From Streptomyces oryzae (GTDB taxonomy: Bacteria > Actinomycetota > Actinomycetes > Streptomycetales > Streptomycetaceae): a stretch of DNA of 49,508 nucleotides. Positions 1 through 49,508 of the stretch are shown here, one piece after another (position 1 is the first letter of the stretch; every line of letters begins with the position of its first letter). The stretch spans positions 1 through 49,508 of the forward strand of contig NZ_JADKMA010000027.1 of the NCBI RefSeq assembly GCF_017676365.1. Direction: 5' to 3'. The notes below the pieces were generated by a model. It did no database searches, was not told the origin of the DNA, and was given only the letters and a program-made list of their open reading frames with translations. Position numbers and translations under genes: made by a program.

Positions 1-14
1 GAGCCGGCTTGCGG

Positions 15-908
15 TCAGCCGTCCAGCATCACCGAGCGGGTGAGGCTGCGCGGGCTGTCCGGGTCGAGGCCTCGAACCCGTGCCCGCTCCAGCGCGACCC
101 GGTGGACCAGCACCAGATCGGCGAGCGGGTCACGGTCATGGCACACGAACTGCGCACCGGTCGCGGCCACCTCGCCCTCCAGCCCCTCCGGCGCCGCGCC
201 GAACAGCCAGGTGACCCGCCCGGGCGCGGCGATGGCTATCGGCCCGTGCCGGTACTCCATGGCGGGGTAGGACTCCGTCCAGCTCTGGGACGCCTCCCGC
301 ATCTTCAGTGCCGCCTCGTTGGCCAGGCCGAAGGTCCAGCCCGTGCCCAGGAAGGTGAACTGCTCGGCGTCCAGCCACTCCTGCGTCAGCGGGTCGGCCA
401 GCGCCGCCTCCGCTTCGCTCACCGGGCCCGCCAGATCCTCGCCGAGGTGTGCGCGCAGCAGCGCGAGGGCCGAGGTGGCGAAGCGGGTCTGCACCACGGA
501 CCTCTCGTCGGCGAACGGCAGCGCCACCGTCTCGTCCGACAGTGACGTCGCGGGGGTGTCCGGGTCGCCCAGCACCGTGACCGTGGGGATGCGGCCCCGC
601 ACCGTCTCCAGTACGCGGAGGACCTCCGTCGTGGTGCCGGAGCGGGTGATCGCCACCACCGCGTCATACCCCCGGGCCTCGCCGAGGAAGGCTTCCGAGG
701 CGGCGAAAGCGTCCGTCACGCCGAGCCCGGCCCGCTCGCGCAGCGCCGCGTATGACTGGGCCATGAACCATGAGGTCCCGCAGCCGACCACGGCGACGCG
801 GGCACCCGCCGCCGGGAGCGGGGTGTCGCCGGAACCGATCTTCGCCGCCGCCCGCCACGTCTCCGGCTGGCTGCGCAGCTCCTGCTCCATGTATGTGGTC
901 TCGCCCAT
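15..908 (-). CDS. SIS-domain phosphosugar-binding protein (GlmS/AgaS-like isomerase or deaminase)
   Basis: A 297-residue protein with two sugar-isomerase (SIS) folds, related to the isomerase half of GlmS and to AgaS-type amino-sugar deaminases. The first SIS domain has the phosphosugar loops GCGTSWF and RSGTTTE. The second has LGTGWTFGLANEAALKMRE followed by EYRHGP, which is typical of GlmS-like C-termini. There is no glutaminase domain, so it is probably a catabolic ketose/aldose phosphate enzyme rather than glucosamine synthase. The ATG at 908 has a GGAGG upstream; a second in-frame ATG lies six codons later. A perfect inverted repeat at 949-994 sits just upstream and is probably its operator. 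The gene ends 15 bases from the window edge, so further operon members may lie outside. The exact substrate cannot be told from sequence. Confidence 0.85.
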   Translation of the reverse strand: MGETTYMEQELRSQPETWRAAAKIGSGDTPLPAAGARVAVVGCGTSWFMAQSYAALRERAGLGVTDAFAASEAFLGEARGYDAVVAITRSGTTTEVLRVLETVRGRIPTVTVLGDPDTPATSLSDETVALPFADERSVVQTRFATSALALLRAHLGEDLAGPVSEAEAALADPLTQEWLDAEQFTFLGTGWTFGLANEAALKMREASQSWTESYPAMEYRHGPIAIAAPGRVTWLFGAAPEGLEGEVAATGAQFVCHDRDPLADLVLVHRVALERARVRGLDPDSPRSLTRSVMLDG

Positions 909-948
909 GCCTGGGGCCCCCTCCTGAACCGGAGCCCCTGGGATCCGG

Positions 949-994
949 TGCGTAAAGTTGCGTGAAATCTCTGACTTTCACGCAACTTTACGCA
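949..994. promoter_or_regulatory. Perfect 19-bp inverted repeat, likely operator of the SIS gene
   Basis: The left arm TGCGTAAAGTTGCGTGAAA (949-967) and its exact reverse complement (976-994) flank an 8-base spacer. Each arm carries two direct TGCGTRAA half-sites about 10 bases apart, so the element contains four half-sites and could bind a tetramer or two dimers. It lies 41-86 bases upstream of the SIS start codon and is AT-rich for this genome. There is no T-tract, so an operator is more likely than a terminator. DeoR- or LacI-type sugar regulators use sites of this kind; the actual regulator is not in the window. Confidence 0.75.
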
Positions 995-1044
995 GCCCCG
1001 TCGAAGCTGTCCATCCCACTCCCGGGTGAACGCCCTCCCCACGG

Positions 1045-1104
1045 CCCCCGACGGCCCGACCCCGACGGCCCAGCCTCCGACGGCTCGGCCCCGACAGCTC
1101 AGCC
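1045..1104. repeat. Degenerate 15-bp tandem repeat, four units
   Basis: Four imperfect copies of a 15-base unit around CCCCGACGGC run through the non-coding stretch upstream of the SIS gene and end at the stop codon of the DUF1203 gene. The copies diverge steadily, which suggests replication slippage. No function is evident. The rest of 995-1044 holds nothing I recognise. Confidence 0.45.
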
Positions 1105-1614
1105 CCCGGCCACTCTCCGCGTCTCCAGCTGGAAGCAGCCGAACTCGACCGCACGTACATGCACCGCTGCGACCCGGGGGTCGTCGTACAGCCGGGCCAG
1201 CCCCACTTCCAGCGGCGGCGTCCCTTCCCGCTCCTGGTCGAGCAGGAGACCGCCCAGGATCCGGCCCTCCGCCGAGTAGGCGCGCAGCACCCGTCGTTCG
1301 CCGCGCATGGTCTCGGGATACCTGCCGTCCCCGGCGCCCGCCCAGCCGCCGCAGTCGTCCGGATGGATGAAGACGGGCCCCACCTCGTCGTACGCGCCGG
1401 GGTCAGCGCCCGTCTCCTGGGCCCAGCGGCGCAGCGGTGCGTAGGAGACGAGGGCAAGGGTCTCGCCCGGTTTGCTCCGCTCCAGGCAGCAGCGCAGCGG
1501 GTTGTCGCCCTCCTCGTCCACCATCCGGCGCGGCGGGGCGCCCGCGTCGTCGCGTGTGCGCAGTTCGTCCAGTGTCCGGGGCGGGATCGCCCGTATTTCG
1601 TAGCTCCTGTTCAT
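1099..1614 (-). CDS. DUF1203 family protein
   Basis: A 171-residue cytoplasmic protein that follows the DUF1203 pattern from end to end. It opens with YEIRAIP and a leucine/arginine/aspartate-rich segment, has PLRCCLE followed by PGETLALVSYAP, then GPVFIHPDDC, then VLRAY, and ends with VAAVHVRAVEFGCFQLETRR. The family is small and widespread in bacteria with no established function. Two conserved cysteines near residue 45 and the PDDC cysteine could be redox- or metal-active, but that is guesswork. The ATG at 1614 gives a full-length match; its ribosome-binding site is weak. It is divergent from the beta-oxidation operon and shares the 1615-1803 intergenic region with it. Confidence 0.8.
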   Translation of the reverse strand: MNRSYEIRAIPPRTLDELRTRDDAGAPPRRMVDEEGDNPLRCCLERSKPGETLALVSYAPLRRWAQETGADPGAYDEVGPVFIHPDDCGGWAGAGDGRYPETMRGERRVLRAYSAEGRILGGLLLDQEREGTPPLEVGLARLYDDPRVAAVHVRAVEFGCFQLETRRVAGG

Positions 1615-1733
1615 GCGCCCAGGCTGCGTCGGCCGGCGGTCAGGTGCTGGCGGCTTTCGGCCGTGGCGTTCAGGCGGCGTGCAGTGGGTGCCGGAGGGGC
1701 CGCCGACACCTTCCGGCGTCCCCTCCGGAGGGC

Positions 1734-1789
1734 TTGTGGATTGGCGGGGCTGTCCATAGCATCGCCGGTGTTACATCAGTTGTGTCACA
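1734..1789 (+). promoter_or_regulatory. Candidate promoter and operator of the beta-oxidation operon
   Basis: A -35-like TTGTGG (1734-1739) and a -10-like TAGCAT (1757-1762) are spaced by 17 bases, predicting a start near 1769. Immediately there, two copies of the self-complementary heptamer TGTNACA, TGTTACA (1769-1775) and TGTCACA (1783-1789), lie 14 bases apart, a little more than one helical turn. Bound protein would block the promoter. This is a prediction from motif spacing only; the binding protein is unknown. Confidence 0.4.
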
Positions 1790-1803
1790 GTGCTGGGGGC
1801 CGG

Positions 1804-2982
1804 ATGGCAGCAGCGGAAGAACACGCCGGAGCCGCCGCCGGGGGCCCACTGGCCGGGGTACGGGTCGTGGAGCTGGCCGGGATCGGTCCTGGCCCGTTCG
1901 CCGCGATGACGCTGGCCGACCTGGGCGCCGACGTCGTCCGCGTCGACCGGCCCGGAGGCGGCGCGCTCGCCGTCGCGCCGGAGTACGACGTCACCAACCG
2001 CAACAAGCGCTCCGTGGTCCTGGACCTCAAGCAGCAGGCGGGAGTTGCCGCCGCCCTCTCCCTCGCCGAGCGCGCCGACGTGCTGGTCGAGGGGTTCCGG
2101 CCCGGCGTGGCCGAGCGGCTCGGCGTCGGCCCCGAGGTCTGCCTCGCCCGCAATCCGCGCCTGGTGTACGGCCGGATGACCGGCTGGGGCCAGGGCGGGC
2201 CGCTGGCCCAGCGGGCGGGGCACGACATCGGCTACATCGCGGTCACCGGTGCCCTCGGTATGACGGGACCGGCGGCGGGCCCGCCCGTCGCACCCGGAAA
2301 TCTGCTGGGCGACTACGCCGGCGGCTCCCTCTATCTCGTCATCGGCATCCTGGCCGCGCTGCACCACGCGCGTGGGCCGCAGGGCGCGGGACAGGTCGTG
2401 GACGCGGCGATCGTGGACGGCACCAGCCACCTCACAGCGATGATCCAGGGCCTGCTGGCGGCGGGCAGCTGGCGGGACCGGCGCGAGGCCAACCTGCTGG
2501 ACGGCGGCTGTCCCTTCTACGGCACCTACGCCACCTCCGACGGCGGATTCATGGCCGTCGGCGCCCTGGAGCCCGCGTTCTACGCGGAGTTCGTGCGGCT
2601 GCTCGGCATCGCGGACGAGGCGCCGCCCCGGGAGGACACCGCCGCCTGGGGAGAGCTGCGGGAGCTGATCGCCGCCCGGTTCGCGTCCCGTACCCGCGCG
2701 GAATGGACGGAGATCTTCCAGGACACGGACGCCTGCGTCGCCCCCGTGCTGTCGCTGACCGAGGCGCCCTCCCACCCGCACCTGGCGGCGCGCGGCACCT
2801 ACGTCGAACACAGCGGCATCACCCAGCCGGCCCCGGCACCCCGGTTCTCCGTGACGCCCACCCGTATCGCCAACGGCCCCGCCGAGCCGGGCGCGCGCAC
2901 GGCGGAGGTCGCCCGCGACTGGGACGTACCGGCACTGACCGCATCCGCCGCACCGCGCGAAGGAGACCAGCCCACCCCATGA
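1804..2982 (+). CDS. CaiB/BaiF family III CoA-transferase, alpha-methylacyl-CoA racemase-like
   Basis: A 392-residue enzyme expected to invert the 2-methyl centre of branched acyl-CoAs, so that they can be oxidised by an S-specific dehydrogenase. The N-terminus has the racemase signature VVELAGIGPGPFAAMTLADLGADVVRVDRP. The racemase catalytic pair is visible: His140 in AGHDIGY and Asp170 in LLGDYAGGS, thirty residues apart as in the mycobacterial enzyme. DGGCPFYGTY follows. The reading frame is open much further upstream, but homology begins at the ATG at 1804, which has a G-rich ribosome-binding site. Its stop overlaps the start of the next gene by four bases (ATGA), so the two are translationally coupled. 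A family III CoA-transferase is the alternative, but the His/Asp pair favours racemase. Confidence 0.85.
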   Translation: MAAAEEHAGAAAGGPLAGVRVVELAGIGPGPFAAMTLADLGADVVRVDRPGGGALAVAPEYDVTNRNKRSVVLDLKQQAGVAAALSLAERADVLVEGFRPGVAERLGVGPEVCLARNPRLVYGRMTGWGQGGPLAQRAGHDIGYIAVTGALGMTGPAAGPPVAPGNLLGDYAGGSLYLVIGILAALHHARGPQGAGQVVDAAIVDGTSHLTAMIQGLLAAGSWRDRREANLLDGGCPFYGTYATSDGGFMAVGALEPAFYAEFVRLLGIADEAPPREDTAAWGELRELIAARFASRTRAEWTEIFQDTDACVAPVLSLTEAPSHPHLAARGTYVEHSGITQPAPAPRFSVTPTRIANGPAEPGARTAEVARDWDVPALTASAAPREGDQPTP

Positions 2983-4181
2983 AGCAGCAGACGAACGGGC
3001 AGACCAACCCGCAGACGAACCGGCAGACCCACCGGCAGCTGAAGCGGCAGATCTTCACCGAGGATCACGACGCGTTCCGGCAGACCGTGCGCACCTTCCT
3101 GGCCAAGGAGGTGGAGCCCTACTACGCGCAGTGGGAGCAGGACGGCGTCGTCTCCCGCGAGGTGTGGCTCGCGGCAGGCAGACAGGGGCTGCTGGGGATC
3201 GCGGTGCCGGAGGAGTACGGCGGCGGGGGCGAGCCCGACTTCCGCTACGCCGCAGTGCTCGCCGAGGAGTTCACCCGCGCGGGTGCTCCGGGTCTGGCCA
3301 TCGGGCTGCACAACGACATCGTCGGCCCCTACCTCACCGGGCTGGCGACGGACGAGCAGAAGCAGCGCTGGCTGCCCGGGTTCTGCACCGGCGAGACCAT
3401 CACCGGGATCGCCATGACCGAGCCGGGCGCCGGCTCCGATCTGCAGGGGATCCGCACCACGGCTCAGGACAAGGGCGACCACTGGCTGCTGAACGGCTCG
3501 AAGACGTTCATCTCCAACGGCATCCTCGCCGACCTGGTCGTCGTCGTGGCCAGGACGACGCCCGAGGGCGGCGCGCACGGGCTGAGCCTGCTCGTGGTCG
3601 AGCGCGGCATGGCGGGCTTCGAGCGGGGCCGCAACCTGGACAAGATCGGCCAGAAGGCGCAGGACACCGCCGAGCTGTTCTTCAGCGACGTACGCGTGCC
3701 CAAGGAGAATCTGCTGGGCGAGCTCAACGGCGCCTTCGGGCACCTGATGACCAATCTGGCGCAGGAGCGGATGGCCATCGCCGTCGCCGGGATCGCCGGG
3801 GCCGAGCAGCTGCTGGAGCTCACCACCGCGTACGTCAAGGAGCGCACCGCGTTCGGCCGGCCGCTCGCCAAGCTCCAGCACATCCGCTTCGAGATCGCCG
3901 AACTGGCCACCGAGTGCGCCGTCACCCGCGCCTTCCTGGACCGCTGTATCGAGGAGCACGCCAGGGGCGAACTGGACGCGGTGCACGCCTCCATGGCCAA
4001 GTGGTGGGCCACCGAGCTGCAGAAGCGCGCCGCCGACCGCTGCCTCCAACTGCACGGCGGCTACGGCTATATGAGTGAGTACAGCGTGGCCAGGGCGTTC
4101 ACCGACGGCCGTATCCAGACCATCTACGGCGGGACCACCGAAATCATGAAGGAGATCATCGGACGGTCCCTGCTGAACTGA
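2979..4181 (+). CDS. Acyl-CoA dehydrogenase, long-chain/isovaleryl type
   Basis: A 400-residue FAD enzyme that introduces the 2,3-double bond in the first beta-oxidation step. The core runs from about residue 26 ([16 protein letters not shown]). It contains the FAD/substrate loop [15 protein letters not shown] and ends in [13 protein letters not shown] and [19 protein letters not shown]. The usual C-terminal catalytic Glu of short/medium-chain enzymes is Gly here (IYGG). The base is probably Glu263 in LAQERMAIA, as in long-chain and isovaleryl-CoA dehydrogenases. The ATG at 2979 has AAGGAG upstream and overlaps the previous stop. The first 25 residues are an unusual QTN-rich extension encoded by a tandem repeat. 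Its partner would be electron-transfer flavoprotein, not encoded here. Confidence 0.93.
2988..3047 (+). repeat. Five-unit 12-bp tandem repeat encoding a QTNx-type N-terminal extension
   Basis: Five imperfect 12-base units starting CAGACGAACGGG lie directly inside the 5' end of the acyl-CoA dehydrogenase gene, at 2988, 3000, 3012, 3024 and 3036. In frame they encode [16 protein letters not shown] and QLKR. The units become progressively less similar toward the conserved enzyme core. This is a coding minisatellite that changes N-terminus length in four-residue steps. Confidence 0.8.
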
Positions 4182-4239
4182 GCCTTCCTTCCGCCCCCCG
4201 GGATCCCTCTCCCCGTACCGCTACGAAAGGCACACCCTC

Positions 4240-5454
4240 GTGAGCTCAGAAGCGTTCGTGTACGAGGCCATCCGCACCCCGCGCGGGCGCGGCAAGGCCA
4301 ACGGCGCCCTGCACGGCACCAAGCCCGTCGATCTCGTCGTCGGCCTGATCGGCGAGCTGCGCCGCCGGATGCCGGAGGTGGATCCGCAGGCGATCGACGA
4401 CATCGTGCTCGGCGTGGTCAGTCCCATCGGCGACCAGGGCTCGGACATCGCCAAGATCGCCGCCATCGCGGCCGGGCTGCCGGACACCGTCGCAGGCGTC
4501 CAGGAGAACCGCTTCTGTGCCTCCGGGCTGGAAGCGGTCAACATGGCCGCGGCCAAGGTCCGCTCCGGCTGGGAGGACCTGGTGCTGGCGGGCGGTGTGG
4601 AGTCCATGTCGCGGGTGAAGATGGGCTCGGACGGCGGCGCCTGGTTCAACGACCCGATGACCAGCTTCGAGACCGGTTTCGTCCCGCAGGGCATCGGTGC
4701 CGACCTCATCGCCACCCTGGAGGGCTTCAGCCGCCGCGACGTGGACGAGTACGCGGCACGCTCGCAGGAGCTGGCCGCGCACGCGTGGAAGGAGGGCAGG
4801 TTCGAGCGCTCCGTGGTGCCGGTACGGGACCGCAACGGGCTCACCGTGCTCGACCACGACGAGCACATCCGTCCCGGCACCACCGCCGACACCCTCGCAG
4901 GGCTCGAGCCGTCGTTCGCCGCCATCGGGGACATGGGCGGGTTCGACGCCGTCGCGCTGCAGAAGTACCACTGGGTCGAGAAGATCGACCATGTGCACCA
5001 CGCGGGCAACTCCTCGGGCATCGTGGACGGTTCGGCGCTGGTCGCCATCGGCAGCGAGGAGGTCGGCAGGCGGTACGGGCTGCGCCCGCGTGCGCGTATC
5101 GTCTCCGCAGCCGTCTCGGGTGCTGACCCGACCATCATGCTGACCGGTCCTGCGCCCGCCTGCCGCAAGGCCCTCGCGAAGGCCGGGCTGACGGTGGACG
5201 ACATCGCCGTCGCGGAGATGAACGAGGCCTTCGCGGCGGTGGTGTTGCGGTTCGCACGGGACATGGAGCTCCCGCTGGAGAAGGTGAATGTCAACGGCGG
5301 TGCCATCGCCATGGGGCATCCGCTCGGTGCCACCGGGGCGATGCTGCTCGGTACGTGCATCGATGAGCTGGAGCGCACGGATCAGCGGTACGGGCTGGTC
5401 ACGCTCTGCGTCGGTGGAGGGATGGGGATCGCCACTGTGATCGAACGCCTGTAG
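4240..5454 (+). CDS. Acetyl-CoA C-acyltransferase (thiolase II type, FadA role)
   Basis: A 404-residue thiolase that cleaves 3-ketoacyl-CoA with CoA in the last beta-oxidation step. All active-site elements are present: nucleophilic Cys93 in [13 protein letters not shown], the NEAFA loop, His360 in [15 protein letters not shown], and the second cysteine Cys390 in LCVGGGMG. Length and motif spacing are normal. The GTG at 4240 is chosen because homology starts at once and GAAAGG precedes it. It lies 58 bases after the dehydrogenase and 80 bases before the FadB-type gene, so it is probably co-transcribed. Pairing with a fusion hydratase/dehydrogenase supports a degradative rather than biosynthetic role. 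Confidence 0.95.
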
Positions 5455-5534
5455 TTGCGGCCGCTGTTCACCCGCCGGACCCTCGCCGTCGTGGCTGCGT
5501 GCCGCTGCGGCGGACATCTGCTTGGAGATCACCC

Positions 5535-7736
5535 ATGCCTGAACCCACTGAATCGTCGGCCATCCGCTGGGACAAGGACAGCGCCGGGATCGTCACGCTG
5601 ACCTTCGACGACCCCGACCAGTCCGCGAACACCATGAACGCGGCCTTCCAGACCTCCCTCACCGCGATCGCCGACCGGCTGGAGGCCGAGAAGGACGAGG
5701 TGCGGGGCGTCATCATGACCTCCGCCAAGAAGACCTTCTTCGCCGGCGGCGACCTGCGGCTGCTCATCCAGGCACGCCCCGAGAACGCCCAGGAGGTCTT
5801 CGACAACGGGATGCGCATCAAGCGCGATCTGCGCCGTATCGAGACCCTCGGCATCCCGGTCGTCGCGGCCGTCAACGGGGCGGCGCTCGGCGGCGGGCTG
5901 GAGATCGCGCTGGCCTGCCACCACCGCGTCGCGCTCGATGCGCAGGGATCCAAGATCGGCTGCCCGGAGGCCACGCTGGGGCTGCTCCCGGCCGGCGGCG
6001 GTGTCACCCGTACGGTACGGCTGCTCGGCATCACCGACGCGCTGCTGAACGTGCTGCTCCAGGGGCAGCAGTACCACCCGGCCAAGGCCAAGGAGATCGG
6101 CCTGGTCCATGAGGTCGTACAGACGCCCGAGGAGATGCTGGCCGCAGCCCGCGCCTTCATCGAGGCCAACCCCGCCTCGCAGCAGCCCTGGGACGTCAAG
6201 GGCTACAAGATCCCCGGCGGGACCCCTTCGCACCCCAAGTTCGCGGAGAACCTGCCGGCGTTCCCCGCCAACCTGAAGAAGCAGACGGCAGGTGCGCCCT
6301 ATCCGGCGCAGCGCAACATCCTGGCCGCCGCCGTGGAGGGCGCCCAGGTGGACTTCGAGACCGCGCAGGTGATCGAGGCCCGCTACTTCGTTGAGCTGGC
6401 CTGCGGGCAGATCTCCAGCAACATGATCCAGGCGTTCTTCTTCGACCTCCAGGCCGTCAACGCGGGCCGCAGCAGGCCCCAGGGGATCCCCGAGCGCAAG
6501 GTCGAAAAGGTCGCCGTGCTGGGCGCCGGCATGATGGGCGCCGGGATCGCCTACTCCTGTGCGAAGGCGGGGATCGACGTCGTCCTCAAGGACCTCACCC
6601 AGGAAGCGGCCGAGAAGGGGAAGGCGTATTCGGCGGGCCTGCTGGAGAAGGCGCTCTCGCGCGGGAAGACCACCGAGGCCAAGCGGGACAAGCTGCTGGC
6701 GCGGATCACCCCCACCGCCGACCCGAAGGCCGTGGCCGGCTGCGACGCGGTGATCGAGGCGGTGTTCGAGGACCCCGCGCTCAAGCACAAGGTGTTCCAG
6801 GAGATCCAGCACATCGTGGCGCCCGATGCGCTGCTGTGCTCCAACACTTCCACCCTGCCGATCACCTCGCTCGCCGAAGGAGTGGAGCGCCGGGCCGACT
6901 TCATCGGACTGCACTTCTTCTCACCCGTCGACAAGATGCCGCTGGTCGAGATCATCAAGGGCAAGGAGACCGGCGCCGAGGCGCTGGCCCGCGCCTTCGA
7001 CCTCGTACGGCAGATCCGGAAGACACCCATCGTGGTCAACGACTCCCGCGGCTTCTTCACCTCACGTGTCATCGGCCACTTCATCAACGAGGGCGTCGCA
7101 CTGCTGGCCGAGGGCGTGGATCCGGCAACCGTGGAGCAGGCAGCGGCGCAGGCCGGCTACCCGGCCAAGGTGCTCTCCCTGATGGACGAGCTCACCCTCA
7201 CCCTGCCGCGCAGGATCCGCGACGAGACGCGGCAGGCCCTGCGCGCCGAGGGCAGGGAACTGCCCGCGCATCCGGCCGATGCCGTACTCGACCGGATGGT
7301 GGACGAGTTCGGCCGCACCGGGCGCAGCGCAGGCGCCGGGTTCTACGACTACGACGAGAACGGCAAGCGCGTCGGGCTGTGGCCCGGCCTGCGGGAGCAT
7401 TTCGTCAAGGAAGGCACGAGCACGAAGGAGGGGGACACCGGCATTCCGCTGCGGGACATGCAGGAGCGGATGCTCTTCTCCGAGGCGCTGGACACCGTCC
7501 GGCTGTTCGAGGAGGGCGTGCTCACCACCGTGGCCGACGCCAACATCGGCTCCATCATGGGCATCGGCTTCCCCGCCTGGACGGGTGGCGTGATCCAGTA
7601 CATCAATGGCTACGAGGGCGGGCTGCCCGGCTTCGTCGCCCGCGCCCGCGAGTTGGGCGAGCGGTACGGGGAACGGTTCGCGGTGTCGGCGCTGCTGGAG
7701 GAGAAGGCCGCCAGGGGCGAGACCTTCAGCGACTGA
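5535..7736 (+). CDS. fadB: Bifunctional enoyl-CoA hydratase / 3-hydroxyacyl-CoA dehydrogenase (FadB type)
   Basis: A 733-residue fusion enzyme for the two middle beta-oxidation reactions. Residues about 1-260 are a crotonase domain with the oxyanion loop NGAALGGGLEIALACHH and the PEATLGLLPAGGG catalytic segment. From about residue 325 comes the NAD-binding fold KVAVLGAGMMGAGIAY. The dehydrogenase catalytic His is near residue 460 in HFFSPVDKMPLVEII, followed by two C-terminal dehydrogenase domains. The ATG at 5535 is chosen over an in-frame GTG/ATG twelve codons earlier because GGAG sits eight bases before it and homology begins there. It is the last gene of the operon and converges on the MerR gene 31 bases later, with no obvious terminator between them. 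Confidence 0.95.
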   Translation: MPEPTESSAIRWDKDSAGIVTLTFDDPDQSANTMNAAFQTSLTAIADRLEAEKDEVRGVIMTSAKKTFFAGGDLRLLIQARPENAQEVFDNGMRIKRDLRRIETLGIPVVAAVNGAALGGGLEIALACHHRVALDAQGSKIGCPEATLGLLPAGGGVTRTVRLLGITDALLNVLLQGQQYHPAKAKEIGLVHEVVQTPEEMLAAARAFIEANPASQQPWDVKGYKIPGGTPSHPKFAENLPAFPANLKKQTAGAPYPAQRNILAAAVEGAQVDFETAQVIEARYFVELACGQISSNMIQAFFFDLQAVNAGRSRPQGIPERKVEKVAVLGAGMMGAGIAYSCAKAGIDVVLKDLTQEAAEKGKAYSAGLLEKALSRGKTTEAKRDKLLARITPTADPKAVAGCDAVIEAVFEDPALKHKVFQEIQHIVAPDALLCSNTSTLPITSLAEGVERRADFIGLHFFSPVDKMPLVEIIKGKETGAEALARAFDLVRQIRKTPIVVNDSRGFFTSRVIGHFINEGVALLAEGVDPATVEQAAAQAGYPAKVLSLMDELTLTLPRRIRDETRQALRAEGRELPAHPADAVLDRMVDEFGRTGRSAGAGFYDYDENGKRVGLWPGLREHFVKEGTSTKEGDTGIPLRDMQERMLFSEALDTVRLFEEGVLTTVADANIGSIMGIGFPAWTGGVIQYINGYEGGLPGFVARARELGERYGERFAVSALLEEKAARGETFSD

Positions 7737-7767
7737 CCGGTCGGTATGTGCCAGCCGGGCCCCGCCG

Positions 7768-8550
7768 TCACTCCGCCGCGGGGTCCGGGCCGTTCACGGA
7801 GGGGAAGACCTGGCGCAGCTCCTCCTTCATGGAGCGCTGGAAGGCCGTCAACAGGGCCTGCACCACCATCGGCTGCATATGCGCGGAGAGCGACTTCATC
7901 CGCTTCAGCCGGTCCTGGTCCGGCTCCAGCTCCTGGTAGGGGTCCCACACCTCCTGCTTGAACAGCCTGCTCAGCTCCCGTGCGGCCGAGCGGGTGTGCT
8001 CGATCATCACCTCGCGCGCCGCCAGGATCGCCTCCTGTGAGATCGGTACGTCCAGCAGCCGCACCCCGAGCTGCACCAGTGCCGGATCGACGCGGAAGAT
8101 GTCCGGGTCGTCCGTGGGGGCGAGGACGCTCATCGCCTCCAGCCGCTTGAGGTCGTCGTCGGTCAGCTCCCGGCCCACCCGGCCCTCCAGTTGGGCCCGC
8201 GTCGTCTCGTCCACCGTGTCCGGCATCCAGGAGGCGACGACCGCGCGGTGGATCGCCAGGTCGTGGGCGCTGATGTCGTCGGGGAGGCGTTGCAGATAGC
8301 GCTCGATGGCCGCCAGTGTCATGCCCTGGTTCTGCAACTCCTCGATGAGCGCCAGCCGGGAGAGGTGCTCGGGGCCGTACCGTCCGACACGGCGGGGGCC
8401 GATCGTGGGCGGCGGCAGCAGGCCCCGCGTGCTGTAGAAACGGACCGTACGTACGGTCACGCCCGCGCGGGCCGCGAGCTGGTCGACGGTGAGCTCGTCG
8501 GTGGTGAGCCGGCCGGTGGGCTCGCCCGCCGGCCCGTCCTGTCGCTGCAT
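7768..8550 (-). CDS. MerR-family transcriptional regulator
   Basis: A 260-residue regulator. Residues about 20-90 are a MerR winged helix: LTVDQLAARAGVTVRTVRFYSTRGLLPPP, then GRYGPEHLSRLALIEELQNQGMTLAAIERYL. The remaining 170 residues are a long effector or oligomerisation domain, larger than in metal-sensing MerR proteins and without a cysteine cluster, so a small-molecule or acyl-CoA ligand is more likely. The ATG at 8550 is preferred to a GTG seven codons upstream because GAGAGGGG precedes it. It is divergent from the acyl-CoA synthetase and convergent with the beta-oxidation operon, so it may control one or both. Confidence 0.88.
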   Translation of the reverse strand: MQRQDGPAGEPTGRLTTDELTVDQLAARAGVTVRTVRFYSTRGLLPPPTIGPRRVGRYGPEHLSRLALIEELQNQGMTLAAIERYLQRLPDDISAHDLAIHRAVVASWMPDTVDETTRAQLEGRVGRELTDDDLKRLEAMSVLAPTDDPDIFRVDPALVQLGVRLLDVPISQEAILAAREVMIEHTRSAARELSRLFKQEVWDPYQELEPDQDRLKRMKSLSAHMQPMVVQALLTAFQRSMKEELRQVFPSVNGPDPAAE

Positions 8551-8670
8551 CTGCCGCGCCCCTCTCACCACGGCACCACGGGGGTGCCGACCGTACCGAT
8601 CACGTTCAACAGTATTGCTGTCTCACCACTCCTGTGAAACCTTCGGCCCACCTTCACGCGCGGAGGAGCC
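8551..8670. promoter_or_regulatory. Divergent promoter region between MerR gene and acyl-CoA synthetase
   Basis: This 120-base gap must hold both promoters. Its middle (about 8600-8630) is AT-rich for the genome and contains the imperfect dyad ACAGTATTGCTGT (8610-8622). MerR proteins usually bind dyads between widely spaced -35 and -10 boxes. I cannot assign the boxes with confidence. Confidence 0.35.
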
Positions 8671-10488
8671 ATGACGACGATCCTGCGACTCCCCAAGGAC
8701 ACGTCCGAGCTGACCATCCCGGACCTGCTGCTGCGCAATGTGCAGGACCACGCTGACCTTCCGGCGCTGACCTGGTACGCCCGGCGCGGGCGCACCACCC
8801 TCACCTGGGCCCAGGTCCGCCACCGGATCGCCGAACTGGCCGCCGGGCTCGACGCGCTGGGCGTCACCCCGGGCGCGCACGTACTGCTGATGATGGGGAA
8901 CCGGCCCGAGCACTGGCTGACCGACCTCGCGCTCGTCCATCTGGGCGCCGTTCCGGTCTCCGTCTACGGCACCGCCGCGCCCGACCAGCTCGCCCATATC
9001 GCCCGGCACTCGCGGGCCCGCATCGCCGTCGTCGGGGGAGCGGAGGAGCGGGCGCGCTGGGAGTCGCTGATGGCGCCCGGCGGCGAGATCCTCGGCGGAA
9101 TCCGGCAACTGGTGGTCGTCGACGAGGACGCCGTCGGCCCGCACCTCGCGTGGCAGGCGCTGGCGCGCCCGTACCAGCCGGACCGCTTCGAGGAGACGTG
9201 GCGCAGGGTGTGCTCCGCCGACCCGGTGACCGTCGTCTACACCTCGGGCACCATGGGCGACCCGAAAGGCGTGGTGATCAGTCACCGGAACGTGGTCCTC
9301 AACGGAGTCGCGCTCGACGGCGTCACCGAACTGCCCGACCACGCCGACCACATCTGCTATCTGCCCTTCGCCCATATCGCCGAGCGGATGCTGGGCATCT
9401 ATCTGCCCGTCCTGCGCGCCTCGCACGTCCACCTGTGCGACGACCCCGCGAATGTGGCGGCGCTGGTGCGCGAGCTGCACCCGGCCGAGTTCTTCGGGGT
9501 GCCGCGGGTGTGGGAGAAGCTGGCCGCCGCCGTCCGTACCGGGCTGGAGGGGCTGCCCGCCGAGCGCCGGGCCGCCGTGGCCGAGGCGGCGAAGGCGGCC
9601 CGCGCCCATGTGCGCTGCCGCGAGCGCGGTATCCCGCCGGGGCCCGGGCTGGCAGCGGCGTACGAGAAGGCCCGCGACGAGGTGCTGCGGCCGCTGCTGG
9701 AGCCCGCCGGGTTCGACCGGCTGGTGTGGACGGCCAGCGCCTCGGCGCCCATGCCGAGAGAGGTGCTCGACTTCTGGGCGGGGCTCGGCATCGTGATCAT
9801 GGACGCCTGGGGGCTGACGGAGACCACCGGGGCGCTCACTCTCAACGGCCCGGCCGCCTTCCGGCTCGGCTCGGTCGGGCGTCCGCTCGACGGAACGGAG
9901 ATCCGTACCGCCCAGGACGGGGAGATCCTGGTGCGCGGTACCACCCTGTTCGCGGGGTATCTGCGGGCCGACGGCTCGGTCGAGCAGGGCACCGACGCGG
10001 ACGGCTGGTTCGCCACCGGGGACATCGGCCGGATCGACGAGGACGGCTTCCTGTGGCTGACCGGCCGCAAGAAGGAGATGATCGTCACCTCCACGGGCAA
10101 GAAGGTCTCACCGGCGTTGGTGGAGAACGCCCTCAAGGAACACCCCCTCGTCGGCCAGGCCCTGGTGCACGGGGACGGCCGCTCCTATCTGGTCGCCCTC
10201 CTGGTCCTGGACGGCGAGACGGCACCGGCCTGGGCGGCCCGCAACGGGATCGACGTACCGCCAGGGGAACTGCCGGCGCACCCCGCCGTGCGCGCCGAGA
10301 TCGACCGTGCCGTGGCCGCGGCCAACGCCCGCCTCAACCGCACCGAACAGGTCAGGCGCTACCGGCTGCTGGACGGGGAGTGGACGGCGGCGACGGGGGA
10401 GCTGACCCCCTCGCTCAAACTGCGCCGGAAAGTGATCCTTTCCCGTTACCTGGAGGTCATCGACGGTCTGTACGGAGATCACGTGTGA
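8671..10488 (+). CDS. Long-chain acyl-CoA synthetase (AMP-forming, FadD type)
   Basis: A 605-residue adenylate-forming ligase that activates fatty acids to acyl-CoA through an acyl-AMP. The P-loop-like motif VVYTSGTMGDPKG lies at residues 190-201. WGLTETTG marks the adenine pocket, DGWFATGDIG the hinge-proximal ATP contact, and LTGRKKEMIVTSTGKKVSP the C-terminal lysine-rich loop. Length is that of the long-chain/very-long-chain group. The ATG at 8671 has a strong GGAGGAG. It feeds the beta-oxidation operon directly upstream and is separated from it only by the MerR gene, which is its likely regulator. Chain-length preference cannot be read from sequence. Confidence 0.93.
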   Translation: MTTILRLPKDTSELTIPDLLLRNVQDHADLPALTWYARRGRTTLTWAQVRHRIAELAAGLDALGVTPGAHVLLMMGNRPEHWLTDLALVHLGAVPVSVYGTAAPDQLAHIARHSRARIAVVGGAEERARWESLMAPGGEILGGIRQLVVVDEDAVGPHLAWQALARPYQPDRFEETWRRVCSADPVTVVYTSGTMGDPKGVVISHRNVVLNGVALDGVTELPDHADHICYLPFAHIAERMLGIYLPVLRASHVHLCDDPANVAALVRELHPAEFFGVPRVWEKLAAAVRTGLEGLPAERRAAVAEAAKAARAHVRCRERGIPPGPGLAAAYEKARDEVLRPLLEPAGFDRLVWTASASAPMPREVLDFWAGLGIVIMDAWGLTETTGALTLNGPAAFRLGSVGRPLDGTEIRTAQDGEILVRGTTLFAGYLRADGSVEQGTDADGWFATGDIGRIDEDGFLWLTGRKKEMIVTSTGKKVSPALVENALKEHPLVGQALVHGDGRSYLVALLVLDGETAPAWAARNGIDVPPGELPAHPAVRAEIDRAVAAANARLNRTEQVRRYRLLDGEWTAATGELTPSLKLRRKVILSRYLEVIDGLYGDHV

Positions 10489-10507
10489 GAAACCCCAGGG
10501 TGTGTGG

Positions 10508-10549
10508 TGCGTCACCGCATAGCCGGCTCCTCCGGGGTTAGGTGACGCA
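10508..10549. promoter_or_regulatory. Inverted repeat upstream of the asparagine permease
   Basis: TGCGTCACC (10508-10516) and its exact complement GGTGACGCA (10541-10549) are separated by 24 bases. The left arm is itself nearly palindromic (GGTGCGTCACC). It lies between the synthetase stop and the permease start, 70-110 bases before the latter, so it could be an operator pair or the stem of a leader RNA. I could not match it to a known riboswitch. Confidence 0.4.
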
Positions 10550-10606
10550 TTGGTCCGCAGCCGTGATCACGCCGGCCGCCGACCCGGCAAAGCCCATCCC
10601 AGAGTG

Positions 10607-10619
10607 AGTTGGACCAACT
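10607..10619 (+). promoter_or_regulatory. Palindrome abutting the permease start codon
   Basis: AGTTGG-A-CCAACT ends exactly one base before the GTG start at 10620 and covers the position where a Shine-Dalgarno sequence would lie. As RNA it would form a short hairpin at the initiation site, or as DNA a compact dyad. No good ribosome-binding site is seen outside it. Confidence 0.35.
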
Positions 10620-12101
10620 GTGAGCAACGACGTCGTCCAGGACGCCAAGCCGTCGCAACCCGGCGGAGGCGACCAGGTCGCAACGCCGCCCCCGCACGGG
10701 GCGGCTGCCGACGCCGGTGACACCGGCTACAGCAAGGACCTCAAAGCACGTCACATCAACATGATCGCCATCGGTGGGGCGATCGGCACCGGACTGTTCC
10801 TGGGGGCCGGCGGACGCCTCGCCTCCGCTGGACCGGCGCTCGCCCTCGCCTACGCCGTCTGCGGGCTCTTCGCGTTCTTCGTCGTCAAGGCCCTCGGCGA
10901 GCTGGTGCTGCACCGGCCCTCGTCCGGCTCCTTCGTCTCCTACGCGCGGGAGTTCCTCGGCGAGAAGGGCGCCTATGTCGCCGGCTGGATGTACTTCCTC
11001 AACTGGTCGACGACCGGCATCGCCGACATCACCGCCATCGCGCTCTACACGCACTACTGGAGCTTCTTCACCGACATCCCGCAGTGGGTGCTCGCGCTGA
11101 TCGCGCTGGCCGTGGTGCTCGCCGTCAACATGATCTCCGTGAAGATCTTCGGGGAGCTGGAGTTCTGGTTCGCGGTGATCAAGGTGGCCGCGCTGGTCGT
11201 CTTCATGGTCATCGGCATCGTGCTGCTCGCCACCCAGCACCCCGTCGGCGGCACCACGCCGGGGCTCGGCCAGATCACCGACCACGGCGGCTTCTTCCCC
11301 AGTGGGCTGATGCCCGTCGTCATCGTGATGCAGGGCGTCGTCTTCGCCTACTCCAGCGTGGAGCTGGTCGGTGTGACGGCGGGCGAGACCGCCCAGCCGC
11401 ACAAGGTCGTCCCCAAGGCCGTCAACGCCATCATGTGGCGCGTCGGCTTCTTCTACGCCGGCTCCGTGCTGCTGCTGGCGCTGCTGCTGCCCTGGGACCA
11501 GTTCACCGACGGCCAGAGCCCGTTCGTGACCGTGCTGTCCAAGCTCGGCGTCGACGGCGCCGGCGACGTGATGAACCTCGTCGTCCTCACCGCCGCCATG
11601 TCCAGCCTCAACTCCGGCCTGTACTCGACAGGGCGCATCCTGCGGTCCATGGCCGCCGCAGGGTCGGCGCCCAAGTTCACCGCCCGGATGAACTCCAGCC
11701 AGGTGCCGTACGGCGGCATTCTGCTGACTGCCGCCGTCTGCGTGGTGGGTGTCGGGCTCAACTATGTGGTGCCCGGCAAGGCGTTCGAGATCGTGCTGAA
11801 CATCGCGGCCCTCGGCATCGTCAGCACCTGGTGCACCATCATGCTGTGCCACTGGGTGTTCGTACGGCGCGCCAAGGCCGGGCTGGTCACCCGGCCCTCC
11901 TTCCGGCTGCCCGGCTCGCCTTTCACCGAGTGGGTGACGATCGCGTTCCTCGTGGGCGTCGTCGTCCTGATGTGGGACGACCCCGACGTGGGCCGCAAGA
12001 CCGTGATGCTGGTGCCACTGATCGCCGCCGCGCTGGTGGGCGGCTGGTTTGCCGTGAGGGGGCGCGTGCGGGCGATTGCTGCGGAGGAGCGGCTGAAGTA
12101 G
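10620..12101 (+). CDS. ansP: L-asparagine permease
   Basis: A 493-residue amino-acid/polyamine/organocation family transporter with twelve predicted membrane helices. The cytoplasmic N-terminus leads into INMIAIGGAIGTGLFLGAG, the unwound substrate helix 1. LGELVLHRPSSGSFVSYAREFLGEK, AGWMYFLNWSTTGIADITAIALYTHYW and SSLNSGLYSTGRILRSMA are almost identical in arrangement to enterobacterial AnsP as I remember it, so asparagine is the likely substrate, imported with protons. Translation probably starts at the GTG at 10620; the first 40 residues are hydrophilic and not conserved. The stop codon lies inside a dispersed repeat that ends in a strong terminator. Confidence 0.85.
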   Translation: MSNDVVQDAKPSQPGGGDQVATPPPHGAAADAGDTGYSKDLKARHINMIAIGGAIGTGLFLGAGGRLASAGPALALAYAVCGLFAFFVVKALGELVLHRPSSGSFVSYAREFLGEKGAYVAGWMYFLNWSTTGIADITAIALYTHYWSFFTDIPQWVLALIALAVVLAVNMISVKIFGELEFWFAVIKVAALVVFMVIGIVLLATQHPVGGTTPGLGQITDHGGFFPSGLMPVVIVMQGVVFAYSSVELVGVTAGETAQPHKVVPKAVNAIMWRVGFFYAGSVLLLALLLPWDQFTDGQSPFVTVLSKLGVDGAGDVMNLVVLTAAMSSLNSGLYSTGRILRSMAAAGSAPKFTARMNSSQVPYGGILLTAAVCVVGVGLNYVVPGKAFEIVLNIAALGIVSTWCTIMLCHWVFVRRAKAGLVTRPSFRLPGSPFTEWVTIAFLVGVVVLMWDDPDVGRKTVMLVPLIAAALVGGWFAVRGRVRAIAAEERLK

Positions 12102-12172
12102 GGGCTGCCCCTTGCTGCCCGTTGCAGGCTGCGGGCGCGTTGTGGCTGGTCGCGCAGTTCCCCGCGCCCCTT
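12099..12172 (+). repeat. Dispersed intergenic repeat, copy A
   Basis: About 74 bases, beginning at the TAG stop of the permease (TAGGGGCTGCCCCTTGCTG) and running to CGCGCAGTTCCCCGCGCCCC, match copy B at 22060-22133 with about six differences. Both copies begin at the stop codon of a rightward gene and end before a leftward one. The GCGCAGTTCCCCGCGCCCC core is a very common intergenic motif in Streptomyces chromosomes. Confidence 0.8.
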
Positions 12173-12193
12173 ACGGGGCGCGGGGAACTGCGC
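12152..12193. terminator. 19-bp perfect hairpin between convergent genes
   Basis: GCGCAGTTCCCCGCGCCCC (12152-12170), loop TTAC, and the exact complement (12175-12193) form a 19-bp stem that ends on the stop codon of the leftward P450 gene. It should act in both directions. There is no U-tract, as is usual for this genus. Confidence 0.85.
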
Positions 12194-13446
12194 TAGTGCA
12201 GCCGCACGGGCAATTCGTACAGCTCGTTCTGGGTGATCGCGGGCTTGTTGCGGAGCTCTTCCGGGGGGACGGCGAGGGACAGTTCCGGGAACCGGTCGAA
12301 AAGTGCGGGCAGCGCCACCAGCGCCTCCAGGCGGGACAAGGGTGCCCCCGGGCACACATGGGGCCCGTGGCCGAAGGACAGATGCCGGGTGGGGGGCGTA
12401 CGTGTGACATCGAAGCGCCCCGCGTCGGGCCCGTGCTGCCGCTCGTCCCGTCCGATGGCACCGTAGGCGATGATCACCGCGTCGCCCTGCTTCATCACGG
12501 TGCCGCCGACATCGATGTCCTCCGTCGCGAAACGGATCAGCACATGGGTGGTCGGCGCGTCCCAGCGCAGGGTCTCCTCGATGGCCGCCTCCCAGCTCAC
12601 CTCGCCGGAGCGGACCAGGGCGAGCTGTCCGGGGTGGGTGAGCAGCGCCCGTACCGCGCTGACGATCAGGCTGATCGTCGTCTCGTGCCCGGCGGTGATC
12701 AGCACCTGGACGGTGGCGAGGACCTCCTCGTCGCTGAGCGAGTCGCCCTCCTCGGCGGCTGCCAGCAGCGCGCTGGTCAGATCGTCACCGGGTGACTCCT
12801 TCTTCTGCGCGAGCACGGCGCTGAACAGCGAGCCCAGCTCGGCGATGATGCCCTGGACCTCCTCCGGCGGGGTGACGCTGCTGAAGAAGCCGTCATAGAG
12901 CGTGCGCAGCCGCGGGATCTGGGTGGTGTCGATGCCCAGCAGGTCGCCGATCACGGCCATCGGCAGGGGGTAGGCGAAGCCGGCCTTCAGGTCGACCCGG
13001 CCTTCGGAGTCGGCCTTCGCGGACAGGTCGTCCAGCAGTTCGCGGGTGATCTCCTCGATGCGGGGCCGCATCGCCGCCACCCGGCGCGGGGTGAGGGCCT
13101 GCGCCGTCAGCGTGCGCAGCCTGCGGTGTTCGGGGCCGTCGAAGGTGAGCATGCTGGGGCCGGGGTCGGCCAGTCCGATCAGCGGCCAGGTCTGCGGGAT
13201 CTCGCCCCGCTGGTGGGCCGCCCAGTGGTCGATGTTCTTGACCAGCCTGCTGTCCGTCAGCAGCTTGCGGGCCGCCGCGTGGTGGGTGACCGCCCACACC
13301 CGTACACCGCCCGGCAGTTCGACGGGCGCGAGCGGCCCGGCGGCGCGCAGCCGGGCGCCCTCGCCCGCCAGGTCACGCACCAGCGGGTCGAGCACGATCA
13401 CCTCGTCGGCGGCGGCATCCGTTCCGGTGACGGGACACGACGTCAT
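12193..13446 (-). CDS. Cytochrome P450, second P450 of the conservon (CYP154-like)
   Basis: A 417-residue soluble bacterial P450. The oxygen-activating I-helix motif AGHETT is at residues 252-257, the ExxR pair Glu291-Arg294 is in EETLRW, and the haem thiolate is Cys365 in FGHGPHVCPGAPLSR. All are canonical, so it should be a normal monooxygenase. Its ATG overlaps the stop of the preceding P450 gene (ATGA), so it is the last gene of the conservon. In related conservons a CYP157-type P450 is followed by a CYP154-type one; I assign CYP154 from that position and general similarity, not from an alignment. The physiological substrate is unknown. No ferredoxin or reductase is encoded nearby. Confidence 0.9.
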   Translation of the reverse strand: MTSCPVTGTDAAADEVIVLDPLVRDLAGEGARLRAAGPLAPVELPGGVRVWAVTHHAAARKLLTDSRLVKNIDHWAAHQRGEIPQTWPLIGLADPGPSMLTFDGPEHRRLRTLTAQALTPRRVAAMRPRIEEITRELLDDLSAKADSEGRVDLKAGFAYPLPMAVIGDLLGIDTTQIPRLRTLYDGFFSSVTPPEEVQGIIAELGSLFSAVLAQKKESPGDDLTSALLAAAEEGDSLSDEEVLATVQVLITAGHETTISLIVSAVRALLTHPGQLALVRSGEVSWEAAIEETLRWDAPTTHVLIRFATEDIDVGGTVMKQGDAVIIAYGAIGRDERQHGPDAGRFDVTRTPPTRHLSFGHGPHVCPGAPLSRLEALVALPALFDRFPELSLAVPPEELRNKPAITQNELYELPVRLH

Positions 13447-14735
13447 CGATAGCCTCCTGCGGTGCTGGTGGGGGTCGGGGAGAAGCGGACCGGGAGCGAC
13501 GCCAGACCCCGCAGGAACGGCGAAGGACGCCAGACCAGAGCCTGCCGGCTGACCGCCAGGTCCACGTCCGGCAGCCGGTCGAGCAGCACCTCGATACCGG
13601 TACGCGCGATGCCCTCGGCGATGTCCTGCGCCGGGTAGGGGCAGCGGTGTTCGCCGTGCCCGAAGGAGAGGAAGGCGCTGTTGCCGCCGGTGAAGGCGGA
13701 GCGGTCCGGGCGCACCTGGGGGTCGCCGTTGGCCGCGGCGAAGCTGAGCATCAGCAGATCGCCGGCGGCGACGTGCCGGCCTGCGAGCTGCGTGTCGCGG
13801 GTCGCCCAGCGGCCCGCGATGTTCTGGCTGGGGGTGTCTTCCCACAGCACCTCGTTCATGGCCTCGGCGACGCTGTGCCGGCCGCCGGAGAGGGAGGCGG
13901 CGAAGCGGTCGTCGGTGAGCATCAGCCGCAGCGAGTTGCCGATCCAGTCGGCGGTCGGCTGATGGCCCGCCACGATGTTCACCATCATGTCCTCGACGAT
14001 CTCCTCGAAGGAGAAGTCGTCCGAGAAGTCGTGGTGCAGCATCCGGGAGGCCACCCCGGCGGCGGGTGCCTCGCGCCGGGAGGCGAGCAGTGAGGTGATC
14101 GCCGCCCGCACCCGCTCACTGCCCGGCAGCGCGTCGGCGTCCCCGTCCACCAGCGCGTTGATGTCGGGCACCAGCGCGGCCCCCGCCTCGTCGGAGAAGC
14201 CGTAGAGCTGGGCGAGCACCAGCGCCGGCAGCACCTTGGCGTACTCGGCGATCAGATCGGCCGAGCCGCGCCCGCAGATTCCGTCGATCAGCTGGTCGGC
14301 GAACCGCTCGGCGTGGTTGCGCAGTTCGAACGGGTCGACTGCGGCCAGCGCGTCGCTGACCAGCGTCGCACGGCGGTGGTGCCGCTCACCGACGGTGTAG
14401 AGGATCGACGGCTGCTTGCCCACCATCGGCAGCAGCGGCCAGTCCGCCGGAATGTTCGGCCACTGATTCCACAGCCCCGAGTCCCGGCTGAAGAGCACCG
14501 GATCGGAGGTGACCTGGTGCAGCTCCCGGTAGCCGAGCACCAGCCAGCAGGGCACGTCTCCCGGCAGCACCACCGGCGCGAGCGGACCGTGCTGCTCGTA
14601 CATGTCGCGGTAGAGCCTGGCCCGGTCGTCGTTCTGGAAGCGCGGGCCCATCAGGGGAACGGCGTCCGGGCTCGGGTGTGCGGGGCAGCCTGGCGGCGGT
14701 GCGGCGGTGGTGCCGTGGTGCTGAGCGGGTGTCAA
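13443..14735 (-). CDS. Atypical cytochrome P450 lacking ExxR (CYP157-like), conservon member
   Basis: A 430-residue P450-fold protein. The haem loop FGHGEHRCPYPAQ with Cys365 is intact, but the K-helix motif is changed: residues 294-298 read NEVLW where E-x-x-R-W is expected, so the arginine is lost. The I-helix reads AGHQPT (256-261), with Gln for the usual acid. The CYP157 family is known for loss of ExxR, and the PPPGCPAH N-terminal block also fits that group. The start is taken as TTG at 14735: it overlaps the CvnD stop (TTGA), has GGAG eight bases upstream, and keeps PPPGCPAH, whereas the first ATG would remove it. It may act with the following P450 rather than alone. Confidence 0.85.
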   Translation of the reverse strand: MTPAQHHGTTAAPPPGCPAHPSPDAVPLMGPRFQNDDRARLYRDMYEQHGPLAPVVLPGDVPCWLVLGYRELHQVTSDPVLFSRDSGLWNQWPNIPADWPLLPMVGKQPSILYTVGERHHRRATLVSDALAAVDPFELRNHAERFADQLIDGICGRGSADLIAEYAKVLPALVLAQLYGFSDEAGAALVPDINALVDGDADALPGSERVRAAITSLLASRREAPAAGVASRMLHHDFSDDFSFEEIVEDMMVNIVAGHQPTADWIGNSLRLMLTDDRFAASLSGGRHSVAEAMNEVLWEDTPSQNIAGRWATRDTQLAGRHVAAGDLLMLSFAAANGDPQVRPDRSAFTGGNSAFLSFGHGEHRCPYPAQDIAEGIARTGIEVLLDRLPDVDLAVSRQALVWRPSPFLRGLASLPVRFSPTPTSTAGGYR

Positions 14736-15373
14736 AGGGTGTTCTCCGGGGCGGTACGCGCGGTGGACAGGGTGTACAGGTGCTGGACGAGGGCGAGCAG
14801 CACCTCTTTGCTGGACTCGCGGGACCGCGCGTCGCACTGGATGAGCGGGATCTCAGCGGGCAGATCCAGGGCCTCACGCACCTGTTCGACGGCGTGCCGG
14901 GGGCCGCCGAAGTCGTTGCACGCGACGATGAACGGCGTGCCGTGCGCCTCCAGCCGGTCGATGGCGTACCAGGAGTCCTCCAGCCGCCGGGTGTCCACCA
15001 GCACGACGGCGCCCAGGGTGCCGGAGAAGAGCCGGTCCCACAGGAACCAGAACCGCTCCTGACCCGGTGCGCCGAACAGATACAGCACCGTCTCGTCGTT
15101 GAGGCTGATCCGGCCGAAGTCGAAGGCGATGGTGGTGGTCGTCTTGCCCTGCACGGCCGAGAGGTCGTCGACGCCCTCGCCGGCGCGGGTCATGGTCTCT
15201 TCGGTGTTGAGCGGACGGATGTCGCTGACGGCCCGCACCATGGTCGTCTTGCCGACGCCGAAGCCGCCGACGATCACGATCTTCAGCCCCTGGGCCGCGG
15301 TACTGAGCAGCGGCGGGCGGGCTTCGGTGCCAGCTGTCGTCACCGGGTTCGCTTCAGATGTTGCGGAGTCCAA
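14732..15373 (-). CDS. cvnD: CvnD: small Ras-like GTPase of the conservon
   Basis: A 213-residue ATP/GTP-binding protein of the conservon family, related to eukaryotic small G proteins and MglA. The Walker A loop is GGFGVGKTT (residues 36-44). The switch II/G3 motif is LFGAPGQERF (99-108), with Gly-Ala in place of the usual Asp-x-x-Gly aspartate context. The base-recognition motif is CNDFGG rather than NKxD. It is expected to cycle nucleotide on a membrane complex with CvnA, B and C. The TTG at 15373 overlaps the CvnC stop by 20 bases; an alternative GTG ten codons later cannot be excluded. It is coupled to the downstream P450 through TTGA. Confidence 0.9.
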   Translation of the reverse strand: MDSATSEANPVTTAGTEARPPLLSTAAQGLKIVIVGGFGVGKTTMVRAVSDIRPLNTEETMTRAGEGVDDLSAVQGKTTTTIAFDFGRISLNDETVLYLFGAPGQERFWFLWDRLFSGTLGAVVLVDTRRLEDSWYAIDRLEAHGTPFIVACNDFGGPRHAVEQVREALDLPAEIPLIQCDARSRESSKEVLLALVQHLYTLSTARTAPENTL

Positions 15374-15716
15374 CGAGCACCTGCTTAAGGATGTCGGGAT
15401 CGGGCAGTGCGTCAGCGGTCCGGGCCCGCCGCGGATGGCGAGCGGTGATCTTCCCCTGGGCGAGCAGGTCGCCCAGCAGGATGCGGACGACGCTCACCGG
15501 CAGGCCCAGATCGGAGGCCAGCTCCACGACCGCTGTGGGGAAGCGGCAGATTCTCAAAATCGCGGCGTGCTCCGACTGCATGCCACGCACGGGGGCGCTC
15601 TCGCTGACCACGAGCGTCACCAGGTCGAAGGTGTCGGCTCCGGTCGTGGAACGGCTGCGCCCGCCGGTGACGGTGTACAGCCGGTCCGGGTCCTCGTCCC
15701 GGCCCGGCCGGGTCAT
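15354..15716 (-). CDS. cvnC: CvnC: DUF742 protein of the conservon
   Basis: A 120-residue DUF742 protein. The N-terminal RLYTVTGGRSRS motif and the middle EHAAILRICRFPTAVVELASDLGLPVSVVRILLGDLLAQGKI are characteristic. The latter looks like a winged helix-turn-helix. The family is thought to sit in a complex with the CvnA kinase-like protein, the CvnB roadblock and the CvnD GTPase. The ATG at 15716 overlaps the CvnB stop (ATGA). It ends inside the start region of cvnD. Its length is normal. Confidence 0.92.
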   Translation of the reverse strand: MTRPGRDEDPDRLYTVTGGRSRSTTGADTFDLVTLVVSESAPVRGMQSEHAAILRICRFPTAVVELASDLGLPVSVVRILLGDLLAQGKITARHPRRARTADALPDPDILKQVLVGLRNI

Positions 15717-16156
15717 ACTGCTCCGCCTCCGTCCGCCGAGCCGCTGCGGACGTCGCCCGCGGCCGTCTGGCGCGGCGGGGCGCTCAGGTACTCGCTGAGC
15801 TGTTCGATCAGCTCGTTCATGTTGTGGCCGACGAGCCCCACGTCCGAGTCCTCCTCGGCGATGACGGCCAGGTGCGCGCCGTCGCCCGCCTCCACGACGA
15901 ACAGGATGCCGCCGTAGAACTCGGCCATCGCCTGGCGTACCCCGCCGTTGCCGTCGCCGAACTCCACGGAAGCCCCGTGCGACAGGCTCTGGATGCCGGC
16001 CGAGATGGCCGCGAGCTGGTCGGCCTGGTCGATGGAGAGCTCGGGTGTACGGCACAGCTTGAGGCCGTCACGGGAGAGCACGAGAGCGTGCCGGGCACCG
16101 GGGGTGCGCTCCAGGAGGTTCTCCAGCAGCCAGTCGAGCTTGCTGTCAGTGATCAT
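15713..16156 (-). CDS. cvnB: CvnB: roadblock/LC7-domain protein of the conservon
   Basis: A 147-residue roadblock/LC7 protein, the family of GTPase-activating or scaffold partners exemplified by MglB. The pattern LDWLLENLLERTPGARHALVLSRDGLKL, then ADQLAAISAGIQSLSHGAS, then AEFYGGILFVVEAGDGAHLAVIA is diagnostic. The C-terminal 20 residues are low-complexity. It overlaps cvnA at its start and cvnC at its end (ATGA at both junctions), implying fixed stoichiometry. It is expected to control the nucleotide state of CvnD. Confidence 0.93.
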   Translation of the reverse strand: MITDSKLDWLLENLLERTPGARHALVLSRDGLKLCRTPELSIDQADQLAAISAGIQSLSHGASVEFGDGNGGVRQAMAEFYGGILFVVEAGDGAHLAVIAEEDSDVGLVGHNMNELIEQLSEYLSAPPRQTAAGDVRSGSADGGGAV

Positions 16157-17895
16157 TCGGTGTCGTCCTCCGAGAGGGAAGAGGAGCGGGTGGGGGAGGA
16201 GGGGGAAGACGTGCCGGACTCTTCCGGATCGCCGGTGCCCTGGACGGCCCGCCGGAAGTCGCCGAACCGGGTGCCGGAAGGACGCTTGGCGCGGCCGGCC
16301 GCCGGGGATGTGCCGTCCGCTGCCGCCTCCTCGCCGGCCCCGTGCTCCGCGCCGGACTGGGAGCGCTCCGTCTGTGACGAGGCGGCGGTGGCCCTGGCGA
16401 CGGCCGCGAGGGTCTGGCCCCGCCGCCGCTTGGGCAGTCCGCTCTCGCCGTACACCTGGGGTGGCGGGGCCGCGTTCGCGTAGCCGCCGCTCCCCTGCTG
16501 GTCGTGGCCCTCGGCGCGCTGCTGCGCCGGGCGGGCAGGATCCTGCTGCCCGGCGTGGTCGGCCGCCGGTCCCGAGTGCTCCGTCACGGGGCGCACATGG
16601 TCGGTCGGCGGCGGGGTGCTCTGGGCGCCCAGCGAGGCTCGGGGCGCCGGGGCGGGCTCGGCAGCCGGTGGCATGGGGGCGGGCTCCTCTCGGCGTCGTT
16701 CGGTGAGCAGCTCGCGCGGGATCCGCACGAGTACGCCCGTGCCGCCGTGCGCGGACGGCCGGAAGGAGACCGACAGGCCGTGCTTGCGGGCCAGCCGCCC
16801 CACCACGGCCAGGCCGAGCCGGGTACCGGACAGTGTGGTCAGGTCGCCGTGGTCGGCGGAGACGGCCTGCTGGGCGCGGCGCAGCGCGACCTCTCCCATC
16901 ACCAGGCCGCCGTCCTCGATGGTGATGACCACGCCTGCGGCCACCTCCTCGACGTAGACGTGCACTTCGGAGGTGGGCGGGGAGAAGTTCGCCGCGTTGT
17001 CCATCAGTTCGGCCAGCAGGTGCATGACGCCCTCGGCCGCGTGGCCCGCGATGGCGACCTCGCTCGTGGAGTGCAGCCGCACCCGCTGGTAGCCGCTGAT
17101 CCGGCCCATGGCGCCGCGCAGGATGGACTCCATCACGATCGGCTTGGCCCAGCGGCGGCCCGAACGGGCGCCGGTCAGCACGGCGATGGAGTCGGCGATC
17201 CGGCCCATCTGGGCGTTCCTGTGGTCCAGCTCCAACAGGTCGGCCAGCACGTCCTCGTCCGCGTGCCGGTGCTCCATCTCGCGCAGGTCGGCGGCCATGC
17301 TGGTGGCCAGCGCCTGCACCCGGCCCGCAGCGTTGGCGCACGCGGACATCGCCGCGGCACGCATGTTCTCGCCCCTGTGGACCTCGCGCGCGAGGCTGAT
17401 CAGTACCCGGCGCTGTGCCTCGGACGAGACCGGGGGCGCCTCGGCCAGCGCGGTCTCGGCCGATCCGCCGCGGCGCAGCCGCTCCACGACGGCGGGCACG
17501 GTGCCGTCGGCGAAGTAGTTGTCCGCCGCCTCCCGTTCGGCCAGCCTGGTCTGTCCTGCGGACACCGCGGCCCGCAGCGAGCGGCTGGTGAGCCGGGCGT
17601 GCGCCGCCACCGTGACCGCAGCGCACAGCACCGCACCGGCAGCGCCGGTGCCCCAGGCGACCCCGGCACGCGCCGACTCGGCGCTGGAGTAGACGGCGAT
17701 CAGGCAGGCGGCGCCCGCCACCACGACGGAGATCAGCAGCGCGAGCGCCGTGCCGGCCGCGGTCCCGTCACCTGCGGCGGCTGGCTGACCGGCGTGCACG
17801 GTCGGTTGAATGCTGCCTGTGACCGGCTGGGCTGAGCCGGCTGCCGGTTGGCCCGCGCCTGCGGCCGGTGGCGGTGCTATCTCGGGGGAGGTCAT
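16153..17895 (-). CDS. cvnA: CvnA: membrane sensor with histidine-kinase-like ATPase domain
   Basis: A 580-residue first gene of the conservon. After a Pro/Ala-rich start there are two membrane helices, at about 48-70 and 78-98. A helical linker contains LDHRNAQMGR near 223-232, where kinases have the phospho-accepting His. The ATPase domain follows: N-box ELMDNAANFSPP (296-307), G1 IEDGGLVMGE (326-335) and G2 GTRLGLAVVGRLARKHG. The last 170 residues are disordered, rich in Pro, Ala, Gln and Ser, and end acidic. No response regulator lies nearby, consistent with signalling through CvnD. The ATG at 17895 has AGGA eight bases upstream and is preferred to the adjacent TTG. Confidence 0.92.
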   Translation of the reverse strand: MTSPEIAPPPAAGAGQPAAGSAQPVTGSIQPTVHAGQPAAAGDGTAAGTALALLISVVVAGAACLIAVYSSAESARAGVAWGTGAAGAVLCAAVTVAAHARLTSRSLRAAVSAGQTRLAEREAADNYFADGTVPAVVERLRRGGSAETALAEAPPVSSEAQRRVLISLAREVHRGENMRAAAMSACANAAGRVQALATSMAADLREMEHRHADEDVLADLLELDHRNAQMGRIADSIAVLTGARSGRRWAKPIVMESILRGAMGRISGYQRVRLHSTSEVAIAGHAAEGVMHLLAELMDNAANFSPPTSEVHVYVEEVAAGVVITIEDGGLVMGEVALRRAQQAVSADHGDLTTLSGTRLGLAVVGRLARKHGLSVSFRPSAHGGTGVLVRIPRELLTERRREEPAPMPPAAEPAPAPRASLGAQSTPPPTDHVRPVTEHSGPAADHAGQQDPARPAQQRAEGHDQQGSGGYANAAPPPQVYGESGLPKRRRGQTLAAVARATAASSQTERSQSGAEHGAGEEAAADGTSPAAGRAKRPSGTRFGDFRRAVQGTGDPEESGTSSPSSPTRSSSLSEDDTE

Positions 17896-17968
17896 CAATC
17901 AGGTCCTAGGGGGACGGAACCGGGCAGAGGCGAGAGCTGAGCCGCAGCCCTCCGATCAACGCCGCACC

Positions 17969-17992
17969 AATATAGGCCAGTTAGTGATCACT
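17969..17992 (-). promoter_or_regulatory. Candidate conservon promoter with a 10-bp palindrome
   Basis: On the minus strand a -10-like TATATT (17969-17974) lies about 74 bases before the cvnA start. Where the -35 box should be there is the perfect palindrome AGTGATCACT (17983-17992). No good -35 match is visible, as expected for an activator-dependent promoter. The rest of 17896-18091 also has to contain the promoter of the rightward MpaB-like gene, which I cannot place. Confidence 0.4.
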
Positions 17993-18091
17993 GAGCAGCA
18001 CAGGGGTGCTCACGTTCCGCTCAGCGCCCACGGCGGCCCTCGCCGCGCCGGGAACGGCCACCGCAGGCATGATGGGGGGCGCGGGGGCATC

Positions 18092-18970
18092 ATGAGAAGA
18101 GTGCAGGCAAGCGAACGAGAGCGGCCGGTGTACACCGGCCTTGAGCCTCCGCCCCCGGACGGCATCCTGTGGGACGTCGTCGGGGAGGTGCGCTCGCTGC
18201 TCATGCTCCCCGCCGCGCTCACGCTCCAGGTCGCTCACCCCGCTGTCGGCGCGGGAGTGGACGACCACTCCGTCTTCCGCACCGACCCCTGGGGCCGCGG
18301 TGAACGCTCGGTCCGGAGCCTGCTGCTGTGGGTCTACGGCGGCGAGGAGGGGATCGCCGAGGGGCGCAGGCTGCGGGAGCTGCACAAGACGATCCAGGGC
18401 GTCGACGCGCACGGCCGCCGCTACCACGCGCTCACCCCCGCCTACTACGCGTGGGTGCACGCCACCGGCTTTCCCGTCTACCGGCACGCCCAGCGGTATC
18501 TCGGCCGCCGCCCCTACACGGACGACGAGGAGCGCAGGCTGTACGCGGAGTGGCTGCGGGTCGGCCGCGTGCTGGGCATCCACGACCGGGACATGCCCGC
18601 GACGCGGGAGGAGTTCTGGCCCTACTGGCGCCGGATGCTGGCCGAAGAGATCGAGCCGACGAAGGTGGTCGGCGAGCTCACCGCTGTGAACACCGACATC
18701 CCGCCGCCGCCCTACGGGCCGCGGCCCGTGCGCTCTGCTCTGCGAGCCGTGTGGCCGCTCGTCGTCCCCGGTTTCGCCCGGTTCCGGCGCTTCCTGACCA
18801 TCGGGCTGATGCCGCCCGAAGCCCGGGAGGCGCTGGGCCTGCCCTGGACGCCCCGTCAGGACCGCCGGCTGCGCCGCCTCGGCAAGGTCCTCGCCCGGAC
18901 CCTGCCCCTGCTGCCGGAGCGCTTGCGCTTCCTTCCGTACGCACGCAGGGCGCGCGCCGCCCGCCGCTGA
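18092..18970 (+). CDS. DUF2236 / MpaB-like oxygenase family protein
   Basis: A 292-residue protein of the DUF2236 family, which includes latex-clearing rubber oxygenase and fungal MpaB; known members bind haem b. Characteristic segments are LQVAHPAVGAGVDDHSVFRTDPWGRGERS near the N-terminus, the paired-His segment DAHGRRYHALTPAYYAWVHATGF, and EEFWPYWRRMLAEE. The conserved histidines are candidate haem or metal ligands. The frame is open far upstream, but conserved sequence begins just after the ATG at 18092. The ribosome-binding site is weak. The C-terminus is very arginine-rich. It is divergent from the conservon and convergent with the M1 peptidase. The substrate is unknown. Confidence 0.8.
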   Translation: MRRVQASERERPVYTGLEPPPPDGILWDVVGEVRSLLMLPAALTLQVAHPAVGAGVDDHSVFRTDPWGRGERSVRSLLLWVYGGEEGIAEGRRLRELHKTIQGVDAHGRRYHALTPAYYAWVHATGFPVYRHAQRYLGRRPYTDDEERRLYAEWLRVGRVLGIHDRDMPATREEFWPYWRRMLAEEIEPTKVVGELTAVNTDIPPPPYGPRPVRSALRAVWPLVVPGFARFRRFLTIGLMPPEAREALGLPWTPRQDRRLRRLGKVLARTLPLLPERLRFLPYARRARAARR

Positions 18971-18980
18971 GGCCCGTTAC

Positions 18981-19009
18981 GGGGACACCCGCACGCAGGG
19001 GGGTGCCCC
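18981..19009. terminator. Hairpin between convergent MpaB-like and M1 peptidase genes
   Basis: GGGGACACCC (18981-18990) pairs with GGGTGCCCC (19001-19009) to give a 9-bp GC-rich stem with one bulged A and a 10-base loop. Its position between two convergent stops supports a bidirectional terminator. Confidence 0.6.
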
Positions 19010-19031
19010 CGCAGGGGACGGAGCCGGCGGT

Positions 19032-20522
19032 TCAGTGGCGGGGATGGTCCGCCGTGTGGATCTGCTTCCAGGAGCGGGGCTGCTTCGGGGTGCCCTTCAC
19101 GGCGAAGGACGCCGCGCCCGCCCCGGCCTTCGCCGACGGCTTCGACGGCTGGTACAGCCAGGTGTCGAAGAGTTCGGCGAGCGGCTTGCCGGAGACCTTC
19201 TCCGCATAGGCGACGAAGTCGCCCACCTCGGCGTTGCCGCCCTTGTGCTCCTGCGGCCATCCCTTCAGCACGGCGAAGAAGTCCTTGTCACCGATCTCGT
19301 TCCGCAGCGCCTGCAGCGCCATGGCGCCCCGGTCGTAGACCGCGCGGTGGAACTGGTTCTCCGGGCCCGGGTCGCCCGGCTTGACCTTCCAGAAGGCGTC
19401 GTCGGCCGGATGCGCGGCATAGGCGTAGTCGGCCAGCTCCTGCGCGGTGCCCTCGCCCTGGTCCTCGGACCACAGCCACTGCGCGTACCGTGCGAAGCCC
19501 TCGTTGATCCAGATGTCCTTCCAGCCCTTGACGGAGACGCTGTCCCCGTACCACTGGTGGGCCATCTCGTGGACGACGACGGAGGTGTTGGAGCCGTCGG
19601 CGAAGTCGTCGGGGCTGTAGAAGGGGCGGGTCTGCGTCTCCAGCGCGTAGGTGGTGTCGGTGTTGGGGACGTAGCCGCCCATCGCTTCGAAGGGGTACTT
19701 GCCGAAGTAGCCCTCCAGCCATTCGGTGAGCTCGGCGGTGCGCTCCACGCTGGCCCGCGCGGCGCCCTCGTGCTCGCCCAGGTCCTTGCTGTAGGCGTTG
19801 ATGACGGGCAGTCCCGAGTCGGTCTTCGCCGTCGTGATGTCGAACTTGCCCAGCGCCAGAGTGGCCAGATAGGTGGCCTGCGGAGAGCGGGAGCGCCAGT
19901 TGAAGCGCGTCCAGCCCGCCTGCGAGCGCTGCGACTGGAGGGTGCCGTTGCTGATGGCCTGGGTTCCGTCGGGGACGGCGACGCTGATGTCGTAGCTCGC
20001 CTTGTCGGTGGGGTGGTCGTTGCTGGGGAACCACCACCAGGCCGCCTCGGGCTCGTTGGCGGCCACGCCGCCGTCCTTGGTGCGGTGCCAGGAGGTGTAG
20101 TCGTTCACCTTCACCTTGGAGGGGATGCCGTGGTAGCGCACCACGACGGTGGCCTTCTCGCCCTTGGCGAGCGGCTCGGCCGGGGTCACCTCCAGCTCGT
20201 GCGCGCCCGAGGTGGTGAAGCCGGCCTTCTTCCCGTTCACCCGCACCTCGCTGACGTCCAGTGCGAAGTCCAGGTTGAAGCGCGACAGGTCCTGCTGCGC
20301 TGTGGCCAGCAGGGTGGCGGTACCCGTGAGCTTGTCCGTCTTCGGCTGGTAGGTGAGCCGAAGGTCGTAGTGGGAGACGTCGTAGCCGCCGTTCCCGTAG
20401 TCCGGGTAGTAGGGGTCGCCCACACCCGGGGCTCCCGGGGTCGGTTCGGCCGCCGAGGCCGGGACCGCCAGCAGCAGCGAGGCCGCCGCTATCGCACCCG
20501 GGACGATCAGTCTGTGACGCAC
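19032..20522 (-). CDS. Secreted M1-family zinc aminopeptidase
   Basis: A 496-residue exported metallopeptidase. A signal peptide (RHRLIVPGAIAAASLLLAVPASA) ends near residue 24. The zinc site is complete: His318-Glu319 and His322 in VVHEMAHQWYGD, and Glu341 in NEGFARYAQW, with the exact HExxH-x18-E spacing of M1. The upstream exopeptidase loop reads YALETQTRP rather than GAMEN, as in this shorter secreted subgroup. There is no large C-terminal helical domain, so it resembles small secreted M1 enzymes. The GTG at 20522 has GGAGG and starts the signal peptide; the open frame further upstream is a repeat-derived artefact. It is divergent from a second secreted peptidase, which suggests a joint role in peptide nutrition. 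Confidence 0.93.
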   Translation of the reverse strand: MRHRLIVPGAIAAASLLLAVPASAAEPTPGAPGVGDPYYPDYGNGGYDVSHYDLRLTYQPKTDKLTGTATLLATAQQDLSRFNLDFALDVSEVRVNGKKAGFTTSGAHELEVTPAEPLAKGEKATVVVRYHGIPSKVKVNDYTSWHRTKDGGVAANEPEAAWWWFPSNDHPTDKASYDISVAVPDGTQAISNGTLQSQRSQAGWTRFNWRSRSPQATYLATLALGKFDITTAKTDSGLPVINAYSKDLGEHEGAARASVERTAELTEWLEGYFGKYPFEAMGGYVPNTDTTYALETQTRPFYSPDDFADGSNTSVVVHEMAHQWYGDSVSVKGWKDIWINEGFARYAQWLWSEDQGEGTAQELADYAYAAHPADDAFWKVKPGDPGPENQFHRAVYDRGAMALQALRNEIGDKDFFAVLKGWPQEHKGGNAEVGDFVAYAEKVSGKPLAELFDTWLYQPSKPSAKAGAGAASFAVKGTPKQPRSWKQIHTADHPRH

Positions 20523-20541
20523 GAGTCCTCCAACTCTTCTG

Positions 20542-20583
20542 CGACAGGAGCCACTTCTTCGACGACAGGAGTCACTTCGTCCG
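20542..20583 (-). repeat. Two-unit 21-bp tandem repeat upstream of the M1 peptidase
   Basis: Two adjacent 21-base units beginning CGACAGGAG (20542-20562 and 20563-20583) match at 17 of 21 positions, with one mismatch in the first 16. Two helical turns separate equivalent points, so the units could be paired protein-binding sites in the leader or promoter. They lie 20-61 bases upstream of the GTG start. Confidence 0.6.
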
Positions 20584-20700
20584 AAGCGTATGTACTCACG
20601 CGTCACACTGCATGTCCACAGCAACCATCGTCATCCGGCCGTCATCCAGGCGACATACGCCCCCTTCTGCACGGCAGTTCGTACGACTACTGTCCCGCAT

Positions 20701-22062
20701 ATGGTGACAAGCGCGCGGCCCGGCCGCTCACGGTGGAAGACCGCTGCCCTGACCTCGGCGGCGCTACTCGTCCCCCTGCTCGCCACCACCTCGGCGCGGG
20801 CCACCCCGGGCACCGGCACGCACTCCCCGGCGCCGCGCACCGGGTTCGAACGCTCACACGGTGAGCGGTGGACGACGCAGCCCGAGGAGCAGCAGTTCCT
20901 CCGCGCCGTGGACCGCGCCAGCCCTCGCGTCACCCTGGAGACCATCGGCCGCACCGCGCAGGGCCGCCCCCTCCAGCTGGTCAGCGTCGGCGCCCCCGCG
21001 CCGCCCGGCCCCGCAGTGGTGCGGCGCGGCAACTCCGTACTGCTGGTCTGCTCCCAGCACGGTGACGAACCCGCGGGCCGCGAGGCGTGCCTGAGCACCG
21101 TGCGGGATCTGGCCTTCGCCCGCGACCGCGCCACGGAGCGCTTTCTCTCCCGTACGACGCTGCTGGTCGTCCCCACCGCCAACCCCGACGGCCGGGCCGC
21201 GGACACCCGGGGCAACTCCACGGGCACCGACATCAACCGCGATCACCTCGCGCTGAGGACCCCCGAGGCCCGCGCCATGGCCGCCGTCCTCCGCGACCTG
21301 CGCCCCGACACCGTCTACGACCTGCACGAATACAGCGCTCATCCGCCGTACTACGTCAAGGACCTGCTCTCCCTGTGGCCCCGCAACCTCAACACCGCGC
21401 AGGCCCTGCACCGGGAGTCGGCGGCGCTGTCCGAGAGCTTTGTGCGGCCCGCCGCGGGGGGCGCGGGATACAGCACCGGCATCTACGGCATCTGGACCGA
21501 TCCGGAGACCGGCGAGCCCGTGAAACAGGTCGCGGGAGACGGGCAGGAGCGCATCCTCCGCAACGCGGTGGGCGTCAAGCACGCAGTTGGGCTTCTTGCC
21601 GAGACGCGTACTGACCCTCTCACTGATGCGGAGAAGTCTGACGAGGCCGTCAACAACCGTCGCCGCGTGGGAGTTCATCTGGCCGCGCTGGACGGCTTGT
21701 TCGAGTTCGCGGGCAAGCACCGTGGGCGGGTCGAGGCGGCCACTCGGCAGGCCCGCGCTGAGGGCTTTGCCGATCGCGGTCCCGTCTATCTGGACGGCGC
21801 GGACAATGAGGAGCCGGACGAGGATCAGGTGCTGGGCGACCCGCCCTGCGGGTACGCACTGAGCGCGGGGCAGTGGCGTGAGGTCGGCTCCACGTTGCGG
21901 CTGCACGGTGTGCGGGTTGCGCTGTCGCGCGGTGGTGGGGCGTTTGTGCCGCTGCGGCAGTCGCAGCGGGCGCTGGTGCCGTTGTTGTTGGATGGGCGGG
22001 CGAAGTACGGGCTGACGGCGGGGAGGCCCGTCGAGACGTGCGCCGCGGATGGTGCTGAGTAG
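20701..22062 (+). CDS. Secreted M14-family zinc carboxypeptidase
   Basis: A 453-residue exported metallocarboxypeptidase. A twin-arginine-free signal peptide (RSRWKTAALTSAALLVPLLATTSARA) ends near residue 34. The M14 zinc motif HxxE is at His120-Glu123 in SQHGDEPAGREA. NPDG and DINRD (Asn179-Arg180) match the substrate carboxylate-binding region, and His209 in YDLHEYS is the third ligand. Catalytic Glu is probably in LLAETRTDP. About 150 C-terminal residues after the catalytic fold are not recognised. The ATG at 20701 has no clear ribosome-binding site. The last codons run into dispersed repeat copy B, which supplies the stop codon. Confidence 0.88.
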   Translation: MVTSARPGRSRWKTAALTSAALLVPLLATTSARATPGTGTHSPAPRTGFERSHGERWTTQPEEQQFLRAVDRASPRVTLETIGRTAQGRPLQLVSVGAPAPPGPAVVRRGNSVLLVCSQHGDEPAGREACLSTVRDLAFARDRATERFLSRTTLLVVPTANPDGRAADTRGNSTGTDINRDHLALRTPEARAMAAVLRDLRPDTVYDLHEYSAHPPYYVKDLLSLWPRNLNTAQALHRESAALSESFVRPAAGGAGYSTGIYGIWTDPETGEPVKQVAGDGQERILRNAVGVKHAVGLLAETRTDPLTDAEKSDEAVNNRRRVGVHLAALDGLFEFAGKHRGRVEAATRQARAEGFADRGPVYLDGADNEEPDEDQVLGDPPCGYALSAGQWREVGSTLRLHGVRVALSRGGGAFVPLRQSQRALVPLLLDGRAKYGLTAGRPVETCAADGAE

Positions 22063-22133
22063 GGGCTGCCCCTTGCTGTGCGTTGCAGGCTGCGGGTGTG
22101 TTTGTGGCTTGTCGCGCAGTTCCCCGCGCCCCT
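22060..22133 (+). repeat. Dispersed intergenic repeat, copy B
   Basis: This near-identical partner of copy A at 12099-12172 starts at the TAG stop of the M14 gene. It shares TAGGGGCTGCCCCTTGCTG and the CGCGCAGTTCCCCGCGCCCC end. Here the right arm of the hairpin is absent, so it cannot form the 19-bp stem. It looks like a decayed terminator. The rest of the gap to 22171 holds nothing else recognisable. Confidence 0.8.
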
Positions 22134-22171
22134 GAATGGCAAGCGCAGCCCCCCATGCCGGGTGCGCTCTG

Positions 22172-23113
22172 TCACGGCGGCCCCACCAGACGCGCAGCGT
22201 CCACCGCGCAGCCCCAGGAGACGGTGACGCCCGCGCCGCCGTGGCCGTAGTTGTGGACGCACAGTGAGGTGCCGCCGCGTCCGTCGGGCACCCGCTGCGC
22301 CTCCAGCCGGACCGAGGGGCGGAACGGGCGCAGGCCCACCCGGTGTTCGAGGACGGTGGCGGTGGCCAGTTCGGGGTGGACGGCGGCGCAGCGGCGGACG
22401 ATCGCCGCCGCGGTCGCCGGATCCGGCTCGCGCTGCTCGGCGCCGTCCTCCGCCGTACCGCCGAGCACCACGCCGTAGGGCTGCGGCAGGATGTACGTCG
22501 TCTCGGTGGCGCTGTCGTTCACCGCGACGTACCACTCCTCGATGCCCGGGTTCTCCACGACGACGAGCTGCCCGCGCACGGCACGCACCGCAGGGTCCGG
22601 CACCAGTTCGCGGGCGCCGAGCCCGGCGCAGTTGACGACGGTGGGGGCCGCGGCTGCCGCCTCGCTGAGGGAGCGGGCCGTGCGCTGCTCCCAGCGCCCG
22701 CCAGCGGACTCGAACCGGCCCGCCAGGTAGCGGAGATAGCTTGGCATGTCGACAAGCGGGGCGCGGGGAGGAGACCCGGTCAGCGCGGTCCACTCCGGCG
22801 GCGGGGTGCTGCCCGGCATCCGTCCGCGCACCAGCCGTACCCCGGTGGTCGGCGGCTGCTCGGCGAGCCAGGAGAAGTGCCGGAAGGAGCGGACCGCCCA
22901 GTCGAGGGCCTGCTTCTCCGGCTCGATGCGGTACGGCCAGATCAGGCCGCCCGCGACGGCGGAGGTCGTCTCCCCGGGCGGCTGAGCGCTCCACACCCGT
23001 ACGTGCATGCCGCGCTCGGCCAGGATCACGGCCGTCGTCAGCCCGATGACTCCGCCGCCGAGTACGACAACGTCCCCGGCGGCACCGCCCGTGCCCGCTT
23101 GCGTCTCACTCAT
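22172..23113 (-). CDS. D-amino-acid oxidase family FAD oxidoreductase
   Basis: A 313-residue flavoenzyme that should oxidise D-amino acids to 2-oxo acids, ammonia and hydrogen peroxide. The N-terminal dinucleotide fold is VVVLGGGVIGLTTAVILAERG. It is followed by SAVAGGLIWPYR, by VVNCAGLGARELV (FAD contact), and by the closing RPFRPSVRLE ... HNYGHGGAGVTVSWGCA block, which is the family signature with the substrate-binding Arg and the FAD loop. Length is a little short of eukaryotic enzymes and normal for actinobacterial ones. The ATG at 23113 has GGAGGTGA. It lies next to secreted peptidases and may handle D-residues released from wall peptides, but that is inference. Confidence 0.9.
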   Translation of the reverse strand: MSETQAGTGGAAGDVVVLGGGVIGLTTAVILAERGMHVRVWSAQPPGETTSAVAGGLIWPYRIEPEKQALDWAVRSFRHFSWLAEQPPTTGVRLVRGRMPGSTPPPEWTALTGSPPRAPLVDMPSYLRYLAGRFESAGGRWEQRTARSLSEAAAAAPTVVNCAGLGARELVPDPAVRAVRGQLVVVENPGIEEWYVAVNDSATETTYILPQPYGVVLGGTAEDGAEQREPDPATAAAIVRRCAAVHPELATATVLEHRVGLRPFRPSVRLEAQRVPDGRGGTSLCVHNYGHGGAGVTVSWGCAVDAARLVGPP

Positions 23114-23181
23114 CTGTCACCTCCGGCATGCCGCGAGACTACGTCGCGGCACCGGACCAGGTCACCGGCTCGGTGCCGCCG

Positions 23182-25194
23182 TCACCGGCTCAGCGCCGTC
23201 AGCAAAGCCAGCGGAGTGGCCGCCGCCCATGCCCGTGGGGAGCAGGTGTGCGGGTAGGGGACCGGCTCGGGGAACTCCTCGCGGTCGTACCCGGCCAGCA
23301 CCTCCGGCAGCCGGTGGCCGCACCGCGCGGCAGCGGCCAGCAGCCCCTCCGCCAGCCGTGCGGCCTCGGCGCGCAGGCTGTAGCGGGCCAGACCGAGCGC
23401 GATCAGCGCGTTGTCCTGCGGCCAGATGCTGCCGCGGTGGCAGGAGAGCGGGTGGTGAGCGGCCTGCCCGGCAGCCAGTGTGCGCACGCCCCATCCGGAG
23501 AAGAAGTCCGGCTCCAGCAGCCGCCGTCCCACCGTCTCGCCCCGGCGCTGTCCCAGGATGCCCGACCACAGCAGATGCCCCGCGTCGGAGGCGAGCGCGT
23601 CAAGACGGCGTCCGCTCTCGTCCAGCGCGAGCGGCGGGAAGCCACGGTCCGGCAGCCAGAAGTCGGCCCCGAACCGCTCGCGCAGCGCGGCAGCGGCCCG
23701 CTCCAGCCGGCCCGCGTAACCGGGGTCGCCCCACGCGGCGCGGGCGAGCTCGGCGGTGCGGCACAGCGCGTCGTACGCGTACCCCTGCACCTCGGCCACC
23801 ATCACGGCGCCGGCCGGCACGGTGCCGTCGGCCGCGCAGACCGCGCCGGGCGAGTCCTTCCAGCTCCGGTCGGCCGGGCCGCCCTCGCCCGGCCGGCAGG
23901 CGAGGTAGCCCAGGTCGTCCAGGCCGCCATAGCCGAACATCCACTCCACCGCGGCCCGCGCCTGCGGCTCCAGGCGGCGGGCGAGCTGGTGGCCTTCGGC
24001 GCCCTGCTGTTCGGCGTAGGCGCCGAGGAGGACGAGGAAGAGCGGGGTGGAGTCGACGGAACCGTAGTAACGGCCGTACGGCACCTGTCCGAAGGCGGCC
24101 AGTTCGCCGTGCCGCACCTCGTGCACGATCTTGCCGGGCTCGGCCCCCCGCTCCGGATCCACCGTCCCGGCCTGGGTGGCGGCCAGTGCCAGCAGCGTGG
24201 CCTCGGCGAGCCCAGGGCGGTAGGGGAGGGCAAAGAAGGAGGTCAGCAGCGAGTCCCGGCCGAACAGCGCCAGGAACCAGGGCGCTCCGGCGCCCGGCAC
24301 CCGCAGCGGCGCACCGTCCGGCCCGGGGACGGTCACGCACAGCTCCGCCAGGTCGGCCAGCCCGCGCTCACAGGCGGCAGCCAGCTCCGGCCGGGCGGTA
24401 CGCCGGCTCGGGCACGGCTCGGCCGCGACGAACGTGTGCCGTGCGGCGGCCAGTTGTGCGCGTATGGACGCCGGGTCGCCGGCGCCGTACGCACCGGCGG
24501 CCGAGCCGGCCTCCGCCGCGCCGGGCGGCAGCGCCGCCACCCGCAGCCGCAGCTCCACCGCGCCCTGCGGCGACGGCTCCAGCAGCCAGCTCAACCGGCA
24601 TGCCGTACCGGCGGATCCGGTGGCCTCGGCCGGCACGGTCTCGACGGGCGCGGGGTCAGCGGTCACGACCGTACGGGCGTGCCAGTCGGCGCCGCGCCGG
24701 TAGTGGAACTCGATCCCGTCCGGGCGGGTGACGGCGCTGCGTGCGGCCTCCGGCCTCGGGTACGCGTGGTGCGGCGAGCGCAGTTCCAGCTGGTCGGCGA
24801 AGTCGGCGTCCATGGTGAGGCTGAGGCGCACCGGTGCCGCCCCGCCGTCGTTGCCGACCACCCGTATGCGCTCGGTCAACACCCCGCCGGCCACGGCCTG
24901 TTCCCGGAAGAGGGTGCAGCCGGGAGGGGCCTCGCCGGTCGCGGGTGGGGTCAGTACGGCCGTGGCCGGGTTGGTTTCCCGGCAGTCGGCCTCCCGGTCG
25001 GGGGCCGGGGCCGGAACCAGCACCGCCGGAGCCGCCCCGTCGAGCGTCAGCTGCCAGCGGCTCAGATGGCGGGTGTCATGGCGGAACAGCCCGTCCAGTG
25101 TCGGCGTGCCCGGGGTTCCGGCGATGTCCCCTGAGGGGGCCAGCACCGCGAAGGTGCCGTCGTGCACGAGCAGCCGGCGCCCGTTCGCCGTCAT
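23182..25194 (-). CDS. Glycogen-debranching-like amylo-alpha-1,6-glucosidase family protein
   Basis: A 670-residue, probably cytoplasmic, glycoside hydrolase. Residues 1-200 form the N-terminal beta-rich domain (LLVHDGTFAVLAPSGDI, LDGLFRHDTRHLS) of the GDE_N_bis type. The rest is an (alpha/alpha)6 barrel with GAPWFLALFGRDSLL, YGSVDSTPLFLVLLG and the closing CHRGSIWPQDNALIALGLARYS. The paired acidic residues in FGRDS and STP contexts are the expected catalytic region. The ATG at 25194 lies four bases after the stop of the upstream GH63-type gene, so they form one operon. Such proteins are often annotated as debranching enzymes, but many probably act on small alpha-glucosides. Confidence 0.85.
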   Translation of the reverse strand: MTANGRRLLVHDGTFAVLAPSGDIAGTPGTPTLDGLFRHDTRHLSRWQLTLDGAAPAVLVPAPAPDREADCRETNPATAVLTPPATGEAPPGCTLFREQAVAGGVLTERIRVVGNDGGAAPVRLSLTMDADFADQLELRSPHHAYPRPEAARSAVTRPDGIEFHYRRGADWHARTVVTADPAPVETVPAEATGSAGTACRLSWLLEPSPQGAVELRLRVAALPPGAAEAGSAAGAYGAGDPASIRAQLAAARHTFVAAEPCPSRRTARPELAAACERGLADLAELCVTVPGPDGAPLRVPGAGAPWFLALFGRDSLLTSFFALPYRPGLAEATLLALAATQAGTVDPERGAEPGKIVHEVRHGELAAFGQVPYGRYYGSVDSTPLFLVLLGAYAEQQGAEGHQLARRLEPQARAAVEWMFGYGGLDDLGYLACRPGEGGPADRSWKDSPGAVCAADGTVPAGAVMVAEVQGYAYDALCRTAELARAAWGDPGYAGRLERAAAALRERFGADFWLPDRGFPPLALDESGRRLDALASDAGHLLWSGILGQRRGETVGRRLLEPDFFSGWGVRTLAAGQAAHHPLSCHRGSIWPQDNALIALGLARYSLRAEAARLAEGLLAAAARCGHRLPEVLAGYDREEFPEPVPYPHTCSPRAWAAATPLALLTALSR

Positions 25195-25198
25195 CGGT

Positions 25199-26701
25199 TC
25201 ACGGCCCCTTCTCGGACGCCGGCACCGGCGCGGGCGCCGGGATGTGCGCGGAGGCCGACGGAAGCGGGGCGGTTGCCGTGGGTTCCGCGTCGCGGGCGAG
25301 CAGGTCCAGGGTGAGCGCCGCCGTCCAGCTGAAGTCGCGGGCGCCATGGCCCTGTCCGGTGTATGGGTCGAGGTATTCGGCGAAGCGGCCCGCCGCGGCG
25401 GCGTGCAGCACCTCGGCGCGCAGCGTGTCGGCGCGCGCGCTCTCACCGTGCTGCCGCAGGCCGCGCTCCAGCAGCCAGTTGACGTTGAACCAGGCGGGCC
25501 CGCGCCAGTAGCAGTACCGGTCGAAGGCGGCGCCGCGCAGGTCGTAACTGGGCAGCAGCCGCACGGCCGTGCCCAGGCCGAAGTGTTCACCCGAGACCGT
25601 GCGCAGCAGCGACTCCACGATGGGGCGGGGCAGTTCAGGGGCCACCAGCGGGAGCAGCCCTGCGGCGCCGCGCTTGGAAACCAGCCGTCCGTCGTCGTCC
25701 GGGCCCGGTGCCCGCAGGTCGCGGCAGAGGAACTGCCCGGCCTCGGGCGACCACAGCCGCGCCACCAGCGCCTCGGTCAGCGCGGCAGCCCGCTGCCGGT
25801 GGCCGTCCGGATCGCCGTCCAGCGCCTCAGAGATCCGGGCCAGCGCGTACTCGGAGGCGATGAACAGGGCGTTGAACCCGGGGTCCTCCACGGCGAAGGA
25901 GTGCGGGGCCGCGGCGTCGCGGTAGCCGTGGTCGCGGTACTCGGCGGCCAGCCGCACATAGCGTCCGTAGTCCAGGTCGGTGGGCCGGTCGGCCGCTGTT
26001 CCGTGCACCAGGTCGGCCCGCCGGAAGGAACCGGCGGCGGCCGGCTCGATCCGGGCCAGCGGCCCGTCCCAGCAGGGGCTGTTGTCCATCCCCGGCTCCC
26101 AGGGGTGGACCACGGCGGCCAGTCCGTGCCCGCCCAGGTCACGGTGGTCGGCCAGATAGCGGTGCCAGGCCACCAGCCGCGGATACACCCGGGCCAGAAA
26201 GCCGCGCCGTGCCGACGTTCGCGGGTCGGCGCTGTGCACCAGCCAGGCGGCCAGCGCGTGCACCGGCGGCTGCACCACACCGGACGTCTCCACCGTGCGC
26301 GGCGCACCTGCGGCGGCGCCCGCCGAGGACGAGCGCCAGAAGTCGGGGCTGGGGAAGTACGCGTCCAGCGGCACCGCGCGGTTGAAGACGATGTGCGGCA
26401 CCCGCCCGTCGCCCCACTGCGCCTCCAGCAGCGTCTCCATCTCCTGCTGCGCCCGTACGGGGGAGAGATGGCGCAGCCCGATGGCGATGAACGCCGAGTC
26501 CCAGCTCCACTGGTGCGGATACAGCTCGTGGGACGGCACGGTCGAGCGGCCGGTCCAGTTGCCGACCAGCACCCGGCAGGCGGCGCGGCGCAGCTCGCTG
26601 CGGGTTTCGCCGGGCAACCGCGGCGCGACCGTGGAGCTGGACGGCACGGCGGCAGTCGCCGTGGGGCAGCCGGTGCCGCCCCGCGCTGAGGGATGCGTCA
26701 C
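25199..26701 (-). CDS. GH63-type glycoside hydrolase (mannosyl-/glucosylglycerate hydrolase-like)
   Basis: A 500-residue (alpha/alpha)6-barrel hydrolase. Key segments are HQWSWDSAFIAIGLRHL near residue 63, EAQWGDGRVPHIVFN, the catalytic-acid motif EPGMDNSPCWDGP, WRGPAWFNVNWLLERGL, and AEYLDPYTGQGHGARDFSWTAALTLDLL. The Glu at the start of the last segment aligns with the general base of mycobacterial glucosylglycerate hydrolase. No signal peptide is present. The GTG at 26701 has GAGGTGG close upstream. It is first in a two-gene operon with the debranching-like enzyme. The divergent ROK gene is the likely regulator and a permease remnant lies between, so the pair probably once worked with an imported oligosaccharide. 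Confidence 0.87.
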   Translation of the reverse strand: MTHPSARGGTGCPTATAAVPSSSTVAPRLPGETRSELRRAACRVLVGNWTGRSTVPSHELYPHQWSWDSAFIAIGLRHLSPVRAQQEMETLLEAQWGDGRVPHIVFNRAVPLDAYFPSPDFWRSSSAGAAAGAPRTVETSGVVQPPVHALAAWLVHSADPRTSARRGFLARVYPRLVAWHRYLADHRDLGGHGLAAVVHPWEPGMDNSPCWDGPLARIEPAAAGSFRRADLVHGTAADRPTDLDYGRYVRLAAEYRDHGYRDAAAPHSFAVEDPGFNALFIASEYALARISEALDGDPDGHRQRAAALTEALVARLWSPEAGQFLCRDLRAPGPDDDGRLVSKRGAAGLLPLVAPELPRPIVESLLRTVSGEHFGLGTAVRLLPSYDLRGAAFDRYCYWRGPAWFNVNWLLERGLRQHGESARADTLRAEVLHAAAAGRFAEYLDPYTGQGHGARDFSWTAALTLDLLARDAEPTATAPLPSASAHIPAPAPVPASEKGP

Positions 26702-27048
26702 TGCGCCACCTCGGCGCTCAGCCTGCCGTCGGTGTCGAGACCGTCGGCATCGACACCGCCGGGTCGGCGGTGTCCGTCTGCGGAGTCGGCTCGCGGGTCA
26801 CTGAACGGGACAACTCGCTCCACAACGGACTCCGGGCGGCTCGGCTTCGACGGTTTCGTAGAAAATACACCGGAGTTACGTCTGGTGGACAGGCAGAACT
26901 GGGGTGGAGATGCGTAACTCACAGGCTGAACACGGATCGAACCGATGTCGGAACCGAGGGTGAGGCGCGTAGACGTGGCCGCGGCGGTCGAGGGTGACCG
27001 CGGTAGGCCCGAACAAATTGAATAGACCGGACAAAAGCCACAGTGTGG
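26702..27048. other. Non-coding, decayed intergenic region
   Basis: No intact gene is present and codon-position GC is weak in every frame. It contains two dyads: CGGTGTCGA (26730-26738) with its complement TCGACACCG (26750-26758), which lies 29-57 bases upstream of the GH63 start and may be its operator; and GAGTTACG (26873-26880) with CGTAACTC (26913-26920). AT-rich patches at 26858-26880 and 27009-27035 may carry promoters. Together with the permease remnant that follows, the region looks like the scar of a deletion. Confidence 0.6.
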
Positions 27049-27216
27049 ATGCGGGAGGGCCTCCCTGCGTGGAGGGCGGCCACCAAGAAGATCGTCTCCC
27101 GCGACGGCTGGCTGATGGCAGGATCGGTGGTACCGACCATCCCCGTCGTCCTGCTGTTCTTCGCCGCCGAACGGCTGCCGGCCGAGGGCCTGACCAGCGG
27201 CGCGGACAAGAGCTGA
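27049..27216 (+). pseudogene. C-terminal remnant of a sugar ABC-transporter permease (MalG type)
   Basis: The frame ending at 27214-27216 encodes KKIVSRDGWLMAGSVVPTIP, then VVLLFFAAERLPAEGLTSGADKS. This has the shape of the extreme C-terminus of a binding-protein-dependent carbohydrate permease: the last periplasmic-to-membrane turn, one hydrophobic helix and a final GLTxGA-K tail. Recognisable sequence starts near 27082; an ATG at 27049 would give a 55-residue product, but a stop at 27019 and unrelated sequence upstream show that the rest of the gene is gone. No solute-binding protein or second permease is present. It lies just before the ROK regulator gene. Confidence 0.65.
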
Positions 27217-27245
27217 GCGGCCTGGAGCCGCCCGGCGGAGCCGAC

Positions 27246-27283
27246 GCCGACGAGCACAAGAGCTGCCGACGAGCACAAGAGCT
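27246..27283 (+). repeat. Perfect 19-bp tandem duplication before the ROK gene
   Basis: GCCGACGAGCACAAGAGCT occurs twice without a gap (27246-27264 and 27265-27283), directly before the GAGGAGA ribosome-binding site of the ROK gene. Its end, ACAAGAGCTGAG, also matches the last codons and stop of the permease remnant (27206-27217). The duplication therefore probably arose by slippage or recombination from that tail. Confidence 0.85.
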
Positions 27284-27292
27284 GAGGAGAGC

Positions 27293-28528
27293 ATGACCGG
27301 TACCACCGGCAACCAGTCGAGCGCGGGCCATCTGCTGCAGCTCATCCGGGGCGGCCGGGCCACCACCCGGGGAGCCCTGCAACAGGCCACCGGGCTGTCC
27401 AGGTCAACGGTCGGCCACCGCCTCGACCAGCTCTTCGCCGCCGGCTGGCTGCGCGAGGGCCAGGCCACACCGGCGGCGGGCTCCACCGGCGGGCGGCCCT
27501 CGGCACGGCTGGAGTTCGACGCCGGGCACGCCGTGGTGCTCGCCGCCGACCTCGGCACCCGGCACGCCACCGCGGGGCTGCTCGACCTGGCGGGGAACGT
27601 GCTGGCCGAGCGCTCGGGCGAGATGGTCATCGGCGACGGGCCCGACCAGGTGCTCGACCGGCTCGGCCAGTGGTTCGCCGCGCTGCTCGAGGAGCACGGC
27701 ACGGACCCGTCCCGGGTCTGCGGCATCGGCCTGTCGGTGCCCGGACCCGTCGACTTCGCCTCGGGGCTGGTCATCCAGCCACCGATCATGCCCGGCTGGG
27801 ACTGCTACCCGCTGCGCGAACGGATGCAGCAGGCATACGCGGCGCACATACGCGCCGACGCGTCCGTACCCGTCCTCGTCGACAACGACGCCAACCTCAT
27901 GGCCTACGCCGAACAGCGCTTCGGCCACCCCGACTGCTCGGCGTTCCTGCTGGTCAAGGTCGCCACCGGGATCGGTGCCGGCGTCGTCGTGGACGGCCGG
28001 CCCTACCGCGGTATCGACGGCGGCGCCGGTGACATCGGCCACATCCGGCTGCACGACTGCCAGGACGCGCTGTGCATGTGCGGCAACCACGGCTGTCTCG
28101 CCGCCGTCGCCAGCGGGCGCGCGCTGGCCGGCCAGCTCACCGCCGCCGGTGTGCCCACCACCTCGGGCTCCGGCGTCCGCGAGCACCTGGCCGCGGGCCG
28201 CCCGGAGGCGGTACGGCTGGCCCGCGAGGCCGGACGCCGGGTGGGGGAGGTGCTGGTCACCGTCGTCACCCTGCTCAACCCCGGGGTACTGATGATCGCC
28301 GGAGACCTGGCAGGCACCCCCTTCCTGACCGGCGTACGGGAGCTGCTGTACCAGCGCGCCATGCCCCGCACCACCGCACACCTCGACGTCGTCACCTCGC
28401 AGCTGGGCGAGCGCGCCGGGCTGATCGGCGCCGCCGCCATGGTCGTGGAGGACCGCTACGCCCCCGACCGCGCCGACGCCCGCCTGGCAGCACTGGCGGC
28501 ACTGACGGCACCGGGGGAACGACCCTGA
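27293..28528 (+). CDS. ROK-family transcriptional regulator
   Basis: A 411-residue sugar-responsive repressor. Residues about 12-60 are a winged helix-turn-helix (LLQLIRGGRATTRGALQQATGLSRSTVGHRLDQL). The ROK sugar-binding fold follows, with the ATPase-like loop LAADLGTRHATAGLLD, DNDANLMAYAEQRFG, VATGIGAGVVVDG and the zinc motif GHIRLHDCQDALCMCGNHGCL. The usual Glu after GCL is Ala, as in regulators that do not phosphorylate sugar. The ATG at 27293 has GAGGAGA. It is divergent from the two glycoside hydrolases, which are its likely targets; the transporter genes expected at such loci are missing. Confidence 0.92.
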   Translation: MTGTTGNQSSAGHLLQLIRGGRATTRGALQQATGLSRSTVGHRLDQLFAAGWLREGQATPAAGSTGGRPSARLEFDAGHAVVLAADLGTRHATAGLLDLAGNVLAERSGEMVIGDGPDQVLDRLGQWFAALLEEHGTDPSRVCGIGLSVPGPVDFASGLVIQPPIMPGWDCYPLRERMQQAYAAHIRADASVPVLVDNDANLMAYAEQRFGHPDCSAFLLVKVATGIGAGVVVDGRPYRGIDGGAGDIGHIRLHDCQDALCMCGNHGCLAAVASGRALAGQLTAAGVPTTSGSGVREHLAAGRPEAVRLAREAGRRVGEVLVTVVTLLNPGVLMIAGDLAGTPFLTGVRELLYQRAMPRTTAHLDVVTSQLGERAGLIGAAAMVVEDRYAPDRADARLAALAALTAPGERP

Positions 28529-28546
28529 CGGGCGCCCCTCGACGGT

Positions 28547-30184
28547 CTAAGGAGCGGCTTCCCGCAGCTCCTCCTCCCCCAGTTCCCGCAGCTCCCCCTC
28601 CCTCAGCTCCAGCCACCTGGTGATGCCCAACTCCCGCAGGAACGGGACGTCATGGCTGGCCACCATGAGAGCCCCCTCGTATCCGGACAGCGCCTGACGC
28701 AACTGCCGCACGCTGGAGAGGTCCAGATTGTTGGTCGGCTCGTCCAGCATCAGCAGTTGCGGGCCCGGCTCGGCCAGCATCACCGCGGCGAGCGTCGCAC
28801 GGAACCGCTCGCCGCCCGACAGCGTGCCGACCGCGCGCTCGGCACGCTCACCCCGGAACAGGAACCGCGCGAGCCGGGCGCGGATCTGCTGGTTGGTCGC
28901 CTCCGGAGCCAGCGCGGCCACGTTCTCCACGAGGGAGAGCGCGTCGTCGAGCACGTCCAGCCGCTGCGGCAAGAAGCGCAGCGGCACATGCGTGCGCACC
29001 TCACCCGCAGGGGGCGCCAGCTGCCCGGCAATCGTGCGCAGCAGCGTCGTCTTGCCCGCGCCGTTGGGACCGACGAGGGCGATCCGGTCAGGGCCGTGCA
29101 CGCCCATGTCGGCGAGGGCGCCATTGCGCAGCTCCACCTCGTCCAGCTCGAACACCCGCCGGCCGCGCGGCACCGCGGTGAACGGCAGCTCGACGCTGAT
29201 CTCGGCGTCGTCCCGCACCTGCTCGGCCGCCTCCTCCAGCCGCTCCTTCGCCTCTTCGAGCCGCTGCTCGTGCAGGATGCGGTGTTTGCCCGCCGACTCC
29301 TGCGCCTTGCGCTTGCGCGCGCCCATCAGGATCTTCGGCTCGCTCCTGCTGGCCTGCACCTTCTTGCCGTGCCGGGCGCGCCGGGCCAGCTTGGTCTGCG
29401 CCTCGGACAGCTCGCGCTGCTGCCGCCTCACGTCCGTCTCGGCCGCGCGCACCATCCGCTCGGCGGCCTGCTGCTGGGCGGCGACGGCCTCCTCGTAGGC
29501 CGCCAGGTTGCCGCCGTACCAGGTGACCTCGCCGCCGCGCAGTTCGGCGATCTGGTCGACCAGGGCCAGCAGTTCGCGGTCGTGGCTGACGACGACGAGG
29601 ACGCCGGGGAAGGCGGCGACCGCGTCGTGCAGCCGCTGCCGGGCCGCCCGGTCGAGATTGTTGGTCGGCTCGTCCAGCAGCAGCACATCGGGCCTCGCCA
29701 GCAGCAGCGCCGCCAGCCGCAGCAGCACCGACTCGCCGCCGGACAGCTCGCCGATGGTGCGGTCGAGACCCACATGAGCGAGGCCGAGCTGATCCAGCGT
29801 CGCGCGGGACCGCTCCTCGACGTCCCAGTCGTCGCCGACGGCGGTGAAGTGCTCCTCGCTGACGTCGCCCGCCTCGATGGCGTGCAGCGCGGCCCGGGCA
29901 CGGGCCACACCCAGCGCCTCGTCCACCCGCAGCGCGGTGTTGAGCGTGAGGTTCTGCGGCAGATAGCCGACCTCGCCGGCGACCGTGACCGTGCCCACGT
30001 CCGGGCGCAGCTCGCCCGCGAGCAGCTTCAACAGGGTGGACTTTCCGCTGCCGTTGAGCCCGATCAGGCCGGTGCGCCCGGGACCGACGGCCAGGTCGAA
30101 GTCGGTGAGCACGGGGGTGCCGTCCGGCCAGCTGAAGCTCAGCCGGGAGCAGACGACGGAGTGGGAAGGGGGAGTAAGGGCCAC
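28547..30184 (-). CDS. ABC-F family ATPase (ribosome-associated)
   Basis: A 545-residue protein with two ATP-binding cassettes and no membrane domain, so it is not a transporter. Cassette 1 has Walker A LNGSGKST, signature LSGGE and Walker B VLLLDEPTNNLD. A basic coiled-coil linker at about residues 220-310 (RRQQRELSEAQTKLARRARHGKKVQ) is the P-site tRNA interaction domain. Cassette 2 has PNGAGKTT, LSGGE and LLMLDEPTNNLD. ABC-F proteins protect ribosomes from antibiotics or rescue stalled ones. The GTG at 30184 is chosen because AGGAGG sits five bases before it. A roughly 215-base leader precedes it. It converges on the ROK gene with an 18-base gap. Confidence 0.93.
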   Translation of the reverse strand: MALTPPSHSVVCSRLSFSWPDGTPVLTDFDLAVGPGRTGLIGLNGSGKSTLLKLLAGELRPDVGTVTVAGEVGYLPQNLTLNTALRVDEALGVARARAALHAIEAGDVSEEHFTAVGDDWDVEERSRATLDQLGLAHVGLDRTIGELSGGESVLLRLAALLLARPDVLLLDEPTNNLDRAARQRLHDAVAAFPGVLVVVSHDRELLALVDQIAELRGGEVTWYGGNLAAYEEAVAAQQQAAERMVRAAETDVRRQQRELSEAQTKLARRARHGKKVQASRSEPKILMGARKRKAQESAGKHRILHEQRLEEAKERLEEAAEQVRDDAEISVELPFTAVPRGRRVFELDEVELRNGALADMGVHGPDRIALVGPNGAGKTTLLRTIAGQLAPPAGEVRTHVPLRFLPQRLDVLDDALSLVENVAALAPEATNQQIRARLARFLFRGERAERAVGTLSGGERFRATLAAVMLAEPGPQLLMLDEPTNNLDLSSVRQLRQALSGYEGALMVASHDVPFLRELGITRWLELREGELRELGEEELREAAP

Positions 30185-30314
30185 AGGGGCCTCCTGGTCG
30201 CATCGCGGTGGGAGATGAACAACGCGGGAGACACCGGGCCCGGAGGGCAACACCGGGGACGGGGTTCAGAAGGAGGAGGGAGAGGCGAAGAGGCCGGCCG
30301 ACTCGCTTCCGAGG

Positions 30315-30344
30315 TCACACACGTGGCACACAGACAGGGCACAC
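30315..30344 (-). other. Possible 9-codon leader ORF upstream of the ABC-F gene
   Basis: On the minus strand a GTG at 30344 starts a nine-codon frame, MCPVCVPRV, ending in TGA at 30315, with GAGG about 12 bases upstream. It lies inside the predicted leader of the ABC-F mRNA, 130 bases before the gene. Many ABC-F resistance genes are induced by ribosome stalling on such peptides. Several overlapping tiny frames also exist here, so the assignment is tentative. Confidence 0.25.
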
Positions 30345-30405
30345 GGTGTCTCAGACCTCAGATACGCAACGGCCTCTCCAATCGACGGCGACAGGGCCGT
30401 CCGGG

Positions 30406-30434
30406 ACGCTACGCCGCCGTTTTCCCGCCCGCAA
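30406..30434 (-). promoter_or_regulatory. Candidate promoter of the ABC-F gene
   Basis: On the minus strand TTGCGG (30429-30434) and TAGCGT (30406-30411) are separated by exactly 17 bases, giving a start near 30399 and a leader of about 215 bases. That is long for this genome and compatible with attenuation. The rest of 30185-30541 also has to contain the promoter of the rightward lipoprotein, which I cannot place. Confidence 0.45.
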
Positions 30435-30541
30435 GTGTTTTTCGGCGCGTCGCTGGTGCGCTTGTGACCACCCCGCCGCCGCAGAGGTCCGGAGGACCCG
30501 GCATACTCCCAGCGCACAACAGCGAACAGCGGGAGCATGCG

Positions 30542-31609
30542 ATGAAGAGTGCGGTACGGGGGATGGCGGGCATAGCCTGCGCGGGCAGTCTGGTCCTCCT
30601 GGCGGCGGGGTGCGGGGGGCGTTCCACGGAGGACTCCACGGGCGGCGGTTCGGGCAAGGGCGACGACAAAAAGCATTCGGCGGCCGTCGGCGTCGTCAGC
30701 CAGGCCCAGGCCGACAAGCTCGTCGACCACTACGAGAAGATCAACAACAAGGCCAACAAGAACTCCGACCCGAAGCTGCTCTCCACCGTCGAAGGCGGCG
30801 CGGTCTTCCAGCAGAGCAAGGCCACCTTCAAGGTGCAGAAGACCTGGTCGGCGAAGGACCGTGCCGAGTACCGGAACCCGTTCCGCTACGTCGACCGGAA
30901 GTTCTACATCCCCCGGAAGGGGACCGCCGACTGGTTCGTGATGGTGGCGCACTCCAAGTCGCCGGGGGAGAAGAAGGGCAAGTACCCCGGCATCCTCATC
31001 ATGGAGAAGCAGAAGAGCGGCGACTGGAAGATGGTCACCGCCAGCTACAGCGAGACCAAGAAGCTGCCGCGACTCGCCAAGGACAAGGGTGGCTTCGCGG
31101 TGCCGGTCACCAACACCGCGAAGAAGACCGGCGCCCAGTCCCCGGACTCGCTCTCCGACTCGCTGCTGGATCTCTACACCGGACAGGGCGCCTCCGGGAG
31201 CGGTTTCCGTCCGTCCAAGACCACCAAGTGGATCCGTAAGATCCCCAAGGCACAGAACAAGCTCCTGAGCCCCTACGGCGCGGCCGAATTCAGCCGGGGC
31301 GAGCCGACCCACGAGAAGGCGTACGCGCTGCGCACCGCGAACGGCGGCTCGCTCGCCGTTTTCAGTACCCAGGTGCGCGAACACGACCGCGGTACACAGG
31401 TGACGGCGACGATCCACCCGTCCGACAAGATGAAGGTCTATGTCGGCGACACCTCGGGGGCTCCGGCCTTCTTCGTGGACTGGCTGCACATCTCCAGTGC
31501 CTACATCCGCCCGCAGGGCCGGCCCGACCTGCTCGGTTCCGAGTACGAGATGACCGGAGCCGCCGCCGCTACCGACGCGGACGGCAACATGCCCGGCGCC
31601 GACAGCTGA
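30542..31609 (+). CDS. Lipoprotein of unknown function
   Basis: A 355-residue secreted lipoprotein. The signal peptide SAVRGMAGIACAGSLVLLAAGC places the lipidated Cys at residue 24. A Gly/Ser/Asp/Lys-rich tether follows, then a soluble domain rich in Lys and aromatic residues (FRYVDRKFYIPRKGTADWFVMVAHS, SGDWKMVTASYSETKKLPRL). Repeated beta-strand-like alternation suggests a beta-rich fold of the kind seen in actinobacterial surface proteins. I recognise no catalytic motif. The ATG at 30542 follows GGGAG. It is divergent from the ABC-F gene and convergent with the isoprenoid-synthase-like gene. Confidence 0.88.
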   Translation: MKSAVRGMAGIACAGSLVLLAAGCGGRSTEDSTGGGSGKGDDKKHSAAVGVVSQAQADKLVDHYEKINNKANKNSDPKLLSTVEGGAVFQQSKATFKVQKTWSAKDRAEYRNPFRYVDRKFYIPRKGTADWFVMVAHSKSPGEKKGKYPGILIMEKQKSGDWKMVTASYSETKKLPRLAKDKGGFAVPVTNTAKKTGAQSPDSLSDSLLDLYTGQGASGSGFRPSKTTKWIRKIPKAQNKLLSPYGAAEFSRGEPTHEKAYALRTANGGSLAVFSTQVREHDRGTQVTATIHPSDKMKVYVGDTSGAPAFFVDWLHISSAYIRPQGRPDLLGSEYEMTGAAAATDADGNMPGADS

Positions 31610-31637
31610 GCCACCCCGGCTGCCCCGGCGTCCGGAC

Positions 31638-32657
31638 TCATACGGAGGGCTCCTCGGCCAGGCGCGCTCGTGCCTGGCCGGGAACGGTCACCTTTCCCGG
31701 CTCGGCGACGGACTCGGCCACGGGCTCCGGGACGGCCGGGAGCCGGAGCCGCTCGCCGCGCTCCAGCCGCCACCAGATGTACGCCCGCAGCAGCGGCCGG
31801 GGCAGCAGCGCATGCACACGAGTGGGGCGGCGTTTGACGGCGAGGGCGCGCAGCGGGCGCGGCCGCGGCAGAAAGACCCGCGCGACCAGGGCCAGCGTAC
31901 GGTGGTCGGCCGCCGCGAGGTCGCGGCGCAGGTCGGCGCAGAGCCGCTGCCAGATCTCGCCCAGCCGGTCACGGGCACCCTCGGTACCGGCGGACCAGAC
32001 GCACATGCGGTAGAAGTTGCAGGAGTCGTCGGCCACATCCGCTGCGTACCCGACGACGTCACCGGTGAGTTCTCCCATCGCGTACAGGTGTCCGGCGAGC
32101 CGGTCGAAGGCTTCGCTGTGCGGCAGCCCCGCAAGGTGCCGCCCGAAGCGCAGCATGATCCGCACATCGGACGACCGGCCGTGGCAGGCACGAACCAGGT
32201 CACCCACGCCCGGCGCGGCCCGCGAGCCGGTGGCCTCGGTCTCCCAGCGCGCGTACTCCTCCAGCGCACGCAGTTCGGCGAGGGTGGCGGCGTCGTCGCA
32301 TCCGTAGCCGCGCAGCACCTCCTCGATGCCGTCGCGCCACGCCGGGCCTGCCGGGACGCCGTGGGACTGCTCCCGTTCGACGGCGAGGTCACCGAGGTAG
32401 ACCAGAGCCTCCAGATGCAGCAGGGGCGGCCAGTAATAGTCCAGCGCATCGCGCGGGCAGCCGAGTAGTTGCAGGGTGCGTACGCAGTACTGGGTGACGG
32501 CGCCCGCCTTCAGCTGGTGCCGCAGCGTGACGGCGGTGCGCTCCCAGTCCATCGGGGGCTGTGCGGCCAGAGGCCGCTGCCACGCACGGTCGGCCGCACC
32601 GCGCTCTCCACGCGAGAGCAGCGGCCGGCGCACCTTCGTCTTCCTGGTGAGGCTCAT
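31638..32657 (-). CDS. Uncharacterised protein, possible class I isoprenoid-synthase fold
   Basis: A 339-residue, mostly helical, soluble protein. Two segments recall the metal-binding helices of polyprenyl diphosphate synthases. PLLHLEALVYLGDLAVEREQ, near residue 78, sits where the first Asp-rich motif would be but keeps only one Asp. GYAADVADDSCN, near residue 205, mirrors the second motif (G-x-x-x-Q-x-x-D-D-x-x-D) with Asp for Gln and Asn for the last Asp. The N-terminus is basic and the C-terminus disordered. I did not find a clear family and offer this fold as a hypothesis. The ATG at 32657 has GAGGGA upstream. It is divergent from the 40-residue peptide gene at 32887. A hypothetical protein of another helical fold is the alternative. 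Confidence 0.6.
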   Translation of the reverse strand: MSLTRKTKVRRPLLSRGERGAADRAWQRPLAAQPPMDWERTAVTLRHQLKAGAVTQYCVRTLQLLGCPRDALDYYWPPLLHLEALVYLGDLAVEREQSHGVPAGPAWRDGIEEVLRGYGCDDAATLAELRALEEYARWETEATGSRAAPGVGDLVRACHGRSSDVRIMLRFGRHLAGLPHSEAFDRLAGHLYAMGELTGDVVGYAADVADDSCNFYRMCVWSAGTEGARDRLGEIWQRLCADLRRDLAAADHRTLALVARVFLPRPRPLRALAVKRRPTRVHALLPRPLLRAYIWWRLERGERLRLPAVPEPVAESVAEPGKVTVPGQARARLAEEPSV

Positions 32658-32845
32658 ACGGGGGTGTCCCTCGGCATTGGGGAGTGGCGGGCGGACGCCT
32701 GCGGCCCGTGCGGCAGGGGGTCAGCGGGAACGTAACGGGGGTCGGACCTCAACTGACAGGTGCTTGGCAGCAATTCACCGCATCGGGTGGGCAATGCGGC
32801 CTCTACGTTTTTGATCCAGGCGAGCCGGAAATGCCCCGCTCGGCA

Positions 32846-32864
32846 CCGGCCCACTCCGGGCCGG
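32846..32864 (+). terminator. Hairpin with T-run just before the small peptide gene (attenuator-like)
   Basis: CCGGCCC (32846-32852), loop ACTCC, GGGCCGG (32858-32864), followed by CCTTTT, is an intrinsic-terminator shape ending 17 bases before the ATG at 32887. The GAGGAG ribosome-binding site follows immediately. In this position it could attenuate transcription of the peptide gene, or set the 5' end of its mRNA. Confidence 0.5.
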
Positions 32865-32886
32865 CCTTTTCACCGAGGAGAACGAC

Positions 32887-33009
32887 ATGCTGCTGCCCGA
32901 CTTCGATGGCCCCCGCGCTCCCGCGTTGGGCGACGTCCGCAACCCCGCTTCCGACGAGGCCCCCGCGCTGCGCTGGCACGCCGAGGTGTACGAGGGCGAT
33001 CAGGGGTGA
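32887..33009 (+). CDS. 40-residue peptide, candidate precursor or regulatory peptide
   Basis: A short gene with a strong GAGGAG seven bases before its ATG, high GC at codon third positions and its own double-hairpin terminator, so it is probably real. The peptide begins MLLPDFDGPRAPALGDVRNP, then has an acidic Asp/Glu/Ala/Pro segment and ends LRWHAEVYEGDQG. It has one Trp (residue 30) ten residues from the C-terminus, one Tyr, no Cys and no signal peptide. Net charge is negative. I do not recognise a family. It lies between a divergent isoprenoid-synthase-like gene and a co-directional prolyl oligopeptidase, a setting that would suit a ribosomally made, modified peptide. A small regulatory protein is equally possible. 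Confidence 0.6.
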   Translation: MLLPDFDGPRAPALGDVRNPASDEAPALRWHAEVYEGDQG

Positions 33010-33072
33010 CCGGCGCCTGACGCCGGCCGAGTGAGGAACGGCGGGGCCGCGCTGCTTTTCCGCGGCCCCGCC
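33010..33072 (+). terminator. Tandem hairpins after the small peptide gene
   Basis: The first hairpin begins right after the TGA: CCGGCG (33010-33015), loop CCTGA, CGCCGG (33021-33026). The second is a perfect 12-bp stem, GGCGGGGCCGCG (33040-33051) with CGCGGCCCCGCC (33061-33072), and a 9-base T-rich loop. Together they should end transcription of the peptide gene and largely separate it from the peptidase downstream. Confidence 0.8.
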
Positions 33073-33126
33073 TTCCGCTGCGCAACCGCTCTTCCCCCGC
33101 CTGCTCCAACGCTCCGAGGACCCTCC

Positions 33127-35268
33127 GTGCCACCCATGACATCCGCTCACCCGCTCGCCTACCCGCCCGCACCCCGCGAGGACCTCGTCGAAACCCCGCA
33201 CGGGCTGCCGGTCGCCGATCCGTACCGCACGCTGGAGGACTTGGAAGGCGAGGCCGGCCGGGCCTGGGCCGAGGGCCAGGACGCGCTGTTCGCCGCGCAG
33301 CGCGCGACCTGGCCGCAACTGGCCGCCTGGGAACGGCGGCTTGCGGCGGATTCGGCGGCACGGCGCGTGTCCGCACCGGTGTGGCGGGGCAGCCGCTACT
33401 TCACCGAGCGGTATCTGCCAGGACGCGAGCAGGCGGTGCTGTACGTCACCGAGGCGGACGGCACCGAGCGGGTCGTGGTGGACGCGGACGCGGCGGAGCC
33501 GCGGGGCGGGGTCCGGCTGGCAGGATGGCGGCCGTCCTGGGAAGGCGACTTGGTGGCCTGCCAGTTCGCGGTGGACGGTGCCGACACCACACGGCTGGAG
33601 GTGTACGCCGCCGACGGCAGCGGGCTGGTGGACGGACCGGTCGGCCCGCTGCGGCACTCTCCGGTGGCCTGGCTCCCCGGAGGCAAGAGCTTCTACTACG
33701 TCGGGCCCGCCGCTGAGGGGCCGTCCGGTCTGCTCCGGGTCAAGCTGCACCAACTCGGCAGGCCCGCCACGGAGGATGAGGAAGTCTTCGGGGAACAGAC
33801 CGACGGCTTCGCCTACTTCGGGCTGACCGTCGCGCCCGACGGCAGCCGCTTGGCGGTCTCCGTGGCGCGCGGGGTCGCCCGGCACAACGATCTATGGCTC
33901 GCCCGAGATGTGTGGGACGACCCCGCACGGCCGGTCTGGCGGCCCCTCGTGGACGGCGCGGAAACCGGAGCGCTCACCTCCATCCGGCTGCACCGGGACG
34001 GCGGCGCCCGCCTGCACACCGACCGGGAAGCGCCCCGTGGCCGCATCCTGGTCACCGACTGTGTTCTGGCAAAGGGGTGGCGCGAGCTGGTGCCGGAGGA
34101 CCCGCAGGCCGCTCTCGACGAGAGCGTTCTGCTGGATGGGCCCGCGTTGCCCGAGCCGCTGCTGCTGGTGTGCTGGAGCCAGGATGCGACCAGCCGGGTC
34201 ACCGTGCACCGTGCGGCGGACGGACGGCGGACCGGCGAGGTGCCACTGCCCGGCAGTGGAGCGGTCAAGGTGCTGCGGACCCGGCCCGAAGGCGGGCACC
34301 AGGTGTGGTTCACCTACACCGACTTCGGCACGCCGCCCACGGTGTATGTCTTCGACGCCCTCACCGGACAGGTGTCCCGGTGGCCCGGCGAGCAGGCGCT
34401 GCCCCGGCCGCGGGTGCCCGCCGCGGAGACGGCGACGTCCCAGGACCCGCATCCCGAGTCACCGGAGCTGACGGCCCAACAGGTGCGGTACGAGGCCGAT
34501 GACGGGACCCCGGTACTGCTCTTCCTCCTCGGCCCGGCGGACGCCACGCATCCCCAGGCGTCACCCCGGCCGACGCTGCTGACGGGCTACGGCGGCTTCG
34601 GCACCCCGATGCGCCCCGGCTACAACCCGTTCGCCCGGGCCTGGGCCCAGGCAGGCGGCGTCTACGCCGTGGCCTGTGTCCGCGGTGGCGGCGAACACGG
34701 CACCGCCTGGCACGCCGCCGGACGGGGTGCCGCCAAATCGCGTGCTGTGGACGACTTCAACGACGCGGCCCGGTATCTCATCGACCGGAACATCACAGCC
34801 CCGGACCGGCTGGGCGCCTACGGACAGTCCAACGGCGGACTCCTGGTGACCGCCGCCATGACCCGCCGCCCGGAGCTGTACGCCGCCGTGACCGCTCTCG
34901 GACCGCTGTGCGACATGGCGCGCTACGAACGCTTCGGGATCGGCCACACCTGGACCGCCGAATACGGCAGCGCCGCCGACCGCGAGCAACTCGCCGGGCT
35001 GCTGGGCTACTCGCCGTACCACCAGGTGCGGCCGGGCACGCGCTACCCGGCCGTCCTGCTGTGCGTCGCCGACACCGACCACCGCACCGGCGCCCAGCAC
35101 GTCCGCAAGATGTGCGCCGCGCTGCAGCACGCCACCACCGGACCGGGACCGGTGCTGATGCGCCGCACCACGACCGGGGGCCACGCGCACGCTTCCGCAA
35201 GGACGGCGCACGAGCTGGGAACCGACGTCGCCGCCTTTCTGGCCCACCACACCGGCCTGGTGACCTGA
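33127..35268 (+). CDS. Prolyl oligopeptidase family (S9) serine peptidase
   Basis: A 713-residue cytoplasmic peptidase. Residues about 70-430 form a beta-propeller that restricts substrates to short peptides, and the C-terminal third is the alpha/beta hydrolase. The catalytic triad is Ser568 in GAYGQSNGG, an Asp in VADTDHRTG (649 or 651) and His686 in TTGGHAHAS. LLTGYGGFGTPMRPGYNPF and VACVRGGGEHGTAWH are the usual oxyanion and substrate loops. The GTG at 33127 is preferred to the ATG at 33136 because GAGGA lies six bases before it. Some family members process modified peptides in natural-product pathways, but most are housekeeping, and a terminator separates this one from the small peptide gene. 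Confidence 0.92.
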   Translation: MPPMTSAHPLAYPPAPREDLVETPHGLPVADPYRTLEDLEGEAGRAWAEGQDALFAAQRATWPQLAAWERRLAADSAARRVSAPVWRGSRYFTERYLPGREQAVLYVTEADGTERVVVDADAAEPRGGVRLAGWRPSWEGDLVACQFAVDGADTTRLEVYAADGSGLVDGPVGPLRHSPVAWLPGGKSFYYVGPAAEGPSGLLRVKLHQLGRPATEDEEVFGEQTDGFAYFGLTVAPDGSRLAVSVARGVARHNDLWLARDVWDDPARPVWRPLVDGAETGALTSIRLHRDGGARLHTDREAPRGRILVTDCVLAKGWRELVPEDPQAALDESVLLDGPALPEPLLLVCWSQDATSRVTVHRAADGRRTGEVPLPGSGAVKVLRTRPEGGHQVWFTYTDFGTPPTVYVFDALTGQVSRWPGEQALPRPRVPAAETATSQDPHPESPELTAQQVRYEADDGTPVLLFLLGPADATHPQASPRPTLLTGYGGFGTPMRPGYNPFARAWAQAGGVYAVACVRGGGEHGTAWHAAGRGAAKSRAVDDFNDAARYLIDRNITAPDRLGAYGQSNGGLLVTAAMTRRPELYAAVTALGPLCDMARYERFGIGHTWTAEYGSAADREQLAGLLGYSPYHQVRPGTRYPAVLLCVADTDHRTGAQHVRKMCAALQHATTGPGPVLMRRTTTGGHAHASARTAHELGTDVAAFLAHHTGLVT

Positions 35269-35302
35269 GGGTTGCCCCTCCTGGCGGTCGGTTGCGACAG
35301 CC

Positions 35303-37690
35303 CTAGGCCAGGCCCGCGCGGCGCAGCGCCTCGGCCATCTCGCTGTTGGCCGGGGCCGGGGCTGAGGTCTTCTGGCCGCCTTGGCCGCCGCGGCGCTTGT
35401 TGCCATCGCCCCGGCCGCCCTTGGGAGCACCCTTGGGCGAGCCCTGGCGCTGGCGCGGGGCGCCCCCTCCCGAGCGCTTGCCGGAGCCGCCGCCCGCCGC
35501 CTCCGGCTCGTCGTCCAGCCGCAGCGTGAGGGAGATCCGCTTGCGGGCCTCGTCCACGTCCAGCACCCGCACCCTGACGATGTCGCCGGGCTTGACCACG
35601 TCGCGCGGGTCCTTCACGAACGTCTTCGACATCGCCGAGACATGCACCAGACCGTCCTGGTGCACCCCGACATCGACGAACGCGCCGAAGGCGGCGACAT
35701 TGGTGACCACGCCCTCCAGCACCATGCCCTTGGACAGATCGCTGAGCTTCTCGACGCCCTCCTTGAAGCTCGCCGTACGGAACGCGGGCCGCGGGTCACG
35801 GCCCGGCTTCTCCAGCTCGCGGAGGATGTCGGTGACCGTGGGCAGCCCGAACGAGCCGTTGACGAACTCCTTCGGGTCCAGCGTGCGCAGCACCTTGGCG
35901 TTGCCGATCAGCGACGGCACATCGGCGCCCGTGCTGGCCACCATCTCGCGCACCACCGGATACGCCTCCGGGTGCACCGCCGAGGCGTCCAGCGGGTCGG
36001 CACCGCCGCGGATACGCAGGAAGCCCGCGCACTGCTCGAACGCCTTGGGGCCGAGCCGCGCCACATCCTTCAGCTCCTGACGGCTCTTGAAGGGGCCGTT
36101 GGCGTCCCGGTGCGCGACGATGTTCTCCGCCAGGACCGAGCCGATGCCCGAGACGCGGGACAGCAGCGGCGCCGAGGCCGTGTTGACGTCCACCCCGACG
36201 CCGTTCACACAGTCCTCCACCACGGCGTCCAGCGAGCGGGAGAGCTTCACCTCGGACAGATCGTGCTGATACTGGCCCACGCCGATGGACTTCGGGTCGA
36301 TCTTCACCAGCTCGGCCAGCGGATCCTGGAGCCGCCGGGCGATGGAGACGGCGCCGCGCAGCGACACATCCAGCTCGGGCAGCTCCTGGGAGGCGTAGGC
36401 CGAGGCGGAGTAGACCGAGGCGCCCGCCTCGGAGACCATCACCTTGGTCAGCTTCAGCTCCGGTTTGGCGGCGATGAGCTCACCGGCGAGCTTGTCCGTC
36501 TCCCGGGAGGCGGTGCCGTTGCCGATCGCGACGAGCTCCACCTTGTGCGCCTCCGCCAGCGCGGCCAGCTTCGCCAGCGACTGGTCCCACTGCTTCTGCG
36601 GCGCGTGCGGGTAGACCGTGTCCGTCGCGGCGACCTTGCCCGTCGCGTCGATCACCGCCACCTTCACGCCCGTTCGCAGCCCGGGGTCGAGACCGAGAGT
36701 GGCGCGGGTGCCGGCGGGCGCCGCGAGCAGCAGATCGCGCAGGTTGGCCGCGAAGACCCGGACCGCCTCGTCCTCGGCGGCCGTCCGCAGCCGGGTGCGC
36801 AGATCGATTCCCAGGTGCACCAGAATGCGCGTACGCCACGCCCAGCGCACCGTCTCCGCCAGCCACGCGTCGGCCGGACGCCCCTCGTCGCGCACCCCGA
36901 AGCGGTGGGCGATGGAACGCTCGTAGGAGCTCGGGCCCTCCGGGGCCGCGCCGTCCGCTCCGGCCGGCTCGGGCTCCATGGTCAGGTCGAGGATCTCCTC
37001 TTTCTCGCCGCGCAGCATCGCGAGGATGCGGTGCGAGGGCAGCTCGGTGAAGCCCTCGGAGAAGTCGAAGTAGTCGGCGAACTTGGCGCCCTGCTCCTCC
37101 TTGCCCTCCCGCACCTTGGCGGCCAGCCGCCCGCGCTCCCACATGCGCTCGCGCAGCTCGCCGATGAGATCGGCGTCCTCGCCGAAGCGCTCGGTCAGGA
37201 TCGCCCGCGCCCCCTCCAGGGCAGCGGCGGCGTCCGCGACACCCTTGTCGGCGTCGACGAACGCGGCGGCCGCGGCGGACGGCGCCACCGTGGGATCGGC
37301 GAGCAGCCCTTCGGCGAGCGGTTCGAGACCGGCTTCCCTGGCGATCTGCGCCTTGGTGCGCCGCTTGGGCTTGTACGGCAGATAGATGTCCTCCAGGCGC
37401 GCCTTGGAGTCGGCGGCACGGATCTGCTCCGCCAGCTCGTCGGTGAGCTTGCCCTGCCCGCGCACGGACTCCAGGACCGACTCGCGCCGCTCCTCCAGCT
37501 CCCGCAGATAGCGCAGCCGCTCCTCCAGGGAGCGCAGCTGCGCGTCGTCGAGCATCTCGGTCGCTTCCTTGCGGTAGCGCGCGATGAACGGCACGGTCGA
37601 CCCGCCGTCGAGCAGCTCGACAGCGGCGCGGACCTGCCGCTCGCGTACGCCGAGTTCCTCGGCGATCCTGCCTTCGATGGTCGTCGTCAC
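35303..37690 (-). CDS. tex: Tex-family RNA-binding transcription accessory protein
   Basis: A 795-residue Tex protein, the bacterial relative of Spt6, which binds RNA and the transcription machinery. Domain order is complete. The N-terminal helical region opens with [50 protein letters not shown] YqgF/RNase H-like fold follows ([20 protein letters not shown]), then helix-hairpin-helix repeats ([20 protein letters not shown]), and an S1 domain ([31 protein letters not shown]). A Gly/Lys/Arg-rich tail follows the S1 domain. The GTG at 37690 is chosen because homology begins there; the frame is open much further upstream. It is converged on by the prolyl oligopeptidase. Confidence 0.95.
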
Positions 37691-37839
37691 GATGGTTCGT
37701 TCCGCCTTCTCGGTGCTGTGGTCCCCCGGTAGGCATGCATTGTGGCAGGCGGGTCCGACAGCCCCGCGCAGGCGGGCGGGGCGGCGGGCCCCGAAGCCGC
37801 CGCTCCGGCCGCTGGGACTGTGTGCCGGCCCTGCCCGGG
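37691..37839. other. 149-base gap between tex and the SCO6745-family gene
   Basis: The two leftward genes are separated by a very GC-rich stretch. It contains a short GGCGGC/GCCGCC stem near 37780-37802 that may terminate the upstream gene. No gene is seen and I cannot identify the tex promoter. Confidence 0.4.
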
Positions 37840-38712
37840 TCAGCCCTTGCCGAACAGGTCGGCGGGGAACGCGCCGGCCTCCGTCGCCGCCCGCGCGAAC
37901 CCGCCGGCCAGCTCGGTCAGCCGCGCCACGCCCTCGGCGCCCAGCAGCTCGTAGGGCCGCCGGTCCAGCCGGTCGGTCTCCTGCTCCAGACGCTTGCGCA
38001 GCTCGATGCCCTGCTCCGTCAGCTCCCCTTCGCCGTCCAGCAGTCCGCGCCCGGTCAGCCGCTGCTGGGCCGCCGCCCAGTCCTGCTCGTTGTAGCCGCG
38101 GGTGCTCATCACCCACTTGGGGTTCATCCCGCGCCCGCTGGCCGTATGGCTCACCAGGGCCTCCAGCGCGTCGAGTTCGGCGTTCTGCAGGGCCGCTATA
38201 TGGCCGTCCCCGCGGTGCTCGCGCAGCAGGGTCGCCGCGTGCCACAGCGCCAGATGCGGCGACTGGTCCACCGGGGGCACCGGCAGGTCCGCGTTGGCGG
38301 AGTACAGCGGGCGCCCTGAGCGGGTGCAGCCCTCGGTCGCGCGGAGTGCCAGCCGCGCGGTCTCCGCCATCTCCGGGGAGTTGACGGCGTCCTCGCCCAG
38401 CAGTTTGCGCAGCGTCGTGTCGGCGGCCCGCAGCCGCGCGGCCAGCACGGTCTCCGGCGACGCCGCGTCCCACACCTCCGGGACGAAGCGGGCCACCAGC
38501 GCGTGGCTGTAGTTGTAGAAGGTGGCCGTCACCGTCCCCGCGCTCACGGCACCCAGCGGCGCGGACCGCGAGGCCAGGTTGACCGCGTGCTGGTCGTCGA
38601 TCCCGTAGGGCGAGAGTTCCTTCCCCAGCGCGGGTGAGAAGTAGAGCGCGGAGTGCAGGGCGTTCAGGGCGTTGTGGCAGCGCCGCCCGGCGCGTTCGGG
38701 AAGTGACGTCAT
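37840..38712 (-). CDS. SCO6745-family helix-turn-helix-like protein
   Basis: A 290-residue cytoplasmic protein of the actinobacterial family named after Streptomyces coelicolor SCO6745. Marks are the N-terminal [19 protein letters not shown], YFxN-like [40 protein letters not shown], and a C-terminal winged-helix-like part ([43 protein letters not shown]). The last resembles MarR-type DNA-binding wings. The molecular role is not established. The ATG at 38712 begins the conserved region. In S. coelicolor the nearby number SCO6750 is idi, so the neighbourhood here appears conserved. Confidence 0.8.
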
Positions 38713-38752
38713 GCCGGTACGCTACCGCTGGGTACATCGCCCTTGAAGACGC

Positions 38753-38766
38753 GCCCCGTAAGGGGC
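38753..38766 (-). terminator. Short hairpin after the crotonase-fold gene
   Basis: GCCCC (38753-38757), loop GTAA, GGGGC (38762-38766) lies just downstream of the stop of the leftward gene at 38785. It is a weak stem that resembles the core of the dispersed-repeat terminator at 12152-12193 and may be its relic. Confidence 0.4.
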
Positions 38767-38784
38767 ACCCCTCATCGGAAAGCC

Positions 38785-39549
38785 TCAGTGGCGCGGCCAG
38801 CCGAACCGGGGAGCCCGGCGCTCAAGAAAGGCCGCCACCCCTTCCGCCGCCTCCCCACTCGCGGCAGCCTCCCGCCCCCAGTGCTCGACCCGGTCAGCCC
38901 CCGTACGGCCGTCGGCGAACTCCTTGGCCGCCGCCTGGGTCAGCGCGGAGCGCGCCGCGAGGGTACGCGTGAACTCGGCAACCCTTTTGTCGAGTTCGTC
39001 CCCATGGTGCACCTCGTCCACCAGCCCGGCCCGCAGTGCCCGCGCCGCGTCGATCAGTTCGCCGGAGAAGAGCAGGAACTTCGCGGTGGCGGGACCGACC
39101 AGGCGTACCAGGCGCTCCGTCGAGGAGGCCGCGTACACGATGCCCAGCTTTGCCGGGGTGATCCCGAAGAGTGCGTCGTGCGCCGCGAAGCGCAGATCGC
39201 AGGCGGCGGCCAGCTGACAGCCGCCGCCGACGCAGTGCCCGCGTACCACGGCGAGCGTGGGCTTGGGGAAGCCGGCCAGCGCCTCCTCCGCGGCCACCGC
39301 CAGCGACTGCTGCTCCCGTGGCGCGCTCTGCGCCGCATCGTGCAGCGCACCGATGTCCGCACCCGCACAGAAGGTTCCGCCGGCACCTGTGAGCACCACG
39401 ACACGGACGCCGGGATCGTCGGCGAGCTCGGCCAGGAGCACGGGCAGCGCCCGCCACATGGCCGGCGTCATCGCGTTGCGCTTGGCGGGGCGGTCGATGG
39501 TGACGGTCGCGACGCCCTCGTCGTGCGCCGTGCGCAGGGTCGGCTCCAT
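38785..39549 (-). CDS. Enoyl-CoA hydratase/isomerase family protein with altered active site
   Basis: A 254-residue crotonase-fold protein. The CoA/oxyanion loops are present: GTFCAGADI (59-67) and [18 protein letters not shown] (104-121). However both hydratase acids are missing. The first Glu position is Gln112 (GGGCQLA) and the second is Ala133 (TPAKLGIVY, where PExxLG is usual). It therefore probably does not hydrate enoyl-CoA in the standard way and may be an isomerase, hydrolase or decarboxylase. The ATG at 39549 starts the conserved region; its ribosome-binding site is weak. It stands alone, with a hairpin at its end. Confidence 0.85.
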
Positions 39550-39685
39550 GACCGTGATCGTATCCGGCTCGCGCCACGAACTGTCATGGAGCCGACCGCG
39601 GCGTAAGTGTTCTGTCAAATGCCATCGATACGTGCCAACTTGCAGTCACCGGGCCAGCTCCGCCGCACGCGGTATCACCATGCAA

Positions 39686-39709
39686 TGCAAGTACATCTGC
39701 AAGTACATC
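39686..39709 (+). repeat. 12-bp tandem repeat in the promoter of the HATPase gene
   Basis: TGCAAGTACATC occurs twice in tandem (39686-39697, 39698-39709), 40-60 bases before the start codon. Two more TGCAA/TTGCA pentamers lie just upstream at 39642 and 39681. Four spaced copies in a short promoter suggest a regulator-binding array. The rest of 39550-39747 holds no gene. Confidence 0.6.
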
Positions 39710-39747
39710 CAGTGCTACAGGTACCGAGCAGGAGAGTGGGTGCTCAG

Positions 39748-40401
39748 ATGGAGAGCCGCGGCGGGCAGCTGTCCGGCGTTGTCGACGAGGCTCCACCAAC
39801 CGGGGAGAGAGACCGGTCCCCGAGTGCGGCGCGCGGTGGACCGGCGACAGGAGCCGCAGGTGCGGTCACCGCCGTCCTGCCGCTGCGGGAGAGCGCGGAG
39901 CGGCAACGGCGGTGCGAATCCAGAACGCTCGGCTGCGGGCACGAGGGCTCATTGGGCCACGCGCACGCCAGCACGGCCGGGACGGCGCGCGAGGGGGCTT
40001 GGCGGTTCACCGCGCCGGCGACCGCCTCCTCGGTGCCCCGGCTGCGGCACGCCGTACGTGACCTGCTGGGGCGGCAGACCGCCCGGGTGCCGGACGAAGT
40101 GCTCCAGGGGGCGCTGCTGATCCTCTCGGAGCTGGTCACCAATGCCGTACAGCACGCGGCGCTGCTCTCTCCCGAGATCGGGGTCGAGGTCTCGCTGGGG
40201 GGCGGCCGGCTCCGCGTCGCGGTGGAGGACAGCCACCCCTACCGGCCCAGGGCGCTGGAGGCCGAGCCGTTCCGTGAGCACATCGGCGGCCGGGGGCTGC
40301 TGCTGGTCAAGACGCTGGTCGGCGAGGCGGGCGGGCGCTGCGACGTGGAGCAGACGAGTGCGGGCGGTAAGGTCATCTGGGCCGCGCTGCCGCTCATCTG
40401 A
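39748..40401 (+). CDS. HATPase_c anti-sigma-factor-like ATP-binding protein (RsbW type)
   Basis: A 217-residue protein. The first 90 residues are low-complexity and probably disordered. The rest is a small GHKL ATPase domain with N-box LLILSELVTNAVQHA, G1-like VEDSHPYRPR and G2-like HIGGRGLLLVKTLVGEAGG, then the closing KVIWAALPL strand. Streptomyces has dozens of such proteins, many anti-sigma or signalling switches that partner STAS or small HTH/DUF397 proteins; none lies adjacent here. The ATG at 39748 is preferred, with AGGAG 13 bases upstream; an in-frame GTG four codons earlier is possible. The repeat array upstream suggests dedicated regulation. Confidence 0.85.
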   Translation: MESRGGQLSGVVDEAPPTGERDRSPSAARGGPATGAAGAVTAVLPLRESAERQRRCESRTLGCGHEGSLGHAHASTAGTAREGAWRFTAPATASSVPRLRHAVRDLLGRQTARVPDEVLQGALLILSELVTNAVQHAALLSPEIGVEVSLGGGRLRVAVEDSHPYRPRALEAEPFREHIGGRGLLLVKTLVGEAGGRCDVEQTSAGGKVIWAALPLI

Positions 40402-40466
40402 GCGCCGGGGCCGGATACCGCTGAGCCGGGCCGTACGCCGCTGAGCCGGGCCGTACAGCACGGAGC

Positions 40467-41027
40467 TCACCAGTTCCCGGCGCCGCCCGTCACCTCGCGG
40501 ACGGCGGGCCGGGCCGCGTCCAGCACGGTCATGAACCAGGTGGAGAACGTGTCGGTCGCGTGCCGCTTCTCCAGCTCGTCCCAGGTGACGAACGCGGTTT
40601 CGGAGATCTCCTCCGGATCGGGCCGCGGCTCGTCACGGAGCAGCCCCACGTACAGGTGGTTGAACTCCTGCTCGACCAGTCCCGAGGCGGGGTCCGGGTG
40701 GTTGTAGCGGACGGTGCCCGCCTCCCGCAGCAGTGAGGGCGCCACGCCCAGTTCCTCCACGACCCGCCGGGTGGCGGCGGCGAACGGCGGCTCGCCCGGA
40801 TACGGGTGACCGCAGCAGGTGTTGGACCACACCCCGGGCGAGTGGTATTTGCCCATGGCCCGGCGCTGGAGCAGTAGTCGCCCCTCGTCGTCGAAGAGGA
40901 AGACGGAGAAGGCGCGGTGCAGCCGCCCCGGGGCCACATGGGCGGAGAGCTTCTCCGCGGTGCCGATCGTCGTCCCGTCCTCATCGACCAGTTCGAGCAT
41001 GATCGGGGCCGCTGAGCTGTTCGCCAT
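40467..41027 (-). CDS. idi: Isopentenyl-diphosphate delta-isomerase, type I
   Basis: A 186-residue Nudix-fold enzyme that interconverts isopentenyl and dimethylallyl diphosphate. Catalytic Cys72 is in WSNTCCGHPYPGE and the acidic pair is in LVEQEFNHLYVG (Glu119/Glu121). His74 and nearby histidines are metal ligands, and RRVVEELGV is the Nudix helix. Length is normal. The ATG at 41027 has AAGGAAC three bases upstream. It is a single-gene unit converging on the HATPase gene. It is the only unambiguous isoprenoid gene in the window, about 8 kb from the isoprenoid-synthase-like gene. Confidence 0.95.
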   Translation of the reverse strand: MANSSAAPIMLELVDEDGTTIGTAEKLSAHVAPGRLHRAFSVFLFDDEGRLLLQRRAMGKYHSPGVWSNTCCGHPYPGEPPFAAATRRVVEELGVAPSLLREAGTVRYNHPDPASGLVEQEFNHLYVGLLRDEPRPDPEEISETAFVTWDELEKRHATDTFSTWFMTVLDAARPAVREVTGGAGNW

Positions 41028-41090
41028 GGTGTTCCTTCGGGTGGGCCTGTGGGCAGCGTGATCCAGTGTGCCGCAGGCAGTGCGATAACT

Positions 41091-41110
41091 CCGCATTCTG
41101 CGGGATTCTG
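41091..41110. promoter_or_regulatory. Dyad and direct repeat upstream of idi
   Basis: CCGCA-TTC-TGCGG (41091-41103) overlaps the direct repeat ATTCTG-CGGG-ATTCTG (41095-41110), with one helical turn between units. It lies 65-85 bases upstream of the idi start, in the AT-richest part of the gap, so it may be an operator. Confidence 0.35.
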
Positions 41111-41154
41111 TCTATATCGCTCACACTTGTGCCCATTGCTGTCGAAACGCGGCC

Positions 41155-42153
41155 TCAGTTCGACGGCGTTCCAGCCTCCGGGTGACGCAGCAGCCAGCCC
41201 TCCCACGCGGACGCGACCATCTCCCGGACCCCGAACCGCGGCTCCCAGCCCAGCTCCTTGCGGATCCGCTCCGCCGAGGCCACCACCCGCGCGGGGTCAC
41301 CGGGACGCCGCGGAACCACCCGGGGCGCCGGCTCCCGCCTGCCGGTGACCTCGGCGACCAGCTCGGCCATCTCCCGTACGGAGACGCCTGCGCCGGTGCC
41401 CACGTTGAGGGTCAGATCGCCGGACTCCCCGGTGCCCCCCGCCGCCAGCGCCTGTGCCGCGGCGACATGTGCCTCGGCCAGGTCCCGCACATGGATGTAG
41501 TCCCGCACGCAGGTGCCGTCCGGCGTCGGATAGTCGTCCCCGAAGATCCGGGGGGCCTCGCCGCGGGTCAGCGCGTCGAAGAACATCGGGACGATGTTGA
41601 ACACCCCGGTGTCGGACAGCTCCGGCTCGGCGGTGCCGGCGACGTTGAAGTAGCGCAGACAGGCCGTGGACAGCCCGTGGGCCCGGCCCGTCGCCCGCAC
41701 CAGCCACTCGCCGGCCAGCTTGGTCTCGCCGTACGGATTCATCGGCACCGTCGGGGTCTGCTCGGTGACCAGGTCCACGTCCGGCATTCCGTAGACGGCG
41801 GCGGAGGACGAGAAGACGAAACGGCCCACCCCGGCGTCGACCACAGCGCCCAGCAGCGTGACCAGACCGTGCACGTTCTCCTCGTAATAGGACAACGGCA
41901 TCTCGACGGACTCGCCGACCTGCTTCTTGGCCGCGAGATGGATCACACCGCTCACACCGTGCTCGGCGAGCGCGCGGTCCAGCACCGGGCGGTCCAGCAC
42001 GGAGCCCCGCACCAGCGGCACCTCGGGGGGCAGCCGCTCGGCGAGCCCGGTTGAGAGGTCGTCCAGTGCGACGGCACGCTCACCGGCTGCTGTCATGGCC
42101 CGTGCGACGTGCGCGCCGATGTAGCCCGCGCCGCCTGTGATCAACCACGTCAT
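41155..42153 (-). CDS. galE: UDP-glucose 4-epimerase
   Basis: A 332-residue extended short-chain dehydrogenase. TGGAGYIGAHVA (residues 7-18) binds NAD. HLAAKKQVGESVEMPLSYYEENV, FSSSAAVYG (catalytic Ser) and NPYGETKLAGE (Tyr-x-x-x-Lys) follow, then LRYFNVAGT and the C-terminal VVPRRPGDPARVVASAERIRKELGW block, all typical of GalE. It would supply UDP-galactose. The frame is open far beyond the ATG at 42153, but the fold starts there. It is divergent from the envelope glycopolymer operon, so a role in its sugar supply is plausible. Confidence 0.92.
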   Translation of the reverse strand: MTWLITGGAGYIGAHVARAMTAAGERAVALDDLSTGLAERLPPEVPLVRGSVLDRPVLDRALAEHGVSGVIHLAAKKQVGESVEMPLSYYEENVHGLVTLLGAVVDAGVGRFVFSSSAAVYGMPDVDLVTEQTPTVPMNPYGETKLAGEWLVRATGRAHGLSTACLRYFNVAGTAEPELSDTGVFNIVPMFFDALTRGEAPRIFGDDYPTPDGTCVRDYIHVRDLAEAHVAAAQALAAGGTGESGDLTLNVGTGAGVSVREMAELVAEVTGRREPAPRVVPRRPGDPARVVASAERIRKELGWEPRFGVREMVASAWEGWLLRHPEAGTPSN

Positions 42154-42388
42154 GTCCCGAACCCTATCGGCCTCGGTTGTGGCGCGAGCCCATGATCCAC
42201 CATGCTGGGGCCCGCGGGCGCTTCCCGGGCAACACCGGGGCGGTGAACGCTCGGTGAAGGCTCCCTTTGGCGATCCGATACTCTCTGCCGACGTGCTGCC
42301 GACCCTTACGGGTGACGGCGCTCCCTGCCCGCTGCCGTTGTTGTCCCCTCTCGCGCGGGTATGCCAGCTTCCAAGGAGTGAGTTCGTT
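42154..42388. promoter_or_regulatory. Divergent region between galE and the glycopolymer operon
   Basis: These 235 bases hold no gene. A -10-like TACTCT lies near 42279 without a convincing -35. The AAGGAG at 42373-42378 is the ribosome-binding site for the CTG-started first gene of the operon. I see no riboswitch or clear operator. Confidence 0.4.
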
Positions 42389-44173
42389 CTGTCGACCGCC
42401 ATCCTCACCGGTCCGCCGGTTGCCGGGTCGTCGCTCGAGGCCGACCTGCGCTCGCTCGGCTTCGAGGTGCGCGTGGCCGCCCGGCCCGCCGAGGTCAGCG
42501 CCCACCTGGCCGCCACGGCGGCGAACGAACGGCTCGCCCTGATCGACCCCCGCTTCGTCGGCCACACCCACGCGCTGCGGCTCGCGCTGAAGGACCCCCG
42601 CTTCGCGGCGGGCGCGCTGCCCGGCGTGCTCGGCGTCACCCCCGAGGCCCGGCGCGCGCTGCCCCCCGAGCTGACGGGCGGCCCCCAGCAGGCGGCCGAA
42701 GCGCTGGAGGCGGCCGGCGTCGAGGTGCACCGGCCCGAGCTGGGCACGCTCGTCGCGACCGTCCCCGACGGCGAGACGGCACGCAAGGAGGCCGAGGCCG
42801 CCGTCGCCGCGGTCGACGACGAGGCCGTACGGCTGCGCTCCGCGGTCAAGTCGCGGGACGGCTTCTTCACCACCTTCTGCGTCAGCCCCTACTCGCGCTA
42901 CATCGCCCGCTGGTGCGCCCGCCGCGGGCTGACCCCCAACCAGGTCACCACGGCCTCGCTGGTCACCGCGCTGATCGCCGCCGGGTGTGCGGCCAGCGGC
43001 CAGCGGTGGGGCTTCGTGGCCGCGGGGGTGCTGCTGATCGCCTCGTTCGTGCTGGACGCCACGGACGGCCAGCTCGCCCGCTACGACCTCCAGTACTCCA
43101 AGCTCGGCGCCTGGCTGGACGCCACCTTCGACCGGGCCAAGGAGTACTCCTACTACGCGGGCCTCGCGCTCGGTGCTGCCCGCGGCGGCGATGACGTATG
43201 GGCCCTGGCGCTCGGCGCCATGCTGCTGATGACCGCGCGGCACACCGTCGACTTCTCCTTCAACGAGGCGAGTCACGCCGAGTCCGCCGTCACCGCCAAC
43301 ACCAGCCGCACCGCAGCCCTCTCCAGCAGGCTGGACAGCGCGGGCTGGACGGTCTGGGCCCGGCGGATGATAGTGCTGCCCATCGGGGAGCGCTGGGCCC
43401 TCATCGCCGTACTGACAGCCGCCACCACACCGCGTATCACCTTCCTCGTGCTGCTCGCCGCCGGTACCCTCGCCGCCTGCTACACCACCGCGGGGCGGCT
43501 GCTGCGCTCCCTGCACCGCAGGGCCCGCACCGACCGTGCGGCAGAGGGTGTCCGCGCCCTGACCGACAGCGGCCCGCTCGCCGAGCTCGCCGCGCGGCTG
43601 CTGCGCCCGCTCCCGCTGCCCCGGCTGGGGGTGCCGGCGGTCGCGCTGCTCGGCGGCGCCGTGATCCTCGCCACCGCGTGGGCCACACCACTCGGCAGCC
43701 CCTGGCCCGTGGTCGCCGCCGCTGTGTACGCCCTCTGTGCCGGGGTCGCGCTCGCCCGGCCCCTCAAGGGCCCGCTGGACTGGCTGCTGCCGCCCTTCTT
43801 CCGTATCGCGGAATACGGCACGGTTCTGGTGCTGGCCGCCCGCGCCGACACCGACGGCGCGCTCCCCGCGGCATTCGGGCTGGTAGCGGCTCTCGCCTAC
43901 CATCACTACGACACGGTGTACCGCATCCGCGGAGGCACCGGAGCGCCTCCGCACTGGCTGGTGCGGGCGGTCGGGGGGCACGAAGGAAGGACCCTCGTGG
44001 TCACCGTCGCCGCTGCCCTCTGGCTGGGCGACGGCGGCCCCACGCAAGACTTCAACTTCGCGCTGACCGCGCTCGCCGTGGTCATCGCGGCAGTGGTGCT
44101 CGTCGAGAGCATCCGTTTCTGGGTGTCGTCGCAAGCACCCGCAGTACACGACGAAACAGGAGAACCCGCATGA
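42389..44173 (+). CDS. Membrane CDP-alcohol phosphatidyltransferase with DUF5941-type extension
   Basis: A 594-residue membrane enzyme, first gene of the operon. Residues 1-150 are a soluble domain I do not recognise. The CDP-alcohol phosphatidyltransferase core follows, with the full motif DATDGQLARYDLQYSKLGAW then LDATFD: D-x2-DG-x2-AR-x8-G-x3-D-x3-D, all four Asp present. About 350 further residues carry several more membrane helices, matching the arrangement called DUF5941. It would transfer a phospho-alcohol from a CDP donor at the membrane. The start is a CTG at 42389 (LSTAILTG), ten bases after AAGGAG; no ATG, GTG or TTG is well placed. The ATGA overlap couples it to the next gene. Confidence 0.82.
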   Translation: MSTAILTGPPVAGSSLEADLRSLGFEVRVAARPAEVSAHLAATAANERLALIDPRFVGHTHALRLALKDPRFAAGALPGVLGVTPEARRALPPELTGGPQQAAEALEAAGVEVHRPELGTLVATVPDGETARKEAEAAVAAVDDEAVRLRSAVKSRDGFFTTFCVSPYSRYIARWCARRGLTPNQVTTASLVTALIAAGCAASGQRWGFVAAGVLLIASFVLDATDGQLARYDLQYSKLGAWLDATFDRAKEYSYYAGLALGAARGGDDVWALALGAMLLMTARHTVDFSFNEASHAESAVTANTSRTAALSSRLDSAGWTVWARRMIVLPIGERWALIAVLTAATTPRITFLVLLAAGTLAACYTTAGRLLRSLHRRARTDRAAEGVRALTDSGPLAELAARLLRPLPLPRLGVPAVALLGGAVILATAWATPLGSPWPVVAAAVYALCAGVALARPLKGPLDWLLPPFFRIAEYGTVLVLAARADTDGALPAAFGLVAALAYHHYDTVYRIRGGTGAPPHWLVRAVGGHEGRTLVVTVAAALWLGDGGPTQDFNFALTALAVVIAAVVLVESIRFWVSSQAPAVHDETGEPA

Positions 44174-44907
44174 TCGGCCTCGTGCTGGCGGCCGGCGCCG
44201 GACGGCGTCTGCGCCCCTACACCGACACCCTGCCCAAGGCCCTGGTGCCCGTCGACGGTGAGACCACCGTGCTCGACATCGCCCTGGCCAACTTCGCACA
44301 GGTCGGTCTCACCGATGTCGCGGTCGTCGTGGGCTACCGCAAGGAGGCCGTCTACGAGCGGCAGGCGGAGCTGGAGGCCAGGCACGGCGTCAAGCTCCGG
44401 CTGATCGACAACGACAAGGCCGAGGAGTGGAACAACGCCTACTCCCTCTACTGCGCCCGTGAGGTCTTCAAGGAGGGCGTGCTGCTGGCCAACGGCGACA
44501 CCGTGCACCCCGTCTCCGTCGAGAAGACGCTGCTGGACGCGCGCGGCAACGGCCAGAAGATCATCCTCGCCCTCGACACCGTCAAGGACCTCGCCGACGA
44601 GGAGATGAAGGTCGTCGTCGACCCGGACAAGGGCGTTCAGCGCATCACCAAGCTGATGGACCCGGCCGAGGCCACCGGTGAGTACATCGGCCTCACCCTG
44701 ATCGAGCCGGAGGCCGGCGCCGAGCTGGCCGACGCGCTGAAGGCCACCTTCGAGAAGGACCCGCAGCTCTACTACGAGGACGGCTACCAGGAGCTGGTCA
44801 ACCGCGGCTTCAAGGTCGACATCGCCCCCATCGGCGACGTCAAGTGGGTCGAGATCGACAACCACGACGACCTCGCCAAGGGCCGGGAGATCGCATGCCA
44901 GTACTGA
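44170..44907 (+). CDS. Sugar/polyol-phosphate nucleotidyltransferase (LicC/IPCT-like)
   Basis: A 245-residue nucleotidyltransferase. It starts with the diagnostic LVLAAGAGRRLRPYTDTLPKALVPV. NNAYSLYCAREVF, LLANGDTVH (metal-binding Asp) and KWVEIDNHDDL follow. The pattern is closest to phosphocholine and inositol-1-phosphate cytidylyltransferases rather than to glucose-1-phosphate enzymes. With two CDP-alcohol transferases and a glycerol-1-phosphate dehydrogenase in the same operon, it most likely makes the CDP-activated alcohol they use. It is coupled by ATGA to the upstream gene and overlaps the next by 13 bases. Confidence 0.88.
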   Translation: MIGLVLAAGAGRRLRPYTDTLPKALVPVDGETTVLDIALANFAQVGLTDVAVVVGYRKEAVYERQAELEARHGVKLRLIDNDKAEEWNNAYSLYCAREVFKEGVLLANGDTVHPVSVEKTLLDARGNGQKIILALDTVKDLADEEMKVVVDPDKGVQRITKLMDPAEATGEYIGLTLIEPEAGAELADALKATFEKDPQLYYEDGYQELVNRGFKVDIAPIGDVKWVEIDNHDDLAKGREIACQY

Positions 44908-45959
44908 CCCGCCTCATTCCGTCGCCGGTCGTCGTGGACATCAGCCGCGGCGCACTGGACGACCTGGCGGGCCTGTTGGCCGATCAGCGGATCTCCACCA
45001 ACGGCAAGCTCGCCTTCGCCATCAGCGGCGGCTCAGGTGCCGCGCTGCGCGAGCGGTTCGCGCCGCTGCTGCCCAACGCCTCCTGGTACGAGGTGGGCGG
45101 CGGCACCATCGACGACGCGGTCAAACTCGCCGACACGATGAAGAAGTCCGGCCGCTACGACGCGGTCGTCGGGCTCGGCGGCGGCAAGATCATCGACTGT
45201 GCGAAGTACGCGGCGGCCCGGATCGGACTGCCGCTGGTCGCCGTCGCGACCAACCTCTCGCACGACGGCCTGTGTTCGCCGGTCGCCACCCTCGACAACG
45301 ACGCGGGCCGCGGCTCCTACGGGGTGCCCAACCCGATCGCCGTCGTCATCGACCTCGACGTGATCCGCGAGGCACCCGAGCGCTACATCCGCTCCGGCAT
45401 CGGCGACGTCATCTCCAACATCTCCGCGGTCAAGGACTGGGAGCTGGGGCACGAGGTGCGCGGCGAGGACATCGACGGGCTGGCCGCTGCCATGGCGCGG
45501 CAGGCCGGCGAGGCGATCCTGCACCACCCGGGCGACGTCAGCGACGACGGCTTCCTCCAGGTGCTCGCCGAGGGCCTGGTGCTCACCGGCATCTCGATGT
45601 CGGTCGCCGGGGACAGCCGCCCCGCATCCGGCGCCTGCCACGAGATCAACCACGCCTTCGACCTGCTCTACCCCAAGCGCGCCGCTCCGCACGGCGAGCA
45701 GTGCGGCCTCGGCGCCGCCTTCGCCACCTATCTGCGCGGGGACAAGGACACGGCGAAGCTGATGGTGGAGGTGCTGCGGCGGCACGAGCTGCCGGTGCTG
45801 CCCGCCGACATCGGCTTCGACCCGGACGAGTTCGTCGAAGCCGTCGCGTACGCGCCGCAGACCCGCCCCGGGCGGTACACGATCCTGGAACACCTCGACC
45901 TGTCCACCGACCAGATCAGGGACGCGTACGCGGACTATGCACAAACCATCGGTAGCTGA
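44895..45959 (+). CDS. Glycerol-1-phosphate dehydrogenase (EgsA/AraM family)
   Basis: A 354-residue NAD(P)-dependent, metal-dependent dehydrogenase that should reduce dihydroxyacetone phosphate to sn-glycerol-1-phosphate. The nucleotide loop is VVGLGGGKIIDCAKYAA, and NLSHDGLCSPVAT is typical of the EgsA/AraM branch. Metal ligands are Asp171 (SGIGDVISN), His249 (GACHEINHAFD) and His266 (APHGEQCG). It overlaps the nucleotidyltransferase by 13 bases and the next phosphatidyltransferase by 23. Glycerol-1-phosphate is best known from archaeal lipids and a few bacteria; here it is probably a building block for an envelope polymer. Confidence 0.9.
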   Translation: MPVLTRLIPSPVVVDISRGALDDLAGLLADQRISTNGKLAFAISGGSGAALRERFAPLLPNASWYEVGGGTIDDAVKLADTMKKSGRYDAVVGLGGGKIIDCAKYAAARIGLPLVAVATNLSHDGLCSPVATLDNDAGRGSYGVPNPIAVVIDLDVIREAPERYIRSGIGDVISNISAVKDWELGHEVRGEDIDGLAAAMARQAGEAILHHPGDVSDDGFLQVLAEGLVLTGISMSVAGDSRPASGACHEINHAFDLLYPKRAAPHGEQCGLGAAFATYLRGDKDTAKLMVEVLRRHELPVLPADIGFDPDEFVEAVAYAPQTRPGRYTILEHLDLSTDQIRDAYADYAQTIGS

Positions 45960-46716
45960 ACTGCGGCCGGTCGTTCACCCCGAGGGCGTGAAGGACCGGC
46001 GCAGCGGCGAGCACTGGGCGGGCCGGCTCTACATGCGCGAGCTCTCGCTGCGCGTCGACCGGCACCTGGTGAACACCCGGGTCACCCCCAACCAGCTGAC
46101 GTATGTGATGACCCTCGCCGGGGTGCTGGCGCTGCCGGCGCTGCTGGTGCCGGGGGTCGGCGGCGCGGTGCTGGGCGTGGTGATGGTCCAGCTCTATCTG
46201 CTGCTGGACTGTGTCGACGGCGAGGTGGCCCGCTGGAAGAAGCAGTTCTCGCTGGGCGGGGTCTATCTGGACCGGGTCGGCGCCTATCTGTGCGACGCCG
46301 CGGTCCTGGTCGGTCTGGGCCTGCGCGCCGCCGACCTGTGGGGCGGCGGCCGGATCGACTGGCTGTGGGCCTTCCTCGGCACGCTGGCCGCGCTCGGCGC
46401 CATCCTGATCAAGGCGGAGTCCGACCTGGTGGGCGTAGCGCGTCACCAGGGCGGACTGCCGCCGGTCAAGGAGTCGGCGTCCGAGCCGCGCTCCTCGGGG
46501 CTGGCCCTGGCGCGCAAGGCGGCCGCCGCGCTGAAGTTCCACCGGCTGGTGCTGGGCATCGAGGCGTCCCTGCTGATCCTGGTGCTCGCGATCGCCGACC
46601 AGGTCCGGGGCGATCTGTACTTCACCCGGCTCGGTGTCGTCGTCCTCGCCGCCATCGCGGTGCTCCAGACGCTGCTGCACCTGGTGTCCATCCTGGCGTC
46701 GAGCAGGCTGAAGTGA
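45937..46716 (+). CDS. CDP-alcohol phosphatidyltransferase, variant active site
   Basis: A 259-residue integral membrane enzyme with about six helices. The family motif is DCVDGEVARWKKQFSLGGVY then LDRVGAYLCD. Compared with D-x2-DG-x2-AR-x8-G-x3-D-x3-D, the fourth Asp, thought to be the catalytic base, is Ala (LDRVGA); an Asp occurs four residues later. It begins inside the dehydrogenase gene (ATG at 45937) and its stop overlaps a possible GTG of the next frame, so it is firmly part of the operon. It may act on an unusual acceptor or need the canonical first-gene enzyme as partner. Confidence 0.87.
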   Translation: MHKPSVAELRPVVHPEGVKDRRSGEHWAGRLYMRELSLRVDRHLVNTRVTPNQLTYVMTLAGVLALPALLVPGVGGAVLGVVMVQLYLLLDCVDGEVARWKKQFSLGGVYLDRVGAYLCDAAVLVGLGLRAADLWGGGRIDWLWAFLGTLAALGAILIKAESDLVGVARHQGGLPPVKESASEPRSSGLALARKAAAALKFHRLVLGIEASLLILVLAIADQVRGDLYFTRLGVVVLAAIAVLQTLLHLVSILASSRLK

Positions 46717-46745
46717 CGGGTGACATGACGGAGGGCGGGAAAGCT

Positions 46746-47618
46746 ATGCGACTGGGGGCCGTCGTGCTCACCATGGGCAACCGACCCGAGGAGCTGCGCG
46801 CACTGCTGGAGTCGGTTGCCAAGCAGGACGGCGAGGCGATCGAGGTCGCCGTGGTCGGTAACGGCGCGCCGTTGCCGGAGCTTCCGGACGGTGTACGGAA
46901 GGTCGAGCTTCCGGAAAATCTCGGCATCCCCGGTGGACGGAATGTCGGAATCGAGGCGTTCGGTCCCTCGGGTGCCGAGGTCGACGCGCTGCTCTTCCTG
47001 GACGACGACGGGCTGCTGCCCTCCACCGACACCGCCGAGCTGGTGCGGCAGGCGTTCGAGGCCGATCCCAGGCTGGGCATCATCAGCTTCCGGATCGCCG
47101 ACCCCGAAACCGGCGTCACCCAGCGCCGCCACGTACCCCGGCTGCGCGCCTCCGACCCGATGCGCTCCTCGAAGGTCACCACCTTCCTCGGCGGCGCCAA
47201 CGCCGTACGTACCAAGGTGCTGGCCGAAGTCGGCGGCCTGCCCGACGAGTTCTTCTACGCACACGAGGAGACCGACCTGGCCTGGCGCGCCCTCGACGCC
47301 GGCTGGGGCATCGAATACCGCGCCGACATGGTGCTGCACCACCCGACCACCGCTCCCAGCAGGCACGCCGTCTACCACCGGATGGTGGCCCGCAACCGCG
47401 TCTGGCTCGCCCGCCGCAACCTCCCCGCGCTGCTCGTCCCGGTATATCTGGGCGTGTGGCTGCTGCTCACCCTCGCCCGGCGGCCCTCCATGCCGGCGCT
47501 GCGGGCCTGGCTGGGCGGTTTCAAGGAGGGCTGGACCACGTCGGCAGGCACACGGAGGCCGATGCGGTGGCGTACGGTATGGCGTCTGACGCGGCTGGGC
47601 CGCCCACCCGTGATCTGA
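46746..47618 (+). CDS. Family 2 glycosyltransferase
   Basis: A 290-residue GT-A glycosyltransferase. GAVVLTMGNRPEELRALLESV and NLGIPGGRNVGIEAF lead to the metal/nucleotide motif LFLDDDG. The acceptor/catalytic segment is FFYAHEETDLAWRALDAGW, with the ExD pair usual in rhamnosyl- and galactofuranosyl-type enzymes. A hydrophobic helix near residues 230-250 may tether it to the membrane. The ATG at 46746 has GGAGGG ten bases upstream; in-frame starts at 46713 and 46725 are possible. It probably adds sugar side groups or a linkage sugar to the polymer made by this operon. Confidence 0.88.
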   Translation: MRLGAVVLTMGNRPEELRALLESVAKQDGEAIEVAVVGNGAPLPELPDGVRKVELPENLGIPGGRNVGIEAFGPSGAEVDALLFLDDDGLLPSTDTAELVRQAFEADPRLGIISFRIADPETGVTQRRHVPRLRASDPMRSSKVTTFLGGANAVRTKVLAEVGGLPDEFFYAHEETDLAWRALDAGWGIEYRADMVLHHPTTAPSRHAVYHRMVARNRVWLARRNLPALLVPVYLGVWLLLTLARRPSMPALRAWLGGFKEGWTTSAGTRRPMRWRTVWRLTRLGRPPVI

Positions 47619-47684
47619 CAAGCTCGTGTCTGAGAGCATCAGCCCCGGATTCACTTGCGCAGTGTGAGGACGAAAGTTTCCAAC

Positions 47685-48635
47685 GTGAGCGAGACAACCC
47701 CCGACAGCGCCGACCACTCCGTCGGCGTGCTGCCTCCGCCGTCACCGGACGACCGTCTGACCCCGGCCGAACTCGCGGCCAAGTACGGCCTGTCGGTGAG
47801 CGGAGCGCGCCCCTCGCTGCCCGACTACGTACGCCAGCTGTGGGCGCGGCGGCACTTCATCCTCGCCTTCTCCCGGGCGAAGCTGACGGCGCAGTACAGC
47901 CAGGCGAAACTCGGCCAGTTGTGGCAGGTCGCCACGCCGCTGCTGAACGCCGCCGTGTACTACTTCATCTTCGGTCTGCTGCTGGGGGGCCGCGACGGCA
48001 CCCCGGGCGGCAAGGAGAACTACGTCCCGTTCCTGATCACCGGGGTGTTCGTCTTCACCTTCACCCAGACCTCGGTGCTCACCGGAGTCCGGGCGATCTC
48101 CTCCAACCTCGGACTGGTGCGGGCGCTGCACTTCCCGCGCGCCGCGCTGCCGATCTCGGTGGCGCTCCAGCAGCTCCAGCAGCTGCTGTACTCGATGATC
48201 GTGCTGGTCATCATCCTGCTCGGCTTCGGCCAGCTGCCACAGTTCTCCTGGGTGCTGGTCATCCCGACGCTGGCCTTCCAGTTCGTCTTCAACACCGGCC
48301 TCGCGCTGGTCCTGGCCCGGCTCGGCAGCAAGACGCCGGACCTGGCGCAGCTGATGCCGTTCATAACCCGGACGTGGATGTACGCGTCCGGTGTGATGTT
48401 CCCCCTCAAGCACATGCTGGCGAAGGCGAACGCACCGGGCTGGGTCACCGACGCGCTCCAGGCCAACCCCGCCGCCGTCTACATGGACCTGATGCGGTTC
48501 GCATTCATCCATCAGTACCCCAGTGATCAGCTCCCGCCGCACGTCTGGGCGCTCGCCCTGGGCTGGGCGGTCCTCATCGGTGTCGGCGGATTTGTTTTCT
48601 TCTGGAAGGCGGAGGAGCGTTATGGCCGTGGCTGA
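47685..48635 (+). CDS. Polysaccharide/teichoic-acid ABC exporter, membrane subunit (TagG/Wzm type)
   Basis: A 316-residue ABC-2 permease. A 60-residue cytoplasmic N-terminus includes the amphipathic region SLPDYVRQLWARRHFILAFSRAKLTAQYSQAKLGQLW, which is diagnostic of TagG/Wzm polymer exporters. Six membrane helices follow (AAVYYFIFGLLLG, FLITGVFVFTFTQTSV, SMIVLVIILLGFG and others). The GTG at 47685 is chosen by homology; GAGGA lies about 15 bases upstream. It overlaps the ATPase gene by 14 bases. It is expected to flip an undecaprenyl-linked glycopolymer. Confidence 0.9.
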   Translation: MSETTPDSADHSVGVLPPPSPDDRLTPAELAAKYGLSVSGARPSLPDYVRQLWARRHFILAFSRAKLTAQYSQAKLGQLWQVATPLLNAAVYYFIFGLLLGGRDGTPGGKENYVPFLITGVFVFTFTQTSVLTGVRAISSNLGLVRALHFPRAALPISVALQQLQQLLYSMIVLVIILLGFGQLPQFSWVLVIPTLAFQFVFNTGLALVLARLGSKTPDLAQLMPFITRTWMYASGVMFPLKHMLAKANAPGWVTDALQANPAAVYMDLMRFAFIHQYPSDQLPPHVWALALGWAVLIGVGGFVFFWKAEERYGRG

Positions 48636-49467
48636 GCAGACCGAGCAGAGCGGAGCGCCCGTCGAGTCCGGCGAGAAGACCGAGGCGCAGGCGCAGCAGA
48701 CTCCGGGCCCCTGGGTGCCCACCGTCATCGCCGAGGACCTGCACATCGTCTACCGCGTCTACGGCGGCTCCAAGGGCCGGGGCAGCGCCACCGCGGCCCT
48801 CAACCGCATCATCCGCCGCAAGCCGGGCGGCGGCATGCGCGAGGTGCACGCGGTGCGGGGCGTCAGCTTCACCGCGTACCGCGGTCAGGCCATCGGCCTC
48901 ATCGGCTCCAACGGCTCGGGCAAGTCCACGCTGCTCAAGGCCATCGCAGGGCTGCTGCCGGCCGAGAGCGGCAAGGTTTACACCGACGGTCAGCCCTCGC
49001 TGCTGGGTGTGAACGCGGCCATGATGAACGACCTGACGGGCGAGCGGAACGTCGTCCTGGGCGGCCTGGCGATGGGGATGTCCCGCGAGGAGATCGGGCG
49101 CCGCTATCAGGGCATCGTCGACTTCTCCGGCATCAACGAGAAGGGCGACTTCATCACGCTGCCGATGCGCACCTACTCCTCCGGTATGGCGGCCCGCCTG
49201 CGGTTCTCCATCGCCGCCGCCAAGAACCACGACGTCCTCATGATCGACGAGGCGCTGGCGACCGGCGACAAGCGCTTCCAGAAGCGCTCCGAGGCCCGCA
49301 TCCGCGAGCTGCGCAAGGAAGCCGGCACGGTCTTCCTCGTCAGCCACAACAACAAGTCCATCCGCGACACCTGTGAGCGGGTGCTGTGGCTGGAAAAGGG
49401 CAAGCTGCTGATGGACGGGCCCACGGACGAGGTCCTGAAAGAGTACGAGAAGTTCACCAGCAAGTAG
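48622..49467 (+). CDS. Polysaccharide/teichoic-acid ABC exporter, ATPase subunit (TagH/Wzt type)
   Basis: A 281-residue ATPase. After a 35-residue acidic start come Walker A GLIGSNGSGKSTLL, signature TYSSGMAARLRFSIA, Walker B VLMIDEALATGD and the H-loop FLVSHNNKSIRDTCERVLWL. The YSSGM signature and the ALATGD form of Walker B are typical of Wzt/TagH. There is no C-terminal carbohydrate-binding extension, so export should not depend on a modified chain end. The ATG at 48622 follows GGAGGAG. It is the last gene seen in the operon; 40 bases remain to the window edge. Confidence 0.93.
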   Translation: MAVAEQTEQSGAPVESGEKTEAQAQQTPGPWVPTVIAEDLHIVYRVYGGSKGRGSATAALNRIIRRKPGGGMREVHAVRGVSFTAYRGQAIGLIGSNGSGKSTLLKAIAGLLPAESGKVYTDGQPSLLGVNAAMMNDLTGERNVVLGGLAMGMSREEIGRRYQGIVDFSGINEKGDFITLPMRTYSSGMAARLRFSIAAAKNHDVLMIDEALATGDKRFQKRSEARIRELRKEAGTVFLVSHNNKSIRDTCERVLWLEKGKLLMDGPTDEVLKEYEKFTSK

Positions 49468-49508
49468 GAGCCGGGGCTTCCACCGAAGCGGCCCGCTTCA
49501 CCAGCATC

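Follow-up and report, generated by a model that had tools for sequence, protein, structure and literature searches.

A locus of Streptomyces oryzae in which a gene for a 40-residue peptide diverges from one for a 339-residue, isoprenoid-synthase-like protein raises the question of whether the protein modifies the peptide and, if so, with what chemistry and on which residue. The initial annotation of the window (the whole 49,508-nucleotide stretch analyzed here) had paired the two genes in this way, and both open reading frames (ORFs) are present and divergent, as it described (Table 1). A promoter scan of the intergenic region between them found no sigma-70 consensus.

Table 1. Features of the locus, in window coordinates; the last row lies on locus L118 of the relative G361
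Feature	Position	Strand	Basis
Class I terpene-synthase-like enzyme gene, 339 aa	31638..32657	-	ORF; AF2/Foldseek/VIA; hhalign profile match
Second metal motif, NSE-like, G199-D200-VVGYAA-D207-VADDSC-N214	32016..32063	-	D200, D207, N214 invariant (15/15); hhalign to NSE region
R161-S-S-D-V-R166 motif	32160..32177	-	R161 invariant (15/15)
First metal motif, D90-LAV-E94-RE-Q97, degenerate DDxxD/E	32367..32390	-	D90, E94 invariant (15/15)
Divergent intergenic region, 229 bp	32658..32886	.	Between enzyme and peptide genes
GAGGAG ribosome-binding site of peptide gene	32875..32880	+	Sequence
Peptide gene, 40 aa, candidate RiPP precursor	32887..33009	+	ORF, ribosome-binding site, codon statistics, P0001 match
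GC-rich terminator-like hairpin behind peptide gene	33030..33080	+	Fold -34.6 kcal/mol; no T run
Prolyl oligopeptidase (S9) gene, following the peptide gene on that strand	33136..35268	+	PF02897 and PF00326 above cut-off
Two identical 27-aa ORFs and LanKC gene (G361)	2112-2195, 2297-2380; 2452-5010	-	

The start codon of the small gene is preceded by GAGGAG at a spacing of 6 nt, and the GC contents of its three codon positions are 0.80, 0.51, and 0.88. Its codon score was 0.233 (267 in-frame pieces of genes gave 0.306 ± 0.203); the two other forward frames at the same place scored −0.384 and −0.763, and no antisense frame exceeded 0.046. The database protein P0001 is the same peptide with one residue changed (98% identity), which supports the reality of the gene. 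Judged from sequence, the peptide is an orphan apart from P0001. Across the 392 genomes of the genus, the sole other match under an E value of 0.001 was in G004, and none of the other genomes that we fetched has the peptide. The G004 match (3.8e-4; 53% over 30 residues, inside a 153-aa frame) was judged from the DNA reading to be due to chance. The peptide had no Pfam or NCBIfam match at an E value of ≤1 and none in PADLOC. It is acidic and free of Cys, and its only Trp, W30, lies ten residues before the C terminus, all as originally noted. The initial annotation had also given the gene a strong ribosome-binding site and a terminator of its own. The former stands; a hairpin with a 12-pair inner stem does lie between the peptide and prolyl oligopeptidase genes, but it lacks a T run, and a simple terminator scan listed nothing at its position.

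For the larger protein, Pfam and NCBIfam gave no match at an E value of ≤1, PADLOC gave none, and the terpene synthase models of Pfam matched none of nine family members at an E value of ≤10. A search of the PDB by sequence returned only two chance matches, two scans of genome contigs yielded no confirmed relatives, and plasmids had no match to the window enzyme or to its relative in G219. The AF2 model has a pLDDT of 81.6, and with Foldseek and VIA alike, all 50 of the matches listed were class I isoprenoid enzymes, with no Foldseek match at an E value of ≤0.001 (best, 8e-3) and with TM-scores by query length of 0.30 to 0.42. The all-helical class I isoprenoid synthase fold proposed at the outset is therefore borne out as a prediction. 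By hhalign, the enzyme family matched class I terpene synthases in the NSE region with a score of 43.3, which none of 100 shuffles reached, whereas its profile similarity to polyprenyl synthases from four genomes did not exceed the control (17 of the 23 listed terpene synthase matches and 16 of the 26 listed polyprenyl synthase matches entered these comparisons). By profile, then, the family is akin to class I terpene synthases (PF19086-like) in the NSE region.

Six residues are invariant in all 15 aligned members: D90, E94, R161, D200, D207, and N214. The first metal motif reads DxxxE rather than DDxxD/E throughout the alignment, and D90-x-x-x-E94 is the degenerate first motif of the initial annotation. 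The protein also contains GYAADVADDSCN, which had been likened to the second Asp-rich motif of polyprenyl synthases; hhalign instead places this motif with the NSE type of terpene synthases, and its pattern (x-D-x-x-x-Y/I-x-x-D and a later N) has the NSE layout. In the window enzyme, the NSE triad is incomplete (G199, G203, and D207), the N and the S/T having been lost. The same two places hold A and G in G219 and Q and T in G353, while P0004 has the complete triad of N, T, and D. In the terpenoid-side clade, N occupies the first NSE place in every row but L065, which has D (five of six). Since the N and the S/T are missing in the window and G219 enzymes, and the N in that of G353, metal binding may be weak in all three. 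R161 possibly contacts the diphosphate.

Matches to the enzyme were found in 9 of 392 genomes of the genus and in 4 and 5 of 394 genomes in two further searches; these sets overlap, and all three counts are lower bounds, with five candidates scored per genome. G202 belongs to the 392-genome set yet was detected only in the search that gave 5 of 394. Matches in G175 (E value of 2.4e-5; about 106 residues inside a 600-aa frame) and G153 (E value of 7.5e-4; 52 residues) were excluded from the alignment and the tree, and P0006 is in the tree and absent from the 15-row alignment. Searches for more relatives near G000 and near G219 returned only the centers themselves (1/81 and 1/135, respectively). 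In the tree, the window enzyme falls into a seven-member clade (99/99) with P0003 to P0006, G219, and G353; a wider clade of ten (100/99) also takes in G361, G368, and G298, with G361 on a long branch whose position is unsure. The source genome and G298 are grouped in one genus, and the G298 enzyme is almost identical to P0007 (Streptomyces smyrnaeus).

Within the seven-member clade, a small ORF diverges from the enzyme gene in all three members with readable surroundings (window, G219, and G353). In G219, it encodes an albusnodin-family lasso precursor, and genes for a cyclase, B1, B2, and an ABC transporter come next. The G353 small ORF, 47 aa long, has GGGAGG before its ATG, coding-like codon use, and no family match, and a YcaO gene follows it. 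The G361 cluster holds a class III lanthionine synthetase gene (NF038151; 855 bits), two identical 27-aa ORFs, an ABC transporter, fatty-acid-type genes, and a penicillin amidase gene; here, the enzyme gene abuts an isopentenyl-diphosphate (IPP) isomerase gene with zero gap. RiPP machinery thus stands beside three of the five relatives with context in the ten-row clade (lasso, YcaO, and LanKC). Chance adjacency is unlikely, given how seldom YcaO genes occur (25 matches in genomes G001 to G020), a base rate that covers YcaO alone. The proposed link of the enzyme to small peptides thus gains support from the RiPP clusters in which its relatives sit. As for the other two relatives, the G368 enzyme gene adjoins an acyl-CoA-ligase-type gene and that of G298 lies among transposase-like ORFs (one with a DUF4158 match under the cut-off), and no RiPP genes were seen by eye in either stretch examined. 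A transposase-like ORF pair, recognized by eye, also lies directly behind the lasso-linked enzyme gene of G219 (L010, 6615-7453).

The sister clade (six rows) has different neighbors. Polyprenyl synthase genes lie near the enzyme genes of G331, G1052, G896, and G202, that of G490 adjoins a Pyr4-TMTC gene, and G729 is the sixth row. The polyprenyl synthase genes are on loci L113, L114, L115, and L015 and the membrane cyclase gene (PF25129) is on L068; Rieske-like genes were recognized by eye at sister-clade loci. As this clade sits in terpenoid clusters, the family may originally have made free terpenes.

The candidate RiPP genes recognized in the window are the small ORF and the S9 peptidase gene; no RiPP-modifying enzyme was recognized among 12 other window proteins scanned with Pfam. 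The prolyl oligopeptidase is possibly a leader peptidase that trims the product. This is only a suggestion, because a hairpin separates the two genes and 14 other prolyl oligopeptidase loci have, by eye, no similar peptide upstream. A gene for a type 1 isopentenyl-diphosphate isomerase (NF002995 above cut-off) lies about 8 kb from the enzyme gene (window 40467-41096, minus strand); it perhaps belongs to a separate locus, but in G361 an isomerase gene directly abuts the enzyme gene. Convergent with the enzyme gene is one for a putative lipoprotein (window 30677-31609, plus strand), which has no Pfam match and two more matches in the same genome.

We tentatively propose that the enzyme is a RiPP tailoring enzyme with a predicted class I terpene synthase fold, which ionizes a prenyl diphosphate and attaches its isoprenoid group to the 40-residue peptide encoded divergently from it. 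This role is suggested by the fold together with the isoprenoid-supply genes near some relatives and the repeated RiPP neighbors. Mg2+ held by D90/E94 and D200/D207 would help to expel the diphosphate upon ionization, the peptide would accept the isoprenoid in place of water or an internal alkene, and the neighboring prolyl oligopeptidase might trim the product. Counting against this role are the possibly weak metal binding, the two relatives (G298 and G368) with no RiPP gene seen nearby, the terpenoid clusters of the sister clade, the peptides of relatives, which neither resemble that of the window nor have an acceptor residue in common, the lack of a RiPP-modifying enzyme among the 12 other window proteins scanned, the hairpin between the peptide and peptidase genes, and the Foldseek result, with nothing at an E value of ≤0.001. 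With somewhat more reserve, we suggest that a lineage of class I terpene synthases became peptide modifying and decorates at least four kinds of ribosomal peptides in actinobacteria (lasso, YcaO-modified, class III lanthipeptide, and the unclassified 40-mer of the window); the resulting terpene-RiPP hybrids would show no specificity for Trp. If so, this terpene-synthase-derived branch would yield lipidated RiPPs from a new source, whose acceptors might be Tyr or other residues, and the unannotated family (about 300 to 340 residues) would offer a handle on terpene-RiPP hybrid clusters left unflagged by Pfam and NCBIfam.

A different account has the enzyme as a divergent class I terpene synthase whose product is a free small terpene or terpene alcohol, the 40-residue peptide being unrelated and the RiPP neighbors of relatives reflecting hybrid clusters or coincidence. 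The family's similarity in sequence to class I terpene synthases agrees with this, as do the terpenoid surroundings of the sister clade (polyprenyl synthase genes and the Pyr4-TMTC gene of G490) and the G368 neighborhood. We nevertheless consider it rather unlikely, as it leaves unexplained the presence of RiPP machinery, of three classes, next to three of five relatives despite a low base rate (YcaO only), the threefold occurrence of the divergent layout, and the degeneration of the N and S/T of the NSE motif in the window and G219. We give little credence to a noncatalytic descendant that would bind a leader peptide or lipid and serve RiPP pathways as a chaperone or regulator: the window enzyme has lost the second D of DDxxD along with the two NSE residues, but the six invariant residues have been kept in all 15 members, and the IPP isomerase gene abutting the G361 gene argues for isoprenoid chemistry.

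The original proposal was of a ComQ/PalQ-type prenyltransferase acting on W30. The predicted class I fold and the one Trp near the peptide's C terminus are consistent with it, and the two metal motifs of the window enzyme are 110 residues apart, close to the 111 residues of PalQ (D89 to D200; PMC10853753). ComQ/PalQ/Ord1-type Trp prenyltransferases are described as having a Gln just before the second Asp-rich motif (PMC13290415 and PMC10853753), in PalQ three residues before it (PMC10853753). In all 15 members of the window family, however, this position holds L, I, or V (window residues 195 to 200 are GELTGD); a Gln occurs there in G353 alone, at position 199, directly before D200. The absence of profile similarity to polyprenyl synthases above the control also counts against the proposal, as do the peptides. 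The initial annotation expected a conserved Trp, and the peptides adjoining the three RiPP-linked relatives (G219, G353, and G361), which are not homologs of the window peptide, lack it. The alternatives in G353 do not restore one: a 57-aa frame downstream of the enzyme gene, with a Trp near its end, has a codon score of −0.43 and seems noncoding, and the small ORF includes a Trp only when lengthened to an upstream start without a good ribosome-binding site. Trp is therefore unlikely to be a general acceptor, and we regard the proposal as a whole as improbable. The peptides of the window, G219, and G353 each contain Tyr, and the G361 peptide has neither Tyr nor Trp, which rules out Tyr as a general acceptor; the peptides beside the relatives share no acceptor residue. 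For the tailoring enzyme that we favor, Y35 is at least as likely an acceptor as the Trp, since Tyr is present in two of the three peptides next to relatives and Trp in none of them.

Among known systems, prenylation of RiPPs, including on Tyr, has been described for ABBA-type enzymes such as the cyanobactin prenyltransferases and the lanthipeptide enzyme MppC (PMC12715784 and PMC10373908), whose alpha-beta-beta-alpha fold is unlike the class I fold predicted here. The peptide prenyltransferases of class I fold named in one section of a review are ComQ, PalQ, and ChrPC, all directed at Trp (PMC13290415). In ComQ, PalQ, and the trans-IDS-like P domain of ChrPC, as in the window, an enzyme of the class I isoprenoid fold accompanies a small peptide gene, and the motif spacing is PalQ-like. 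The window family differs in lacking the Gln, in its terpene synthase signature, and in its association, among relatives, with peptides that have no Trp and belong to three RiPP classes. The enzyme may work as these do, but we do not place it among them. Relatives are housed in an albusnodin-family lasso cluster (G219) and in a class III lanthipeptide cluster (G361) of a kind that we take to be lipolanthine-like; the latter resembles an unusual lipidated lanthipeptide cluster. Among the papers listed by searches of open-access literature, as judged from titles and opening abstract lines, none reported that lasso, YcaO, or class III lanthipeptide clusters contain a gene of this terpene-synthase-like kind. 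With BjKS-type and other class I terpene synthases, the enzyme shares the predicted fold (best match, 4xlx) and the profile of the NSE region, and members of PF19086 occur in the same genomes; it departs from them in its lack of a Pfam match, its first motif with a single Asp, the degenerate NSE motif of the window protein, and the RiPP neighborhoods of its relatives.
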